Below are positions 1 through 64,000 of a stretch of DNA of 64,000 nucleotides, piece after piece. Below the pieces are notes generated by a model, which was not told the origin of the DNA, ran no database searches, and saw only the letters and a program-made list of their open reading frames with translations. The DNA is from Holophagae bacterium (GTDB taxonomy: Bacteria; Acidobacteriota; Thermoanaerobaculia; Thermoanaerobaculales; Thermoanaerobaculaceae). The stretch lies in contig JAAYVZ010000041.1 in NCBI GenBank assembly GCA_012516935.1, positions 1 to 64,000 of the forward strand. Reading direction: 5' to 3'. The position numbers and the translations under genes were made by a program. Numbering within the stretch: the first letter of the stretch is position 1; each line of letters opens with the position of its first letter.

Positions 1-456
1 ACAGGTTGCCCTCGGGCCCGGACGCGAGCCCGCCGTGGTACGGGGCCTGAGTGTACCGGGGCGCCCTGGCCGGGCCGCGGCCGGGGCGGCTGCGGCCGAA
101 AGAGGAGGTCGACTGCGCGGGGCGACGGGTCGGGGTCGCTTCGCCCGGCGACTTCGGCGGATCGCTGGCGCGGCGACCGACCATCCGCGGTCGCTGCACC
201 GCCCCGAAAGCCACCATCTCCAAGCCTGGCTCCGTGCGGTAAAATGAGGTCGACGCAGCCCGGATGTCAGGCACGAGCGGACGGCCAGCGAGCCCACCTC
301 CGTGCCGCACCACGGGTCGCGAGTGAGGTGTTCCCAGATGTCACACCTTGGAGGTTCAGGAACGAGGGAGGGGGTATGGAGGTGACGCGGTCGTGTCTAA
401 ACCCTGATGACATAGAGGTTGACGAAGGTGGCACGGAGGTTGCTCTAAACGGAGTC
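1..456. other. Upstream region of pilus operon, no supported gene
   Basis: No reading frame here has family motifs or a credible ribosome-binding site with the high third-position GC of the neighbours. The last 100 bases are less GC-rich than the coding sequence that follows, as expected for a promoter region. A sigma-54 consensus lies at 429-444, and a possible -10 hexamer TAAAAT at 240-245 lacks a clear -35. TGTC tetramers at 265, 339 and 394 resemble the half-sites reported for PilR-type activators, but they are too short to carry weight. The end of an upstream gene may lie left of the window. Confidence 0.5.
429..444 (+). promoter_or_regulatory. Sigma-54 (RpoN) promoter
   Basis: TGGCACG-N4-TTGCT matches the published sigma-54 consensus (TGGCACG-N4-TTGCW) at every defined position. 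The -24 GG is at 430-431 and the -12 GC at 442-443, so transcription would start near 455, just before the first prepilin-like gene. Type IV pilin genes are sigma-54 dependent in several bacteria. The match overlaps the optional N-terminal extension of the first gene, which argues for the shorter start. Confidence 0.6.
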
Positions 457-1056
457 GTGCGAGACTCGTTCCGCGATGACGCTGTTTCCGGGCCGCAGGG
501 CTTCACCTTCATCGAGGTCCTCGTCGTGGTCGCGATCATCGGCCTCATCTCGACGATGGTCATGGTGTCGCTCAACAGCTACTGGCAGCGGTCACGCCTC
601 GAGGGCGGTGCCAACGACGTGCGCAGCTTCCTGCTCACGGCGCAGGACCTCGCCATCGCGACCAACGATCGGGTGACGGTCACGCTCCAGAAGATCGGCA
701 GCTCGTGGGTGCTCGAGATGCTGCCCGAGCGGCCGCCGACTCCTGGCTCGGTCCTCGATCTCGGCGTGCGGCGACGCATGGAGCTGCCTGCGCACCTCGT
801 GGTGAACGGGTTGACCCTGGGGGATGGCACCGACTGGGTGGAGTACCCGGCCAACGTCCACAACGTGGTCTGTACCTCGCGGTCGCGGACCCAGCAGCAG
901 ACGGCGGCCAAGGTCTTCGGTGACATTCCCAACACCAGAGTGCTCCGCCTCACCCACGAGTCGATCGTGGAGGGCCGGCTGTCCCCACGTACGGTGTTCG
1001 AGATCCAGATCTCGCCGCTGTGGAACGTGCGGATGCTGAAACGGAGGGCGGCATGA
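457..1056 (+). CDS. GspH/FimT-like type IV pseudopilin
   Basis: Probable minor pilin of a type IV pilus (FimT/GspH family), processed by prepilin peptidase at the inner membrane. The leader ends in PQG followed by FTFIEVLVVVAIIG, with Gly before the cut and Glu at mature position 5, then one hydrophobic helix and a GspH-like globular part. The start is uncertain. GTG 457 gives a normal 15-residue leader and sits just after the predicted sigma-54 transcription start. ATG 376 has a purine-rich GAGGGAGGGGG ahead of it but adds 27 residues in low-GC3 codons that would overlay the promoter. First gene of an overlapping operon; its TGA overlaps the next ATG (ATGA at 1053). Confidence 0.8.
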   Translation: MRDSFRDDAVSGPQGFTFIEVLVVVAIIGLISTMVMVSLNSYWQRSRLEGGANDVRSFLLTAQDLAIATNDRVTVTLQKIGSSWVLEMLPERPPTPGSVLDLGVRRRMELPAHLVVNGLTLGDGTDWVEYPANVHNVVCTSRSRTQQQTAAKVFGDIPNTRVLRLTHESIVEGRLSPRTVFEIQISPLWNVRMLKRRAA

Positions 1057-1550
1057 GGCGGCGCGGACGGATGGTTCCCACGACCCGACGCGGCCAGCGG
1101 GGCCTGGCACTCGCCGAGGTGCTGGTCGCGTTCTTCCTGCTGTTCGTCATCACTCTGGCGGTGCTGGAGATGCTATCGATGGCGTTCATGGTCAACCAGG
1201 CCGCCGGAATGCGGACGGAGCTCGCCTACAAGGCCCAACTGGTGGTCGAGCAGCTCCGGATCCAGTCGGCGATCCCGACCGCCAACGCCTGCTGCCCGCT
1301 CGATGCGGGCGACGTCGTGACGCTGCCCGTTAGCAGCAGTTGCCTGGCCACCTACTGGGGGCCGTCGGCAGCCAACATCATCGAGCCGGAAGCACGTTAC
1401 CAGATCTTCTACCAGGTCACGGACGGACCGGGCGGAAGCCGGTTCGTGGTCGTGGAGGCGGCGCCGACGGCGGTCGGCAACTACCGATACCTCGGTGAGA
1501 CGCAACGCGAGGCGGTGGGGAAGGTGGTGCGCTATGTCGCGGAGATCTAG
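1053..1550 (+). CDS. PilV-like type IV pilus minor pilin
   Basis: About 165 residues. The N-terminus has a basic leader ending QRG, then LALAEVLVAFFLLFVITLAVLEML, which is a class III signal with Glu at position 5 and a single transmembrane helix. The remainder is small, with a Cys pair (ACCPL) and a third Cys (SSCLA) that may form disulfides. By order (FimT/GspH-, PilV-, PilW-, PilX-, PilY1-like) this is the PilV slot, a minor pilin thought to prime pilus assembly with PilY1. The start is ATG 1053, overlapping the previous stop by 4 nt and preceded by GGAGGG. Sequence alone does not separate PilV from general-secretion GspI. Confidence 0.75.
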   Translation: MRRRGRMVPTTRRGQRGLALAEVLVAFFLLFVITLAVLEMLSMAFMVNQAAGMRTELAYKAQLVVEQLRIQSAIPTANACCPLDAGDVVTLPVSSSCLATYWGPSAANIIEPEARYQIFYQVTDGPGGSRFVVVEAAPTAVGNYRYLGETQREAVGKVVRYVAEI

Positions 1551-2880
1551 CGCCCGCCGCTACCTCGGACCGCGCCCAGCCGTGGCCGGGTTCACGCTCG
1601 TCGAGCTGTTGGCCGTGCTGGCCTGCCTCGGGATGATCCTTTGGATGGCTGGGCAGCTCCTGTTCCCGATGCGCACCGCGGCCGAGCGCCAGCGGGCGCA
1701 GGTGGAGGCCCGCCAGACGGCGCGCTCCGCCGCCGACTACATGGCGTTCGTGCTGCGCGGCGCCACCGACGGCGTCCCCGGGGGTGGGGCGATGTTCCGC
1801 AGCCCGCTGGCGATCATGACCTGGGTGGTGACCGGGAACCAGGGCTCCACCGGTTCCAACCCGGGGTGTCCGGGTGCCGACGACTGCGTGCAGACTGCGT
1901 TCAACAACGTTGCGCGTGCCTCCGACGGCAACCTTGCTGATGAAGGCACCGATATCATCACGGTGGGCCAGTTCGAGGAGTCCACCCTGATGCGCAACGC
2001 GAACACGAGCTGGCCAGGAAACAACAGCACCACCACCGCGTACTGGTTCTACGAGCAGGGGTGCGAGGCCTACATACCGCCGGCGCTTCCAGCCGGGGAC
2101 GATGCTCGGAACCTCGCGCTTTTCGACAGCGTCACCGGTAAGGGTACGCACGGCGGCTCGCCCAATTTCTCGAAGCTCATGGTAGCGTTCGACGAGAGTC
2201 GTAGGTACCTCTTCTACCAAATCACCGACTACCTCTCGGGGAGCAACACCACGACGTGCTCCGGCCCGGCCGACCCTCCGTGCCAGGTCTCCGGCAAACG
2301 CATGCCGTGCGTGGCCGTCGAGGCGTACCCGGATACGGCAGCGCTCAACGCGCCGGGAGGGGTACGAGCGCTCACCGGGATCGTCCACCTCACGACCGGC
2401 ATGCGGTTCATGACGTTCCGAGTCTGCAACCGCTGGTTGCAGCAGCGCAACGGGCTGTTCGACCCGACCGCGGATGCCAACTGTCCGGCTGAGGGGGATG
2501 GCAACACCCCGGGATGGACCTCGCTGTTGCCGAACGTCGAGGACCTTCAGATCGCATACATCTACGACGACGGGAGGGTGATGAACACCGCCCACCTTCG
2601 CCTGGCGACGGAGCCGGTCGCCGGGGGATGCGACACCGCGACCGGGGTGCCGTGCCAGGGCTTCCACGGGGACCCGGCGGCGATCCTCGACATCGCGCAC
2701 GTCATCGGGTTCCGCGTCACCGTTGTCGCCCGCTCGAGCGCGGAGGTCGTGTGGGAGTCGCCGGCGCAGCTCCGACGAGTCGTGGAAGACACCGGCGTAC
2801 CGGCAGGCTCGCCCGATCGGTTCCGGCGCCATGTCGTTTCCGTCAACGCCTTGCTTCGCAACCGGGTGCCGATGACATGA
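1534..2880 (+). CDS. PilW-like type IV pilus minor pilin
   Basis: Large minor pilin of about 448 residues. The basic leader ends VAG and is followed by FTLVELLAVLACLGMILWMAG: conserved Gly, Phe at mature 1, Glu at mature 5, then the membrane helix. The long beta-rich C-terminal part has several Cys (around CPGADDC, TTCSGPADPPC), consistent with a disulfide-stabilised periplasmic domain. PilW family members are usually shorter (about 250-350 residues), so this one is large. ATG 1534 was chosen over upstream starts because it gives a normal leader and follows AAGGTGG; it overlaps the pilV-like gene by 17 nt. Confidence 0.75.
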   Translation: MSRRSSARRYLGPRPAVAGFTLVELLAVLACLGMILWMAGQLLFPMRTAAERQRAQVEARQTARSAADYMAFVLRGATDGVPGGGAMFRSPLAIMTWVVTGNQGSTGSNPGCPGADDCVQTAFNNVARASDGNLADEGTDIITVGQFEESTLMRNANTSWPGNNSTTTAYWFYEQGCEAYIPPALPAGDDARNLALFDSVTGKGTHGGSPNFSKLMVAFDESRRYLFYQITDYLSGSNTTTCSGPADPPCQVSGKRMPCVAVEAYPDTAALNAPGGVRALTGIVHLTTGMRFMTFRVCNRWLQQRNGLFDPTADANCPAEGDGNTPGWTSLLPNVEDLQIAYIYDDGRVMNTAHLRLATEPVAGGCDTATGVPCQGFHGDPAAILDIAHVIGFRVTVVARSSAEVVWESPAQLRRVVEDTGVPAGSPDRFRRHVVSVNALLRNRVPMT

Positions 2881-2891
2881 GGGGTTCGTCC

Positions 2892-3671
2892 ATGCGGAAG
2901 ATCACGCGCAAGCAGCGAGGCATCGCCCTTGTCACCGTCGTCCTCATCCTGCTGGTGCTCACCGTGCTGGGGCTCACCGCGACCATCATGATGACCCAGG
3001 AGGACCGCCTGTCGTCCCGGATGGAGCTTCAGAAGGAAGCGTTTTACGCTGCCGAGGCCGGGATGCGGCACGGCGAGCGGGTGTGCAACGGCATCACCTT
3101 TACGGCCGATGCGCTCACCTCGATGCTGCGGGAGCCTTTCGCCGCGCATGCTCCGGCGCCCAATCCCGCAACCAGTCCGGGCCTGCCGCAGCACCCCGGG
3201 CCGAGCCGCGACCCGGCTGACTGGACCAACGACCGGCTCGGGAATTTTCTCAGGGAGTTGGCGGACGAAAGCAACGCCGCCGGCGAGCTGGTCTCTGTGG
3301 CATATCCGATTTCGAACCGCGAGGTCTCGATCGCCTCGCTGTCGGGGCGCGGCCGCAACCGGCGCGCCTACTACTCGTTGTACGTGCGTAACAACCCCGA
3401 GGACATGGGCAACCTGCAGGTGCCGCCGTTGAATCAGGACCCGGACAACCGGCTGCGGCTGGTCTCGGTCGGTTTCGTCACCGACGGCAACGGCGTCAAC
3501 AACCTCGGGCAGGCCAACGTGCTGGCGGTGCGGATCCTCGAGGAGGAGCTCTCGTGGGAGGTTCGCTCCGGTGGCACCGAGAACCAGGATCTTCAGGACA
3601 CCGGCGCCACCGCATCGGGAGTCTGGTCCGGGAAACGGCGACGGACGCCGACCCCGGTACCGGGGCCCTGA
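2892..3671 (+). CDS. PilX-like type IV pilus assembly protein
   Basis: About 259 residues. The N-terminus fits the PilX N-terminal family: basic stretch, QRG, IALVTVVLILLVLTVLGLT, then the typical helix ending in AFYAAEAGMRHGE. As in other PilX proteins, Glu at mature position 5 is absent. PilX is a minor pilin that works with PilV, PilW and PilY1 at the pilus tip. ATG 2892 has GAGGGG 7 nt upstream; ATG 2877, overlapping the pilW-like stop, is an alternative adding five residues. The C-terminus is short and basic. A 66-nt gap precedes pilY1. Confidence 0.8.
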   Translation: MRKITRKQRGIALVTVVLILLVLTVLGLTATIMMTQEDRLSSRMELQKEAFYAAEAGMRHGERVCNGITFTADALTSMLREPFAAHAPAPNPATSPGLPQHPGPSRDPADWTNDRLGNFLRELADESNAAGELVSVAYPISNREVSIASLSGRGRNRRAYYSLYVRNNPEDMGNLQVPPLNQDPDNRLRLVSVGFVTDGNGVNNLGQANVLAVRILEEELSWEVRSGGTENQDLQDTGATASGVWSGKRRRTPTPVPGP

Positions 3672-3737
3672 GGCGCGGGAGCAGGCGACGGTGTCGAGTT
3701 GCGACGATCTGTCGGTGGAGCAGATGAGGAGGCTCGG

Positions 3738-6700
3738 ATGATCAACACGACCTGGCGGGCACGAGTACGGACCGGCGGGATCCTCGCCGTGGCGCTGGGG
3801 ACGGCGGTGTGGGTCGCGGCCCAGCTGTCGACCAACGAGAGGTACGATCTCATGCGTCAGGTCACGGTCCAGCAGCCCCACGCGAACTTCCTCCTGGTGC
3901 TCGATGTCTCGGGCTCGATGCGGTGGGACGTCGATGGCTACCGCGTCGGCGTCGACAGCACCGGCGGGTGGGTTCGCGCCCACTGGATCAAAGGGACCGA
4001 GGACTGCCTCTGCTTCGCCGATGGCACCGGTGGCCTGACCGGCAAGTACTTCAACTGGAACGTGGGTGGGATCACGCTCAACAACGTCTTCGCCACCGCA
4101 CCGATCGTCGCCCGGGTCGAGCCCCCGAACTTCGACTCCCGCGGCGGGGCGGCATGGAACCCGACCGGCATCGGCACCGACGACTACGCCGTCGAGTGGG
4201 AGGGCGAGATCGTCTTCCCGGTCGCCGGCGCCTACCAGCTCACCTTCACCGGTGACGACGGGTTCAGGGTCTTTTTGTGGGATGCCACGGCGGGAGCGGG
4301 CGGAGACTGGGTCAACCATACCGCTGAGTCGTTCTGGTACGACCACCCGGCTACCACCTGGACCTCCGACACCTACGACTTCGCTGCCTGCACCTCGATC
4401 AAGGTCAAGATCCAGTACTACCAGCGCACGGGGTCCTCGGTCGCCGTTCTCGGCTGGGTGACGCCCGGCAATGCGGTCTCGGTGCCGATTCCGGCGCAGT
4501 GGCTGAAGCCGATAGATCCACCGACGCTCGCGACCCCGACGCCGACCCCCACCGCCACCGCCACCGCCACTGCTCGCCCCACGCTGGCACCGACAGCCAC
4601 GGCGACGGCGACGCCCACGGCTCCGCCGACGGCGACGCTCGCGCCGACTCAGACGCCGACCTCCACATGGACGCCGCGTCCCGCCACCGCCACGCGAACG
4701 CCACGGCCCCCCACCTCCACGCGGACGCGTACCTTCACACCGGGGCCCACCAACACCCCGGCACCGACGGCGACGTTTACGCGCACCTTCACACCGGCGC
4801 CCACCGCCACCAGGACCAACACCGTGCCGACGCCGACGCCGACCAACACCGTGCCGACGCGGACGCCGACCAACACCGTGCCGACGCCGACCCGAACCGT
4901 CACCAACACCGTGCCGACGCCGCCGCCGACCAACACCGTGCCGACGCGGACGCCGACCAACACCGTGCCGCCGCCGACGGCGACGCGAACCGCCACCAAC
5001 ACTGTGCCGCCGCCCACGGCAACCGCCACGATGACACCGCGCCCCACCTCCACCTTCACGCCGACCGCGACGATGACGCCGCGCGCCACCTCAACACGGG
5101 CGCCAACGCGCACGCCGACGCTGCCGAGCTACGGCCTTTCCAACGCCGGTGTGCTGCTCGCCCAGGCGGGGAGCGGCGGGCTCGAGATGCGCTGCAAGAC
5201 GTATCGCTACATCCTGCGGGTTCAGCAGCTCTTGCCGAGCCGTATGGCGATCGTCAAGAACGTGCTCGGCGACTCCGTCTCGATCTACACTCCGTGGGTT
5301 CCGCCCGATACCCCGCCCGCAGTCGACAACCCGCTGTGGGCCGGTGGGACGGTGACCATCACGGGTCCGTTCGAGAACGTGACCTCGCCTGGCAACGAGA
5401 ACTCCAGCCACGTCGGTACCGGTGACCAGCCGTACCCCGCCTTCGCTCGCACGTGGAACTGGGTCTACGAGATCACCTTCGCGGACTACCAGCGCAGCGA
5501 GCCGGGCTATCCCGTGACCGACATCGCGGGTCCGAGCGCAGAGCACGGCATCGTGCCGCCGTTCGGCACCGCGCCCGTCGAGCAGCCCCCGCTCGATGTG
5601 GTCAAGGACACTCAGGACAAGGTCAACTGGGGGCTCATGGTCTACTCGACCGGCCTTTTGCAGCCGGCAGACAAGTTCCAGGTGATCCAGGTTCCCGATA
5701 CCACCGACGTTGGCACCGTCGACGCCATCATCGACGCCATGCGGCTGTCCAAGGAGGGCGGTGTGAACGCCTTCGGCGCCACACCGACCGCCGAGGCGCT
5801 GGCGTTCGCCAACGACATCATGAAGAAAGTGGCCGAGGGCGGCACCGTCTCCGACGACCTCGTGTTCTCCTCGGTGGTGCCACGTGATCCGAAGCTCACC
5901 TGCGACCGCCTTTTCGCCAACATCCTGGTCACGGACGGGATCTCCAACGTCGGCAACCCGGGTGGGAGCTGCGCAGACGCCGGCAACTGGCAGGAGCCGT
6001 GCCGCCCGTGCCGGGACTGCTGCACCGCCGAGATGGATGACAACGGAGTCTGCTGCACGGTCCTCGATCCCTATACCTGGGAGTGCGACCCGGCGACCGT
6101 GATCCCCAGGCCCGCCGCGGGCTGGTGGGACCACGACGGCGGCTGCCCAGACTCGGGACCCTCGGGATTCGTGTGTCCGAACGGCTACACGAATTTCGCA
6201 GCCGGCAAAGCCGAGGAAGGGTACGAGGCCCAGGTGACGACGGTGACCGGGGCGGACCACGACCTCGAGCTCCGCACCTTCGTCATCGGTCTCTCCTCCG
6301 ACGTGAGCCCGTGTGAGCTCAACCACACCGCGTACCGAGGGCGCACCGATGCCGCCAACCTCGCTAACGTGGACATCGGTATCGAGGTCAAGAAGAACCC
6401 GTTCCTGCCCGGAGGCCCCGGCCACACAACCGGGACCGACTACGACAACCCTGCCGAGCCCGGGAACAAGTACTGCCAGGCGGCCAACTCGGCCGAGCCG
6501 TGGTACCGCGGGCCGTGTCGGGCCGACCCCTGCAGCTCGAGCGTGCCGTACCACGGGCACTACGCGTTCTTCGCCGGAAGCGCCGCGACGCTGGGCGACG
6601 CCATACGCCACATCGTCGACAGCGCCGGGCCGGGCGACTACTCGACCTCGGGCCCGACGATCTCCGATGCCGGCCAGTTCTCGGGATCGAAGGGTCTCAT

Positions 6701-8717
6701 CACCTCGGCCAGGGTTCCCGGCTGGAAGGGGCATATTCACGCCTACGACGTCAGCAACCCCAACCGCTGCAACGATGGTGTGAACACCTGTGCGGACCCG
6801 GCGGCGATTTGTATTCCCGACGATCCGGCAGTGCCGGGCGGGCCCGGGTACTGTGGTCCCCCGTTCACCTTCAACGAGGTCTGGGAGGCAGGGGAGGTGC
6901 TGACCTCCGGTAACGGCGGGGAGGAGCGCTATATCTACACCTGGGATGCTCGGAACCCCAACGCGGATCCGATACGCCTGGATCCGGACGACCTGACGGG
7001 TACCGCAACCACGCTCAACACGCTGTGCAGTGACTGCGGGATCACCGCCGCGGTCGTCGACTTCATCCTCGGCAACGACGGCTCGGGGCACCCGCGGGCC
7101 TGGAAGCTGGGCGCGATCATGCACTCCGGTCCGGCGATCGTCGCCGCTCCGGAGGCCTGGAAGAAGGGAACCGGGCACGGCAGCTTCGAAAGGACCTACA
7201 AGCAGCGTCACGGGGTAACCTGGGTCGGCAGCTCGGACGGCCTCATGCACTGCTTCGACCTCGACGACGGCGTCGAGGTGCTGGCGCTGTTGCCCCCGGA
7301 CCTGCTGGCGATGCAGGTACAACGCTACCAGAACTACCTCGACGCGCCGGCCGACAGACCCGTCGGCCAGGACACCGACGCGGCAAAACACCTGTTCGGC
7401 GTCGCCACCTCGCCGCGGTTTGCCGACGTCTATGACTCCGACGCCAAGGAGTTCCGCACGGTCATGTACTTCGGGCTCGGACCGGGCGGCAGGTCGCTCC
7501 ACGCCGTCGACATCACCCACCCGTGGTGGCGCAACACCGACGGCGCGCCGGGTCGAACCGGCGCTTCGGACGCCGCGGATCCCAATTTCGGTTTCGGCGC
7601 CGGCAAGACGGGCCCACCGGTCAAGATCCTGTGGAGCCGGACGGGTACCGCCGTGCCCCCGGGCGAGACGCAATTCATCCCGCTGCTGAGCCACCTCGGG
7701 CAGACGTGGTCGATCCCCGCACTCGGGATGAGCGTCGATCAGCCCAAGAAGTTCCACCTCGTGGTGGGCAGTGGGTACATTCCATACGCGGAGGGCGCGG
7801 ACGACCAGCCTGGGTACTTCTACATGCTCGATCCGCTGACCGGCGAGCTACACGCCGATGTGACCTCCGACAACCCCGTGACGCTGTCCCCTCGGGCGGG
7901 TGGACCGGTCTTCGTGCGCAACCAGGGGTTCGCCCCCAGCACGATCTGGGATACCAGCTCGACACGGTTCTACCCCGACAACCGGGTGAACGAGGCGATT
8001 CAACCCGACCTCCACGGGCAGCTCTGGCTGCTGCGACGCCAGGGAAGCGGCGACTGGCAGGCAGCGCCGCTGCCCGACCCCGAGAACGAGCTCATCGGCC
8101 AGCCCCTCTACTTCAACACGCCGGTCGCCGGTTACCCGATCACCGTCTCGACCCACAACCTCATGGTCGCGGTTTCGGGGTCGTTCTACGAGACGAGCTC
8201 CAGCATCTCGACGCACGTGGGCGAGCCTGGCCACTTCGTCCCCAAGGTCTTCCTCATCTCGCGGTCGCTGGCCGATGGGAACGTCGAGATCGAGAGCTTC
8301 AAGATCGGCGGCCTGCCGATCACGAACCCGCCGTCGGGGACCGGCAAGACCACGCTCAGCAACGCTGCGCAGGCCACCGCCTACCCGCTGCTGTTCACCC
8401 CAGTCGATCCGGGGGAGGAGGCGGTGGCGGTGTTCCTGCTCTACGACCCCGAGGTGTTCGGCGATGAGTGCGTAGGTCACGCTTTCCTGCTCTCGGTCTA
8501 TTTCACGCCGGATACGCTGGCGACACCGTTCATCGACGTCACCGATGCCGGCATCGGTGCCGCCTCCGGCATCGCCGTGGGTGGGGGGTATCCGTTGATC
8601 GCGCACTCGGCGACCGGTGCGGACAAGAAGGCGTACTTCTACGTCGACCGCACGAAGCCGATGCCGATCATCGCCGAGACCGAGGCGGACGTGCTGTGGT
8701 GGCGGGAGCTGCTGTAG
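3738..8717 (+). CDS. pilY1: PilY1-type pilus tip protein with PA14 and Thr/Pro-rich insert
   Basis: About 1,659 residues, larger than typical PilY1 (about 1,000-1,200). PilY1 proteins are secreted pilus-tip adhesins/assembly factors. In order: signal peptide (residues 1-28); start of a von Willebrand A fold with the metal site DVSGS (Asp56, Ser58, Ser60); a PA14-like module (about 93-247, with [13 protein letters not shown]), often carbohydrate-binding; a Thr/Pro/Ala linker (about 264-464); the rest of the VWA fold ([20 protein letters not shown]); a Cys-rich patch; and a PilY1-type beta-propeller ([29 protein letters not shown]). ATG 3738 follows GAGGAGG by 5 nt and gives a clean signal peptide. 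The PA14 and Thr/Pro segments appear inserted into the VWA domain. I did not recognise the calcium loop known from Pseudomonas PilY1. Confidence 0.85.
4531..5130 (+). repeat. In-frame Thr/Pro-coding repeat tract in pilY1
   Basis: Low-complexity DNA coding TPTPTATAT-like sequence. The core from about 4815 to 5010 repeats a unit of about 27 bp encoding TNTVPTRTP or TNTVPTPTP, seven copies with small length variants, all in frame. It predicts an extended, possibly O-glycosylated stalk. Near-identical copies make it a likely site of copy-number change between strains and of assembly error. Confidence 0.85.
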
Positions 8718-8740
8718 GCGACCGGCTCCTGAGCAACTCG

Positions 8741-8769
8741 CGGGGCGGGCCGTTCGGTCCCCCCCTTTT
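8741..8769 (+). terminator. Possible weak terminator after pilY1
   Basis: A GC-rich imperfect stem (GGGCC-GTTC-GGTCCC) is followed by a C run and TTTT, 24 nt after the pilY1 stop and just before the tRNA promoter. Stem pairing has one mismatch, so this is tentative. Confidence 0.3.
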
Positions 8770-8786
8770 CCTTGCGGCTCGTGCAC

Positions 8787-8816
8787 TTGACGGTGTGCGA
8801 GGGCGTGGGGTAGAGT
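8787..8816 (+). promoter_or_regulatory. Housekeeping promoter for tRNA-Val genes
   Basis: -35 TTGACG (8787-8792), 18-nt spacer, -10 TAGAGT (8811-8816). It sits about 105 nt before the first tRNA, leaving a 5' leader for RNase P to remove. Confidence 0.6.
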
Positions 8817-8925
8817 GCCGGTCCCGGTTTGCCCGGGGCCGCTCTTTGGCAGCACCCAATCAGGGACGAGGATGGGCCTCAAGGGTCCGGCGCGAGCCGG
8901 AACGCCCATCAGCAGCCCGCGAAGC

Positions 8926-9003
8926 AGGCGCGTAGCTCAGCTTGGTTAGAGCGCTACCTTGACACGGTAGAGGTCTGCGGTTCGAGTCCGCACGCGCCTA
9001 CCA
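8926..9003 (+). tRNA. tRNA-Val (GAC)
   Basis: Full cloverleaf. Acceptor stem AGGCGCG pairs with CGCGCCT. The D arm is GCTC...GAGC, anticodon stem CTACC/GGTAG with loop TTGACAC (anticodon GAC at 8961-8963), T arm TGCGG-TTCGAGT-CCGCA. Discriminator A and CCA are encoded (9001-9003). Confidence 0.95.
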
Positions 9004-9025
9004 TTCGCTTCGTACGTGACCTTGT

Positions 9026-9101
9026 AGGCGCGTAGCTCAGTCGGTAGAGCGCATCCCTCACACGGATGAGGTCTGCGGTTCGAGCCCGCACGCGCCTACC
9101 A
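9026..9101 (+). tRNA. tRNA-Val (CAC)
   Basis: Full cloverleaf with the same acceptor and T stems as the preceding tRNA. The anticodon stem is CATCC/GGATG with loop CTCACAC (anticodon CAC at 9059-9061); CCA is encoded. It lies 22 nt after the GAC gene and is surely co-transcribed; together they read all-C and all-G ending Val codons. Confidence 0.95.
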
Positions 9102-9111
9102 TCGATCTGCT

Positions 9112-9138
9112 GGCCGTCCCTTGTGGGCGGCCGTTTTT
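9112..9138 (+). terminator. Rho-independent terminator of the tRNA operon
   Basis: Stem GGCCG(T)CCC / GGGCGGCC with loop TTGT and one bulged T, followed by GTTTTT. It lies 10 nt after the second tRNA and before thrS. Confidence 0.8.
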
Positions 9139-9201
9139 CGTTTCCGGGGCTCGGGCGCTGGCTCCGGGGATGCGTCGACGAAGCGCCGTAAGAGGTGTGA
9201 G

Positions 9202-11148
9202 ATGAGCGAGCAGAGCATCGAGCTTCGATTACCCGACGGTTCCAGCACGCTGGTGCCCGCCGGGACGACTCCGCTCGCGGTGGCGCAGCAGCTCGGCTCG
9301 CGCCTGGCGGCGGCCGCCGTGGCCGGCGAGCTGGACGGCCAGGTCGTGGACCTACGGGCGCCGCTCGGTCGTCCGGGAGCGTTCCGGGTGCTCACGAGCC
9401 GCGACCCGGAGGCGGCGGAGGTGATCCGCCACTCGGCGGAACACGTGCTCGCCGATGCCGTGGAGCGGCTGTTCCCCGGCACCATCATCGATGCCGGGCG
9501 CCAAGACCACAGCGAGAAGTTCCAGTACGACTTCCGCTTCCCCCGCGGGTTCACACCGGAGGACCTCGAGCGCATCGAGGCCGAGATGGCTCGCATCGTC
9601 GCCGCGGCGCAGCCGTTCACCCGCGAGGAGGTGAGTCTGGCCGAGGCCGAGGCGATCTTCCGCGCCCGGGGGGAGGAGCTCAAGCTGGTGCGGCTGCGGG
9701 ATATCCCGGAGGGTGAGCCGATCACGCTGTTCCGGCACGGTGAGTTCGTCGACCTTTGTCGGGGGCCGCATGTGCAGCGCACCGATCAGATCGGTGCTTT
9801 CAAGCTGATCGAGACGTCGGGGGCGTACTTCAAGGGCGACGAGCGCAACGAGATGCTGCAGCGCATCTACGGCACCGCGTTCGCCTCCCGGGAGGAGCTC
9901 GACGCCTATTTCGCCAAGCTCGAGGACGCGCGGCGGCGTGACCACCGCCGGCTCGGCCGCGAGCTCGATCTCTACTCGTTCTCGCCGTTGGCGCCGGCCT
10001 CGCCGTTTTTCCATCCTCGGGGGGCCATCGTCTACAACCAGTTGGTCGCGTTCATGCGCCACCTCTACAAGGAGTTCGGCCACCAAGAGGTGGTCACGCC
10101 GCAGCTTTTCGACGTCGAGCTGTGGAAGCGCTCGGGGCATTACGACGCGTACCGCGAGAACATGTTCTTCTCCGAGGTGGACGGGCGGGAGTACTCGCTC
10201 AAGCCCATGAACTGCCCGTCGCACTGCGTGATCTACGCAACCCGCGGCCACTCGTACCGTGACCTGCCGGTGCGCATGGCGGACTTCGGCCGCCTTCACC
10301 GCTACGAGCGCTCGGGGGTCGTGCAAGGGCTCACGCGGGTCCGGTCGTTCTCCCAGGACGATGCGCACATCTTCTGTACGCCGCAGCAGATCGGCCAGGA
10401 GGTGTCGGCGTTGTTCCGGCTCATGTTCAGGGTCTACGATACCTTCGGGTTTAAGCAGCCGACCATCTACTTTTCTACCCGACCGGAGAAAGCGATTGGC
10501 GAGCCGGCGCTGTGGGCGCACGCCGAGCGCACGCTCGAGGCCTGCCTAGCGGCGCAGAGCGTGCCGTACGTCCACAATCCCGGCGAAGGAGCGTTTTACG
10601 GTCCCAAGGTGGATTTCGTGGTTGCGGACGCGATCGGCCGCGAGTGGCAGCTCGGCACCATCCAGCTCGACTTCGTGCTGCCGGTCCGGTTCGCGCTCTC
10701 GTACGTGGCCGAGGACGGCTCGGAGCAGCGACCGGTCATGATCCACCGCGCCGTGATGGGCTCGATCGAGCGCTTCTTCGGGGTCATGCTCGAGCACTTC
10801 GCTGGCGACCTGCCGCTGTGGTTGGCACCCGAACAAGCGCGGGTGCTGCCGGTTTCCGACCGCTTCCTGGAAGCAGCGCGGACGGTGGCGGCGCGGCTGC
10901 AGGACGCGGGGCTGCGGGCTGAGGTCGACGAGCGCTCGGAGAAGCTGGGTGCCAAGATCCGCGACGGCGAGCTGCAGAAGATCCCGGTGCTACTCATCGT
11001 CGGAGAGCGCGAGGCGACCTCGGGCGCCGCTTCGGTACGGCTTCGCCACCGCGGCGACCTCGGTGCCCGCTCGCTCGACGACATCATCCACGTGCTCGGC
11101 ACCGCAGCGCGCGAGCGCTCGCTCGCGGTGTGGTCGGAGGGCGCCTGA
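9202..11148 (+). CDS. thrS: Threonine--tRNA ligase
   Basis: Charges tRNA-Thr with threonine in the cytoplasm. At 648 residues it has normal bacterial length. Order: TGS domain (IELRLPDGS), editing domain with HSAEH, class II core with zinc ligands Cys (in MNCPSHC), His (in DDAHIF) and His (in IHRAVMGS), motif 2 around LHRYERSG, and a C-terminal anticodon-binding domain. ATG 9202 was chosen because it starts the TGS domain and follows AGAGGTG; longer frames run back into the tRNA terminator. It heads thrS-rpmI-rplT-pheS-pheT. In most bacteria infC (IF3) lies between thrS and rpmI; here only 52 nt separate them. Confidence 0.97.
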
Positions 11149-11160
11149 GTGCAGACGCAG

Positions 11161-11176
11161 CCGGCCTGCAGGCCGG
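11161..11176. repeat. 16-bp perfect palindrome between thrS and rpmI
   Basis: CCGGCCTGCAGGCCGG is a perfect palindrome lying 24 nt before the rpmI start. It could fold as a small RNA hairpin in the rpmI-rplT leader, where L20 autoregulation acts in other bacteria, or be chance in GC-rich DNA. Confidence 0.4.
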
Positions 11177-11200
11177 CAGGAAGATCACGAGGAGGAACGA

Positions 11201-11401
11201 ATGCCCAAGCTCAAGACGTTGCGTGCGGCCGCCAAGCGGTTCAAGAAGACCGGTTCCGGCAAGTTCAAGCGGCACCACGCGTTCCACAGCCATATCCTGT
11301 CCAAGAAGACGTCCAAGCGGAAGCGGCAGCTACGCTCGGACGCCGTGGTCAAGCCCTGTGACGCCCAGAACGTGGAGCGCATGCTCCCGTACGCGAAGTA
11401 G
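11201..11401 (+). CDS. rpmI: 50S ribosomal protein L35
   Basis: A 66-residue, highly basic protein of the large ribosomal subunit. It begins [23 protein letters not shown] and contains the characteristic [15 protein letters not shown] block. Strong AGGAGG ahead of ATG 11201. It is followed after 9 nt by rplT, the universal partner. The C-terminal part includes one Cys, of no known role. Confidence 0.97.
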
Positions 11402-11410
11402 GAGGAGCTC

Positions 11411-11776
11411 ATGCGCGTCAAGCGAGGTCACAATCGGGTCCAGCGCCGCAAGAAGATCCTGACGCTGGCCAAGGGGTACTTCCTCACCAAGCACAACGCC
11501 TACCGGGTCGCCAAGCTGCAGGTGGAGCGCTCGTTGCTGTTCGCGTTCCGCGATCGGCGCACCCGCAAGCGGACCATGCGCAGGCTGTGGATCACCCGCA
11601 TCAACGCCGCCGCTCGGCTGTTCGGGATGAGCTACTCGCAGCTCATGGCCGGGCTCAAGGTCGCTGGCTGCGACGTCGATCGCAAGGTGCTCGCCGACCT
11701 GGCGGTACGCGATCGCGAGGGGTTCGGGGATCTCGTCAAGCTGGCCAAGAAAGGGCTGGCTGCCAAGACGGCCTGA
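11411..11776 (+). CDS. rplT: 50S ribosomal protein L20
   Basis: A 121-residue basic protein, normal length, needed early in 50S assembly. Family blocks are clear: MRVKRG at the start, [25 protein letters not shown], and a C-terminal DRKVLADLA stretch. AGGAGG precedes ATG 11411. It follows rpmI by 9 nt and lies 2 nt before pheS. L20 often represses its own operon through the leader mRNA, but that leader normally carries infC, absent here. Confidence 0.97.
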
Positions 11777-11778
11777 CC

Positions 11779-12807
11779 ATGGCCATCGAGGGGTTGCAGC
11801 AGGCGCGGGAGGAGTTCGAGGCCGTCCTCGCGGCGGCCGGTAGCGACGCCGCCCGCATCGAGGAGGTCCGAGTTCGTTTCGCGGGGCGTCGCTCGGGGCT
11901 TTTGCGCGACCTCGAAGATCATCTCAAAACACTACCACGCGATGAGAAGCCGGCGTATGGCAAGGCACTCAACGAGCTCAAACGGCTCGTCGAGGAGCGT
12001 CTCGCTGCGGCTGCCGAGGCGGCGAGCAAGGCCGCGGCAGGCGAGCGGTTGGACGTCACCCTGCCAGGACGACGGCCCCCGGTGGGCTCGCTCCACCCGG
12101 TGACGCTGGTTCGCCGGGAGATCGAGGAGATCTTCCTTCGCATGGGGTACTCGGTGGCGGACGGCCCCGAGGTCGAGGACGACTGGCACAACTTCGAGGC
12201 GCTCAACATGCCGCCGGACCACCCGGCGCGCGACGCCCAAGACACGTTCTACATCCCCGGCGGCTGGCTGCTCCGCACCCACACGTCGCCGGTGCAGATC
12301 CACACGATGGAGGGGCAGCAGCCACCGATCCGGGTCATCATCCCCGGTCGTGTGTATCGGCGCGACTCCGACCTTCGGCACTCGCCGATGTTCCACCAGG
12401 TCGAGGGCCTGGTGGTCGACGAGGGGATCACCTTCGGGCACCTCAAGGCAACCCTCGAGGCGTTCGTGCACGTGCTGTTCGACCCCTCGCTCGAGGTCCG
12501 CTTCCGGCCCTCGTTCTTCCCCTTCACCGAGCCCTCGGCGGAGGTCGACATCACCTGTGTGCTGTGCCTCGGCAAAGGGTGCGGGATGTGCTCGGGCTCG
12601 GGATGGATCGAGATCCTGGGCTCCGGAATGGTGGACCCGCGGGTGTTCCGGGCCTGCGGGGTCGACCCCGCCCGGTACACCGGGTTCGCTTTCGGGTGCG
12701 GGCTCGATCGCGTGGCGGTCCTCAAGTACCGCCTGCCCGACCTGCGGATGCTGTTCGGCGGCGACGAGCGGTTCCTACGCCAGCTCGGCCTGGGGGTGAA
12801 GGCGTGA
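11779..12807 (+). CDS. pheS: Phenylalanine--tRNA ligase alpha subunit
   Basis: Catalytic subunit of the (alpha-beta)2 enzyme charging tRNA-Phe. At 342 residues it has normal length: N-terminal coiled-coil arm, class II motif 2 (around RVYRRDSDLRHSPMFHQ), a Cys-rich insertion (CVLCLGKGCGMC) common in PheS, and motif 3 (FGCGLDRVAVLKY). ATG 11779 lies only 2 nt past the rplT stop with no obvious ribosome-binding site, so translation is probably coupled to rplT. It overlaps pheT by 4 nt (GTGA). Confidence 0.96.
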   Translation: MAIEGLQQAREEFEAVLAAAGSDAARIEEVRVRFAGRRSGLLRDLEDHLKTLPRDEKPAYGKALNELKRLVEERLAAAAEAASKAAAGERLDVTLPGRRPPVGSLHPVTLVRREIEEIFLRMGYSVADGPEVEDDWHNFEALNMPPDHPARDAQDTFYIPGGWLLRTHTSPVQIHTMEGQQPPIRVIIPGRVYRRDSDLRHSPMFHQVEGLVVDEGITFGHLKATLEAFVHVLFDPSLEVRFRPSFFPFTEPSAEVDITCVLCLGKGCGMCSGSGWIEILGSGMVDPRVFRACGVDPARYTGFAFGCGLDRVAVLKYRLPDLRMLFGGDERFLRQLGLGVKA

Positions 12808-14843
12808 AGATCTCGCTCGCATGGTTGCGCGACCACCTCGCGGGGGACACGCCGGCCGAGGAGCTGGCGCGCTGTCTGACCAAGGTCGGGATGAACGTGG
12901 AGCTGCGTGAGGCCGTTGGCAACGACGAGTCGTGGGACGTCGATGTCACGTCCAACCGGCCGGACGCCCTGAACCACCGCGGCCTGGCACGGGAGGCCGT
13001 CGCCGCCGGGTGCGGAACCCTGCGGCCGCTGGAAGCGAGCCTCGCGGAGAGCCCGATCGCTGCCGCCGATCTCGCACGGCTGGAGGTGGTCGACACCGCG
13101 GGCTGCCCCCGTTACTGTGCCCGGGTCATTCGTGGTGTCCGGGTCGGGCCTTCGCCGGTGTGGCTCGCCGAGCGGCTGGCGGCCTGTGGCGTGCGCCCGA
13201 TCAATAACGTCGTCGACGCAACCAACTACGTGCTCCTCGATGTCGGGCACCCGCTCCACGCCTTCGATCTGCGCTTCCTCGCCGGCTCCACGGTGCGGGT
13301 GCGCAAGGCCGCGGCCGGGGAGCGGATGACCACGCTCGACGGGGTGGAGCGGGAGCTCGTGCCGGACGACGTGGTGATCGCCGACGCGGAGAAGGCGGTC
13401 GCTCTCGCGGGGATCATGGGTGGGGCCGACTCGGAGATTCGCGACGACACCACGGACGTGCTGCTGGAGTCGGCGTACTTCGACCCGCTAGCGGTGCGGC
13501 GAACCGCCCGGCGGCTGGGGCTGGTGACCGAGGCGTCGCACCGCTTCGAGCGCGGCGCCGATCGCACCATGGCGCGGCAAGCCGTCGACCTGGCGGCCGA
13601 GCTCATCGTCCGGCTGGCCGGGGGTGAGGTGGCTCGGGGAGTGCTGGACTCTGCCCCGATGCTACCTCCCGCCCGGCAGATCGAGCTCGACCCAGAGCAG
13701 CTATGCACCTTCGCCGGCTGTGAGATCCCGCCGAGCTTCGTGCTGAGGGTATTGGCGGCGCTCGGGTGTGACCCTCGGCCCGGCAGCGACGGGATGAGGT
13801 GCTCGGTTCCGTCGTGGCGCGTGGATCTCGAGCTGCCGCAAGACCTCTACGAGGAGGTGCTGCGGCACTGGGGCTTCGATCGTGTGCCTTCGGTGCTGCC
13901 GGAGGCGGCCACCGCGCCCGGCAAGCGGCTCGGCACGTGGCCGGTGACCGACCAAGCTCGGGATGCCTTGGTGCACACGGGACTGGCCGAGGCGGTGACC
14001 TACTCGTTCATCACCTCCGAGCTCGACGCCGCCACAGCCGGGTCTCCTCTCGCCGACCGCGGCGCTGCGGTGCTCCTCGACAACCCACTGTCGGCCCGCA
14101 TGGCGGTGATGCGTCGGTCGCTCCTGGGCGGGCTCGCCGAGGCGGCGGCGGGTAACCTCCGGCGCGGCGCCGAGCGCGTGCTCCTCGGTGAGGTCGGCCG
14201 GGTGTTCTTCGGGACCGGCCAGCGGCCCCGAGAGGAGGAGCGGCTGGCGGTGGCGATGGCTGGGCGGCAGGGTGGCTGGGATCGTTCGGCGGAGACCGAC
14301 TTCCTCGACCTCAAAGGCACGCTCGAGGCGGTGCTGGAGCCGTTGGGGATCGAAGCCCTGAGCTGGCGACCCACCGATGCGCCGGTCCTGGCGGTTGGAT
14401 CGGGTGCGGGGGTGTTCGCCGGTGACCAGCTCGTCGGCATCGCGGGCCGGCTCGCCGAGTCGGTCTCATCGCTCGTGGATTGCCCGCAGGCCCTGTGGGT
14501 CGCTGAGATAGACCTGGGGCACGTCGGCGCCAGGACGGTGCCGACCGTACGACCGCTGCCGCGCTTTCCCGCGGTGGTGGCTGACCTCACGGTGCGGCAC
14601 GCCAGGGCTGTGGCCTATGCCGAGCTCGTCGCGGCCGTGCGGGCGGCAGCTCCGGACTGGCTCGAGGCGGTGCAGCCAGTCGTGCAGTTCAAGGGCGCCG
14701 GTGTGGCGGCGGACGAGGTGAAGACCACGTTGCGTTTGGTCTACAGGCTGGCCGAGAGGTCGTTGACCCAGGACGAGGTGAACGCCGCACACTTCGCCCT
14801 CATGGAGGAGCTGGGGCGCCGGCTGCCGGTGAGCTTCCAGTGA
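12804..14843 (+). CDS. pheT: Phenylalanine--tRNA ligase beta subunit, short form without OB domain
   Basis: Beta subunit, binding and editing tRNA-Phe. It has 679 residues against about 790-800 in E. coli or Thermus. The N-terminal part goes straight from KISLAWLRDHLAG to SWDVDVTSNRPDALNHRGLAREA, so the inserted tRNA-binding (EMAP/OB-fold) domain of about 110 residues is absent. The rest is present: B3/B4 editing region (HPLHAFD, HRFERGAD), B5 domain (about residues 290-370), catalytic-like domain and a C-terminal ferredoxin-fold anticodon-binding domain (RFPAVVADLTV). GTG 12804 overlaps the pheS stop and follows GGGGGTGAAGG. The frame is intact, so this is a short form, not a pseudogene. Confidence 0.95.
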   Translation: MKISLAWLRDHLAGDTPAEELARCLTKVGMNVELREAVGNDESWDVDVTSNRPDALNHRGLAREAVAAGCGTLRPLEASLAESPIAAADLARLEVVDTAGCPRYCARVIRGVRVGPSPVWLAERLAACGVRPINNVVDATNYVLLDVGHPLHAFDLRFLAGSTVRVRKAAAGERMTTLDGVERELVPDDVVIADAEKAVALAGIMGGADSEIRDDTTDVLLESAYFDPLAVRRTARRLGLVTEASHRFERGADRTMARQAVDLAAELIVRLAGGEVARGVLDSAPMLPPARQIELDPEQLCTFAGCEIPPSFVLRVLAALGCDPRPGSDGMRCSVPSWRVDLELPQDLYEEVLRHWGFDRVPSVLPEAATAPGKRLGTWPVTDQARDALVHTGLAEAVTYSFITSELDAATAGSPLADRGAAVLLDNPLSARMAVMRRSLLGGLAEAAAGNLRRGAERVLLGEVGRVFFGTGQRPREEERLAVAMAGRQGGWDRSAETDFLDLKGTLEAVLEPLGIEALSWRPTDAPVLAVGSGAGVFAGDQLVGIAGRLAESVSSLVDCPQALWVAEIDLGHVGARTVPTVRPLPRFPAVVADLTVRHARAVAYAELVAAVRAAAPDWLEAVQPVVQFKGAGVAADEVKTTLRLVYRLAERSLTQDEVNAAHFALMEELGRRLPVSFQ

Positions 14844-14854
14844 GGAGGCGCGAG

Positions 14855-15085
14855 ATGGACATCTTCGTCACATTGGAAGAGCGGGTCGAGCGGATCATCG
14901 CGTCGTACCGGGAGCAGCAGACGCGCCTGGCCGTCCTCGAGCAGGAGAACGAGAGCCTCAAAGAGAGCGAGAGCGGGCGCATCGCCGAGCTCGAGCAGCG
15001 CCTGGCCGGGCTCGAAGCCGAGCGAGCTGCCCTGCGCGAGCGCCTCGAGCGTCTCATCGCCCTGCTCGGCTCGGTCGAGCTCTGA
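14855..15085 (+). CDS. ZapB-like coiled-coil protein
   Basis: A 76-residue protein that is nearly all heptad coiled coil (LEERVERIIASYREQQTRLA, LEQENESLKE, ELEQRLAGLEAERAAL). The size and pattern resemble ZapB, which stabilises Z rings, and pheT is followed by zap-type genes in many bacteria, but low complexity makes family assignment weak. ATG 14855 sits 6 nt after GAGGAGG; a GTG at 14840 overlapping the pheT stop would add five residues. No zapA follows: the next gene is convergent. Confidence 0.55.
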   Translation: MDIFVTLEERVERIIASYREQQTRLAVLEQENESLKESESGRIAELEQRLAGLEAERAALRERLERLIALLGSVEL

Positions 15086-15118
15086 GGCGCCGCCAGCCCG
15101 GTCACGAGTCGAACGAAG

Positions 15119-15152
15119 GTCGAAAGCTCGGAGCCGAGAGCCGACTTTCGAC
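15119..15152. terminator. Inverted repeat between convergent genes
   Basis: GTCGAAAG (15119-15126) and CTTTCGAC (15145-15152), with partly paired flanks and loop, lie between the pheT operon and rodA, which converge here. It is plausible as a bidirectional stem-loop terminator, though without a clear U tract. Confidence 0.45.
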
Positions 15153-15187
15153 GTTCAACCGGGTGGGCGGGCAGAGCGCCGGCTGCC

Positions 15188-16264
15188 TCACACGTTGGCG
15201 AAGCGGAGACGCCAGACGGACTGCACGAGGCCCAGCGTGATGGCCGTGGCCCACACCGACGAGCCGCCCCACGACAGCAGTGGCAGCGTGATTCCGGTGG
15301 TCGGCGCCGATCCCGTGACCATGGCGAGGTTGACGACCACCTGCACGGCGATGACGAAGCCCGCGCACGCGGCCAGCAAGGCGCCCGAGCGATCGCGGGC
15401 GTAGAACGCGACGACGAAGACCCGCAGCAGAAGAACAGCATACGCGCTCACCAGGATCGTCGAGCCGACGAATCCGGTCTCCTCGGCCCATACGGCGAAG
15501 ATGAAGTCGGTGCGCTGAGCCGGCAGGAAGCGAAGCTGGGACTGGGTGCCGGAGTGCAGACCCTTCCCGGTGATCCCGCCGGAGCCCACGGCGATCTGCG
15601 ATTGACGCTGCTGGTAGCCGGCCCCGAAGGGGTCGCGTTCGGAATCCACGAAGGTCAGGACGCGCTCCTTCTGATAGGGCTTGAGGTAGAAGCCCCAGGC
15701 GCCGCCGGCGAGCACCACCGCCACCACCCCAGAAGCCAGCCACACCCTCCAGGGCAGCCCTCCGAGCCACACTGCCGCCAGCAGGATGGGTAAGTACGTC
15801 AAGGCCATGCCCAGATCGGGTTGGAGCGCCACGAGCAACGCCGGGGTGCCGACCGCCAGACACAGCCGGACGAGACGCTGGCGGTCGAGCAAGGCCTCGC
15901 GGTGCTCGCCGGAGAGTGCGGCCACAGCCAGAAGCACCGCGACCCGCGCAAACTCGGAGGGCTGCACGGTGTACGAGCCGAGGACCAGCCACGACCTGGT
16001 GCCGGCGCGCATGGGGGCGACGACGAGCATGAAAGCCAGCACCAGCAGCGACCCTCCCCAGAAAAGAGGCGCGAGGCGGACCAGAACCCGGTAGTCGGTG
16101 AAGGCGACGAGCAGCATCAGCACGCCGCCAATGCCGAGCCAGAGGAGCTGGCGGTTGAGGGAGCCGGGGGCGTCGAGCGCCCGGGCCGTGGAGCTCTGGG
16201 CGAGCATCGCGCAGGTGGCGATCCCGGCCACGGCCAGCAGCATCCACCAGTCGAGCCGCTTCAC
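15188..16264 (-). CDS. rodA: RodA peptidoglycan glycosyltransferase
   Basis: SEDS-family membrane glycosyltransferase that polymerises lipid II for lateral wall growth together with PBP2. It has 358 residues and is almost wholly hydrophobic with about ten membrane segments. Family blocks include PSEFARVAVLLAVA, ALQPDLGMAL, and ITGKGLHSGTQSQLRFLPAQRTDFIFAVWAEE split around position 230-270. Last gene of the minus-strand mre operon; its ATG overlaps the mrdA stop by 4 nt. RodA rather than FtsW is supported by the mreBCD-mrdA context. Confidence 0.95.
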   Translation of the reverse strand: MKRLDWWMLLAVAGIATCAMLAQSSTARALDAPGSLNRQLLWLGIGGVLMLLVAFTDYRVLVRLAPLFWGGSLLVLAFMLVVAPMRAGTRSWLVLGSYTVQPSEFARVAVLLAVAALSGEHREALLDRQRLVRLCLAVGTPALLVALQPDLGMALTYLPILLAAVWLGGLPWRVWLASGVVAVVLAGGAWGFYLKPYQKERVLTFVDSERDPFGAGYQQRQSQIAVGSGGITGKGLHSGTQSQLRFLPAQRTDFIFAVWAEETGFVGSTILVSAYAVLLLRVFVVAFYARDRSGALLAACAGFVIAVQVVVNLAMVTGSAPTTGITLPLLSWGGSSVWATAITLGLVQSVWRLRFANV

Positions 16265-18189
16265 GCCGCCCCCGGCTGGCTCTTCGCTACCAGCGCCGCA
16301 GCCGCTGGCGTGGGTCGGTCGGTAGCGTCGGGGCTCGCGCCTGGGGCCGGTGCCGCAGCGAGGCCGTCGGGGAAGACCGGGCGCAACGTCGAGGTGTCAA
16401 AGTCAGGGGCAAACGCTTTCTGGAAGAGTCGGGCGGCGATCGGTGCCGCAACCGAGCTGGCGTCACCACCGTGCTCCACGACGACCGCGACGACGAGGGT
16501 CGGCGTCTCGGGCGGCGCATACCCCACAAACAGGGCGTGGTGACGCTGCTCCCACGGCAGCTCGTACCACCTCACGCCCTCGACCTTGCGGACCACCTGC
16601 GAGGTCCCGGTCTTGCCGGCGAAGCGGGCCGGAAGCCCGCCCCAGCGCCGCGCTGTACCGCTGCCACCGTTGACGACGAGCTCCATGCCTCGCCGTACGG
16701 CCGCCAGTACTTCCGGCTCGAGGCCCAGCGGAACGGGCGGTTTGGCGTTGCGGGCTGTCAGGTGGGGGGTGACACGGTGGCCACCGTTGACCAGCGCAGC
16801 GTACGCGACGGCGAGCTGCAGCGGGGTTGCGAGAATCGGCCCTTGACCGATGCCGACCGAGATCGTCTCGCCTCCGTACCAGGGGTGGCCGCGAACCCGC
16901 CGGCTCCAGGCGTCGGACGGGACCAACCCCGAGCTCTCACCGGGGAGCTCGATGCCGGTTGCCGCACCCAGGCCGAACAGACGCGCCCACGCCGCCAGCT
17001 TCTCGAGACCGACGTCTTGCGCCAGGCGGTAAAAGTAGGTATCGCACGAGGCTTCGATGGCGGAGTACAGGTTGACCCCGCCATGCCCACCCCTGAGCCA
17101 GCAGCGGTAGGGGTGACCGTAGATCGTGACGGCGCCGCTGCACGACGCACCGTCGGCCGGGGTCCGCTCACCGGCGTGGAGAGCGCCGGCGGCAAAGATC
17201 GGTTTGATCGTCGATCCGGGTGGGTAAAGCGCCTGCAGCGCCCGGTTATGGAGCGGCTTGAGGGGGTCGTCGTTGAGCTCACGCCAGCGTGCCGGCTCGA
17301 GGTGGCCGGCGAATAGGTCAGGGTCGAAGGCGGGCTGCGACAGCAAGACCCGTACTGCCCCGTCGCGGGGATCGAGGGCCACCACCGCCCCGACTTGGCC
17401 GGTCATCGCGGCGGCCGCCTCACGCTGGAGCTGGAGATCGATCGTGACTTGCAACGGTTGGCCGAGCACCGGCGACTCCTGGTCGAGGCTCGACACCTGC
17501 TTGCCGAGGGCGTCGACCACTACCACCAGGTTTCCCGGAATCCCGCCGAGCACGTCCTGATAGGCACGCTCGAGGCCCGAGCGCCCGACGAGCTGGCCGG
17601 AGCGCAGCGTGGGGTCGGCGGCGAGCTGCTCGGGCGAGACCTCGCCGAGCTGCCCCACGAGGTGAGCCACTGCTGGTCCCTCGGGAAGGAAACGCCGGGT
17701 GGCCGGATGAACCTGCAGCTCCCCGTGCTCGGCTTGGTGGGCGGCGATGGCGGCCACTTGGGGCCAGCGGAGGTTGTCAGCGATGATCGACGGAAGGTGG
17801 GAGGTCTTGCGGGCGCGGGCTAGGCGGGCGCGAATTTCGGCCTCGTCAGCGATGCCGATTCGGATGAGGAACTTCTCGATGGCAGCAGGGTCCTTCATCT
17901 CCTCGGGGAACAGCAGAAGCTGGTACGACGGGCGGTTGTCGAGCAGGATCTCGCCCCGCACGTCGGTGACAGTGCCTCGAGGAGCCTCGAGGGGGAGGCG
18001 CCGCAGTCGGTTGTTCTCGGCTGCCCGCCGCCACCTCTCGGTCTGCAGTACCTGCAGCGTCCACAGCCGTGCGAGCAGGAGCAGGAACATCAGGCCGAGC
18101 AGGAGCATCATGGCGACGAGCCGCCTCTGCAGTGGTCGCAGGTCATCACGAACGAACCACGTGGCATCGCCGAGGAGCTGTCGGAGCAT
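16261..18189 (-). CDS. mrdA: Penicillin-binding protein 2
   Basis: Transpeptidase of the elongasome, anchored in the inner membrane and acting in the periplasm with RodA. At 642 residues it has normal length. Order: membrane helix (about residues 26-45), pedestal region (APRGTVTDVRGEILLDN), and transpeptidase domain with SxxK in PGSTIK, SxD-type motif in EASCDTYFY (SCD in place of SxN, common in PBP2), and KTGTS. A Pro/Ala-rich tail ends the protein. It starts 3 nt after the mreD stop and overlaps rodA by 4 nt. Confidence 0.95.
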   Translation of the reverse strand: MLRQLLGDATWFVRDDLRPLQRRLVAMMLLLGLMFLLLLARLWTLQVLQTERWRRAAENNRLRRLPLEAPRGTVTDVRGEILLDNRPSYQLLLFPEEMKDPAAIEKFLIRIGIADEAEIRARLARARKTSHLPSIIADNLRWPQVAAIAAHQAEHGELQVHPATRRFLPEGPAVAHLVGQLGEVSPEQLAADPTLRSGQLVGRSGLERAYQDVLGGIPGNLVVVVDALGKQVSSLDQESPVLGQPLQVTIDLQLQREAAAAMTGQVGAVVALDPRDGAVRVLLSQPAFDPDLFAGHLEPARWRELNDDPLKPLHNRALQALYPPGSTIKPIFAAGALHAGERTPADGASCSGAVTIYGHPYRCWLRGGHGGVNLYSAIEASCDTYFYRLAQDVGLEKLAAWARLFGLGAATGIELPGESSGLVPSDAWSRRVRGHPWYGGETISVGIGQGPILATPLQLAVAYAALVNGGHRVTPHLTARNAKPPVPLGLEPEVLAAVRRGMELVVNGGSGTARRWGGLPARFAGKTGTSQVVRKVEGVRWYELPWEQRHHALFVGYAPPETPTLVVAVVVEHGGDASSVAAPIAARLFQKAFAPDFDTSTLRPVFPDGLAAAPAPGASPDATDRPTPAAAALVAKSQPGAA

Positions 18190-18192
18190 GGC

Positions 18193-18696
18193 TTACAGCC
18201 GCTTCAGGAGACGGCGGCGCGCGCGCTCGGGCGAGCGCAACGCGTGCAGCCCCCGCTCCGCGCTCGCCACGAGTAGCCCAACGGCGGCGGTCATGGCCAC
18301 GGTGGCGAGCAACCCGAGCCACCCGTGGTCGGGCACGATGCCGAGCGTGGCTACCAGAGCGAGCCAGAGTCCCTCGCTGCATGCAGCGGTGGCAAGCGAG
18401 CCGACGATCCAGAACAACGGGCCCTCCAGCTCCAAGCGGCGGACAAGCAAGCTGACAGCGGAGCCGGCAGCCGCGCCGGCGATGCCACCAGGACCGATGA
18501 CACGGCCGCTCACCACGTCCATGGCGAGGCCCGCACCCAACCCCACCCATGCCGTGGAGACCGGCGGCAGCGTGCGGGCTGATGCCACGACGACCAGAAG
18601 CAGCGGCTGGCAGGCCGCGAAAACCCACCAGAGGTGCGAGGCCCGCAGCGCGACGTGCGCAGCGAGCGCGGCCAGGAAGACGAGGACGAGCCTCAT
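18193..18696 (-). CDS. mreD: Rod-shape-determining membrane protein MreD
   Basis: A 167-residue membrane protein of the MreBCD elongation complex, with about five hydrophobic segments (LVFLAALAAHVAL, PLLLVVVASA, GLLATVAMTAAVGLLVASA) and a basic tail RRRLLKRL. Sequence conservation in MreD is low, so the call rests on size, topology and its place between mreC and mrdA. ATG at 18696 overlaps the mreC stop (ATGA). Confidence 0.88.
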   Translation of the reverse strand: MRLVLVFLAALAAHVALRASHLWWVFAACQPLLLVVVASARTLPPVSTAWVGLGAGLAMDVVSGRVIGPGGIAGAAAGSAVSLLVRRLELEGPLFWIVGSLATAACSEGLWLALVATLGIVPDHGWLGLLATVAMTAAVGLLVASAERGLHALRSPERARRRLLKRL

Positions 18697-19499
18697 GACG
18701 AGGCCTGCCCGACCGCTGGGAGAACCAGCACGACCATGGTTTCGGTGGCACGCACCGCGAGGAGTACCGGCACGACCGTGAACAAGCCCTTGGTGCTGCC
18801 CTCGAGGGTAGTGCCGACGAGGAGGCCGGGTGGGTAGATACCCTCGGAACCGGACGACACGACGGCGGTGTCGACCGGCACCTTCGTGTACGGTGGAAGC
18901 TGCGTGATCGCCGGCTGCGTGCCGCCCACCAGCAGCCCCTCCCCGGTGAGGCCCAAGACCCGGACGGCCGCTGCAGCTGCGGGGTGGGTGAGGAGCTGCA
19001 CGCGTGCCGTTCGATCGCTCACTCTGTCGACACGGCCGAGCAGCCCTTCGCCGGCGAGCACGGGAGCGTCCAACCGTACGCCGTCGGCCCGACCCCGGTC
19101 GATGTCCAGGGTGTGCGTGAGCACGACATCGCGGCTTTGCACCCGTGCCAGGACGGCGTTGTCGGACAGTGAGGGGAAGCGGGCCAGAAGCTGTGAGCCC
19201 TGGCGCAGAGCCGCCAGCTCGGCTGTGAGGAGTTGGTTGGAGCGTCGCAGCGCATCCGCCTCCTCGCGCAGGCGCCCGAGCTCGGCGACGGTTTCGGAAA
19301 GGCTGCGCTCTCCTGCCCAGACGAGGTTCCACCAGTAGCCGAGCGAGTTGGCCAGCGCCGTCACCGGCTTGAGTACCGTGCTCACGGCGAGCGTGAGGGC
19401 CGTGCTCTCGCCGGTGCGAGCCTGAGCTGCGGCGCCGATATACAGGCCGAGGCAGATGCCCACGAGCGCCAGGTCGGAGCGCAGGCGGAGCAGCGCCAC
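18693..19499 (-). CDS. mreC: Rod-shape-determining protein MreC
   Basis: Periplasmic scaffold that links MreB to PBP2/RodA. It has 268 residues: membrane anchor near residues 10-28, a coiled coil (SLSETVAELGRLREEADALRRSNQLL), then the two-barrel MreC domain with the family GLLGRVDRVSDRTARVQLLTHP block and TAVVSSGSEGIYPPGLLVG. It begins 1 nt after the mreB stop and overlaps mreD by 4 nt. Confidence 0.95.
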   Translation of the reverse strand: MALLRLRSDLALVGICLGLYIGAAAQARTGESTALTLAVSTVLKPVTALANSLGYWWNLVWAGERSLSETVAELGRLREEADALRRSNQLLTAELAALRQGSQLLARFPSLSDNAVLARVQSRDVVLTHTLDIDRGRADGVRLDAPVLAGEGLLGRVDRVSDRTARVQLLTHPAAAAAVRVLGLTGEGLLVGGTQPAITQLPPYTKVPVDTAVVSSGSEGIYPPGLLVGTTLEGSTKGLFTVVPVLLAVRATETMVVLVLPAVGQASS

Positions 19500-19500
19500 G

Positions 19501-20526
19501 TCAATCGATCGCGATCCGCTTCAAGAGCGCCATGTCGGTGAGCATGCGGCCGGTCCCCCGCACTACCGCCGAGACGGGATCCTCGCAATGCGACACCGGA
19601 ATCCCGGTTTCCTCGCGCAGCCGCTGGTCAAGGTTGTGCAGCAGCGACCCGCCTCCTGCGAGCACGATGCCTTTGTCGATGATATCGGCCGAGAGCTCCG
19701 GAGGTGTGCGTTCGAGCGCGGTGCGCACGGTGTCGACGATGGTCGAGACGATTTCGGCGAGCGCCTCGCGGATCTCCTCATCGTTGATCGTGAGGGTCTT
19801 GGGGATACCCTCCACGAGGTCGCGTCCCTTGACCTCCATGGTGCGGGTCTCGGGCGAGGGCCAGGCGTTGCCGAGCTCGATCTTGATCGCCTCGGAGGTG
19901 CGCTCGCCGATCAGCAGGTTGTACTTGCGCTTGATGTAGTTGATGATCGCGTCGTCCATCTCGTTGCCGGCGATCCGTACCGAGCGCGCGTACACGATCC
20001 CCGCGAGGGAGATCACCGCCACATCGGTGGTGCCCCCGCCGATGTCGACGATCATGTTGCCGGTTGGCTCCGTGATCGGCAGATCGGCACCGATCGCGGC
20101 TGCCATCGCCTGCTCGATGAGGTAGACCTCGGACGCACCGGCACGCAGCGCCGAGTCGCGCACGGCGCGCTTCTCGACCGGCGTGATCTCCGACGGCACC
20201 GAAATGACGATCCGTGGGCGCACGAAGAGGTTGCGCCCGTGGGCCTTGCGGATGAAGTACTCGAGCATCCGCTCCGTCACCTCGAAGTCGGCGATGACGC
20301 CGTCTTTCATCGGGCGGATGGCCTGGATGTTGCCGGGGGTCTTGCCCAGCATCTCCTTGGCGGCGGCCCCGACCGCTTCGGCGCGGTTGGTGACACGGTT
20401 GACGGCCACGATCGAAGGCTCGAAGACGACGATCCCCCGCGAGCGCGTGTACACGAGGCAGGTGGCGGTCCCGAGATCAACCGCGAGATCCGACGAGAAC
20501 AGCGAAAGAAGAGAGGAAAGGGCCAT
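19501..20526 (-). CDS. mreB: Rod-shape-determining protein MreB
   Basis: Bacterial actin that guides lateral wall synthesis. It has 341 residues with an actin/Hsp70-type fold: phosphate-1 loop DLAVDLGTATCLVY, phosphate-2 loop VDIGGGTTDVAVISL, adenosine motif VLAGGGSLLHNLD, and the MreB-specific GKTPGNIQAIRPMKDGVIADFEV region. ATG 20526 gives the standard N-terminus; longer frames add an implausible His/Arg/Pro-rich stretch. It starts 5 nt after the FecR-domain gene. Confidence 0.97.
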   Translation of the reverse strand: MALSSLLSLFSSDLAVDLGTATCLVYTRSRGIVVFEPSIVAVNRVTNRAEAVGAAAKEMLGKTPGNIQAIRPMKDGVIADFEVTERMLEYFIRKAHGRNLFVRPRIVISVPSEITPVEKRAVRDSALRAGASEVYLIEQAMAAAIGADLPITEPTGNMIVDIGGGTTDVAVISLAGIVYARSVRIAGNEMDDAIINYIKRKYNLLIGERTSEAIKIELGNAWPSPETRTMEVKGRDLVEGIPKTLTINDEEIREALAEIVSTIVDTVRTALERTPPELSADIIDKGIVLAGGGSLLHNLDQRLREETGIPVSHCEDPVSAVVRGTGRMLTDMALLKRIAID

Positions 20527-20531
20527 AGTGC

Positions 20532-21983
20532 TCAGTCTGCCTCCACTAGAACCGACTCCCGGTGCTCGGTGGCGTTGCCGGCCGGGTCGACGGCCCGGAC
20601 GATGATGGTGTTCCAACCTTCTTGGACGAGTGCCACGGCTTTCTTGAACGACCCATCGGTCGTCACCTCCACCGACTCACCGTTGACCGTGACCGCGCAA
20701 CCTGGCTCGGTGGCGCCCTGGAGGAGGAAGAAGTTGCCCATCTGCGTCGGGCGCTGGACCGTGAGCTTGGGTGGGGTAGTGTCCGAAAGCTCGGTGATAC
20801 GCGTGCCTGTGAACGCCTTGAAGCTGCGCGGCGAGCCCCACTCGGAGCGGAGCCGCTCGTTGCCCAGCGTGGCCACCCGCCAGTAGTAGCTGCCGGGACG
20901 GTGAATCTTGAGAACCGCATAGTTGGTCGACAGCCGTTTGGTGAGCTCGATCGAGGAGGCGAAGGTCCGCGATCGGCTCACCTGGAGCTCATAGCCGGTG
21001 CTGCCCGGCACCGGCCGCCATCCCAGCTTGATCCGGTCGGTGGTGTCGAGGTTGATGAGCGCGTTGGAGATTGGTTCCTCGGACAAAGGGGGGTCGGGCA
21101 CCATGCGACGCTGTCCCAGGCGGCCCGCTGTCGAGGCCGATACCGCCTGCCTGGCGGACAGCTCGACCCGCGTGCCACCGGTCCCTGTGACCGCAGCGCG
21201 TCCGGCATAGGCGGCGACCACCGCCGAGCTGTCCTCAGCCACCTCGACGCCCACGCGGCTTTCCCGGTCGACCTCAGCGCGCGCCGCGTCGGTCAGGACG
21301 GTGGATGGGTTAGCCGCGGTGAAAACGTTGACCTGCCCGACCTTGACCTTGACCTCGCCGCTCGAAGGTCGGGCTCCGCTCTTGGCTTCGCGGTGCACCT
21401 CCATGAGTGCTTCGGCGCCGATGCGGTACACCGTCCCGTCCGAGAAGATGATCTCGGCCGAGGAAGCGGTACCGGTCTTGACGAAGTCCCCGTTGTACAG
21501 AGGCTGCTTCTCGCGGGCCCGGTCCCACCGCGTCTGGCCGGCGCGTTGGACCTCCACCCGCCCCTGGATCTCGATGATCTGCCCGGACCCCACGAAGTCG
21601 CGGCCGACCAACCCGGCGAGCAGCTCGAAGCGGCGAATGGAGTTCTCGGCCCGGGCCAGCGAGGCCGCCCAGTCTTGCCGTTCGAGGTCGGCCTTGGCCT
21701 CGGTGAGCAGCCGCGATGCCTGGTCGAACTCGTCCTGCAGGCCGGGTGAGACACCGTCCCGCCGAACCTCCTCCTCGAGCGCCGTGGCCCGGCGCACGGC
21801 GCGCTCTGCCTGCTTCGCGATCGGCTCGTGGAGGATGAGGAATGCCCCGCCCGCCATGGCGAGGGTCAGAACGACAAAAAGAACCACGAGCCCCCAGCGC
21901 CGGATGTTGGCCACCGAGACCACCACCCAGTCCAGCTCGAGGCGTCGTGGGTTCGGTGACGACGAGGAGAACATAGGTGCCAT
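20532..21983 (-). CDS. Membrane-anchored FecR-domain protein heading the mre operon
   Basis: About 483 residues. Order: cytoplasmic stub, one membrane helix (LVVLFVVLTLAMAGGAFLIL), a helical/coiled region (EEEVRRDGVSPGLQDEFDQA...), a FecR domain (around GQIIEIQGRVEVQR and SAEIIFSDGTVYRIG), a fibronectin-like region (LGWRPVPGSTGYELQVS...SYYWRVATLG) and a C-terminal Ig-like domain (VTVNGESVEVTTDGSFKKAVAL). FecR domains occur in periplasmic sensors and in wall- or peptidoglycan-linked proteins. There is no sigma gene next to it, so a FecR-type signalling role is doubtful. Being 5 nt before mreB it probably serves envelope growth (inference). ATG 21983 follows GAGG; a GTG at 22016 is possible. 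Confidence 0.7.
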   Translation of the reverse strand: MAPMFSSSSPNPRRLELDWVVVSVANIRRWGLVVLFVVLTLAMAGGAFLILHEPIAKQAERAVRRATALEEEVRRDGVSPGLQDEFDQASRLLTEAKADLERQDWAASLARAENSIRRFELLAGLVGRDFVGSGQIIEIQGRVEVQRAGQTRWDRAREKQPLYNGDFVKTGTASSAEIIFSDGTVYRIGAEALMEVHREAKSGARPSSGEVKVKVGQVNVFTAANPSTVLTDAARAEVDRESRVGVEVAEDSSAVVAAYAGRAAVTGTGGTRVELSARQAVSASTAGRLGQRRMVPDPPLSEEPISNALINLDTTDRIKLGWRPVPGSTGYELQVSRSRTFASSIELTKRLSTNYAVLKIHRPGSYYWRVATLGNERLRSEWGSPRSFKAFTGTRITELSDTTPPKLTVQRPTQMGNFFLLQGATEPGCAVTVNGESVEVTTDGSFKKAVALVQEGWNTIIVRAVDPAGNATEHRESVLVEAD

Positions 21984-21999
21984 TGTCGACGCCTCGGCT

Positions 22000-22029
22000 A
22001 CCTTAGCACTGCCCACTCGGCTCGCGCAA
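22000..22029 (-). promoter_or_regulatory. Candidate promoter of the FecR-mre operon
   Basis: On the minus strand, TTGCGC (22029-22024), 18-nt spacer, TAAGGT (22005-22000), about 17 nt before the ATG at 21983. It is divergent from the PpiD-like gene's promoter. Both hexamers deviate from consensus. Confidence 0.4.
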
Positions 22030-22048
22030 CCAGCGCGTGGGTTTGAAC

Positions 22049-22077
22049 TTGCTCAGACGGGATCGGTGGGTTAGAAT
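22049..22077 (+). promoter_or_regulatory. Candidate promoter of the PpiD-ruvA operon
   Basis: TTGCTC (22049-22054), 17-nt spacer, TAGAAT (22072-22077), in the divergent gap; start predicted about 30 nt before the PpiD-like ATG. The -10 is strong, the -35 weak. Confidence 0.45.
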
Positions 22078-22114
22078 TTTCGGCCTTTGGGCGCATGCCT
22101 CGGGAGGGCGCTAC

Positions 22115-24061
22115 ATGCTCAAGTTGATGCGCGAGCGATTCCGGGACCTCAAGTTCGTCTTGTGGTTCGTCGTCATCATCTTCGTGCTCCTGATCTTCGT
22201 CGATTGGGGGGCGGGGCGGTTGGACCGGAGCGGTCGCGGGCTGGAGGGGGTTGCTGCCAAGGTCGGCGACCAGATCATCAGCGAGGCCGAGTTCCTGCGC
22301 GAGCTCCGCAGCAGCGAGGACCGGTTCCGCCAGATGTACGGCCAGCAGTACGAGACCTTTCGAAAGCAGCTCGACGTGCCGGCCATGACGCTTCAGGGGA
22401 TGGTGGATCGGGCGCTGCTGGTACAGACGGCCGACCGTGTCGGCCTCCGCATCTCCGACCAGGAGGTGCTGGACAAGATCCTCTCGTTCGAGGTGTTTCG
22501 GCGGCCGGACGGGGGCTTCGTGGGGTCCGAGCTGTACCGGCGGATCCTGCGCGGCAGCCAGACCACGCCCGAGGAGTTCGAGGCAGCGTTGCGCCAGGAG
22601 ATGGTGCTCGAGCGCTTGCAGCAGTCGTTGGCTGCGAGTGTGGTCGTCTCGGACGCTGAGGTGACGGCGGAGTTCAAGCGGCGGAACGAGACCGCCTCGG
22701 GTACAGCGCTTTTCGTTTCGCTCACCCGCAAGCTGGCCGAGGTCACGGCCACGGATGCTGAGGGCAAGGCGTTCTACGATGCCAACCCGAGCCGCTTCAG
22801 CCACCCCGACCAATGGCAGGTCCGTTACCTCCTGGTCGACCGTGCCAAGCTGCGGCGCGCCATCTCCGTGTCCGACAGCCAGATCGAGGAGCACTATCGG
22901 TCGCACCTCCAGGACTACCGGTCGGAAGAGGAGGTGCGGGCACGGCACATCCTCGTCAAGCCGGTCACGCCCGATGCCGCCGGCGACGAGGCGGCGCGCG
23001 CCAGAGCCAGCCAGATCCGCAAGGAGGCGCTCAAGCCAGGTGCCGACTTCGCGGCTCTGGCTCGCCAGTACTCCGAGGACGACGGCAGCAAGGCCGCCGG
23101 TGGCGATCTCGGCTTCTTCCCCCGGGCACGCATGGTCGAGGAGTTCAGCCAGGCAGCGTTCGCACTCGAGCCGGGTGGCGTCTCCGAGCCGGTCAGGAGT
23201 CAGTTCGGGTACCACGTCATCAAGGTCGAGGAACGCCGGCCAGCGGGGCAGAAGCCGCTCGAGGAGGTGCGCGAGCTCATTCGCAACACGATCGCCGATT
23301 CATTGGCCGATGGCGAGGGTAGCCGCCGTGCGGCGGCGCTGCGTGAGAAGATCGATGCCGCCAAGCTCACCACCGAGGAGCAATGGAAGGCCCTGGTCGA
23401 CGACGTCGTGACCTCGAACGTCACGCCGTTTTTCGAGCGCACCGACTTCATCCCCGGTTTCGGACGCGACCCCGAGATGATGGCCGAGGTTTTCGCGGCC
23501 AAGGAGGGGTTCATCGGCGGCCCCAGGCGCACCAGCCGGGGGTGGATCGTGTACCGGGTGGTGGCCGTCCGCAAGGCGGGCGTCACACCGTTCGAGGAGG
23601 CGAAGCTGCAAGCCCTGGAGGCCGTCAAGCGGCAGAAAGCGCTCGAGGCGGTCGCAGCCGAGCTCGAGGGGCGCCGGGCCGGGCTCGTTGCCGGTGACCT
23701 GGAGGCCGCGGCCACTGCCCTCGGAGGTCAGGTCGAGAAGTTCGCGGACCACCGTCGTGGGGCGGCGATCTCCGGTGTCGGCGCCTCCCAGGCCTTGGAC
23801 GCAGCGGTGTTCACAACCCCGGTGGGTGGCCTGACGCCAGTCGTGAAGATCGCTGATCGCGGGGCCACCGTCATTCGCGTTACTGCCCAGACGCTGGCCG
23901 ATGCGGCCCAGCTCGAGCGCGACCGGGCAAGCCTGCGCGACAGCCTCGTGCAGACCGAGGTCCAGCGCCTGCAGCAGTCGATGTTGACGGAGGCGAAGCG
24001 CGAGCAGGCGGTGACCATCAACGCCGCCCTGTTGGCCCGCTTCCGGCCCGAGCAGGAATGA
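22115..24061 (+). CDS. PpiD/SurA-like periplasmic peptidyl-prolyl isomerase
   Basis: About 648 residues. N-terminal membrane anchor (FRDLKFVLWFVVIIFVLLIFVDW), a SurA-N-like helical chaperone part, then a parvulin rotamase domain (VRARHILVKP, ALARQYSEDDGSKAAGGDLGFFPRARMVEEFSQAAF, SEPVRSQFGYHVIKVEERR), and a long C-terminal helical region. This is PpiD architecture: an inner-membrane foldase facing the periplasm that helps secreted proteins fold. ATG 22115 follows GGGAGGG by about 7 nt. The stop overlaps the ruvA start (ATGA), an unusual pairing with a recombination gene. Confidence 0.88.
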   Translation: MLKLMRERFRDLKFVLWFVVIIFVLLIFVDWGAGRLDRSGRGLEGVAAKVGDQIISEAEFLRELRSSEDRFRQMYGQQYETFRKQLDVPAMTLQGMVDRALLVQTADRVGLRISDQEVLDKILSFEVFRRPDGGFVGSELYRRILRGSQTTPEEFEAALRQEMVLERLQQSLAASVVVSDAEVTAEFKRRNETASGTALFVSLTRKLAEVTATDAEGKAFYDANPSRFSHPDQWQVRYLLVDRAKLRRAISVSDSQIEEHYRSHLQDYRSEEEVRARHILVKPVTPDAAGDEAARARASQIRKEALKPGADFAALARQYSEDDGSKAAGGDLGFFPRARMVEEFSQAAFALEPGGVSEPVRSQFGYHVIKVEERRPAGQKPLEEVRELIRNTIADSLADGEGSRRAAALREKIDAAKLTTEEQWKALVDDVVTSNVTPFFERTDFIPGFGRDPEMMAEVFAAKEGFIGGPRRTSRGWIVYRVVAVRKAGVTPFEEAKLQALEAVKRQKALEAVAAELEGRRAGLVAGDLEAAATALGGQVEKFADHRRGAAISGVGASQALDAAVFTTPVGGLTPVVKIADRGATVIRVTAQTLADAAQLERDRASLRDSLVQTEVQRLQQSMLTEAKREQAVTINAALLARFRPEQE

Positions 24062-24624
24062 TCGGCCGGCTCTCCGGCCGAATCGCCGAGCTGGGGCCCG
24101 GCGAGGTCGTCGTGGACGCCGGCGGGGTGGGCTACGAAATCAGGGTACCGGTTTCAGCCCATGCTTGGCTCGCCGGCAGGCCCGAAGCCACGTTGTATGT
24201 CCACACCCACGTCCGTGAGGACCAGATCGCGCTCTTCGGCTTTCCGACCAGGTCGGAGCGTGACACCTTCCGTTCGCTCATTGCGGTGAGCGGCGTCGGT
24301 CCCCGCACGGCGCTGGCACTGCTCTCCGGCCTGACGCCGCTGGACCTTGCAGCCGCCATCGAAGGTGAGCAGTGGCGACGTCTGGCGGCGGTTCCGGGGA
24401 TCGGGCGGCGTACCGCTGAACGGCTCATCGTCGAGCTCAAGGGAAAGCTCGGGGCGGGAACAGGGGCGTCCGGTGGGGTGCGGGAGGACGCTGTCTCCGC
24501 CCTGGTCAATCTCGGATACTCGGTCAAGGACGCCGAGGCCGCAGTGGCGGAGGTCCTGCGCACCGACGGCGAGCTCGGGCTCGACCAGCTCCTGCCCCGC
24601 GTGCTCAAGCTGCTGGTGCGATGA
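24058..24624 (+). CDS. ruvA: Holliday junction branch-migration protein RuvA
   Basis: Binds four-way DNA junctions and positions RuvB motors during recombinational repair. It has 188 residues. Order: N-terminal OB fold (MIGRLSGRIAE...VDAGGVGYEIRVP), two helix-hairpin-helix motifs (ISVSGVGPRTALALLSG-type, and VPGIGRRTAERLIVELK) and a C-terminal UBA-like domain (ALVNLGYSVKDAEAAVAEVL). It overlaps the PpiD-like gene by 4 nt and lies 98 nt before ruvB. No ruvC is seen beside it. Confidence 0.96.
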   Translation: MIGRLSGRIAELGPGEVVVDAGGVGYEIRVPVSAHAWLAGRPEATLYVHTHVREDQIALFGFPTRSERDTFRSLIAVSGVGPRTALALLSGLTPLDLAAAIEGEQWRRLAAVPGIGRRTAERLIVELKGKLGAGTGASGGVREDAVSALVNLGYSVKDAEAAVAEVLRTDGELGLDQLLPRVLKLLVR

Positions 24625-24710
24625 TCGATGCCCGGAAAGCGGAGGGAGGCTTCGCTCTCATCTCCGTCCACTGATACCGTGAATCGATCACCGGGCGGCC
24701 GGTGGTGGGG

Positions 24711-24716
24711 TAGTAT
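24711..24716 (+). promoter_or_regulatory. -10 box immediately before ruvB (leaderless type)
   Basis: TAGTAT ends 6 nt before the ruvB GTG at 24723, so transcription would begin at or next to the start codon. No convincing -35 and no ribosome-binding site are seen. Confidence 0.45.
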
Positions 24717-24722
24717 GCCGCC

Positions 24723-25757
24723 GTGACCGAGCACGTGCTGCGCCCAGTCCGAGATCCGGCGGAAGCCCGTTTCGAGGAGAGCCTGCGGCCGCGCAAGCTG
24801 GCCGAGTACATCGGTCAGGACAAGGTCACGGCCAACCTCCAGGTCTTCATCGCCGCGGCGCTGGCCCGGGCGGAAACGCTCGATCACGTGCTCTTGTTCG
24901 GCCCACCCGGGCTCGGAAAGACGACCCTCGCCCATATCATCGGCAACGAGATGGGCGTGCCGGTGCAGGTGACCTCGGGCCCGGTTCTCGAGCGAGCCGG
25001 CGATCTGGCGGCGATCCTCACCAACCTGCAGCCGCAGTCGGTGCTGTTCGTCGACGAGATCCACCGTATGGCGCCGGCGGTGGCGGAGATCCTCTACCCC
25101 GCGTTGGAGGACTTCTCGCTCGACCTCGTGGTCGGGATGGGCCCGGCGGCGCGGACGATGCGGCTCCCGCTGCCGCCGTTCACGCTGGTGGGCGCAACGA
25201 CGCGCGCCGGGCTCCTGCCCGCACCGCTGCGGGACCGCTTCGGAATCGTCCACCGGCTCGACCTCTACGACGCCGAGAGCTTGTCGACGATCGTCCGCCG
25301 GTCGGCCGGGATCCTAGCCGCACCGATCACCGCGGACGGTGCGGGCGAGATCGCCCGCCGCTCTCGTGGTACGCCCCGGATCGCCAACCGATTGCTGCGC
25401 CGGGTTCGGGACTTCGCGCACGCCCGGGGCGAGCCAACCATCACCCTCGATACGGCCCGCTACGGTCTCGAGCGCCTCGAGGTCGATGCTTTCGGCCTCG
25501 ACGAGCTGGACCGTCGCATGCTGACCGCCATCATCGAGCACTACGGCGGCGGGCCCGTGGGGTTGAAGGCGTTGGCCGCCACACTCGGAGAGGATGAGGG
25601 CACCCTCGAGGACCTGTACGAGCCGTTCCTGCTGCAGGCCGGCTTCCTACAGCGCACGCCCCGTGGGCGGACGGCCACCGCGCGGGCACGCCAGCACCTC
25701 GGCTACCCGGCGGCGGGAGGGGAGCAACAGGGGCTATTCGGCTCCGATGGGCCATGA
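24723..25757 (+). CDS. ruvB: Holliday junction DNA helicase RuvB
   Basis: AAA+ motor that drives branch migration with RuvA. It has 344 residues with Walker [10 protein letters not shown], Walker B FVDEIHR, sensor 1 GATTRAG, arginine finger in LRDRFG, and a C-terminal winged helix ([20 protein letters not shown]). GTG 24723 gives the usual N-terminus; it lacks a Shine-Dalgarno sequence but follows TAGTAT by 6 nt. Its stop overlaps the next gene's ATG by 4 nt. Confidence 0.97.
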
Positions 25758-26638
25758 AGGCGTTGCCCTGCATCGTCAACCCGGTCTCGCGAGGAGGGCG
25801 GTCCCTCCCCCCGACCGAGTTGCTCGAGCAGGCCGCCGGCGAGCTCGGGTGGCGGCTCGAGTGGTGGGCGACCGTGGCTCCCGGACACGCCACGGAGCTG
25901 GCGGCGAAGGCGGCCGCTGACCGTCACCCCGTTGTCGGCGTCTGGGGCGGTGACGGCACCTACAACGAGACGGCTCTGGGGCTGCTCAACGCGGAGACGG
26001 CGCTGCTCATCCTGCCCGGTGGCACCACGTCGGTTCTGGCGTTCGAGCTGGGCGTGCCACGCGACCCCGTGGAGGCACTGCGGTCCCAGCTTCTCGGCGA
26101 GGCTAGGGCCATGGCTGCGGCCCGCACCGACCGCGGGCAGGTCTTTCTGCTGATGCTCTCGGTGGGGCCCGACTCCGTCATCCTCGTCAACGTGCCGGCT
26201 CGGCTGAAAAGGCGCCTCGGCAAGGTGGGCATCGGGGTTCAGGCGGTGGTCGAGTTCCTCCGCGGCAACCTGCCCCGTTTTCGCGTCCGGCTCGACGGCG
26301 GGGAGATCGACGCCTCGTGGTGCATCGTCGGCAACGCGAGGTGCTACGGCGGACCGTTCCACGCGACCCCGGGCGCCGATCCGTTCTCGCCGGGGCTCGA
26401 GGTCGTCACCCTGAACCGCCACGGTCGGCTCGCCGTGGTGCCGTTCTTTTTCGCCATCGGTCGGGGCACGCACCTGGCGCGCCGTGGGGTTGCCCGTCAG
26501 CCGGCCCGTGCCGTCGCGCTCGAAGGGCCCGAGACCGTCCCGTACCAGCTCGACGGGGATCCGGCCGGGTACCTTCCCGTGCGCGCCGTGGCCACCGACG
26601 ATACGGTCCGTGTCCTCGTTCCGACCGGGGGTCGGTAG
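25754..26638 (+). CDS. Diacylglycerol/lipid kinase family protein
   Basis: A 294-residue member of the diacylglycerol-kinase catalytic family, which also includes sphingosine and NAD-type kinases. It starts with the family [10 protein letters not shown] and has the ATP-phosphate motif GGDGTYNE near residue 60, then [14 protein letters not shown]. The C-terminal beta domain ends in a typical YQLDGDPAG block. Substrate cannot be told from sequence; recycling of diacylglycerol to phosphatidic acid is the commonest role. ATG 25754 overlaps the ruvB stop. Confidence 0.85.
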
Positions 26639-26722
26639 GCGTCGAGCCCGATCCGCTGGTCGGGCGGCGGGTGTCGCCGGTCCCTGAGCCTCGAGCTCCG
26701 ATCGCAACCAGCGATGCCGCGG

Positions 26723-26750
26723 TTGGGCGGACGAGAGGCCGTGATAGCAT
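26723..26750 (+). promoter_or_regulatory. Candidate promoter upstream of acyl-CoA synthetase
   Basis: TTGGGC (26723-26728), 16-nt spacer, TAGCAT (26745-26750). The roughly 85-nt leader contains an 8-bp inverted repeat, GCGGCTGC (26760-26767) with GCAGCCGC (26808-26815), able to form a hairpin ahead of the ribosome-binding site. Confidence 0.4.
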
Positions 26751-26843
26751 CCGGCACCGGCGGCTGCAGTCTGCCGCTGCTCCTCGCAGGGCACCCCGCA
26801 CGGAGCGGCAGCCGCTGAAAACGGACATCATCCTGGAGATCTC

Positions 26844-29219
26844 ATGGCCATCGATCGCGCGCGCATTCACCAACTTCTCGACAACGCGGCTGCCGAGGGC
26901 CGCTTTGCCTTGCTCGAGTGGGAGGTGTACGAGGTGCTCACCGCTGCAGGGTGCCGTGCTCCGAGGGTCGTGATGATCCCGGCCGGCGAGAATGTGGACT
27001 CGGGGGCGTTGCAGCAGCTCGGGTGCGAACGGGTCGTGCTCAAGGTCGTCTCGCCGACGATCGCGCACAAGACCGACGTCGGGGGGGTCAAGAAGGTCGC
27101 AGCCGACTCCCGGGTCGTGGACGAGGCCGTCGCGGCGATGCTCGATGAGATACCACGCCGCTATGCCCGCTCGCTCGAGGAAAGACCCGGCCACTCTCCC
27201 TCGGCGTACCAGGGGCTGCGGGGGGCCGCTCTCGAGGACGCGATCCGCCGCGACATCCGCGGAGTCATGGCGGTCGAGATGGTCGCCTGCGAGGACGAGG
27301 GTCCGGGCAGCGAATCGATCTTCGCGCTCCGCCACAACCGCGAGTTCGGCCCGGTCGTGACGATGGGGATCGGCGGGGTCGACACCGAGCTGATGGGCGA
27401 GGCGTGCCGCAAAGGGTTGGCCGTCGTCAGCGCCAGCGCGGCACTGCTCGACGAGGCAGCGATGCTCGAAGTGTTCCGCTCGACGCTCTCGTATCGCCGC
27501 ATGGCGGGGCTTGTGCGCACGCGCAAAAAGCTCGTCGACGACGCCGAGATCCTGCAGGTGCTGACGGCCTTGCGTGAGCTTGGCGAGGCGTTCGGGCACG
27601 ACGGTCCAGTCGGGGACGAGCCGTGCGGTTGGACGATCACCGAGCTCGAGGTCAACCCGTTCGGCATTTCTGGTGGGCGGCTCGTCGCCCTCGACGGTCT
27701 GCTCAAATTCCGGCGCCGCGGTGCGCTGCCGCCCACCCGCCCGTTCGCTTCGATCGAGAAGCTCATGCAACCCGCGAGCCTGGGCATCATCGGCGTCTCG
27801 TCCAAGGGGATGAACATGGGTCGAATCATCCTCGGCAACATCCTCGCCTCCGGGTTCGACCCGGGTCGGGCGTACGTCGTGCGGCCCGATTGTGAGGTGA
27901 TCGACGGGGTACGGTGTGTCGCCACCGTCAAGGACCTGCCCGAGCGGGTGGACGTCTTCGTGGTGGCTATCTCCGCCGACCAGGTCCCGGGACTTGTCGA
28001 GGAGCTCGTCGAGCACGACAAGGCCGTTGGTGTGATTCTCATCCCCGGAGGTATGGGCGAGAAAGCCGGTGGCGAGACGATCGAGGCGCGGATCAAGGCT
28101 GCGCTGGTCCGTGCCCGTCTCGCGGGCAAGCCGCTGGTCGCCAACGGCGGCAACTGCCTGGGAATCGTCTCGCGTCCGGGCCGGTACCACACGCTATTCA
28201 TCCCCCCCAGCAAGCTGGCGCTGCGCGAGGACGGCGTGGGCAACGTCGGCTTCATCAGCCAGAGCGGTGCCTACATGATCACGCGGATGAGCAAGCTCGG
28301 CTGGCTCTCGCCGCGCTACGCCGTTTCCACCGGTAACCAGGTCGACCTCACGATCAGCGACTTCGTTCGCTTCATGAGCGGTGACCCCGTGGTGACGACT
28401 CTCGCGGTTTACGTCGAGGGGTTCAAGGACGGCGACGGGCTCCAGTTTGCGAGCGCCGTGCGGGAAGCAGTGCGCTCCGGGCGCGACGTCGTGTTCTACA
28501 AGGCTGGGAGAACCGCCGAGGGGAAGTCAGCGACGAGCGGCCACACCGCCTCGCTGGCCGGCGACTACGACGTCTGCGAGGCTGTCGTCGCGAGCGCCGG
28601 GGCGTTCGTGGCGCGCAGTTTCGACGAGTTTCTGGACCTCCTCAAGGTGAGCTCGCTGATGGGCCGGAAGCGCTGGACGGGACGGAGGCTCGCCGCGCTC
28701 TCGAACGCTGGGTACGAGGCCGTTGGCATCGCCGACAGCTTGCGCGGCGAGGGGTGGCACCTGGAGCTCGCGGCGTTCGAAGCCGCGACCGTTGCCCGGC
28801 TGCAGGCCGCTCTCGCCAAGGGCAAGCTCGACGCGCTCGTCGACGTGCACAACCCGCTCGACCTCACGCCGATGGCTAACGACGAGGTGCACGAGGATGC
28901 CGTCCGGGCTTTTTGCGACGATGCCAACGTGGACCTCGTGCTGTGCTCGACCATCCCCCTCACCCCGGCGATGGCGACCCTCGCTTCCGGCGTCCCGGAG
29001 CACGAGTCGATCCGTTTCGAGGGCAGCCTCGTCAACCGCCTCGCCCGCCTCCTCGCCTCCACCGACACGCCGATCGTGGTCTCGATCGATTGCGGTGACA
29101 TCTTCGACCCGATGGCCCGGGCGTTCGAGGAGCTGGGGCTACCGACGTTCCGGTCCGCCGACGTGGCCGTCCGGACGATGGGCCGTTACCTCGAGGGCAG
29201 GCTGCGAAACCGCTCGTGA
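26844..29219 (+). CDS. ADP-forming acyl-CoA synthetase (acetate--CoA ligase family), ATP-grasp domain first
   Basis: A 791-residue fusion related to ADP-forming acetyl-CoA synthetases, which interconvert acyl-CoA + ADP + Pi and acid + CoA + ATP. The N-terminal third is an ATP-grasp (beta) domain (LKVVSPTIAHKTDVGGVKK; ITELEVNPFGIS). Next come a CoA-binding Rossmann domain (SLGIIGVSSKGMNMGRIILG) and a ligase domain with a probable phospho-histidine at residue 567 (SGHTASLAGDYD). This beta-alpha order is the reverse of the better known alpha-beta fusions such as PatZ; no acetyltransferase domain is present. Substrate is unknown; acetate or branched acids are likely. Single-gene unit. Confidence 0.82.
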   Translation: MAIDRARIHQLLDNAAAEGRFALLEWEVYEVLTAAGCRAPRVVMIPAGENVDSGALQQLGCERVVLKVVSPTIAHKTDVGGVKKVAADSRVVDEAVAAMLDEIPRRYARSLEERPGHSPSAYQGLRGAALEDAIRRDIRGVMAVEMVACEDEGPGSESIFALRHNREFGPVVTMGIGGVDTELMGEACRKGLAVVSASAALLDEAAMLEVFRSTLSYRRMAGLVRTRKKLVDDAEILQVLTALRELGEAFGHDGPVGDEPCGWTITELEVNPFGISGGRLVALDGLLKFRRRGALPPTRPFASIEKLMQPASLGIIGVSSKGMNMGRIILGNILASGFDPGRAYVVRPDCEVIDGVRCVATVKDLPERVDVFVVAISADQVPGLVEELVEHDKAVGVILIPGGMGEKAGGETIEARIKAALVRARLAGKPLVANGGNCLGIVSRPGRYHTLFIPPSKLALREDGVGNVGFISQSGAYMITRMSKLGWLSPRYAVSTGNQVDLTISDFVRFMSGDPVVTTLAVYVEGFKDGDGLQFASAVREAVRSGRDVVFYKAGRTAEGKSATSGHTASLAGDYDVCEAVVASAGAFVARSFDEFLDLLKVSSLMGRKRWTGRRLAALSNAGYEAVGIADSLRGEGWHLELAAFEAATVARLQAALAKGKLDALVDVHNPLDLTPMANDEVHEDAVRAFCDDANVDLVLCSTIPLTPAMATLASGVPEHESIRFEGSLVNRLARLLASTDTPIVVSIDCGDIFDPMARAFEELGLPTFRSADVAVRTMGRYLEGRLRNRS

Positions 29220-29238
29220 TGCTCGTGGAGCCGATCTC

Positions 29239-29745
29239 TCACGATCGACCGGTCGGACCCCAGGGGCCGACCGGGTGGCAGGGCTGAGCGGCCGGGTCGA
29301 GGGCGGCGAGGAGCGCAGCGAGCGGGCGGCGCAGGCGCGGGTGGGTCCACGCAGGGACGAGCTCACAGGCGGGTAGCAAGGCGAAACGCCGCTCGGCAAG
29401 ACGAGGGTGCGGCAGCGTGAGGTCGGGTGACAGGACGACCAAGCCTGGCGCGATCAGGAGATCGAGGTCGATCGATCGGGGGCCCCAGCGGGGTTCGCGG
29501 GTGCGGTTGCGACCGGCGGCGTGCTCGAGCTCGTGGCACCGCCGGAGCAGCGCCTGAGGCGTGGTTCGCAGCTCGATCAGCACCGCAGCGTTGAGGTAGT
29601 CGGGCTGCGGCGGGCCGATGGCGGCGCTGCGCCAGAGGCGGGAGATCGCCACCACGGGATGCTCTGCGCCGAGAGCCGAGAGCGTGCCCGCGAACGTCGC
29701 CGCGACATCGCCCTGATTGCCGCCGAAGCCGAGCAGGAGCTGCGT
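29239..29745 (-). CDS. folK: HPPK (folate pyrophosphokinase), apparent ACG start
   Basis: 2-Amino-4-hydroxy-6-hydroxymethyldihydropteridine pyrophosphokinase, transferring pyrophosphate from ATP in folate synthesis. The frame encodes QLLLGFGGNQGDVAATF (family GxGxNxGD), then PQPDYLNAAV, EPRWGPRSIDLDLLI and LPHPRLAERRFALLP, all HPPK signatures. No ATG, GTG or TTG exists in frame ahead of the GFGGNQGD motif; the first GTG (29655) would delete it. ACG at 29745 lies 7 nt after GGGAGGG and would give a normal 168-residue protein, so a rare ACG start (or a sequencing error for ATG) is the best reading. It converges on the acyl-CoA synthetase gene. Confidence 0.8.
   Translation of the reverse strand, partial: TQLLLGFGGNQGDVAATFAGTLSALGAEHPVVAISRLWRSAAIGPPQPDYLNAAVLIELRTTPQALLRRCHELEHAAGRNRTREPRWGPRSIDLDLLIAPGLVVLSPDLTLPHPRLAERRFALLPACELVPAWTHPRLRRPLAALLAALDPAAQPCHPVGPWGPTGRS
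29249..29274. terminator. Strong hairpin in the 3' end of folK
   Basis: CCGGTCGG (29249-29256) pairs with CCGACCGG (29267-29274), and CCCC/GGGG in between extends the stem with one bulged A. It lies 30 nt after the acyl-CoA synthetase stop, inside the end of convergent folK. No U tract. Confidence 0.45.
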
Positions 29746-29799
29746 TCGAAGGCCCTCCCGGCGGCATGATACGATGCCGGTGATCGGGGGGTGGCAGCG

Positions 29800-30300
29800 A
29801 TGAGCCAGGGGCTGGAGAAGGCGCAGGGCGCACGAACTTGGCTCGAGCGGTTGGGCGCTCGGGTTCCGGGATACCGGGGTTATCTCGAGCGGGAGCTGCG
29901 CCGTGAGGTGGACCAGATCCTGCGGGCCGAGTTGGCGGCGCGACTCGACCGGGCGCGCGCCAGCGTCCAGGCTTTCGCGCGCCGCCTACGACTCGATCAA
30001 CCCGGGGTGTTGCAACGGCTTGCCTCGGCGGAGAAGCGCATCGACGCTGTGGCCAACGCCCTGCGTCACGCCGGCTCGGGGTACGCGGGGCTGTTCGATG
30101 CGGCGAAGATCTACGAAGCGGAGCTCGAGAGCTTGTACCGTTTCGACCTCTCGCTGGTGGATGCGATCGATACCCTCGTGGCCACGGCTGCTGGTCTCGA
30201 CGGTGAGGCCGCCGTAGCTCGCCTCGAGGGTCAGCTCGAGGGCCTGGCCACCCAAGTCGACAGCCGCAGCACGGTCGTCAGGAGCATGCTCGGCGCCTGA
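29800..30300 (+). CDS. Uncharacterised helical protein, partner of SPFH gene
   Basis: About 166 residues with no family I can name. It looks all-helical and soluble: charged amphipathic stretches (YLERELRREVDQILRAELAARLDRARASV; SAEKRIDAVANALRHAGSG), no signal peptide, no Cys, no metal motif. ATG 29800 was chosen after a G-rich stretch; an in-frame GTG at 29791 is possible. It lies 11 nt before the SPFH/zinc-ribbon gene, so the two are almost certainly co-transcribed and may act together. A possible -10, TACGAT (29770-29775), sits inside a short palindrome and overlaps the folK 5' region. Confidence 0.6.
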   Translation: MSQGLEKAQGARTWLERLGARVPGYRGYLERELRREVDQILRAELAARLDRARASVQAFARRLRLDQPGVLQRLASAEKRIDAVANALRHAGSGYAGLFDAAKIYEAELESLYRFDLSLVDAIDTLVATAAGLDGEAAVARLEGQLEGLATQVDSRSTVVRSMLGA

Positions 30301-30311
30301 GGGAGGATGGC

Positions 30312-31361
30312 ATGAGTCAGTTCCTGGAGACCATCGAGCACTACGACCCGTCGGGCCAGGAAATCGCCTTTCGCTTTCCGCCCGAGGGAAGCGCCGAGGT
30401 CAAGCTGGGGGCCCAGCTCATCGTCCACGAGGCGCAGGAGGCGGTGTTTTACAGGGATGGTCGGGCGTTGGATGTGTTCGGCCCTGGACGCCACACCCTG
30501 ACGACGCAGAACATTCCGTTGGTGACGAAGCTGCTGGCTGCGCCGTTCGGCTTTGCGTCGCCGTTCCGGGTGCAGGTCGTATTCGTGTCCAAACGCACCT
30601 TTCTGGACCAGAAATGGGGGACGCGGGAACCGGTGGTGTTTCGTGACCGCGAGCTCGGGGTGGTGCGGCTGCGGGCGTTCGGGACGTACGCCTACCGTAT
30701 TCGTGATGCGCGGGTGTTCGTCAACACGGTGGTCGGCTCTTCAGGGCAGCTCGACACCGCCCGGCTGGAGGACTTCTACCGCGATATGGTCATCTCGCGG
30801 CTCAACGACTTGCTGGGGGAGAACCTGACCTCGGTGTTGGACCTGCCGGCCTCGTACGATGAGCTTGCCGCTCTCGCCAAGGCGAGGTTGAGCGAGGATT
30901 TCGGCAAGTACGGTGTCGATCTCACGGACTTCTACGTCAACTCCATCACGCCCCCGGACGAGGTGCTGCAGCGTATCGATGAGCGTGCCTCGATGGGGGC
31001 GGTCGGCGACCTCGCGGCCTACACACGGTTCAAGGCCGCCGTAGCCCTGGGCGACGCGGCCAAAGCGAACGGCGGTGGAGGCGCTGCCGGTGCCGGGTTG
31101 GGCGTGGGGCTGGGCGCCGGCTTCGGCGTGCAGATGGCCGGAGCCCTCGGCGAGGCGTTGCGTGGTGGAGCGGCCCCGGCGGCGGGCGGCGCCGGAGCGG
31201 CGGCCGGTAGCTTCTGCCCCCATTGCGGCGACGGCCTGCCTGCCGGAGCGCGGTTCTGCCCTGGCTGCGGCACACCGTTGGGGGGTACCCTTTGCGCCAA
31301 GTGCAGGCAGGTACTCCCCTCGGGCGCGCGCTTTTGTCCTGGCTGCGGCACCCAGACCTAG
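30312..31361 (+). CDS. SPFH/band-7 domain protein with two C-terminal zinc ribbons
   Basis: A 349-residue protein. Residues about 20-240 form an SPFH-like (virion-core-protein-like) domain: LIVHEAQEAVFYRDGRAL, FGPGRHTLTTQNIPL, and helical VDLTDFYVNSITPPDEVLQRIDER. A Gly/Ala-rich flexible region follows, then two zinc ribbons CPHCG...FCPGCG and CAKC...FCPGCG, eight Cys in all. Similar proteins (YdjI-like) are membrane-associated scaffolds linked to membrane stress in Bacillus. There is no membrane segment of its own beyond the Gly/Ala stretch. GGGAGG precedes ATG 30312. It is paired with the helical protein upstream. Confidence 0.8.
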   Translation: MSQFLETIEHYDPSGQEIAFRFPPEGSAEVKLGAQLIVHEAQEAVFYRDGRALDVFGPGRHTLTTQNIPLVTKLLAAPFGFASPFRVQVVFVSKRTFLDQKWGTREPVVFRDRELGVVRLRAFGTYAYRIRDARVFVNTVVGSSGQLDTARLEDFYRDMVISRLNDLLGENLTSVLDLPASYDELAALAKARLSEDFGKYGVDLTDFYVNSITPPDEVLQRIDERASMGAVGDLAAYTRFKAAVALGDAAKANGGGGAAGAGLGVGLGAGFGVQMAGALGEALRGGAAPAAGGAGAAAGSFCPHCGDGLPAGARFCPGCGTPLGGTLCAKCRQVLPSGARFCPGCGTQT

Positions 31362-31451
31362 CCCCTGCCGGAGCCCGCGACCCGATCGGATCGGCTGCCG
31401 AGCGCGAGGAGGAGCGGGTTGTATGCCGTGGCGTATGTCTCCGCCCGGCGA

Positions 31452-32045
31452 TCACGACATCTTCGGGGTCGGAAACGGGATCGGGTCATCTTCCTCGGGG
31501 AAGAGTGGGGGCATCGGGCAGACGATGGGCTCGAGACGAGCCATCACCACCTGCCCCCAGCGGCTCGGTTCGTGGCCGGTGAGATCGAGACAGGCGAGCC
31601 CCCGCTGGCGCATCTGCAGGTCGATGAGCTGGTCGATGGCGCGCTGGAACACGAGGTCCACGTCGCGCACCCCGTCCCACCGTGGGGCACTCCATAGCGG
31701 CACCTTGACCAGCAGGTCATAGGTCAGTAGCCAGCGGGAGAGGAGCGGCTCCCAGGCAGGCTGGGGGCCGGTTGCGTGGACCAGGTAGCAGTAGTTGTCG
31801 AGCACCGAGCGGTCACAGATGACCACCTGATGGTCGGCCTCCGCTTGGATCTCCCAGGCCATCTGGGTGTGCAAGATCCACGACTGGGCGGCGAGGCTGG
31901 TCTCGCGGTTGATCGGCAGGGGGCAGCGCCGGGCCACCTCCTGCACCATCTCGACGTTGACATCGCGCCGCTTGAGACGTGCAGCGAGCTCGTAGCACAG
32001 CGTCGTCTTGCCAACGCCGTGGGTGCCGATCAGGGCGACCTTCAT
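31452..32045 (-). CDS. NadR/Ttd14-like P-loop NTPase
   Basis: A 197-residue P-loop protein: Walker A GTHGVGKTT near residue 7, a second conserved VICDRSVLDNYCY block (residues about 74-87), as in the NadR-kinase/Ttd14-like AAA_28 group that includes nucleoside/nicotinamide-riboside kinases. Substrate is unknown. Its ATG overlaps the stop of the upstream Ser/Thr kinase gene by 4 nt, so the two are translationally coupled, which suggests it is a partner or output of that kinase (inference). It converges on the SPFH gene. Confidence 0.7.
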   Translation of the reverse strand: MKVALIGTHGVGKTTLCYELAARLKRRDVNVEMVQEVARRCPLPINRETSLAAQSWILHTQMAWEIQAEADHQVVICDRSVLDNYCYLVHATGPQPAWEPLLSRWLLTYDLLVKVPLWSAPRWDGVRDVDLVFQRAIDQLIDLQMRQRGLACLDLTGHEPSRWGQVVMARLEPIVCPMPPLFPEEDDPIPFPTPKMS

Positions 32046-34537
32046 CCCGCCTCCCCGTTCTCGCCGAGCCCGGCGAGGGCGGCGACGAGGGCGCTCCCGT
32101 CGCGCGGTCTCTGGGAGGGCTGTTTGGCCAGGCAGGCGAGGATGAGCTGGCTGGTCCCCGGGTCGAGGTCTGGGGCGAGGGATGTCGGGTCGGGCGGGGC
32201 CAGCTCCAAGTGGGCCTTGATGATGTTCCCCTCGGTGAACGGTAAGCGGCCGGTGGCGAGCTGGAAGAAGGTGACACCGAGGGCGTACACATCGCTCCGC
32301 TCGTCGGGGTTCTCGCCCATGAGCTGCTCCGGTGCCATGAAGTAGGGCGTTCCCGCAGCACCCGACGCGGACTTTTCCGCGTCGCCGAGACGGCGGGCGA
32401 TGCCGAAGTCCAGGATCTTGATCTGCCGCCGGTCGGTCAGGATCATGTTGGCGGGCTTGAGGTCGCGGTGCACGACGCGGGCTGCGTGAGCGTATGCCAC
32501 CGCGTCGGCGATCTGTCGCATGAAGCTGAGTAGGCGGAGCCGCACGAACAACGGTTCCTCGCTCAGGAGCTGGTTGAGCGTCGGTCCGGACACGAACTCC
32601 ATCGAGATGTAGAACGACCCGAACCCACGGTCGAAGTCATAGATGTGAACGATCCCCGGGTGGGAGAGGGCAGCGGCGGCTCGCGCCTCCCGCTCGAAGC
32701 GCCGGAAAGCCTCGGGAGTGTGTTGACGCTCGTTGAGGATCTTGATCGCTACGTCCCGGTCGAGGCGGTTGTCATGGGCCTTGAAGACGACGCCCATGCC
32801 GCCCCGCCCCAGCTCCTTCGTAATCGTGTAGCGGGACGAGGCGTCGCTCGCCAGCGGCTCCGCCGACCCCGGTACCGGTGTGAGACCACCCGACGACTGG
32901 AGCTGCTCGATCGTCTGTCGCTGCATCTTGACGGTCTGGAGGCGCTTCGCGGCGTCCTCGTACGAGTAGTCGAAGTCGACGATTTTCTGCCAGGCGGACT
33001 CGGCCCCCTTGAGATCGCCCTGCTGCTCGAGGAGGTGGGCCAGGGTGTAAAACGCCGGGAGCAGCTCGCGCCGAACCGCTTGGTCGCTGGTCGCTCGCTG
33101 TACGGCACCGATGGCGGTGGGAAGGTCGACCTCGCGGGCGAGCCACACGGCGAGCTTCGACAGCGGCTCGGCCAGTGACGGGACGTTGGCCGAGCTGCCT
33201 GCGAGCATCTCCCACGCTGCCTTGAGCTCACCGGCGTCGAAGAGGACCGAGAAGCCGTCCTCGACTCGGCCCTGACGGGCGAGGAAGCTCGCCAGCTCGA
33301 GGTGCTGGCCGGAGCTGCCGAGGAGCTGCTCGGCACGGGCCAGGTCGCCAGCCCGTTCGAAGCACCGCGCGGCCTCGAGATAGCTCCCGGCCCGCTCCCA
33401 GATGAGGCCGGCTTCATCCCACTCGCCGATCGAGCACAGCAGCTCGGTCGCCTCGTTCTTGTCAGGGATGCGCGAGGCGGCCTCGGCGGCCTCGCGCAGC
33501 ATGCCCGCCTCGCAGAAGCGCTCGAACGCCTCGTGGAAGCGACCGAGCTCGACCAGAACGGCAGCCGCTTCGGCGGGCATCCGCGTCACCTCGAAAAGAT
33601 GAGCGGCCTCCTCGAGGTGGCCCTCCTCATGCAGGCGTTGGGCGCGCAACCGGGCAGCCTGATCGTCCTTACCAGCGACCTGGAGGGCCTCGGCGGCGCG
33701 CGAAAACTCTCCAGAGGACTGGAACGCCTTCGCGGCCTCCTCGGGCTGGTGGGCCGCCAGCAGCAGGTCGCCAGCCTCCGTGAAGCGTCCTGCCGCCATG
33801 GCCACCTGGGCGGCGAGCTGAGGTCGTCCGGCCTCGCGCGCGGCGCGCAAAGCAACATCGACCGAGCTTATCGAAAGACGCTTCGCTTTCACGGCCATCT
33901 CGACCGCGTTGGCAGCGCGCCGGGCGTCGCCTGCCCGCACGAAGACCTCGATCGCTGTTTCTGCCTTGTTGTGCTCGATCAGGTAGGTGCCGTAGCGCAG
34001 CCAGAGCTGCAGCGCCAGCTCCTCGTTGCCCTGGCGGGAGGCGAGCGATGCGGCGATGGCGAGGCTCTCGCCGCCTTCCTTCTGGTAGTAGGCGAGCGCG
34101 GCGTTGATGCGGCCGAGGTTGCGCGCGACCTCTCCGGCCCGGCCCCACACCCGGCCCCGCCGGAACGCCCGCAGCGCCCGTCGCTGGTAGCCGGCCTCGA
34201 GCCAGAACTCGCCGGCAGCGCGATGGTCACGACGACGGGCGGCGCGGACGGCGAGGTCGGTGGCTGAGCCGGGGCGGGGAGAGAGCAGCCCGAAGCCGAT
34301 CAGGGCGAGCAGCCCAGCAGTGATGTGCCCTGCGACCATGACGATCTCGGGTTTTGGCAGCAGGAGGAACGGGGGCAGCGGCTTGACGAGGGAGTCGAGG
34401 CCGAGAAACGACACGATCCACCAGAGGTTCAGCCAGATGACGAGTGAGGTGGCGAGCAGCGAAGCGCAGGATCGCAACCCGCGGGTGACGACGAGCGCGA
34501 ACAAGGGGAGGAGGAGCGCCTCGCCCAAGACCAGCAT
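32042..34537 (-). CDS. Membrane TPR protein with C-terminal Ser/Thr protein kinase
   Basis: An 831-residue protein with the usual bacterial order reversed. The N-terminus carries about three membrane segments (LLLPLFALVVT, LVIWLNLWWIVSFLGL, HITAGLLALIGFGLL). Then come about 430 residues of helical TPR-like repeats, and the Hanks-type kinase occupies about residues 562-825: glycine loop GRGGMGVVFKAHD, AIKIL lysine, HRDLKPANMIL catalytic loop, DFGIARRLG, APEQL, all intact. It should phosphorylate Ser/Thr on unknown targets from the cytoplasmic face. No PASTA domains, so it is not a wall sensor of the PknB type. Coupled by a 4-nt overlap to the P-loop NTPase gene and divergent from dnaJ. Confidence 0.9.
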   Translation of the reverse strand: MLVLGEALLLPLFALVVTRGLRSCASLLATSLVIWLNLWWIVSFLGLDSLVKPLPPFLLLPKPEIVMVAGHITAGLLALIGFGLLSPRPGSATDLAVRAARRRDHRAAGEFWLEAGYQRRALRAFRRGRVWGRAGEVARNLGRINAALAYYQKEGGESLAIAASLASRQGNEELALQLWLRYGTYLIEHNKAETAIEVFVRAGDARRAANAVEMAVKAKRLSISSVDVALRAAREAGRPQLAAQVAMAAGRFTEAGDLLLAAHQPEEAAKAFQSSGEFSRAAEALQVAGKDDQAARLRAQRLHEEGHLEEAAHLFEVTRMPAEAAAVLVELGRFHEAFERFCEAGMLREAAEAASRIPDKNEATELLCSIGEWDEAGLIWERAGSYLEAARCFERAGDLARAEQLLGSSGQHLELASFLARQGRVEDGFSVLFDAGELKAAWEMLAGSSANVPSLAEPLSKLAVWLAREVDLPTAIGAVQRATSDQAVRRELLPAFYTLAHLLEQQGDLKGAESAWQKIVDFDYSYEDAAKRLQTVKMQRQTIEQLQSSGGLTPVPGSAEPLASDASSRYTITKELGRGGMGVVFKAHDNRLDRDVAIKILNERQHTPEAFRRFEREARAAAALSHPGIVHIYDFDRGFGSFYISMEFVSGPTLNQLLSEEPLFVRLRLLSFMRQIADAVAYAHAARVVHRDLKPANMILTDRRQIKILDFGIARRLGDAEKSASGAAGTPYFMAPEQLMGENPDERSDVYALGVTFFQLATGRLPFTEGNIIKAHLELAPPDPTSLAPDLDPGTSQLILACLAKQPSQRPRDGSALVAALAGLGENGEAG

Positions 34538-34615
34538 GCGGGCATTCTAGCCACTTCTTCGCGGGTTCGCACGCCTTCCCGCAGCGATCCGGCCGACAAT
34601 GTGACGGGGCGCACC

Positions 34616-34645
34616 CTTGAAAGTTTACAAGAAGTCGCTCATATT
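34616..34645 (+). promoter_or_regulatory. Sigma-32-like heat-shock promoter of dnaJ-like gene
   Basis: CTTGAAA (34616-34622), 15-nt spacer, CTCATATT (34638-34645), close to the sigma-32 consensus CTTGAAA-N11-16-CCCCATNT. The same bases can also be read as a weak sigma-70 promoter (TTGAAA-N17-CATATT). The predicted start is about 25-30 nt before the gene. Confidence 0.5.
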
Positions 34646-34678
34646 CTGTGACGGCGCGAGGCGCCGACTGGAGACGTG

Positions 34679-35656
34679 ATGAAGGACCTCTACGAGGTGC
34701 TCAAAGTAGGGCGCGACGCCAGCCCAGAGGAGATCAAGAAGGCGTACCGCAAGCTGGCTCGGCGTTGCCATCCCGACGTCAATCCGCAGGACCCTCAGGC
34801 AGAGCAGAAGTTCCGCGAGATCCAGGAGGCCTATGCCGTGCTCTCGGATCCCGCCAAGAAGGCCCAGTACGACCGCTTCGGGACCGTGGACGAGGGCGAG
34901 GTGGCGACGCGGAGCACTCGCGCGTGGCGAGGGCGTGGCGGGTCGCGGGTGAATGTTGGCTTCGGTGGTTTCTCCGGCTTCCCGGATCTCGGCGACCTCT
35001 TCGGGGACCTGTTTCGGCGAGGTGGTGGTCCCGCTCAGCCGCCCCCAGCCCCGCCCGAGGCGACGGTCGAGCTCGAGCTCGTCGATGCTGTCAAGGGAAC
35101 GTCGGTCGTGGTGGCGCTGCGGCGGGAGGTCGAGTGCGGGGCGTGCCAGGGGCGGGGAAACGACGGCGAGCGGACCTGTTCCCGGTGCCATGGGAGCGGC
35201 CAGCTCATCCACACCGACCGCGTGCGGGTACGAATTCCTGCCGGTGTGGCGGACGGAGACCGGGTGCGCGCTGCGGTTCGTTCCGTTCCGGGCGGTGAGG
35301 TGTCGGTGGCGATCAAGGTCAAGGCGCACCCTTTCTTCGAACGGCGAGGCGACGACATCCACACTACGGTGCCGATCACGTTCGCAGAGGCGATGGTCGG
35401 GGCGGAGATCGAAGTCGGGACCGTCGGCGGACCGGTGCGAGCCAAGATCCCAGCGGGAACCCAGTCGGGGCAGCGCTTCCGACTGCGAGGCAAGGGGGTC
35501 CGCAATGCCCGCACGGGTGTTCCCGGCGACCATTTCTATACCGTTCAGGTGGCGGTGCCGCGGGTGGTAACGCCAGGCGGGCGAGAGCTCGCCCGGCGGG
35601 TTGCCGAGCTGTACGCGGTCGATCCGCGCACCAGCCTACCCCTGAGCTTGACCTGA
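34679..35656 (+). CDS. DnaJ-family co-chaperone with a half zinc-finger
   Basis: A 325-residue Hsp40 that would stimulate DnaK. Order: J domain (residues 1-70, HPD in [13 protein letters not shown] end), Gly/Phe-rich region ([22 protein letters not shown]), zinc-finger part with only two CxxCxGxG motifs ([16 protein letters not shown]) where true DnaJ has four, then two C-terminal beta domains. It is thus between DnaJ and CbpA: one zinc site, not two. There is no dnaK or grpE beside it, so it is probably an accessory copy. ATG 34679 follows GGAG; a GTG 3 nt earlier is equivalent. Confidence 0.88.
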
Positions 35657-35673
35657 AACGCGCGGATAGGCGC

Positions 35674-35679
35674 TACAAT
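35674..35679 (+). promoter_or_regulatory. -10 box immediately before TPR gene (leaderless type)
   Basis: TACAAT ends 6 nt before ATG 35686. A TTGACC at 35648-35653 is 20 nt upstream, longer than ideal. Transcription from here would start at the ATG; read-through from the dnaJ-like gene is also possible. Confidence 0.4.
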
Positions 35680-35685
35680 GTGGCG

Positions 35686-37203
35686 ATGGTCGACAACAGC
35701 AAGCGCATCGACGAGCTGAAACGGGAGCTGGCGAAGGACCCACGGTCGCGCCAGTTCTACCAGTTGGGTGAGCTGTTGCGGCGGGAGGGACGCCTGAACG
35801 AGGCGGCCGAGGTGCTGAGGAGAGGCCTCACGTACCACACCCGCTACGTCGCCGCCTGGGTCGCCCTCGGCCGCACCTGTCTCGATCTTGGCTACGGTCG
35901 GGAGAGCGAGGCCGCCGACGCGCTCACCCAGGCGCTGGGCCTCGACGCCCAGAACCCGGTGGCGTGGAGGCTGCTCGGTGAGTCGCGGCTGGCTTGTGGG
36001 CAGCGGCCGGCGGCACTCGAGGCGATGGAGCGGGCGCTGGCACTCGTGCCTGGAGACGAGGTCCTGAAGGCTGCCGTCGAGGCGCTCCAGGTCGAGGTCG
36101 CGAAGACGCCTTCGCCGCTCGCGCCACCCCAGGCCTCGGTGCCGCAGCCCGGTGAGGCGCCAGCTGCGGCGGCTGAGACGCCTGTGCCGCCCACCCCGGT
36201 GCCGGAGGAGGCCCCGTTCGACTTCGACGCCGCTCCGCTCGCCCTGGAACCGGTGGCGACGTATCCCTCCCGGACCGACACGGTTCTGCCGCCGGTGCCG
36301 GTGGCTGGGGCGGTGCCGGGCGGCGAGACGTCTGTCGCCGAGCGTAGCGAGGAGGCGGTGCGGGCGACGGAGGTGCCCGGTGCGATCCTGACCGCAGACC
36401 AGCCGGCTCCTGCGGCCACGACCCAGGCCGTGTCCGCGGCGCCGCCAGGCGAGGTCTTCGACGTTTTCGGCGCGCCTGCACTCGCGACCGAGGCGGTTGG
36501 CGCCGCCCAGCGGGCTGTGACTCCGGCAGCGGATGCCGGACCGTCGGTACCGGCCGTGCTCGACGCGGTACCGCCGCTGGCGGTCGCTCCGGAGCTTCGG
36601 GAGCCGGCCCAGGAGATGGTGCCGCCCGAGGCTCCCGAGATGGCGCCGGCTACCGCGTCGGTCGAGACGGTCGAGCAGGAGGTCGAGCTGGGCGAGGAAC
36701 CGGCACCTGGGTTGCCGCTCGCCGAGGCACCGCCGATGCAGGCTCTGGGCGAAAGCGGGGAGCCGTCGGCACCCGACGCGGAGGCTGAACCCGGGGTGGC
36801 GGCGGTCGCCCGGGTTCAGGCCGATCGAGCGTTGCCGGACGTGACCGAGCCGCTGGCGCCGTCGCTGACGCAGGCCGCAGAGATGGCGCCCTCACCCGGG
36901 CTCGGACCGTCGGCCGGGTCCCCGGAAGCTGCAGCCGACGCCTCGCCGACGGCGTCGATCACGCTGGCGAGGCTCTACCTGCACCAGCAGCAGATGGGTG
37001 CCGCCATCGAGGTCCTCGAGGCACTCTTGCGCCGCGAGCCGGGCAACCAGGAAGCCCGCGAGCTACTTGGGCTCGTGCGTGAGATGCTGGAGGTGGCGCC
37101 CGTCGTCACGCCGCCGGCGCTCACGCCTGGCGAGCGCAAGATCGCGTCGCTACAGCGCTGGTTGGCCCGGATTGAGATGGGCCGGGAGGTGGGTGCGCCA
37201 TGA
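35686..37203 (+). CDS. TPR-repeat protein with long Ala/Pro/Glu-rich linker
   Basis: About 505 residues. The N-terminal 130 residues are TPR repeats (FYQLGELLRREGRLNEAAEVLRRGL; AWRLLGESRLACGQRPAALEAMERAL). Residues about 140-425 are a low-complexity Ala/Pro/Glu/Val linker, and a final TPR (ARLYLHQQQMGAAIEVLEALLRREP) precedes the C-terminus. No signal peptide. The function is unknown; TPR proteins mediate protein contacts. It overlaps the Roadblock gene by 4 nt, and such TPR/Roadblock pairs occur near small-GTPase systems, though no GTPase is seen here. ATG 35686 is favoured over the GTG at 35680. Confidence 0.65.
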   Translation: MVDNSKRIDELKRELAKDPRSRQFYQLGELLRREGRLNEAAEVLRRGLTYHTRYVAAWVALGRTCLDLGYGRESEAADALTQALGLDAQNPVAWRLLGESRLACGQRPAALEAMERALALVPGDEVLKAAVEALQVEVAKTPSPLAPPQASVPQPGEAPAAAAETPVPPTPVPEEAPFDFDAAPLALEPVATYPSRTDTVLPPVPVAGAVPGGETSVAERSEEAVRATEVPGAILTADQPAPAATTQAVSAAPPGEVFDVFGAPALATEAVGAAQRAVTPAADAGPSVPAVLDAVPPLAVAPELREPAQEMVPPEAPEMAPATASVETVEQEVELGEEPAPGLPLAEAPPMQALGESGEPSAPDAEAEPGVAAVARVQADRALPDVTEPLAPSLTQAAEMAPSPGLGPSAGSPEAAADASPTASITLARLYLHQQQMGAAIEVLEALLRREPGNQEARELLGLVREMLEVAPVVTPPALTPGERKIASLQRWLARIEMGREVGAP

Positions 37204-37553
37204 CTTTCGCGAACCATCTGACCACCGTGCTCGCCTGTGACGGCGTCCAGATGACGGCCATCGCCGACCGCGACGGCATCCAGGTCGAGAGCTGGGGCGG
37301 GAGACATGGCGAGGTGGACGAGATCGTGGCGGAGTACTCCACGTTTCTGCGCGAGGTGGCCAGCGCCAACCGGGAGCTCCAGCTCGGCGAGCTCGAGCAG
37401 GTCGTGGTGGCGGCCGAGCGCCGGGTGGCGATCCTCACGTTGATCACGAAGGACTATTTCCTTCTCACGGTGCTGACCCGCGACGGCAACGCCGGGAAAG
37501 CCCGCTACGCGAGTCGCCTCGCGGCCTTCCGGATGCGCGGCGATTTCCTCTAG
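37200..37553 (+). CDS. Roadblock/LC7-domain protein
   Basis: A 117-residue single-domain protein with the Roadblock/LC7 alpha-beta pattern (LACDGVQMTAIADRDGIQVESWGG; LGELEQVVVAAERRVAILTLITKDYFLLTVL). In Myxococcus and Thermus, MglB of this family is the activator of the polarity GTPase MglA. The window has no MglA-like GTPase, so this one may serve a distant partner or act with the TPR protein it overlaps. ATG 37200 overlaps the TPR stop; accB begins 7 nt later. Confidence 0.72.
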   Translation: MTFANHLTTVLACDGVQMTAIADRDGIQVESWGGRHGEVDEIVAEYSTFLREVASANRELQLGELEQVVVAAERRVAILTLITKDYFLLTVLTRDGNAGKARYASRLAAFRMRGDFL

Positions 37554-37560
37554 GAGAAGT

Positions 37561-38037
37561 ATGCTCAAGCTCGAGGAGCTGTGTCAGCTAATCCGAGTCG
37601 TTGCCGAGTACAAGGTCGGCTCGGTGGAGATCGAGCAGGAGGGCGTGCGGATCCGGATCGACGGTTCGCCGGTGGCAGCGACCCCTCTCCTGACGGGATC
37701 GCTCGCGCCTGCGAGCCTCGTCTCCGCACCAGCGCCGCCGCCGGGTCAGGTGCTCGAAGGGCGATCCGAAGCCACTCGGGAGGCGGACGAGGGTGGGCTG
37801 GTATTCGTCACGTCGCCGATCGTCGGCACCTTCTACCGAGCGCCGAACCCGGAGGCAGCGCCGTTCGTGGAGGTGGGCGCGCTGGTGCGCAAGGGCCAGG
37901 TGCTGTGCATCGTCGAGGCCATGAAGCTGATGAACGAGATCGAATCGGACGTTGCGGGGACGGTGGTCAAGGTCTTCCCCGACAACGCACAAGCTGTCGA
38001 GTTCGGCCAGCGGCTGTTCGCGATCCGCCCGGCGTGA
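37561..38037 (+). CDS. accB: Biotin carboxyl carrier protein of acetyl-CoA carboxylase
   Basis: Carries biotin between the carboxylase and transferase parts of acetyl-CoA carboxylase, the first step of fatty-acid synthesis. It has 158 residues: N-terminal helical part, Ala/Pro linker, and a C-terminal biotinyl domain with CIVEAMKLMNEIESD; the biotinylated lysine is residue 122. TSPIVGTFYRAPNPEAAPFVEVG is typical. AGGAG before ATG 37561. It is followed after 7 nt by accC, the standard pair. Confidence 0.96.
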   Translation: MLKLEELCQLIRVVAEYKVGSVEIEQEGVRIRIDGSPVAATPLLTGSLAPASLVSAPAPPPGQVLEGRSEATREADEGGLVFVTSPIVGTFYRAPNPEAAPFVEVGALVRKGQVLCIVEAMKLMNEIESDVAGTVVKVFPDNAQAVEFGQRLFAIRPA

Positions 38038-38044
38038 CCGCGCC

Positions 38045-39391
<1,347 letters not shown>

Positions 39392-39392
39392 T

Positions 39393-39896
39393 ATGCGGGT
39401 GTTTCTGGTAGGGTTCATGGGGTCGGGCAAGACGAGCTCGGGACGGGTGCTGGCGCGGCTGCTGCGAACGCTGTTCTGGGACCTCGACGCCCGCATCGAG
39501 GCGGTGGCGCGCATGAGCGTGGCTGACATCTTCCGTGACCACGGCGAGGCTGCGTTTCGCGCCATCGAAACCCATCAGCTCGCCGGGCTGGCGCGCCAGG
39601 AAAGCGCCGTCGTGGCCACCGGCGGCGGCACGTTCGTGCAGCCGGCCAACCGCGATTTCATTCGGGGGTGTGGCCGATCGGTGTTCCTCGATGTCCCGTG
39701 GGAGGAGCTGCTGCGCCGCCTGCCCGGCAAGCAGGGCGATCGCCCGTTGTTCGGAAGCCCCGAGCAGGCGCTCGAGCTTTGGCGGGCACGCCGGCCCCAC
39801 TACTGTCAGGCCGACTACCGTGTCGAGCCGCGACCCGACGAGGACGCCGAGGCGGTGGCGCACCGCATCGCCTTGTTGTTGGGGGGCGCCCGGTGA
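39393..39896 (+). CDS. aroK: Shikimate kinase
   Basis: Phosphorylates shikimate at the 3-OH in aromatic amino-acid synthesis. It has 167 residues, normal length, with Walker A GFMGSGKTSSG, the DLDARIE shikimate-binding block, IFRDHGEAAFRAIE, and GGGTFV. The lid arginine region KQGDRPLF is present. It is tightly placed between accC (1 nt) and a phosphoesterase gene (4-nt overlap), so it is part of a mixed operon with no other shikimate genes. Confidence 0.92.
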   Translation: MRVFLVGFMGSGKTSSGRVLARLLRTLFWDLDARIEAVARMSVADIFRDHGEAAFRAIETHQLAGLARQESAVVATGGGTFVQPANRDFIRGCGRSVFLDVPWEELLRRLPGKQGDRPLFGSPEQALELWRARRPHYCQADYRVEPRPDEDAEAVAHRIALLLGGAR

Positions 39897-40651
39897 GATA
39901 CCTCATCCTCTCCGACGTCCACTCCAACCTGGAGGCGATGCGGGCGGTGATGGCGCACGCGTCCCGCAAGCGGCGGGATGGGGTGCTGTTCCTCGGCGAC
40001 GCGGTGGGCTACGGCGCGGCCCCGAACCAGGTCGTGGAGCGGCTTCGCATGATGGGAAACGTGGTGCGCTCGGTGCGGGGCAACCACGACCGGGTGGTGC
40101 TGGACCCGACCCAGGGCGCCGTTTTCTTCAACAACCACGCCCGCCGGGCGGCGGCCTGGACGGCCGAGCTGCTGACCGGAGCGAACCAACGTTGGCTGGA
40201 AAGCCTTCCCGTCGGTCCCCGCGAGGTGGAAGCAGGGCTCGAGATCTGCCATGGCTCGCCCGCCGACGAGGACGAGTACCTGTTCACCGAGCCCGAGGCG
40301 CAGTTGGCGTACGGTGCCACCGAGGCGAAGGTCATCTTCTTCGGCCACTCCAACGTCCCGTGCATGTTCGAGCTCACCGAGCAGGGCGGGAGACAAAGCG
40401 TCGTTGGAGTGTTGTTGCGCGGTAGCCGGGTCGTCATCGACCTCGACCCCACCCGCCGCTACCTCATCAACCCCGGCTCGGTGGGGCAGCCGCGCGACCG
40501 CGACGCCAGGGCCTCGTACGGGCTGTACGACTCCGAAGCCCGCCGATTCACTCTCTATCGGGTGGCGTACGACGTGGACGCGGCACGGCGGCGGATCATG
40601 GCCGCCGGTCTCCCGCCGATCCTGGGCGACCGCCTGCTGCACGGGGCATAA
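39893..40651 (+). CDS. YfcE/MJ0936-type metallophosphoesterase
   Basis: A 252-residue calcineurin-like phosphoesterase. Metal-binding motifs occur in order: SDVHSN (DxH), FLGDAVGYG (GD), RGNHD (GNHD), and FFGHSNVP (GHS). This pattern marks the YfcE/diadenosine-tetraphosphatase-like group, and the natural substrate cannot be told. GTG 39893 overlaps the aroK stop (GTGA) and follows a G run; it gives the standard RYLILSDVHSN start. No signal peptide, so cytoplasmic. Confidence 0.85.
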   Translation: MRYLILSDVHSNLEAMRAVMAHASRKRRDGVLFLGDAVGYGAAPNQVVERLRMMGNVVRSVRGNHDRVVLDPTQGAVFFNNHARRAAAWTAELLTGANQRWLESLPVGPREVEAGLEICHGSPADEDEYLFTEPEAQLAYGATEAKVIFFGHSNVPCMFELTEQGGRQSVVGVLLRGSRVVIDLDPTRRYLINPGSVGQPRDRDARASYGLYDSEARRFTLYRVAYDVDAARRRIMAAGLPPILGDRLLHGA

Positions 40652-40680
40652 CGAGTCGGACTTTGCCACCAGGAGCGCTC

Positions 40681-43125
40681 ATGAAGCGGAACCTCGTCTT
40701 GACGATCCTACTCGTTGCGGCCATCGGGGCGGCCGGGGAGGGCGAGCCCGACCCCGCACGCGTGGCTCTTCTCGCCATCGCGGACGCGCGGCGTTTCGAT
40801 GCGGGGCTGGTCACCACCCTGGCCGCTGCCGCCGACCCTCGGACGCGCGGCGAAACGGCCCGGGTGCTCGGGCGTCTGGATTGCCTCGAGGCACTGGATA
40901 CGCTGGAGGTGCTGAGCCGTGATCGCGACCCTGAGGTGCGCGCCAAAGCCGTCGAAGCGGTGGGAAGGCTCGCGCTGCGCTGGCCCGGCAGCTTGCCGGT
41001 GGTCCAGGCGCGGCGCGCGGGTGTGGTGCTCGTCCGGGCCATGGCGGACCCCTCGCCCGAGGTGCGAGGGGCGGCCTGCTGGGCCGCTCCAATGGTGCCG
41101 TTCCCGAAGCGGGGACAGCGGCTGGCCAGGCGTGCAGGCTCGGACCCGAGCCTCGAGGTCAGGAGGCAGGCGCTCGAGCAGCTGTGGCGGCTACCGGATA
41201 CGCGGTGGGTCACGACGGCCGTGAAGGCCGCGCAGCACGTGGACGTTCGCGTGCGACTGGCGGCTACGTGGTCACTCGCCCGGGGCGGCGACGCGAGGGC
41301 CGATCCGGTGTTGGTCGAACGGGCCACTGATAAAGATCCGGCCGTGCGCGTGGTCGCCTTCGACGCGGTCCGCCGCGGGCACGCCGCGGCGCTTTGGGAG
41401 CCGGTTTCGGCAGCGACAGCGGCTGCCGATGGGATGGTGCGAACGGCGGCCTGGGCAGCGCTCGCGGCGGCGCTCGAGAAAGAGCCTGGCCGAACGCTCT
41501 CGCCCGAGGTCGTTGGACGTCTCGCCGGTGTGATCGAGCAGCGCGACCCCGAGCGCGCCCACGAGCGGGTGGCGGCGATCCGGTTGGCAGGGGCCGCCAA
41601 CGTCTGTCTGCCGCAGCTCGAAGTGGTGGCGGGAGGCGAAAAGGACTGGATTGCCGCGGAGGCTGCAGCCGCCCTGGGCCGGCGACCCGAGAGGCTCGAG
41701 GCGACGGTTCGCATCGCGACCTCCGACAGCGATCCGAGGCAGCTCACGGTGGTGCGCGCACTCGGCCGGGTGGCAGGAGGCACGGCAACGCTCGAGGCGC
41801 TGCTGGCCCATCCGGAGGCCCGGGTACGGCTGGCTGCGGTAGAAGCTGCGACCGACAGCGGCGGGCAGGAGCTTGAGGTGGCGCTCGCCGAGCGGCTCGA
41901 GGATCCCGATCCGGTGGTGAGGGCTTCGGTGATCGGCGCGCTGGCCAAGGCCGGGCGCCTGCCCCCCACTGCGGTGCTCCTCGAGCGGTTGGCGCGCGAG
42001 CGGGAGAAGGGAGACACCGATTGCGCCCTGGCTCTGATCGAGGTGCTCGCAGCACCCGAGACGCTGCCAGATGCAGTGAGAGATGCACTCCGCCTGACGG
42101 TCGGGGCAGGCGATGCGACGGTCGCGCGGGCGGCTTGGGCGGCGCTGGTGGCGCATGGCGAGAGCCTGGCCGCGCCGACCCTCGCCCCCACCGAGGACGA
42201 CGAGTACTACCGCGGGGTCGCGACGTGGGCGCGCAAGCCGCGGTTTCTGGAGATGGTCACCGAGCGCGGCACGATCCAGATCGAGCTGAACAGCGGTGAG
42301 GCACCGCTCGAAACCTACCGGCTGTGGCGTCTGGCCGAGGAGAAGTTCTACGAGAAGCTGACGATCCACCGCGTCGTTCCGACCTTCGTGGTGCAGGGAG
42401 GTGACCCTCGGGGTGACGGCTGGGGCGGGCCGGGTTTCGTGCTCCGGCACGAGGACTCGCTCACGCCCTACCTTCCGGGTGTCGTGGGGCTCGCCCATGC
42501 TGGGCCCGATACGGCCGGGTGTCAGCTGTTCGTGACGCTGACCCGCCAGCCGCACCTCGACGGCCGCTATCCGGTCGTCGGTAGGGTGGTCAACGGTCTC
42601 GAGGTGGCGCACAGGTTGCGGGTCGGTGACCGGATCCTACGCCTGACGCCGGCCGCCGAGCTGGGGCGCTACGACCCGATCTGGTACGGTGCCCTCGACC
42701 CCACCAGGCTCGAGACCGAGATCACGGGTTGGCACGCCGAGCGAGTCGAGTACCAACCCTCGCAGCAGTGGCTCGACGTGCTGGCCTCGGCGAAGCTGAG
42801 GTACGAGCTGATCGTCGCTTTGGGCACCTGGTGCGGCGACTCGCGCGAACAGGTTCCGAGGCTCCAGGCGATCCTGGCGGCGCTCGGGGATCGCTCGCCC
42901 TTCGTTGAGCTGCGCCTGGTCGGTGTCGACCGCTCGAAGTGGATCGACCGCACGCTCTACCGATTTGGCCAGGTCGAGGCGGTGCCGACGATCGTCGTCA
43001 CTGCTGGCGGCGGCGAGATCGGGCGGATCGTCGAGACCCCGGCCTCAGGGAAGATCGAAAAAGACCTGGCGAGAATCCTGGCCCCGGTCGAGGGCTGGAA
43101 GCTGTCGGAGGCCCCCCATGACTGA
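40681..43125 (+). CDS. Secreted HEAT-repeat/cyclophilin/thioredoxin-like fusion
   Basis: About 814 residues with three parts. A signal peptide (LVLTILLVAAIGAAG) is followed by about 490 residues of HEAT-like repeats (RDPEVRAKAVEAVGRLAL; PDPVVRASVIGALAKAG). Residues about 523-657 are a cyclophilin-type prolyl isomerase (YEKLTIHRVVPTFVVQGGDPRGDGWGG split across the active site; CQLFVTLTRQPHLDG). Residues about 700-803 are a thioredoxin-like fold with WCGDS: one Cys (718), the second position Ser. It is probably a periplasmic folding or scaffold protein (inference). ATG 40681 follows AGGAG; the stop overlaps the dehydrogenase gene by 8 nt. Confidence 0.8.
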   Translation: MKRNLVLTILLVAAIGAAGEGEPDPARVALLAIADARRFDAGLVTTLAAAADPRTRGETARVLGRLDCLEALDTLEVLSRDRDPEVRAKAVEAVGRLALRWPGSLPVVQARRAGVVLVRAMADPSPEVRGAACWAAPMVPFPKRGQRLARRAGSDPSLEVRRQALEQLWRLPDTRWVTTAVKAAQHVDVRVRLAATWSLARGGDARADPVLVERATDKDPAVRVVAFDAVRRGHAAALWEPVSAATAAADGMVRTAAWAALAAALEKEPGRTLSPEVVGRLAGVIEQRDPERAHERVAAIRLAGAANVCLPQLEVVAGGEKDWIAAEAAAALGRRPERLEATVRIATSDSDPRQLTVVRALGRVAGGTATLEALLAHPEARVRLAAVEAATDSGGQELEVALAERLEDPDPVVRASVIGALAKAGRLPPTAVLLERLAREREKGDTDCALALIEVLAAPETLPDAVRDALRLTVGAGDATVARAAWAALVAHGESLAAPTLAPTEDDEYYRGVATWARKPRFLEMVTERGTIQIELNSGEAPLETYRLWRLAEEKFYEKLTIHRVVPTFVVQGGDPRGDGWGGPGFVLRHEDSLTPYLPGVVGLAHAGPDTAGCQLFVTLTRQPHLDGRYPVVGRVVNGLEVAHRLRVGDRILRLTPAAELGRYDPIWYGALDPTRLETEITGWHAERVEYQPSQQWLDVLASAKLRYELIVALGTWCGDSREQVPRLQAILAALGDRSPFVELRLVGVDRSKWIDRTLYRFGQVEAVPTIVVTAGGGEIGRIVETPASGKIEKDLARILAPVEGWKLSEAPHD

Positions 43126-44086
43126 GGTCGCGGTCACGGCACCGTTGCCCGGCACGGCGCTCGAGAGGCTGGGCAGGACCTACCGGGTACGGGTACGCCC
43201 GCCCGGTCCACCGCTGGCTGGCGCTGAGCTCGCCGCGTTTGTCGGCACCGCGGACGCCTGCATCTGCTTGCTCGCCGATCGTGTCACCGCCGAGGTGTTC
43301 CGCGCCTGTCGGCGGCTTCGGATCGTGGCCAACTACGCCGTGGGCGTCAACAACCTCGACCTGGCAGCCGCAGCCGAGGCGAAGGTGGTCGTGACCAACA
43401 CTCCCGATGTTCTCACCGAGGCGACGGCGGATCTCGCGTGGGCGTTGATCCTGGCCGTGAGTCGGCGGCTACTCGAGGGCGATCGCCTGGTGCGGGAGGG
43501 TCGGTTCGACGGCTGGCAGCCCGAGCTCCTCCTCGGCTCGGGCCTGCAGGGCAAGACTCTCGGGGTGGTCGGGCTGGGGCGAATCGGCACCGCAGTGGCG
43601 CGGCGCGGTGTGGCGTTCGGCATGCGAGTGATCGCCCATACCCGGAAGCGTCCATCCGCTCACCCCGGATTCGAGTGCGAGCTGGTCGAGGACCTCGAGG
43701 CGTTCCTTCCGCGGGTCGACGTGCTCACCTTGCACTGCCCGCTCACGAGCGAGACGCGAGGCCTCATGGATGCGCGGCGCCTGGCGCTGCTGCCGCGCGG
43801 TGCGATTCTCGTCAACACGAGTCGCGGTGAGGTGGTGGACGAAGGGGCGCTCGTGGCAGCGCTCGAGGCAGGACGGTTGGACGGCGCCGGGCTCGACGTT
43901 TTCGAGCGCGAGCCGGCCGTGCATCCTGGACTCGTGGGCCGCTGCGATGTCGTGCTGTTACCGCACCTCGGCTCGGCGACGCGCGACACCCGCGCGGCGA
44001 TGGCCGACCTCGCCGTCGACAACGTGCTCGCCGTTCTCGAGGGTCGTCCACCGCTCACGCCGGTGGTGCCGGTGCTGGCCAGGTAG
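43118..44086 (+). CDS. D-2-hydroxyacid dehydrogenase (glyoxylate/hydroxypyruvate reductase-like)
   Basis: NAD(P)-dependent oxidoreductase of 322 residues. Blocks: NYAVGVNNLDL, Rossmann GVVGLGRIGTAVARR, LHCPLTSETRGLMD, catalytic Arg in VNTSRGEVVDEGAL, Glu in DVFEREP and His in LLPHLGSAT. This pattern is closest to glyoxylate/hydroxypyruvate (glycerate) reductases. Substrate is not certain; phosphoglycerate dehydrogenase is less likely because no ACT domain follows. ATG 43118 lies inside the end of the previous gene, after GGAGG. Confidence 0.85.
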   Translation: MTEVAVTAPLPGTALERLGRTYRVRVRPPGPPLAGAELAAFVGTADACICLLADRVTAEVFRACRRLRIVANYAVGVNNLDLAAAAEAKVVVTNTPDVLTEATADLAWALILAVSRRLLEGDRLVREGRFDGWQPELLLGSGLQGKTLGVVGLGRIGTAVARRGVAFGMRVIAHTRKRPSAHPGFECELVEDLEAFLPRVDVLTLHCPLTSETRGLMDARRLALLPRGAILVNTSRGEVVDEGALVAALEAGRLDGAGLDVFEREPAVHPGLVGRCDVVLLPHLGSATRDTRAAMADLAVDNVLAVLEGRPPLTPVVPVLAR

Positions 44087-44197
44087 CAGGTCGCAAGCCG
44101 CGGGTCGAAGGCCGACGGATGAGCGCTGCGAGGTCTGCCTCGTGGCTGGGCCCGGGTGGGTCACCACCCTCCGAGCCCCGCCGCTGTCCGCCAAACG

Positions 44198-44227
44198 CAA
44201 GGGCGGGAGGTTGCCCTCCCGCCCTTG
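44198..44227. terminator. Perfect 13-bp hairpin between convergent genes
   Basis: CAAGGGCGGGAGG (44198-44210) pairs exactly with CCTCCCGCCCTTG (44215-44227) over a TTGC loop, 55 nt past the gdhA stop (minus) and 112 nt past the dehydrogenase stop. On the minus strand it is followed by CGTTTGG, a weak U stretch. Likely a bidirectional terminator. Confidence 0.65.
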
Positions 44228-44281
44228 GTTCGAGCCATGTCCCGAGCGGGTGGGGTGTTCCCCGCCCCGCAGCCGCTGTCC

Positions 44282-45571
44282 TTACCAGACCCAGCCTCGC
44301 AGCTTCATCGCCTGCACGACGCGGTCGATGGCGACCATGTACGCCGCGTTGCGCATGTACACGTTGCGCTTGGTCGACATGTCGGTGACCGCCCAGAAGG
44401 CGTTGGTCATCTTCTGGTCGAGCTTGGCCAGCACCTCGTCCTTGGACCAGTAGAAGTTCATATCGTTCTGCACGCCCTCGAAGTACGAGCAGGTTACGCC
44501 GCCAGCGTTGGCGAGGAAGTCGGGGATGTCGAAGATGCCACGCTGCTTGATCACCGCATCGGCTTCCGGGGTGGTGGGGCCATTGGCACCCTCGGCGATG
44601 ATCTTGACGCGCGGCGAGATGAGGCCAGCGGTCTCGCCGGTGAGCACGCCTTCGATGGCGGCCGGAATGAGCACGTCGACGTCCTTGGACAGCCACGCCT
44701 GGCCGTCTTCGATGAGGTAACCGGCCGCCTTCGCCTTCTCCTTGTCGATGGTGCCGTACTGGTCGGTGATCGACTTCAGGAAGTGCGGGTCGACTCCGTC
44801 CATCTTGGTGAAGGTATAGGAGCACTTGTCGTTGCGGTCCCAGCACGCGACGCAGACGACGAGCCCACCCAGCAGCTCGGTGAAGCCGATGGTGGCGTAT
44901 TGGGCGACGTTGCCGAACCCGTGGACAGCGGCGAGCTTGCCCTTGGGGTCGATCCCCAGATGCTTGAACGCTTCGCGCGTGGTGTATATGACGCCGAAGC
45001 CGGTGGCCTCGGTGCGACCCAGCGAGCCGCCGCCGCCTGCAGGCTTGCCGGTGATGACACCGGGGGTGTACTGGCCGACCAGCTTCGAGTACTCGTCCAT
45101 CATCCAGCCCATCATCTGCGCGTTGGAGCCGACGTCAGGGGCCGGGACGTCCATACGGGGACCGATGTTCTTCCACATCTGGTCGACCCAGCCGCGGCAG
45201 ATACGCTCTTTCTCGGTCACGGAGAGGGTCGCGGGGTCCACCACCACGCCGCCCTTGCCGCCGCCCAGCGGAATGTCGGCCACCGCGCACTTCCACGTCA
45301 TCCAGGTGGCCAGCGCGCGCACCGTGTCCATGGTCTCGTAGCTGGCCCAGCGGATGCCACCTTTGGCTGGTCCACGTGCGTCGTTGTGCTGTACGCGGAA
45401 GCCCTGGAAGACCTTGAGGCTGCCGTCGTCCATCCGCACCGGGATGCGGAAGGCGTACTCGCGTAAGGGCCAGCGGAGGATGGCGCGCACACCGGCGTCA
45501 AGACCAAGCTGGTCGGCCACCTCGTCGAACTGGCGTTGCGCCATCTCGAAGGGGTTGATGTGGTGATCCAT
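44282..45571 (-). CDS. gdhA: Glutamate dehydrogenase
   Basis: Interconverts glutamate and 2-oxoglutarate + ammonia using NAD(P). It has 429 residues (the short hexameric class). Blocks: GPAKGGIRWASYETMD, WMTWKCAVADIPLGGGKGGVV (catalytic Lys/Asp), and Rossmann AAVHGFGNVAQYA. ATG 45571 follows AAGGAGAG by 6 nt; a longer frame adds 40 Pro/Ala-rich residues without similarity. Monocistronic, with its own promoter upstream and a strong hairpin downstream. The family also contains leucine/phenylalanine dehydrogenases, but length and motifs favour glutamate. Confidence 0.93.
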   Translation of the reverse strand: MDHHINPFEMAQRQFDEVADQLGLDAGVRAILRWPLREYAFRIPVRMDDGSLKVFQGFRVQHNDARGPAKGGIRWASYETMDTVRALATWMTWKCAVADIPLGGGKGGVVVDPATLSVTEKERICRGWVDQMWKNIGPRMDVPAPDVGSNAQMMGWMMDEYSKLVGQYTPGVITGKPAGGGGSLGRTEATGFGVIYTTREAFKHLGIDPKGKLAAVHGFGNVAQYATIGFTELLGGLVVCVACWDRNDKCSYTFTKMDGVDPHFLKSITDQYGTIDKEKAKAAGYLIEDGQAWLSKDVDVLIPAAIEGVLTGETAGLISPRVKIIAEGANGPTTPEADAVIKQRGIFDIPDFLANAGGVTCSYFEGVQNDMNFYWSKDEVLAKLDQKMTNAFWAVTDMSTKRNVYMRNAAYMVAIDRVVQAMKLRGWVW

Positions 45572-45663
45572 GGCACTCTCTCCTTGGGTTCTCCGCCCGC
45601 GGGCGGGTTGGTCTGGAAGCGCAATGTGCCGCGCAGCCGGTGTGGAGGCTGGCTGCGGTTCGG

Positions 45664-45691
45664 ATTCTACACCAGCGCACCCGCTTTGCAA
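45664..45691 (-). promoter_or_regulatory. Promoter of gdhA
   Basis: On the minus strand, TTGCAA (45691-45686), 16-nt spacer, TAGAAT (45669-45664). It leaves a leader of about 85 nt, and lies back to back with the sigma-factor gene's upstream region. Confidence 0.55.
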
Positions 45692-45722
45692 CCGGTTTCA
45701 CAAGCGCCCGGTGTGGCCGGGG

Positions 45723-45728
45723 TACACT
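45723..45728 (+). promoter_or_regulatory. -10 box immediately before ECF sigma gene (leaderless type)
   Basis: TACACT ends 7 nt before GTG 45736. No good -35 at 16-18 nt (TTTCAC lies 21 nt away) and no Shine-Dalgarno sequence. Confidence 0.4.
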
Positions 45729-45735
45729 TCGCCGC

Positions 45736-46323
45736 GTGATCGAGGACGATGCCGTCACCCTGCAACGAGTGCGGGCCGGTGACGATACGGCGTTCGCGCT
45801 GCTGGTCCGTCGTTACGAGCCGAAGCTGAGGGCCTACGTCGCCCAGATGGTGGGGCTCGAGGAGGAGGCTCGCGACCTGGTGCAGGAGGCGTTCATCCGC
45901 GCCTGGAAGCACCTCGACCAGTACGACTCGACGTACCGCTTCTCGACCTGGTTGTTCCGCATCGCCCACAACCTGGCGATCGATCACCTCCGGCGCAACC
46001 GCCGCCTGATGGTATCGCTGGACCTCGGCGAGGACGAGGAGGGCGATACCATGCAGCTCGATCTCCCCGACCCGGGTCGCGGGCCTCTCGCGACGCTGGC
46101 CAACCGAGAGCTGGCGGCAGCGATGGCTCGCGAGATCGCTGGCCTACCTGCAGCGTACCGGGAGCTGGTGATCCTACGCCACTTCGTGGGCCTGGCCTAC
46201 AATGAGATTGCGGAGCTCAAGAAGCTGCCGTTGGGGACCGTGAAGAACAAACTTTTCCGCGCGCACAGCGTATTACGGGAGGCTCTGGAAGGGTACTTGA
46301 GCCAGCTTGGAGGGACGGTGTGA
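45736..46323 (+). CDS. RpoE-like ECF RNA polymerase sigma factor
   Basis: A 195-residue sigma-70-family factor with only regions 2 and 4. Region 2: ARDLVQEAFIRAWKHLDQYD and RFSTWLFRIAHNLAIDHLRR. Region 4: YRELVILRHFVGLAYNEIAELKKLPLGTVKNKLFRAHSVLRE. It redirects RNA polymerase to a stress or envelope regulon. GTG 45736 was chosen because it begins the conserved N-terminus and stands right after a -10 box. Its stop overlaps the anti-sigma gene start (GTGA), the normal coupled arrangement. Confidence 0.92.
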   Translation: MIEDDAVTLQRVRAGDDTAFALLVRRYEPKLRAYVAQMVGLEEEARDLVQEAFIRAWKHLDQYDSTYRFSTWLFRIAHNLAIDHLRRNRRLMVSLDLGEDEEGDTMQLDLPDPGRGPLATLANRELAAAMAREIAGLPAAYRELVILRHFVGLAYNEIAELKKLPLGTVKNKLFRAHSVLREALEGYLSQLGGTV

Positions 46324-46835
46324 GCGAGCAATGCACCTCGATTCGGCGCTCCCTGGAGGAGCACGGGGATCGCCTCGATCCGCAACTGGCAGCTCACCTG
46401 TCGTCCTGCCCGACCTGTCAGGCACACGCGGTGCTCCTGGGCGGGCTCGAGTCGTTGGCACCGGCGCCCGCCGATGAGGCGCGTGTGCTCGAGATCATGG
46501 CGGCACTGCCGCCAGCCCCGTGGCTGCGCCGTCGCGCCTGGACCTGGGCGCCGGTTGCGGCGGCGGGCGTCATGGTCGCCGTCGGAGTTGGGCTGGTGGG
46601 AGGGGTGCCGGCGCCCAGCGTGATGGAGACGTTGCCCGAGGCGGCGGGTGGGTTGCTGGGTTGGATGGGCAACTACGCCGTGGACGCGCTGGTGGCTGCC
46701 CGGAGTGGCTCCGGCGCGTTGCAGTTGGTCGCTGCTGCTGGCGGCATGAGCCTTGTCATCGCCTCCGTCATCACGCTGTTCGGTGGTGGCTGGGCGATGC
46801 TCTCGCTGGTGCGGCGGGGGCGGAGCGATCGATGA
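46320..46835 (+). CDS. Membrane anti-sigma factor with HxxxCxxC zinc motif
   Basis: A 171-residue protein. The N-terminal cytoplasmic part has the zinc anti-sigma motif HLSSCPTC near residues 25-32, then Ala/Pro-rich sequence, and two membrane segments (VAAAGVMVAVGVGLVGG; LVAAAGGMSLVIASVITLFGG). It should hold the overlapping ECF sigma factor at the membrane until released. GTG 46320 overlaps the sigma stop by 4 nt. The signal it senses is unknown. Confidence 0.82.
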   Translation: MSEQCTSIRRSLEEHGDRLDPQLAAHLSSCPTCQAHAVLLGGLESLAPAPADEARVLEIMAALPPAPWLRRRAWTWAPVAAAGVMVAVGVGLVGGVPAPSVMETLPEAAGGLLGWMGNYAVDALVAARSGSGALQLVAAAGGMSLVIASVITLFGGGWAMLSLVRRGRSDR

Positions 46836-47659
46836 CGGCTACGCTGCTGCTGGCCACAGTTCTGGCCGCAGCACCCAGACCTCAACCCGGTGTCAACCTC
46901 GCGATCACCCAGCCCACGCAGGGTCCAGTCGTGAGCTTGCTGGGCGATGTGGTGGTCTCCGCCCCTGTCGAGGGCGACGTGGTGGCCCTCGTCGGAAGCG
47001 TCACGCTCGCGCCCGGCGCGGATGTCGCGGGCGAGGTGGTGGCGATCGGTGGGCAGGTCACTGGCACGGGTGCCGTGCGCGGTAGGGCGGTGGCGCTTGG
47101 AAACCTGGGCCCGGGTATGGCCGTGCACTCTCCGGGAGGGCGGCGGGCGGCATGGGGCTTCCGCTTGCTGCGGCTGAGTGGATGGGTGCTGCTCGCCACC
47201 CTGCTGATCGTCGCCATGCCGCGGATCGTGAGGACGGGTGCCGTGCGTCTGACGCTCCACCCCGTGCGGGTCGCGCTCGTGGGTGTGGTGACCCTGGGTG
47301 CGTGGTTGGCTGGGATGATCCTGGCAGCGATTGTCGTCCAAAGCCCGGTCGGTGCCGGCCTGCTGCTGCTCGGGACGCTGCTGCTACTCGTTGCCAAGAC
47401 GGTCGGCATCGTCATCGCTGCCTGGTGGTTGGCGTGGCGGGGTGCGCGCTTCCTGCCGGTGCCCCTGCGAGCAGAGCTGCCGCGCACCGGTCTGGGGGTC
47501 GCGATACTGGTCACGGCCTCGCTCCTCCCGGGGCTCGGCGGTGTGGTGTGGATCGCGGCCAACGTTGCGGGTATCGGTACCATCACCTGGGGTCTCATCC
47601 AGCGACTCTCGACTCGTGTCCGGCCGCTGTTGTTCTCCTATGTCTCCGTGTCGGTCTAG
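46832..47659 (+). CDS. Membrane protein with bactofilin-like repeat region
   Basis: About 275 residues. A probable signal peptide is followed by a short beta-repeat region (GDVVVSAPVEGDVVALVGSVTLAPGADVAGEVVAIGGQVTGTGAVRG), which resembles the polymer-forming (bactofilin) pattern, then about four to five membrane helices (LLATLLIVAMP, LLLLGTLLLLVA, VGIVIAAWWLA). The function is unknown; it probably serves the same envelope-stress response as the sigma/anti-sigma pair it follows with a 4-nt overlap. Confidence 0.65.
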   Translation: MTATLLLATVLAAAPRPQPGVNLAITQPTQGPVVSLLGDVVVSAPVEGDVVALVGSVTLAPGADVAGEVVAIGGQVTGTGAVRGRAVALGNLGPGMAVHSPGGRRAAWGFRLLRLSGWVLLATLLIVAMPRIVRTGAVRLTLHPVRVALVGVVTLGAWLAGMILAAIVVQSPVGAGLLLLGTLLLLVAKTVGIVIAAWWLAWRGARFLPVPLRAELPRTGLGVAILVTASLLPGLGGVVWIAANVAGIGTITWGLIQRLSTRVRPLLFSYVSVSV

Positions 47660-47714
47660 CCGCCCGACGTCCGAGCTTGGCCCGCCAAGGCTCGACGTCG
47701 ATCCTCGAGCTCGA

Positions 47715-47743
47715 TTGACGCTCCGAGGGTCCGTTGCTATCCT
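47715..47743 (+). promoter_or_regulatory. Sigma-70-type promoter of the yceD-rpmF-plsX-fab operon
   Basis: TTGACG (47715-47720), exactly 17 nt, TATCCT (47738-47743), with the yceD GTG about 34 nt downstream. One of the best housekeeping promoters in the window. Confidence 0.7.
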
Positions 47744-47776
47744 GACCGCCCCCCGCGTGGGCGTGGCGAGGGATGT

Positions 47777-48295
47777 GTGCACCTGATCGATCTGACGTGT
47801 GCCGACACGCAGCCGCTGGAGTTCTCCGGGCGGGTGCGGCCGGCGTCCGAGACCTGCAGCGACGATGTCGTGCGGGTTGGCGAGCTGCTCATCGGCGGCG
47901 TGGTTGAGCGCACGAGCCGGGGCTACCAGCTCAGCGGCCGGCTCGAGGGCGAGGTGGTCCTGAGGTGTGCACGCTGTCTCGGGGAGTTCTCGTTGCGTCT
48001 CGCCGAGCCGCTCGGGATTGAGCTGTTGCCGTTGTCAGCCGCACCTCGAGAGGACGAGATCCGCCTCGGGCGGGAGGAGCTGGAGGTTCTCTTTTTTGAG
48101 TCTCCGACCCTGGACCTCGCAGCGATCGCTGGCGAGCAGGTGCAGCTCGCCGTGCCGATGAAGCCGTTGTGCGGCGACGGATGCAAGGGTCTTTGCGCGC
48201 GCTGCGGGAAGAGCTTGAACGAAGGGGCGTGTGAATGCGTCCCCCAGACCGACGATCGCTGGGCGCCACTGTCACAGTGGCGCGACAACCAGTGA
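47777..48295 (+). CDS. yceD: YceD family (DUF177) protein
   Basis: A 172-residue DUF177/YceD protein, regularly found before rpmF and implicated in 23S rRNA accumulation in plants and bacteria. Features: CARCLGEF near residue 63, an acidic middle (EDEIRLGREELEVLFFESPTLDLAAIAGEQV), and a Cys cluster PLCGDGCKGLCARCGKSLNEG. GTG 47777 follows GAGGGA. It lies 18 nt before rpmF, the expected order. Confidence 0.9.
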   Translation: MHLIDLTCADTQPLEFSGRVRPASETCSDDVVRVGELLIGGVVERTSRGYQLSGRLEGEVVLRCARCLGEFSLRLAEPLGIELLPLSAAPREDEIRLGREELEVLFFESPTLDLAAIAGEQVQLAVPMKPLCGDGCKGLCARCGKSLNEGACECVPQTDDRWAPLSQWRDNQ

Positions 48296-48313
48296 GCCGT
48301 CAGGAGGAATGTG

Positions 48314-48499
48314 ATGCCGAATCCGAAACACCGCCACTCCAAGGCCCGGCGCGACCGCCGCCGCGCCCATGACCACCTCCAACCGCCGGCGCAGTCCGAG
48401 TGCCCGAGCTGTCACCAGGCGAAGCTCCCGCACCGGGTGTGCCCTCATTGCGGGATGTATGAAGGCCGACAGGTTCTGAACGTCGAGGAAATCGCTTAA
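48314..48499 (+). CDS. rpmF: 50S ribosomal protein L32
   Basis: A 61-residue ribosomal protein: PNPKHRHSKARRDRRRAHDH start, then a zinc ribbon CPSC...CPHCG with all four Cys (a C+ type L32). ATG 48314 is 6 nt after AGGAGG; GTG 48311 is less likely. Followed by plsX after 12 nt, the common rpmF-plsX pair. Confidence 0.96.
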   Translation: MPNPKHRHSKARRDRRRAHDHLQPPAQSECPSCHQAKLPHRVCPHCGMYEGRQVLNVEEIA

Positions 48500-48511
48500 C
48501 TCCCCGCAGCC

Positions 48512-49546
48512 ATGCCCGCACTCCTCGAAGGAGCGGTCGCTCTCGATGCCATGGGCGGAGACAACGCCCCTGCGGCAACCGTGCAGGGTGCCCTCGAGGC
48601 GGTCGACCAGCTCGGCCTCCAGGTGCTCCTGGTGGGGCGCGAGAGCGTGCTCCGGAGGGAGCTTGCCCAGCGCGGCGCGACATCGCGCGGGATCGAGGTT
48701 GTGGACGCCCCGGATGTGGTCTCCATGGACGACTCGCCCACGGCGCCGGTGCGTGCCAAGCGCCAGTCGTCGCTCGCGGTGTCGGCGAAGCTGGTGCGGG
48801 ACGGCCGCGCGGTGGCGTTCGTCTCGGCCGGCAACACCGGAGCAGCGATGGTCACGGCCAAGCTCACGTTGGGGGCGATCGAGGGAGTCGAGCGGCCGGC
48901 GCTGGCGGCGCTGCTGCCGGGGATCAACCAGCAGACGCTGATCCTCGACGCGGGTGCAAACGTGGACTGCAAGCCGCAGCATCTGATGCAGTTCGGTATC
49001 ATGGGCCACTTTTACTCACAGGCTGTCATGGGGGTCGCCCGACCACGCGTGGGGTTGCTGTCGATCGGTGAGGAGGAGGGCAAGGGCAACGACCTCACCT
49101 GCGAGGCGTTCAGGCTGCTGACCGGGACCGGCATCAACTTCATCGGCAACGTCGAGGGGCGGGACGTCTACGCCGGCACGGTCGATGTGGTGGTGTGCGA
49201 TGGGTTTGTCGGCAACGTCGTGCTGAAGGTCTCGGAAGGGTTGGGCGAGATGGTCTTCGGTCTTCTCAAACGGGAGGCCAAGAAATCGGCGCTGTCGGCG
49301 GCCGGGTTCTTGCTCGCCAAGAGCGCGTTCACCGGTTTCAAGCAGCGGGTGGACTACGCCGAGGTGGGCGGGGCCCCGCTCCTCGGCGTGCGGGGTGCCT
49401 GTCTGGTTGGACATGGCCGCTCCAACCCCAAAGCCATCCGCAACGCTCTCCGGTTCGCCCACGCCTACGGCAGTCATCCCGTAGTTCGGGACATCGAGAG
49501 CAAGGTGGAGGAGCTGCGGCTGACGCCGCGTCGTGAAGGAGACTGA
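48512..49546 (+). CDS. plsX: Phosphate acyltransferase PlsX
   Basis: Makes acyl-phosphate from acyl-ACP for phospholipid synthesis, peripheral to the membrane. It has 344 residues with the family start VALDAMGGDNAP, SAGNTGAAM, DAGANVDCKPQHL, LSIGEEEGKGN and GGAPLLGVRG. ATG 48512. Its end overlaps a possible longer fabH start, and the genes are surely co-transcribed. Confidence 0.95.
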   Translation: MPALLEGAVALDAMGGDNAPAATVQGALEAVDQLGLQVLLVGRESVLRRELAQRGATSRGIEVVDAPDVVSMDDSPTAPVRAKRQSSLAVSAKLVRDGRAVAFVSAGNTGAAMVTAKLTLGAIEGVERPALAALLPGINQQTLILDAGANVDCKPQHLMQFGIMGHFYSQAVMGVARPRVGLLSIGEEEGKGNDLTCEAFRLLTGTGINFIGNVEGRDVYAGTVDVVVCDGFVGNVVLKVSEGLGEMVFGLLKREAKKSALSAAGFLLAKSAFTGFKQRVDYAEVGGAPLLGVRGACLVGHGRSNPKAIRNALRFAHAYGSHPVVRDIESKVEELRLTPRREGD

Positions 49547-49547
49547 G

Positions 49548-50546
49548 GTGCACTCAAACGGCCTTCCGTCGGCACGGATCATCGGGTTGGGGACGGCGCT
49601 CCCCGCCCGCATCATGACCAACAAGGACTTCGAGCAGATCATCGATACCACCGATGAGTGGATCGTGCAACGCACGGGCATGAAGGTGCGGCACTACGTC
49701 CGCTCCGACGAAGGGATCGCCGAGATCGCCGTGGAGGCGGGAAAGAAAGCAATGGCCGCGGCTGGGGTCGAGCCCGAGGAGATCGAGCTGGTGGTGCTGG
49801 CCACGGCGACCCCTGAGCAGCCGATCCCCGCCACTGCTGCCATCATTCAACCCGCCCTCGGCGTCAGCAACGCCGTCTGTTTCGATATCGCCGGTGCATG
49901 CTCCGGCTTCATCTACGCGTTGCAGGTGGTGCGGCAGTTCATTGCCACCGGTGAGGTGAAAACCGCGATGATCATCGGCGCCGAAGCGCTGTCCAAGTAC
50001 AGCGACTTCACCGACCGTTCGACCTGCATTCTCTTCGGGGACGGGGCCGGCGCAGCCGTGCTCCGTGCCTGCGAGCCCGGTGACGGTGTTTTGTCGTGTG
50101 CGTGGCACACCGACGGACACTACTCCGATATCATCCAGATGCCCGGTGGGGGCAGCAAGTACCCGCCGCACGTCAAGGAGCACATCGAGGCTCGTCTGCC
50201 GTTCATCAAGATGCGGGGCAACGAGGTGTTCAAGCTTGCGGTCCGGGCGTTCCTCGAAGTCTGCCAGGAGGCGCTCGGGAAGGCGGGTGTGACCACCGAT
50301 GAGATTCGCTGGTTCGTTCCCCATCAGGCCAACCTCAGAATCATCTCGGCGGTCGGTGATCGGCTCGGGATCCCGGTCGAGCGCATCTACGTCAACCTCG
50401 AGAAGGTCGGCAACACGTCGTCCGCTTCGATCCCGCTGGCGATGGGCGAGGTGATCGACAGCGGCGACCTCAAGCGGGGCGATCTGGTACTCATGGCGGC
50501 GTTCGGCGGCGGGCTCACCTGGGCCGCCAGCGTGGTGCGCTGGTAG
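49548..50546 (+). CDS. fabH: Beta-ketoacyl-ACP synthase III
   Basis: Starts fatty-acid synthesis by condensing acetyl-CoA with malonyl-ACP. It has 332 residues: catalytic Cys in DIAGACSGFIYAL, His in PHQANLRI, Asn in NLEKVGNTSS, and TTDEWIVQRTGM near the N-terminus. GTG 49548 follows AAGGAGA by 5 nt; GTG 49533, which overlaps plsX, would add five residues. Acyl-CoA dehydrogenase follows after 43 nt. Confidence 0.95.
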   Translation: MHSNGLPSARIIGLGTALPARIMTNKDFEQIIDTTDEWIVQRTGMKVRHYVRSDEGIAEIAVEAGKKAMAAAGVEPEEIELVVLATATPEQPIPATAAIIQPALGVSNAVCFDIAGACSGFIYALQVVRQFIATGEVKTAMIIGAEALSKYSDFTDRSTCILFGDGAGAAVLRACEPGDGVLSCAWHTDGHYSDIIQMPGGGSKYPPHVKEHIEARLPFIKMRGNEVFKLAVRAFLEVCQEALGKAGVTTDEIRWFVPHQANLRIISAVGDRLGIPVERIYVNLEKVGNTSSASIPLAMGEVIDSGDLKRGDLVLMAAFGGGLTWAASVVRW

Positions 50547-50589
50547 CCGGGTCGGGTTATTTGGTCGGGCCGAGTAAAAGGAGAAGGCA

Positions 50590-51750
50590 ATGGACTACCT
50601 GTTGACCGAGACCGAGAGAGAGATCGTGGCGCTGACCAGGCAGATCGCCGAGGGCGAGGTCGTGCCGGTTCGCGCCAAGCTCGACCAGGAGGGCATCTTC
50701 CCCCGCGACATCCTCAAGACCATGGGCGATGCCGGGCTGATGGGCGTCTTCATCCCCGAGCAGTACGGTGGGCTGGGCGGCTCGACGATGGATCTGTGTC
50801 TGGTCACCGAGGAGCTCTCCCGGGCCTGTCTGGGCGTCTCCACCAGCTACGGCGCCATTGCGCTGGGAACCATGCCGGTGCTGATCTCGGGCGATGAGGC
50901 GATGAAGCAGCGGGTGCTCCCGCGGGTAGCTACGGGCGAGTGGATCGCTGCCTTCTGCCTGACCGAGGCCGAGGCCGGTTCCGATGCCTTCGGGATGCGA
51001 ACGCGGGCCATCAAGGACGGCGGCGAGTACGTTATCAACGGCACCAAGCAGTGGATCTCGAACGGTGGCGAGGCCGATTTCTACACCGTCATCGCCATCA
51101 CCGACCCCTCGCGCGGCCCGCGCGGGGCCTCGGCGTTCCTGGTCGAGGCCGATCGGCCCGGGCTGGGGTTCGGCAAGCGCGAGGACAAGATGGGAATCCG
51201 CGCCTCCTCGACGCGCGAGGTTGTGTTCGACAACGTGCGCGTCCCCGAGGCCAACCGGATCGGGCGCGAGGGCACGGGGTTCATCGTCACCATGCGGACG
51301 CTCGAGCGGGCACGGGTCGCGGTGGGCGCGCAAGGGGTGGGCTTGGCTGCCGGGGCGCTCGAGGCGGCGATCGCCTATGCCAAGGAACGTAGGCAGTTCG
51401 GCAAGCCGATCGCGTCATTCCAGGCGGTCGGACACCTGCTGGCCGACATGGCGGTGCGGGTCGAGTCGGCGCGGGCACTGCTGTACGCCGTGGCCCGCCA
51501 CATCGACTCGGGAGCGTCTGAGTTCGCCATGGAGTCGTCGATGATCAAGGTGGTCGGCTCCGACGTGGCGATGTCGGTCGCCGTCGACGCCGTCCAGGTG
51601 TTCGGTGGCTACGGCTACATGAAGGAGTACCCGGTCGAGAAGATGCTGCGGGACGCCAAGATCCTGCAGATCTACGAGGGCACCAACCAGATCCAACGCA
51701 ACGAGATCGCCCAGGCGCTGATCAAGCGCTCCTCGCGCACCGGCGCTTAG
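50590..51750 (+). CDS. Acyl-CoA dehydrogenase
   Basis: A 386-residue FAD flavoprotein that oxidises acyl-CoA to enoyl-CoA. Blocks: FCLTEAEAGSDAFGMRT (FAD site), GTKQWISNGG, YAKERRQFGKPI, VFGGYGYMKEYPVEKMLRDAK, and catalytic Glu in QIYEGTNQIQRN. It lies inside the biosynthetic fab operon, between fabH and fabD, where a degradative enzyme is unexpected; it may supply or desaturate a primer for FabH (inference). AAGGAGAAGG before ATG 50590. Confidence 0.93.
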   Translation: MDYLLTETEREIVALTRQIAEGEVVPVRAKLDQEGIFPRDILKTMGDAGLMGVFIPEQYGGLGGSTMDLCLVTEELSRACLGVSTSYGAIALGTMPVLISGDEAMKQRVLPRVATGEWIAAFCLTEAEAGSDAFGMRTRAIKDGGEYVINGTKQWISNGGEADFYTVIAITDPSRGPRGASAFLVEADRPGLGFGKREDKMGIRASSTREVVFDNVRVPEANRIGREGTGFIVTMRTLERARVAVGAQGVGLAAGALEAAIAYAKERRQFGKPIASFQAVGHLLADMAVRVESARALLYAVARHIDSGASEFAMESSMIKVVGSDVAMSVAVDAVQVFGGYGYMKEYPVEKMLRDAKILQIYEGTNQIQRNEIAQALIKRSSRTGA

Positions 51751-51759
51751 GGGGTCGGC

Positions 51760-52689
51760 ATGGGCAAGACCGCTTTCGTCTTTCCGGGGCAGGGTAGCCA
51801 GTTCGCCGGCATGGGCCGGGACCTGGCCGAGCGGTACGCCCAGGCGCGTGAGGTCTTCGAGCGAGCCGATGCAGCACTGGGTGAGCCGCTGTCACGGCTG
51901 TGCTTCGAGGGGCCGGAGGAGCAGCTCAAGCTGACCGCCAACACGCAGCCTGCCATCCTCACCGTCTCGCTCGCCGCCTTCGCGGTGCTGAAGGCGGGTG
52001 GCGTGGTGTTCGACGGAGTCGCCGGGCACTCGCTCGGCGAGTACTCGGCGGTCGGCGCGGCTGGCGGTCTCGGCGTCGAGGACCTCGTGCGGACGGTACG
52101 CCGGCGGGGGCAGCTCATGCAGGAGGCGGTGCCGGTGGGCGTGGGTGCGATGTCGGCGGTGCTCGGGCCGGCACCCGACGCCGTGGAGGCGGCCTGCCGA
52201 GAGGCGTCATCCGCGGACGAGGTCGCTGTGGCGGCGAACTTCAACGCTCCGGAGCAGACCGTTATCGCTGGGCACGCGGCCGCCGTGGCCCGCGCCGGCG
52301 AGCTGTTGCAGGCTCGTGGCGCCAAACGTGTCGTGGCGCTGCCGGTCTCGGCGCCGTTCCACTCTCCGCTCATGGTGCCGGCCCGCGTCGGTCTCGAGCC
52401 GGTTTTGGCCGGGCTCGCGTTCGCCGAGCTCGGTGTACCGTTGTACAACAACGTCGACGCAACGCCGGTGCAGGCCGCGGAGGTCGTACGGATGGGTCTG
52501 GTACGCCAGGTGGACGCGCCGGTCCGCTGGGTCGAGCTGGTGCAGCGCATGGTCGCCGACGGGTTCGATACCTTCGTCGAGGTCGGGCCGGGCAGCGTGC
52601 TGTCGGGGCTCGTCAAGCGCATCGCGCGTGGGGTGCAGACCGTGCAGGTAGGTACCGCCGACCAGGCGGCCGCCTATCTGGGAAGCTGA
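51760..52689 (+). CDS. fabD: Malonyl-CoA--ACP transacylase
   Basis: Loads malonate onto acyl carrier protein. It has 309 residues: FVFPGQGSQFAGMG start, nucleophile Ser in GHSLGEYSA, Arg in RRGQLMQ, His in SAPFHSPLM, and FVEVGPGSVLSGL end. ATG 51760 follows AGGGGG, 9 nt after the acyl-CoA dehydrogenase stop. fabG begins 23 nt later. Confidence 0.96.
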   Translation: MGKTAFVFPGQGSQFAGMGRDLAERYAQAREVFERADAALGEPLSRLCFEGPEEQLKLTANTQPAILTVSLAAFAVLKAGGVVFDGVAGHSLGEYSAVGAAGGLGVEDLVRTVRRRGQLMQEAVPVGVGAMSAVLGPAPDAVEAACREASSADEVAVAANFNAPEQTVIAGHAAAVARAGELLQARGAKRVVALPVSAPFHSPLMVPARVGLEPVLAGLAFAELGVPLYNNVDATPVQAAEVVRMGLVRQVDAPVRWVELVQRMVADGFDTFVEVGPGSVLSGLVKRIARGVQTVQVGTADQAAAYLGS

Positions 52690-52712
52690 TGGACGATCGG
52701 AAAGGGGGTCTC

Positions 52713-53456
52713 ATGGGCTATCTCGAGGGCAAGGTGGCGCTGGTGACAGGAGCGGCGACGGGCATCGGCGCCGCGTGCGCGCGGGCGCTTGCCCGCGAGG
52801 GCGCGACGGTGGCGTGCAGCTCGCTGCCGACCGATGCAACTCAGGTGGTTGTCGATGAGATCATCTCGGCCGGTGGCGCGGCGCGTGTCTACCCCCTCAA
52901 CGTCACCGATGGCGAGGCTGCGGCACGCGTGGTCGAGCAGGTCGTCGCCGAGCTGGGCGGCATCCACGTGCTGGTCAACAATGCCGGGATCACCGACGAC
53001 CAGCTCCTGATCCGCATGCGGCCCGAGTCGTGGCGGAGGGTGCTGGCGGTCAACCTCGACGGGGCGTTCAACGTCACGCAGCCGGTCGCCAAGGTGATGA
53101 TGAAGCAGCGCGAAGGGCGGGTGGTGTCCATTTCCTCGGTGGTGGGGCTGATGGGCAACGCCGGCCAGACCAACTACGCAGCCTCCAAGGCTGGCCTCGT
53201 CGGCTTCACCAAGGCTTTGGCCAAGGAGCTCGGTAGCCGAGGGATCACGGTCAACGCCATCGCCCCCGGGTTCATCCAGACGCCGATGACCGACAAGCTC
53301 AACGAGGAGCAGCGCAAGGCCCTGCTGGCGAACCTCGCCATCCAGCGGCTGGGTACCCCCGAGGACATCGCCAACGCGGTGCTGTTCCTGGTCGGGCCCG
53401 CAGGCTCGTACATCACCGGGGAGGTCATCAACGTCTCCGGCGGCCTGTACATGTGA
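52713..53456 (+). CDS. fabG: 3-oxoacyl-ACP reductase FabG
   Basis: NADPH-dependent ketoacyl reduction in fatty-acid elongation. It has 247 residues, standard length: cofactor motif TGAATGIGAACARAL, NNAG (VLVNNAGITDD), catalytic Ser (SISSVVG), Tyr and Lys (NYAASKAG), and C-terminal ITGEVINVSGGLYM. ATG 52713 was preferred (5 nt after AAGGGGG) over ATG 52689, which would add eight residues. It ends the fab cluster; acpP, which usually follows, is absent. Confidence 0.96.
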   Translation: MGYLEGKVALVTGAATGIGAACARALAREGATVACSSLPTDATQVVVDEIISAGGAARVYPLNVTDGEAAARVVEQVVAELGGIHVLVNNAGITDDQLLIRMRPESWRRVLAVNLDGAFNVTQPVAKVMMKQREGRVVSISSVVGLMGNAGQTNYAASKAGLVGFTKALAKELGSRGITVNAIAPGFIQTPMTDKLNEEQRKALLANLAIQRLGTPEDIANAVLFLVGPAGSYITGEVINVSGGLYM

Positions 53457-53490
53457 GCCCACGTTTCGGCAGGTCCGTCAGCAACGCCGC

Positions 53491-53512
53491 GGCGCCGCGA
53501 GGTCGCGGCGCC
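53491..53512 (+). terminator. GC hairpin after fabG
   Basis: GGCGCCGCGA (53491-53500) and TCGCGGCGCC (53503-53512) form a perfect 10-bp stem (with a closed 2-nt turn that would open to a small loop), 35 nt after the fabG stop. No U tract, so a Rho-independent role is unproven. Confidence 0.45.
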
Positions 53513-53521
53513 GGGCAGCTA

Positions 53522-53566
53522 GGAGGAGAGGAGGATCACTTTCGCCCCTGTATACGCCTCTCCTCC
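53522..53566. repeat. Inverted repeat masking a GGAGG-rich stretch
   Basis: GGAGGAGAGG (53522-53531) pairs exactly with CCTCTCCTCC (53557-53566) around a 25-nt loop. The left arm resembles a strong ribosome-binding site, but no start codon with a sensible frame follows. Confidence 0.5.
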
Positions 53567-53762
53567 GGGATGTGTTTAGGTGAGCCGAGGCGTCGAGCGT
53601 CCGGTGTCCCCGACCATGCCCACGGCCAGGTCCACGACCGCGTTGAAAACCCGATGGCGGGAGGGATCGAGCAGGGCAGCGCACCGCCTTGCCGGGTGAG
53701 GGGAGCGGGGCGAAACCAGCCACCGGTCACCGCTCCCCGGGTGGGTGGAGGAGGGCCTGCAC

Positions 53763-54584
53763 GTGCCTGAGTTGCCCGAGGTCGAGACCGTTCGGCGATC
53801 GGTCAGCGTGGCGCTGCTCGGCTGCCGGGTCGAGGACGTCGAGACGGGTTCGCTGAAGCTTCGTTTGCCGCTCGACGCCGAGCAGTGGCGGCAGGTGATC
53901 GGCCAGCGACTGGAGTCCTTGGACCGGCGCGGCAAGTACCTTCTGGCCCGGTTCGGCGACGTCGGAGCGGTGGTGCATCTCGGCATGACGGGGCGGCTCC
54001 AGGTGGCATACTCCGACGGCTTCCGACCACCTCATACCCATCTGGTGCTGCGCTTCGAGGGCGACCGAGAGCTTCGTTTCGTGGACCCCCGGCGGTTCGG
54101 TTTCGCCGTGGCAATGCCGGCAACCGAGCTGGACGGCTATGCGCCGCTGCCGCAGCTCGGCCCCGAGCCCCTGGAAGGTGACGTGCTCGCAGCCCTCGTG
54201 GCAGCGGCCCGGCGGCTACGCGCGCCGGTGCGCAACGTGCTGCTCGACCAACGGGTGCTCGCTGGGGTTGGCAACATTTACGCCTGCGAGGCCCTGCACC
54301 GGGCCGGCATCCGGCCTGCGCGGCCGGTCTCGAGGATCTCGCCAGCGCGGCTAGCACGGCTGGCTGACTCGATCGGCGCGGTGTTGCGCGAGGCCGTTGC
54401 GGCCGGCGGCACGACGCTCGCGGATGGCGGGTTCACCGCGAGCGACGGGCAGGCGGGGTACTTCGCCGTGCAGCTCGCGGTTTATGGGCGTGAAGGGCTG
54501 GCGTGTGGGAAGTGTGGGACCGCGATCCGTCGCCGTGTGCTGGGTGGCCGGTCGGCGTTCTTCTGCCCGTCGTGTCAACGCTGA
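53763..54584 (+). CDS. mutM: Formamidopyrimidine-DNA glycosylase
   Basis: Removes oxidised purines such as 8-oxoguanine and nicks the DNA. It has 273 residues. The catalytic Pro must be residue 2, so GTG 53763 (M)PELPEVE is the start; it follows GGAGGAGG by about 8 nt. Other features: Lys in DRRGKYLLARFG, H2TH region (LLDQRVLAGVGNIYACEALHRAGI), and C-terminal zinc finger CGKCG...FFCPSCQR. The spermidine-synthase-like gene overlaps its end. Confidence 0.95.
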   Translation: MPELPEVETVRRSVSVALLGCRVEDVETGSLKLRLPLDAEQWRQVIGQRLESLDRRGKYLLARFGDVGAVVHLGMTGRLQVAYSDGFRPPHTHLVLRFEGDRELRFVDPRRFGFAVAMPATELDGYAPLPQLGPEPLEGDVLAALVAAARRLRAPVRNVLLDQRVLAGVGNIYACEALHRAGIRPARPVSRISPARLARLADSIGAVLREAVAAGGTTLADGGFTASDGQAGYFAVQLAVYGREGLACGKCGTAIRRRVLGGRSAFFCPSCQR

Positions 54585-57058
54585 CCGCCGCCGAACGCCT
54601 TTTGCGTCGACCGCGCCGAGTGTGGTATGGCGGGCTGCGGAGGCCCACGCACCCAGTGGCCGCCGAGCCCGTCGTCGCCGGTGATCCGCCCTCGACCGGC
54701 GTCCTTCCGGCTCCCGGTGGCCGCGAGCGGTGGGCCGAGCTCCTCCTGCCGGTGGCCACCTTTCTCGGTGCCTTCCTTCTCTTTTCGGTCGAGCTGATCC
54801 TCGGCAAGCACTTGCTGCCCTACTTCGGTGGGGCCCCGGCGCTGTGGACAGGGTGCCTGCTCCTGTACCAGGTCCTGCTGCTCGCCGGCTATGGCCTGGC
54901 GCACGCCGTGATGCGGCGAGGCCCAGCCAGCAGACAGCGGGCACTGCTCGGCCTCTTCCTGGGGGCCAGCGTGGTGAGCTTGGCCTGGCAAGCGTTGATT
55001 TGGGGGGTGCCGCTGTTGCCGGTGGGGGAGCGAGTCGCCGGCCACCCGCTGACGCCGCTGGCACACCTGCTCGCTCTGCTGCTGTTGGCGGTCGGTGCTC
55101 CCTTCGTCACCCTCTCGGCGACGACCTCTCTGGTCGGCGCCTGGTCGGTTCGGCTGTGGCCCGCGCGTCCACCCTGGCGACTGTACGCTCTCTCCAACGC
55201 CGGCTCGCTCCTGGCGCTCGCCGTCTACCCGACGATCGTGGAGCCGAGCCTCGACCTGCCGGTACAGGCAACCGCCTGGACGGCTGGTTTCGGGCTTTTT
55301 TCGGTGGTCATGGGGTGGTGTGCTTGGCTGGCCGGGCGGGGTACCGTCACCTCCGGGGCGCCACCGGAGGCTTGCGACACCGACTCGTCGGATGGGGTGC
55401 GATCAGGTACTGTCGGGCTCTGGCTGCTGCTCGCGGGCACCGGTTCCGCGCTGCTGATGGCGGTCACCAACCAGGTGTGTCAGGAGGTGGCGGTGGTCCC
55501 GCTGTTGTGGGTACTGCCCCTCGCGACCTATCTGGTGTCGCTGATCATCGCCTTCGACCACCCGCGCTGGTACCGCCGTGGTGTCTGGGGTGCGGCGCTC
55601 ACCGTCGGCAGCGCTGCCGCCTGTCTGGCGCTGTACTGGAGCGTGGACGTGCCAGCCGCCTGGCAGATCGGGATCTGGCTCGCCTACCTGCTGGCTGCCT
55701 GTACGACGGTCCACGGCGAGCTGGCGAGGCTCCGTCCACCGGCCTCGCGACTGACCGCCTACTATCTGACGATCGCCGTGGGTGGTGCGGTCGGTGGCCT
55801 GCTGGTGGCGGTGGTCGCGCCAGCCACGCTCGACGGGATGTTCGAGCTGCACCTGGCGCTGCTCGCCGCCGGTGGTCTGGCGTTGGCGACGCTGATCCAC
55901 GATCGCGCGAGCTGGCTGTGGAAGGGGCGGCTCGCTCCGCCGGCGCTGGCGCTGCTGCTCGTGGGTGGGTGCTGCGGGTGGCTGATGGCTGGTGGCCGGC
56001 CGGCGGCGCTCCGTTCGTTGGTTGCCGTGCTGACCGAGCCGGTGCACATCGGCGTGGCAGTGGCTGTGGGAGCGGTGCTGGTGGCGGCCTTGGCGCGTCG
56101 GGCTCCGTGGGCGAGTCGCCCGGGGCTGCCGATGGTCGGCGTGGTCTGCCTCGGAACCGCCATCGGTATCCTCGCGATGGCTTTGCGGGCGCATGCCGGG
56201 GCGGTCAACGCGCGAGCGCTGTTCGTTCATCGCGACTTCTTCGGGGTGGTGCGGGTGGCGTCCACCACGGTGGGAACGGGTGCTCACCGTGCGCCGGCGC
56301 TGGCTATGTGGCACGGGCGGATCGTCCACGGGTTCCAGCTCTCCGAGCCCAGCCAGAGCTCCATGGCGACCGCCTATTTCGGGAAGGGGAGCGGGGTCGG
56401 ACGGGCCATCTCCGTGCTGCAACGACGGTACGAAGGTCGCGGGCTGCGGGTGGGGGTGATCGGCCTGGGGGTCGGCACCCTCGCGGCGTACGGTCGGTCC
56501 GGTGATGTGTGGCGCCTGTACGAGCTGAGCCCAACCGTCACCTCGCTCGCCGAGGGCGAGGGAGGGTACTTCACGTTCCTGCGCAGCTCGCCAGCCGAGA
56601 TCGAGGTCGTGACCGAGGACGGGCGGGTGGCGCTGGCGAACGAGCTCGCGCGAAACGGTGGTTGGAGCTTCGACTTGCTGGTCATGGACGCGTTCTCCTC
56701 GGGGGCGGTGCCGGTCCATCTTCTGACCCGTGAGGCGGTGGGCCTCTACCTCGCCCACCTCCAACCGGACGGCATGCTCGCCCTCAACCTCTCGTCGCGT
56801 AACCTGGAGCTGGCGCCGGTTGCCTGGCGGCTCGCCGAAGCGCACGGGCTCGCTGGCTTGCTCATCGAGGGGTATCCGAGCCCCGATGGGCGGTCCTGGC
56901 ACTCGCTGTGGATGCTCCTCGCGCGCCGCCCGGAGCTGTTGCAAGGCCCTCTGCTCACAGGAGCGGGGCCGACCGGGCCGGCTCCCGGGCGGGTGGCGCG
57001 GCTGTGGACCGACGGCTTCTCCAGCCCGATCTCGGTCCTGCGGTGGGAGGAGGACTGA
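54572..57058 (+). CDS. Fused membrane/spermidine-synthase-like protein
   Basis: About 828 residues. The N-terminal two thirds hold some 14 hydrophobic segments (LLLPVATFLGAFLLFSVELI, LLLYQVLLLAGYGLAHAV and others), and the C-terminal third is a spermidine-synthase/SAM-methyltransferase-like fold: VGVIGLGVGTLAAYG, DGRVALANEL, and FDLLVMDAFSSGAVPVHLLTREA. Proteins of this fused class are common in environmental bacteria and their substrate is unknown; aminopropyl transfer is not proven. The start is uncertain: GTG 54572 overlaps mutM by 13 nt without a clear ribosome-binding site, and GTG 54620 is possible. Confidence 0.8.
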   Translation: MSTLTAAERLLRRPRRVWYGGLRRPTHPVAAEPVVAGDPPSTGVLPAPGGRERWAELLLPVATFLGAFLLFSVELILGKHLLPYFGGAPALWTGCLLLYQVLLLAGYGLAHAVMRRGPASRQRALLGLFLGASVVSLAWQALIWGVPLLPVGERVAGHPLTPLAHLLALLLLAVGAPFVTLSATTSLVGAWSVRLWPARPPWRLYALSNAGSLLALAVYPTIVEPSLDLPVQATAWTAGFGLFSVVMGWCAWLAGRGTVTSGAPPEACDTDSSDGVRSGTVGLWLLLAGTGSALLMAVTNQVCQEVAVVPLLWVLPLATYLVSLIIAFDHPRWYRRGVWGAALTVGSAAACLALYWSVDVPAAWQIGIWLAYLLAACTTVHGELARLRPPASRLTAYYLTIAVGGAVGGLLVAVVAPATLDGMFELHLALLAAGGLALATLIHDRASWLWKGRLAPPALALLLVGGCCGWLMAGGRPAALRSLVAVLTEPVHIGVAVAVGAVLVAALARRAPWASRPGLPMVGVVCLGTAIGILAMALRAHAGAVNARALFVHRDFFGVVRVASTTVGTGAHRAPALAMWHGRIVHGFQLSEPSQSSMATAYFGKGSGVGRAISVLQRRYEGRGLRVGVIGLGVGTLAAYGRSGDVWRLYELSPTVTSLAEGEGGYFTFLRSSPAEIEVVTEDGRVALANELARNGGWSFDLLVMDAFSSGAVPVHLLTREAVGLYLAHLQPDGMLALNLSSRNLELAPVAWRLAEAHGLAGLLIEGYPSPDGRSWHSLWMLLARRPELLQGPLLTGAGPTGPAPGRVARLWTDGFSSPISVLRWEED

Positions 57059-57148
57059 TCCCGTGCGGCTCGACAGCGGTACGGCGGGGCGGTTGCCCGA
57101 ACCCGGACACCGGCAGCGATGTCTTTCCCGAGGCGAGCGGTCGCGGGA

Positions 57149-57177
57149 TTGAGAGCGGTGGCCGAACCTGTTACGGT
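57149..57177 (+). promoter_or_regulatory. Promoter of HprK-like gene (leaderless type)
   Basis: TTGAGA (57149-57154), exactly 17 nt, TACGGT (57172-57177), then 6 nt to ATG 57184. The transcription start would be at or within 1-2 nt of the ATG, and no Shine-Dalgarno sequence lies in between. Confidence 0.6.
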
Positions 57178-57183
57178 GCTCAT

Positions 57184-58269
57184 ATGAACGTCGTCGATCG
57201 CATTTTCGCCACTGAGCAGGCTCCACACCAGCTCCTCCTCCGCATCCACGGGCTGACGTTGCTCTTGCGCTCCAACGATGCGCCGGTTCTCGACGGCATG
57301 CGGCGGGTCTACGGACACTACCTCGCGGAGCCGGATGGGCCCCCGCTTTACGAGATCTGGGCGCTCGACCTCGATCCCTCGCGCTACATGCGGGCCGACC
57401 GGGCTGCGTTCGAGCGCTACGTCGTTGCCAGCGGAAAAGCCAAGGACCCCTTCTACGACGATGGCGAGGTCCGTTACGTCGTCAAGCAGACTACCGGTCT
57501 CTGCGTGGTTTTCGACGACCGGCGCTACGTCGTCTTCGGCCGCATGGAGGAGGCGGCGAACCAGCTCAACAACATCATCAACTCGATCCATATGCGGGCG
57601 ATGGACGAGCGTGGCTACACCGTTCTCCACAGCGCCGGTCTGGAGCTGGAGGGGGTCGGCTTCGCCCTCGCCGGCAGCGCCGGGACGGGCAAGACCACGA
57701 CCATGCTCAAGCTCGTCGCCGAGGGTGGAGTCTTCGTCAGCAACGACCGATTGATCGTCCGGCGCGAGCCGAACGGCGACTGGTTCGAGATGCTGGGCGT
57801 CGTCAAGTGGCCGCGGGTTTGCGCCGGGACCATGCACGGCGACCCACGGCTGCGGGCGCTGCTGCCGCCCGAGGCCGCGAAGCGATATGCCCGGATGTCG
57901 TTCGACGAGCTGTTCGGACTCGAGGAGAAGTACGACGTGGACGTGGAGAGAGTCTACGGCCCCACGCACGTCAGGGACCGCAGCCGGTTCCGCCGGATGT
58001 ACTATCTGGCCTGGAGTCGAGCCGGCAGTGGGTTTGCAATCGAGCCCGTGGACCTGTCGAGCGACGCTTTTTGGGATGACTTCGGTCCCGGCTTGGCACG
58101 AGATGCCGGCGTTTTCGACCGTGGCCAACGCTCGTCTCGCTGGAACGACGAGAAAAAGGCCAGGTACCGGAGCGAGCTCGCGGGGATGGAGGCCTTCGTT
58201 ATCAAGGGGAAGCTCGACTTCGAGCGCATCGGCGGCGAGCTGCTCGCCCACCTTCGACACGGGTGCTAG
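57184..58269 (+). CDS. HPr-kinase-related P-loop protein
   Basis: A 361-residue protein. A central P-loop domain has Walker A GSAGTGKTTTM near residue 163 preceded by TVLHSAGLELEGVGFALA, the layout of HPr kinase-related (HprK-like) proteins, then FVSNDRLIVRR. The N-terminal 150 residues show no family I can name. True HprK phosphorylates HPr of the PTS; no PTS gene is seen here, so another substrate is likely. It looks leaderless and lies 68 nt before the ABC exporter gene. Confidence 0.7.
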   Translation: MNVVDRIFATEQAPHQLLLRIHGLTLLLRSNDAPVLDGMRRVYGHYLAEPDGPPLYEIWALDLDPSRYMRADRAAFERYVVASGKAKDPFYDDGEVRYVVKQTTGLCVVFDDRRYVVFGRMEEAANQLNNIINSIHMRAMDERGYTVLHSAGLELEGVGFALAGSAGTGKTTTMLKLVAEGGVFVSNDRLIVRREPNGDWFEMLGVVKWPRVCAGTMHGDPRLRALLPPEAAKRYARMSFDELFGLEEKYDVDVERVYGPTHVRDRSRFRRMYYLAWSRAGSGFAIEPVDLSSDAFWDDFGPGLARDAGVFDRGQRSSRWNDEKKARYRSELAGMEAFVIKGKLDFERIGGELLAHLRHGC

Positions 58270-58337
58270 CTGGGGTTGCCGTCGACCTCGGGTTGACGCC
58301 GACGAACGGCGGGCGGTGACCGCGCGGGAAGCCTAGG

Positions 58338-60584
58338 GTGGGAACGACCGACAGGATCGCAGCGCAGGCCTCCTCGGGAGCGTCGAGAGCGCCCAGTAGC
58401 GCGATGGGACTGGTCCGTACGTTGGGCCTTGCCCTCAGCTACTGGCGGCCCCACCTGCGCCTCGGTCTGATCCTGCTGGTCATCTTGACCATCCCCCAGG
58501 GGTTCAAGGCATTTTTTTCCTACAGCCAGCGACTGATCGTCGACCGCGGTTTGCTTGGGCACGATGCAGCGCTGCTCTGGAAGGTCCTGGCCGCAGTCTC
58601 CGGCACCTACATCCTGGCGATGGCGGCGGTGATGCTCGGCGACTACCTGGGCACCTACATCGGTGCGGCCATCCTCAACGGCGTGCGCCGGCAGATGTAC
58701 GAGCACATGCAGCGTCTCTCGGTGGGGTACTACGCCGAGATGAGGAGCGGCGATCTGGTAGCTCGTTTCACCAGCGACCTGGCCGACGTCCAGAAGAGCT
58801 TGACATCACGCCTCGTCGACTCCGTTGTCGCGGTGCTCGGTTTGTTGATCAACTTGCCGGTGGCTTTCCTCATCGACTGGCGGCTGGCGCTCGTCATGGT
58901 CTTCGGGACGCCACTGGCAGGGCTGGGAACGCGGGTCTTCGGTCGTCGCGCCGCTGCTGCCCGCTACGCCCTCAAGCAGGAGGAGGCCAGGATTGCCAGC
59001 ACCGTGCAGGAGACGGTGCGGGCACAGCCAGTGGTCAAGGTGTTCGGCCTGACCGGGTGGATACTCGAACGGTTCGAACGGCAACTGGGCGAGCTGGCGC
59101 GCCGCTTCATCCGCGCCGAGTTTCTCGCCGACGTGGTCGGCAACGCCTCGAGCTTCGGCGTCCTCGTCTCGCAGGTGATCGTGCTCGGCGTCGGGGCGTT
59201 CATGGCCTTCGAGGGGCACCTGACGACCGGAGCGCTGGTTGCGTTCCTCAGCCTGCACGCCACGGTCAGCAAGGAAACCTACGACCTCACGAAGAAGGTC
59301 ATCCCCGGCCTCATCTCCTCGTCCGGAGGGCTGCAACGCATTCAGGAGCTGCTCGCCCAGCCGGTGGATGTGCGAGACGCACCGGAGGCGGTGCCCATGC
59401 CGCGGATCCAGGGCCCGCTGCGGATGGAGAACGTGCGGTTCGGTTACTCGCCGGAGCACCCCGTGCTGACCGATGTCGAGCTCGTCATCGCACCGGGTCA
59501 ACGGGTCGCGCTCGTCGGTCCCAGTGGCTCCGGCAAGAGCACGGTCCTGCAGATGCTCCTGCGCTTTTACGACCCCCAGGCGGGCCGAGTTCTGGTCGAC
59601 GGGCAGGACCTGAGGCGCTTCACCTTGGCCTCGTACCACGAGCAGGTCGCAGCGGTGTTCCAGGACACCTTCCTTTTCGCTGGCACGGTCCGGGAGAACA
59701 TCGGCCTCGGCAAGCTCGGCGCCAGCGATGAGGAGATCGTCGCAGCAGCGCGGGCCGCCGAGGTGCACGACGTCATCGCCGCGCTTCCCGACGGCTATGA
59801 GACGCAAGTGGGAGAGCTCGGCGGTCGGCTTTCGGGCGGTCAGCGACAGCGCCTCGCGATCGCCCGGGCGGTGCTGCGAGATCCGGCCATCCTGTTGCTC
59901 GACGAGGCGACCTCGGCTCTGGATCCCTCCACCGAGGCAGCCATCAACGCGACGCTGGAGCAGCTATCGGCGGGCCGCATGGTCGTGACGGTAACCCATC
60001 GGCTCGCCTCCGCCCGCAGTGCCGACAAGATCTTCGTGCTCAGTGGGGGCCGCGTGGTCGAGTGCGGCACCCACGAGGAGCTGCTTTTGCGCGGCGAGCT
60101 TTACCGGAGCCTGTGGGAGAAACAGAGCGGAATCGAGGTGAGCCCCGACGGCCTTCACGGCAGCATCGATCCGGGTCGTCTCGGCGCTATTCCCATCCTC
60201 GCCGGCCTCGAGCCGGCAAGCCGCGAAGCCTTGGCCCGACGCTTCGTCTTCGAGCGCCATGAGGCGGGCCACGAGGTTGTGCGCGAGGGTACGGCTGGGG
60301 ACCGTTTCTACGTCATTGCGCGAGGCAAGGTCGAGGTGGTGCTCGGAGCCGACGGTGACGAAAGGCGACTGGCGGTGCTCACCGACGGTGACTTCTTCGG
60401 TGAGCTGGCGCTGCTCGCCGACACCCCACGTGTCGCAACCGTCCGCACCCTCCAGCCGAGCGCTTTTCTGACCCTCGGCAAGCAGGACTTCCAGGACCTC
60501 CTCCGGCACTTCCCGCAGGTCCGTGAGGTCGTGGATCAGGCGATCCGGTTGCGTGCGCTCAAGCCGGTCGGAGTGCTCGGGTAG
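58338..60584 (+). CDS. ABC exporter with C-terminal cyclic-nucleotide-binding domain
   Basis: A 748-residue half-transporter. Residues about 30-330 are six membrane helices of the exporter type. Residues about 355-590 are the ATPase: Walker A GPSGSGKST, Q loop FQDTF, signature LSGGQRQRLAIARA, Walker B LLLDEATSALD, and switch His in VTHRLASA. Residues about 615-735 are a cyclic-nucleotide-binding fold (GDRFYVIARGKVEVVLG; FFGELALLADTPRVATVRT, retaining the phosphate-binding Glu and Arg). The substrate is unknown. Control of export by cAMP or a similar ligand is inferred. GTG 58338 has AGG just upstream. Confidence 0.9.
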   Translation: MGTTDRIAAQASSGASRAPSSAMGLVRTLGLALSYWRPHLRLGLILLVILTIPQGFKAFFSYSQRLIVDRGLLGHDAALLWKVLAAVSGTYILAMAAVMLGDYLGTYIGAAILNGVRRQMYEHMQRLSVGYYAEMRSGDLVARFTSDLADVQKSLTSRLVDSVVAVLGLLINLPVAFLIDWRLALVMVFGTPLAGLGTRVFGRRAAAARYALKQEEARIASTVQETVRAQPVVKVFGLTGWILERFERQLGELARRFIRAEFLADVVGNASSFGVLVSQVIVLGVGAFMAFEGHLTTGALVAFLSLHATVSKETYDLTKKVIPGLISSSGGLQRIQELLAQPVDVRDAPEAVPMPRIQGPLRMENVRFGYSPEHPVLTDVELVIAPGQRVALVGPSGSGKSTVLQMLLRFYDPQAGRVLVDGQDLRRFTLASYHEQVAAVFQDTFLFAGTVRENIGLGKLGASDEEIVAAARAAEVHDVIAALPDGYETQVGELGGRLSGGQRQRLAIARAVLRDPAILLLDEATSALDPSTEAAINATLEQLSAGRMVVTVTHRLASARSADKIFVLSGGRVVECGTHEELLLRGELYRSLWEKQSGIEVSPDGLHGSIDPGRLGAIPILAGLEPASREALARRFVFERHEAGHEVVREGTAGDRFYVIARGKVEVVLGADGDERRLAVLTDGDFFGELALLADTPRVATVRTLQPSAFLTLGKQDFQDLLRHFPQVREVVDQAIRLRALKPVGVLG

Positions 60585-60623
60585 GCCGCGCAGCCTGCTC
60601 TCCGCGTGGTGGACCGGACCGCT

Positions 60624-60651
60624 CCCGGGCCACCCGCGCGGGTGGCCCGGG
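60624..60651. terminator. 28-bp perfect palindrome between ABC gene and pnp
   Basis: Two 14-nt arms (CCCGGGCCACCCGC and its exact complement) meet at the centre, giving a very stable stem, 40 nt after the ABC stop and 20 nt before the pnp stop on the other strand. The genes converge, so it probably ends both transcripts; no U tract. Confidence 0.6.
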
Positions 60652-60670
60652 GCACAGGCACCGAGAAACC

Positions 60671-62893
<2,223 letters not shown>

Positions 62894-62922
62894 CAGTTTC
62901 TTTCCGAATCCTGGCAGGCCGG

Positions 62923-63198
62923 CTAGCGGCGCAGCCCGAGACGCTCGATGAGCGAGCGGTAGCGCGCCAGGTCCTTCTGCCGCAGGTACTCCAGCAGACG
63001 CCGGCGCTGGCCGACCAGCATCAGCAGGCCCCGCCGGGAGTGATGGTCCTTGACGTGCATCTTGAAATGCTCCGTCAGGTACTCGATTCGCTTGGTGAGC
63101 AACGCCACCTGGACCTCGGGCGAGCCGGTGTCGTGCCCGTGCCGCCGAAAGTCGGTGATGATCTGCTCCTTACTTGCCACGTACTCACGCTCAGTCAT
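62923..63198 (-). CDS. rpsO: 30S ribosomal protein S15
   Basis: A 91-residue 16S-rRNA-binding protein. Blocks: [27 protein letters not shown] and [26 protein letters not shown] at 63198 follows GGAG. It stands between truB and pnp as in many bacteria, with its own promoter. In E. coli S15 represses itself through a leader pseudoknot; I cannot judge that here. Confidence 0.97.
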
Positions 63199-63241
63199 TC
63201 GCTACTCCAAACCTATCCTCCGGGGCGAAGGAGGCCTCGTC

Positions 63242-63270
63242 ATCTTAGCACTTGGTTCAGCGCCTCTCAA
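63242..63270 (-). promoter_or_regulatory. Promoter of rpsO-pnp inside the end of truB
   Basis: On the minus strand, TTGAGA (63270-63265), exactly 17 nt, TAAGAT (63247-63242). The -35 overlaps the last codons of truB; the leader to rpsO is about 35 nt. Confidence 0.65.
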
Positions 63271-64000
63271 CCTCGCCGAGCACCATGCGGGGCATGACCG
63301 TGAGGGTGCGAGCCCGCGGCAGGAACGCCGCCGTCACGCCGATGCCCACGAGCTCGCCGCTGCGGTCCCGCACCGCCACTTGGCCGCCGACCGGAAAGCT
63401 GCCTTCGACCTCTCGAACCACCACCTCCTGGCCATGGGTGAAGTGCGAGAGCGCCGTTGGGTTGAGAACCACCTCGGCGAACGGCAGTCGGGCGTCGCGC
63501 AGCGACACCCAGGCCGCTGCGGGTATCTCGTCCGGACGGTTGGCCAGGGCCTCGCCGCCGACCGCATCGGCGACCAGCCAGGGACCGATGCGGACGCGCC
63601 GGAGCGTGGCCAGGTGGCCGCCGCAACCCAACCTCTCGCCGATGTCGTGGGCGAGCGACCGCACGTAGGTGCCCGAGGAGCAGGTGACCGAAAAACGCAG
63701 CCGCTCGGGGGTGCTCGGCTCGAGCCGGAGCTCGTGGACGGTCACCGTCTTGGGTTCGAGCGGCACCTGCTCACCGGCCCGTGCCAGCTCGTAGAGCTTG
63801 CGGCCGGCCAGCTTCTTGGCCGAGTACGGCGGGGGATGCTGCTCGATCGTCCCGGAAAAACGTGTCACGAGCTCGAGCCGCCGGACCTCGTCGAGGGAGG
63901 GGACGGGGCGGGGCGGGCCGAGCGGCTCCCCCTCGGTGTCGTAGGTGGTGGTGGCGAGCCCGAGGGCGATCTCGCCTTCGTATGTCTTCTCCCAGGTCAG
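63257..64000 (-). CDS. truB: tRNA pseudouridine(55) synthase, 5' part outside window
   Basis: Makes pseudouridine 55 in the T loop of tRNAs. The last 247 codons are visible; the frame stays open to the right edge (LTWEKTYEGEIALGLATTT...), so the start and the catalytic Asp lie beyond 64000. Visible blocks: KTYEGEIALGLATTTYDTEGE, QHPPPYSAKKLAGRKLYELAR, CSSGTYVRSLAHDIGERLGCGGHLATLRR, and a PUA-like C-terminal domain. GTG 63868 is an internal codon, not the start. Confidence 0.94.
   Translation of the reverse strand: MTWEKTYEGEIALGLATTTYDTEGEPLGPPRPVPSLDEVRRLELVTRFSGTIEQHPPPYSAKKLAGRKLYELARAGEQVPLEPKTVTVHELRLEPSTPERLRFSVTCSSGTYVRSLAHDIGERLGCGGHLATLRRVRIGPWLVADAVGGEALANRPDEIPAAAWVSLRDARLPFAEVVLNPTALSHFTHGQEVVVREVEGSFPVGGQVAVRDRSGELVGIGVTAAFLPRARTLTVMPRMVLGEVERR

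Follow-up and report, generated by a model that had tools for sequence, protein, structure and literature searches.

A membrane-anchored, kinase-last Ser/Thr protein kinase with a predicted 13-residue-repeat solenoid, and its lineage-specific overlap with a probable nucleoside kinase gene

The overlapping gene pair

Does the overlap between a gene for a protein kinase and a gene for a P-loop NTPase in an acidobacterial genome mark a kinase and its effector? The window analysed here is a stretch of 64,000 nucleotides from a Holophagae bacterium (contig JAAYVZ010000041.1), in which such a pair had been predicted, consisting of a membrane protein with a Hanks kinase at its C-terminus and a NadR/Ttd14-like NTPase. 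Both ORFs were borne out. The upstream gene (32042..34537, minus strand) encodes, as judged from the ORF, Pfam, an alignment and a structural model, a membrane-anchored, kinase-last Ser/Thr protein kinase of 831 aa (Pkinase, E = 4e-52, aa 570–811). The downstream gene (31452..32045, minus strand) encodes a P-loop NTPase of 197 aa (AAA_28, E = 2.5e-18), which according to Pfam and the model is NadR-RNK/TMK-like and probably a nucleoside kinase. The predicted 4-nt overlap of the two genes can be read directly in the sequence as ATGA (32042..32045, minus strand), which holds the kinase stop codon and the NTPase start codon and has the form RTGA in relatives. The anatomy first proposed is right except for the type of repeat, but the effector claim, taken as a general rule, is not supported by comparison with related genomes.

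Architecture of the protein kinase

The PknB-like kinase domain (aa 570–811; 32105..32830, minus strand) was located by Pfam and by a structure match to PknB. Its catalytic motifs GRGGMG, VAIK, HRDLKPAN, DFG and APE are intact and common to the aligned relatives (24 sequences including that of the window), and the fold together with the VAIK lysine, HRD, DFG and APE assigns it to the Hanks-type Ser/Thr kinases. The model of the whole kinase was built with 23 sequences and had a mean pLDDT of 85.5; its best structural match was PknB (5u94; Z 31.7, rmsd 2.3, 253 residues aligned), with the match lists of this whole-protein search being filled by the kinase domain.

The N-terminal membrane part (aa 1–86; 34280..34537, minus strand) consists of two to three helices by hydropathy and in the model, where residues 1–19 are of low confidence (pLDDT below 50). 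Three helices, the number originally predicted, were found by hydropathy in the window protein but in only 9 of the 24 aligned sequences, while 14 showed two and one showed a single helix. The C-terminal position of the kinase domain, also part of the original prediction, was assessed against the genome's 28 Pkinase matches, of which 23 were placed in frames (22 and that of the window). Since 3 of the 23 have at least 350 residues before the domain, the kinase-last layout is uncommon yet not unique. By sequence and model, then, this is a PknB-type Ser/Thr kinase domain that ends a membrane-anchored protein and follows a long alpha-solenoid of 13-residue repeats.

PASTA kinases have an N-terminal kinase domain, a transmembrane segment and extracellular PASTA repeats. 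The window kinase resembles PknB, PknA and other Hanks-type bacterial Ser/Thr kinases in fold and catalytic motifs but differs from PknB and PknA in that its kinase domain is C-terminal and follows the membrane part and a solenoid that looks cytoplasmic. The Pfam search revealed neither PASTA repeats nor any other external sensor domain in it, and the PASTA kinase model PknB_PASTA_kin (NF033483) matched the kinase region only, with 273.5 bits against a cut-off of 450 bits.

Kinase models of PADLOC also match the protein (aa 545–826, best E 3.8e-77), which raises the question of a defence role against phage as a PD-T4-6- or MADS-type kinase. We consider such a role very improbable, since the matches shown are confined to the kinase end, the NTPase and the DnaJ-like protein encoded next to the kinase are unmatched in PADLOC, and the neighbourhood, with folK, dnaJ and accBC-type genes, is stable.

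The 13-residue repeat of the solenoid

The region between the membrane part and the kinase domain is predicted by the model, autocorrelation and profiles to form an alpha-solenoid (aa 92–548; 32894..34264, minus strand), with one-helix repeats of 13 residues from aa 92 to about aa 446 and longer helices thereafter. In the predicted structure, the helices are short and many of them start exactly 13 residues apart. Autocorrelation of aa 91–548 gave peaks at lags 13, 26 and 39 (z 6.4, 5.8 and 5.0), and the repeat unit reads roughly A-G-x-x-x-E-A-A-x-L-L-x-R. Canonical TPRs are two-helix repeats of 34 residues. Autocorrelation showed nothing at 34–36 residues, the whole protein having a z of 0.3 at lag 34, and a canonical TPR protein was therefore rejected; the repeats that had been called TPR-like have a period of 13 residues instead. 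Among 501 called genes of at least 250 aa in the loci compared, a z above 4.5 at lag 13 was obtained for 13, all 13 being members or relatives of this kinase; 8 further family members in these loci stay under that value.

With the full-length protein, only TPR_GEMI5 (PF23774) scored above its Pfam cut-off, TPR_1, TPR_2 and TPR_8 remaining under theirs, though not far from them; when the search was restricted to the solenoid, the summed scores of TPR_2 and TPR_1 passed as well, with no single stretch passing. TPR_GEMI5 matched 19 of the 23 members of the kinase family. When a profile of 23 relatives was compared with the PDB, IFT172 (E 1.1e-17), IFT144 (E 6.1e-13) and IFT122 ranked above designed TPRs. 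In profile, the solenoid resembles those of IFT172, IFT144, IFT122, WDR35 and Gemin5, and part of the matched stretch of IFT172, read by eye, steps by 13 residues as the kinase solenoid does. The best IFT172 domain scored 45.3 bits with a bias correction of 32.5 bits, composition bias being high, and because of this large correction common descent with the IFT proteins is not claimed. Unlike the IFT and Gemin5 proteins, the window kinase has no WD40 propeller match and no trafficking context, and the resemblance to IFT172-type solenoids is likely to reflect convergence. The single solenoid sequence gave no significant match among solved structures; a canonical TPR protein of the window, likewise used as a single sequence without a profile, matched designed TPRs but none of the IFT proteins. 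In a sample of 396 genomes of the phylum, 11 had a match to the solenoid profile at E ≤ 1e-25, 9 of them in the window's order and 2, with partial matches, outside it.

The actinobacterial kinase PknG combines its catalytic domain with a scaffold of helical repeats connecting signal, membrane and substrate, and its TPR domain has been proposed to link a membrane protein with the choice of substrate (PMC8546545). PknG and the window protein share this combination of kinase and scaffold, but in PknG the kinase precedes the TPRs, whereas in the window protein the order is reversed, with the kinase following the solenoid. In addition, PknG reaches the membrane via a separate protein, GlnX, whereas the window kinase has a built-in anchor and repeats of 13 residues. 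With its membrane part, 13-residue solenoid and kinase in last position, this Ser/Thr kinase family has an unusual build, and it would represent a one-protein version of the PknG–GlnX arrangement should its solenoid prove to be a docking scaffold. In the literature searched on the architecture, the lineage and the NTPase, neither protein was named in titles or abstract openings.

The P-loop NTPase and its gene neighbours

The NadR-like assignment first given to the NTPase is supported by fold comparison. Its model (pLDDT 91.2) was closest to the ribosylnicotinamide-kinase (RNK) domain of NadR (8x7f; Z 21.4, rmsd 2.1, 172 residues aligned), followed by thymidylate kinases (Z about 17), although thymidylate kinases top the matches when these are ranked by Foldseek E-value alone. 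The fold and the Walker A motif are those of P-loop nucleoside/nucleotide kinases, and 32 positions are invariant across 50 sequences; the closest named relative, with 84% identity, is from a Thermoanaerobaculaceae MAG. The NTPase is like the NadR RNK domain in fold and Walker A, but shares only 14% identity with it and differs from whole NadR in being a single domain that lacks the NMN adenylyltransferase domain. Against the NadR equivalog model it scored 17 bits, with a cut-off of 341.15.

Neighbours of the NTPase gene were surveyed in 80 loci of relatives and related genomes: i) a uridine phosphorylase gene lies directly downstream in two loci (L051 and L057, above curated cut-offs); ii) a NadA gene lies directly upstream in L038, and the same cluster occurs in L039; iii) in Holophagae-type loci, a phosphoglycerate mutase gene is upstream; iv) in some Eisenbacteria loci, the neighbour is an iron-type transporter; and v) in the sister family of the window's family, the NTPase gene is beside those for a TIGR00730 protein and a 5'-deoxyadenosine-deaminase-like enzyme (both scores below curated cut-offs), often with a 4-nt overlap. 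As these neighbours include genes of nucleoside metabolism, the earlier statement that the pair stands outside known pathways probably does not hold for the NTPase. The model and the neighbouring genes suggest that it is a putative nucleoside-type kinase.

In the window, a LIMLP_15305-like gene (under the cut-off) and an SPFH/Band_7 gene with a double zinc ribbon (29791–31361, plus strand) adjoin the NTPase gene, as they do in several relatives. The FolK (HPPK) frame (29239–29655, minus strand) has 138 aa as against 164–196 aa in most called relatives; its start may have been mis-set or the gene shortened. In one Gemmatimonadetes MAG (L058:1279-7502, L083:2758-5335), the next one or two genes after that of the NTPase, in the same orientation, encode large kinase-first proteins. 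This neighbourhood, seen in one genome, was set apart from the system described here.

Distribution of the pair and its proposed function

The distribution of the two genes was compared in the window's family (17 genomes), a sister family of the same order and the class (148 genomes). Within the window's family, the NTPase gene and the N-terminal part of the kinase occur in the same 12 genomes. The RTGA is present at the junction in all 12, and the kinase frame enters it in 11; in the remaining genome (G003), the assembled frame stops 62 nt short of it. The N-terminal parts of these kinases share 44–72% identity with that of the window. Among the family genomes without the pair, G016 (96% complete) has kept the orthologous dnaJ, with other genes at the place expected for the pair, whereas in G007 dnaJ is cut at a contig end and in G006, G011 and G013 only weaker dnaJ paralogs were found.

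Outside the family the two genes do not keep company in this way. In the class, the NTPase was found in 111 of the 148 genomes and the N-terminal part of the kinase in 49 (E ≤ 1e-8), the matches outside the order being weak; 65 of the 111 NTPase-bearing genomes had no match to this part at the same threshold (hand count), frequent occurrence of the NTPase without the kinase being one of the two observations first named as counting against the pair. In the sister family, both genes are on one contig in 8 of the 20 kinase-bearing genomes, where a stretch of 3.1–5.4 kb that includes dnaJ and other genes separates them. The prediction of a coupled kinase–NTPase pair therefore holds within the window's family and not beyond it, and a kinase–effector pair as a general rule was rejected. 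Since the genes are apart in the sister family and the NTPase often occurs without the kinase, the coupling is lineage-specific, and the wide occurrence of the NTPase without the kinase implies that its chemistry is independent of the latter. These comparisons indicate that the kinase family is real and conserved, with an unusual scaffold, and that its coupling to a probable nucleoside kinase is specific to one lineage.

We propose, with even confidence for and against, that in the window's family a solenoid-scaffolded membrane kinase is made together with a candidate partner that is a nucleoside salvage kinase. In this proposal, the membrane helices would hold the solenoid and the kinase domain at the membrane's inner surface, and the solenoid would act as a docking and sensing scaffold which brings partners to the kinase, a role like that of the PknG TPR domain. 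The P-loop protein would be a salvage kinase for a nucleoside (or nicotinamide riboside), and the 4-nt overlap would couple translation so that both proteins are produced together. In this family only, the P-loop protein counts as a candidate partner, or substrate, of the kinase because the two would be co-translated, and the kept overlap with a nucleoside-kinase-like gene provides a specific hypothesis for a candidate substrate. An older function of the kinase would be independent of adjacency to the NTPase and may have to do with the J-protein encoded next to it. The folds of kinase and NTPase, the solenoid, the nucleoside-related genes beside the NTPase in other genomes, the shared distribution, the kept RTGA overlap and the joint loss in G016 with retention of dnaJ favour the proposal, while the frequency of the NTPase without the kinase and the separation of the genes in the sister family argue against it. 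Moreover, the joint loss was seen once, in a single draft genome, and might be explained by one deletion of adjacent genes, and the variation of NTPase neighbours between phyla weakens any assignment of a substrate to the NTPase.

Almost as likely, at slightly under an even chance, is a simple operon arrangement, in which a housekeeping nucleoside kinase gene landed beside the protein kinase gene in the ancestor of the family, so that the two have transcription and translation in common but no signalling is involved. The class-wide excess of the NTPase over the kinase, the different NTPase neighbours elsewhere and the separate genes in the sister family are consistent with this explanation. 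It accounts less readily for an in-frame RTGA kept in 11 of 12 genomes despite the divergence of the kinase N-terminal parts, and for the absence of both genes from G016, where dnaJ is still present.

The dnaJ-like gene and promoter-like elements

A dnaJ-like gene (34679..35656, plus strand; DnaJ E 8e-28, DnaJ_C E 2.7e-35) is located head-to-head with the kinase gene. This arrangement was found in all 12 pair-bearing genomes of the window's family and, with the two genes directly head-to-head, in 12 of 13 sister-family loci (covering 13 of the 20 kinase-bearing genomes). A called ORF lies between kinase and dnaJ in the exception, L156, and L149 was counted by reading frame. The head-to-head arrangement is thus more widely kept than the coupling of kinase and NTPase. 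In the dnaJ-like protein, the DnaJ zinc-finger model matched over 30 residues only, below the curated cut-off, and some relatives have a second DnaJ-like protein elsewhere.

Its wide conservation makes the divergent J-protein a conceivable true partner of the kinase, which would then act in protein quality control as a membrane kinase whose solenoid docks chaperones. We regard this as rather unlikely: dnaJ and the 29-nt element preceding it survive in G016 without the kinase, so that dnaJ does not depend on it, the element and the kinase are on different contigs in G116 and G121, and a distant relative (L159) has no DnaJ match nearby. Less probable still, and in our opinion improbable, is that a kinase with a membrane-bound, coat-like (IFT/Gemin5-type) solenoid phosphorylates the nucleoside kinase encoded on the same message and thereby controls nucleoside/NAD salvage in step with the divergent J-protein.

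The conserved promoter-like element, CTTGAAA-N15-CTCATATT (29 nt; 34616..34645, plus strand), was recognized by searches in relatives. Its CTCATATT end was invariant in all 28 stretches compared, among which three genomes appear twice because they belong to two collections. A search of the order for a looser form detected it in 33 of 37 genomes, as a single copy in 32 and as two copies in one, and the backward control gave no match; it is absent from G006, G007, G011 and G013. Since the element remains in G016 without the kinase, it belongs to dnaJ. For a promoter it is unusually conserved, as is part of its spacer. The element resembles a sigma-32 promoter. With one mismatch allowed it has a single occurrence in the genome, and with three it matches 25 sites, versus 10 when the control was searched backward; a heat-shock regulon is not claimed.

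A TAGAAT box resembling a -10 element (34544..34549, minus strand), recognized by eye and similar in relatives, precedes the kinase gene, with its end 6 nt upstream of the start codon. A box so near the start suggests, at the sequence level, that the kinase message is leaderless.
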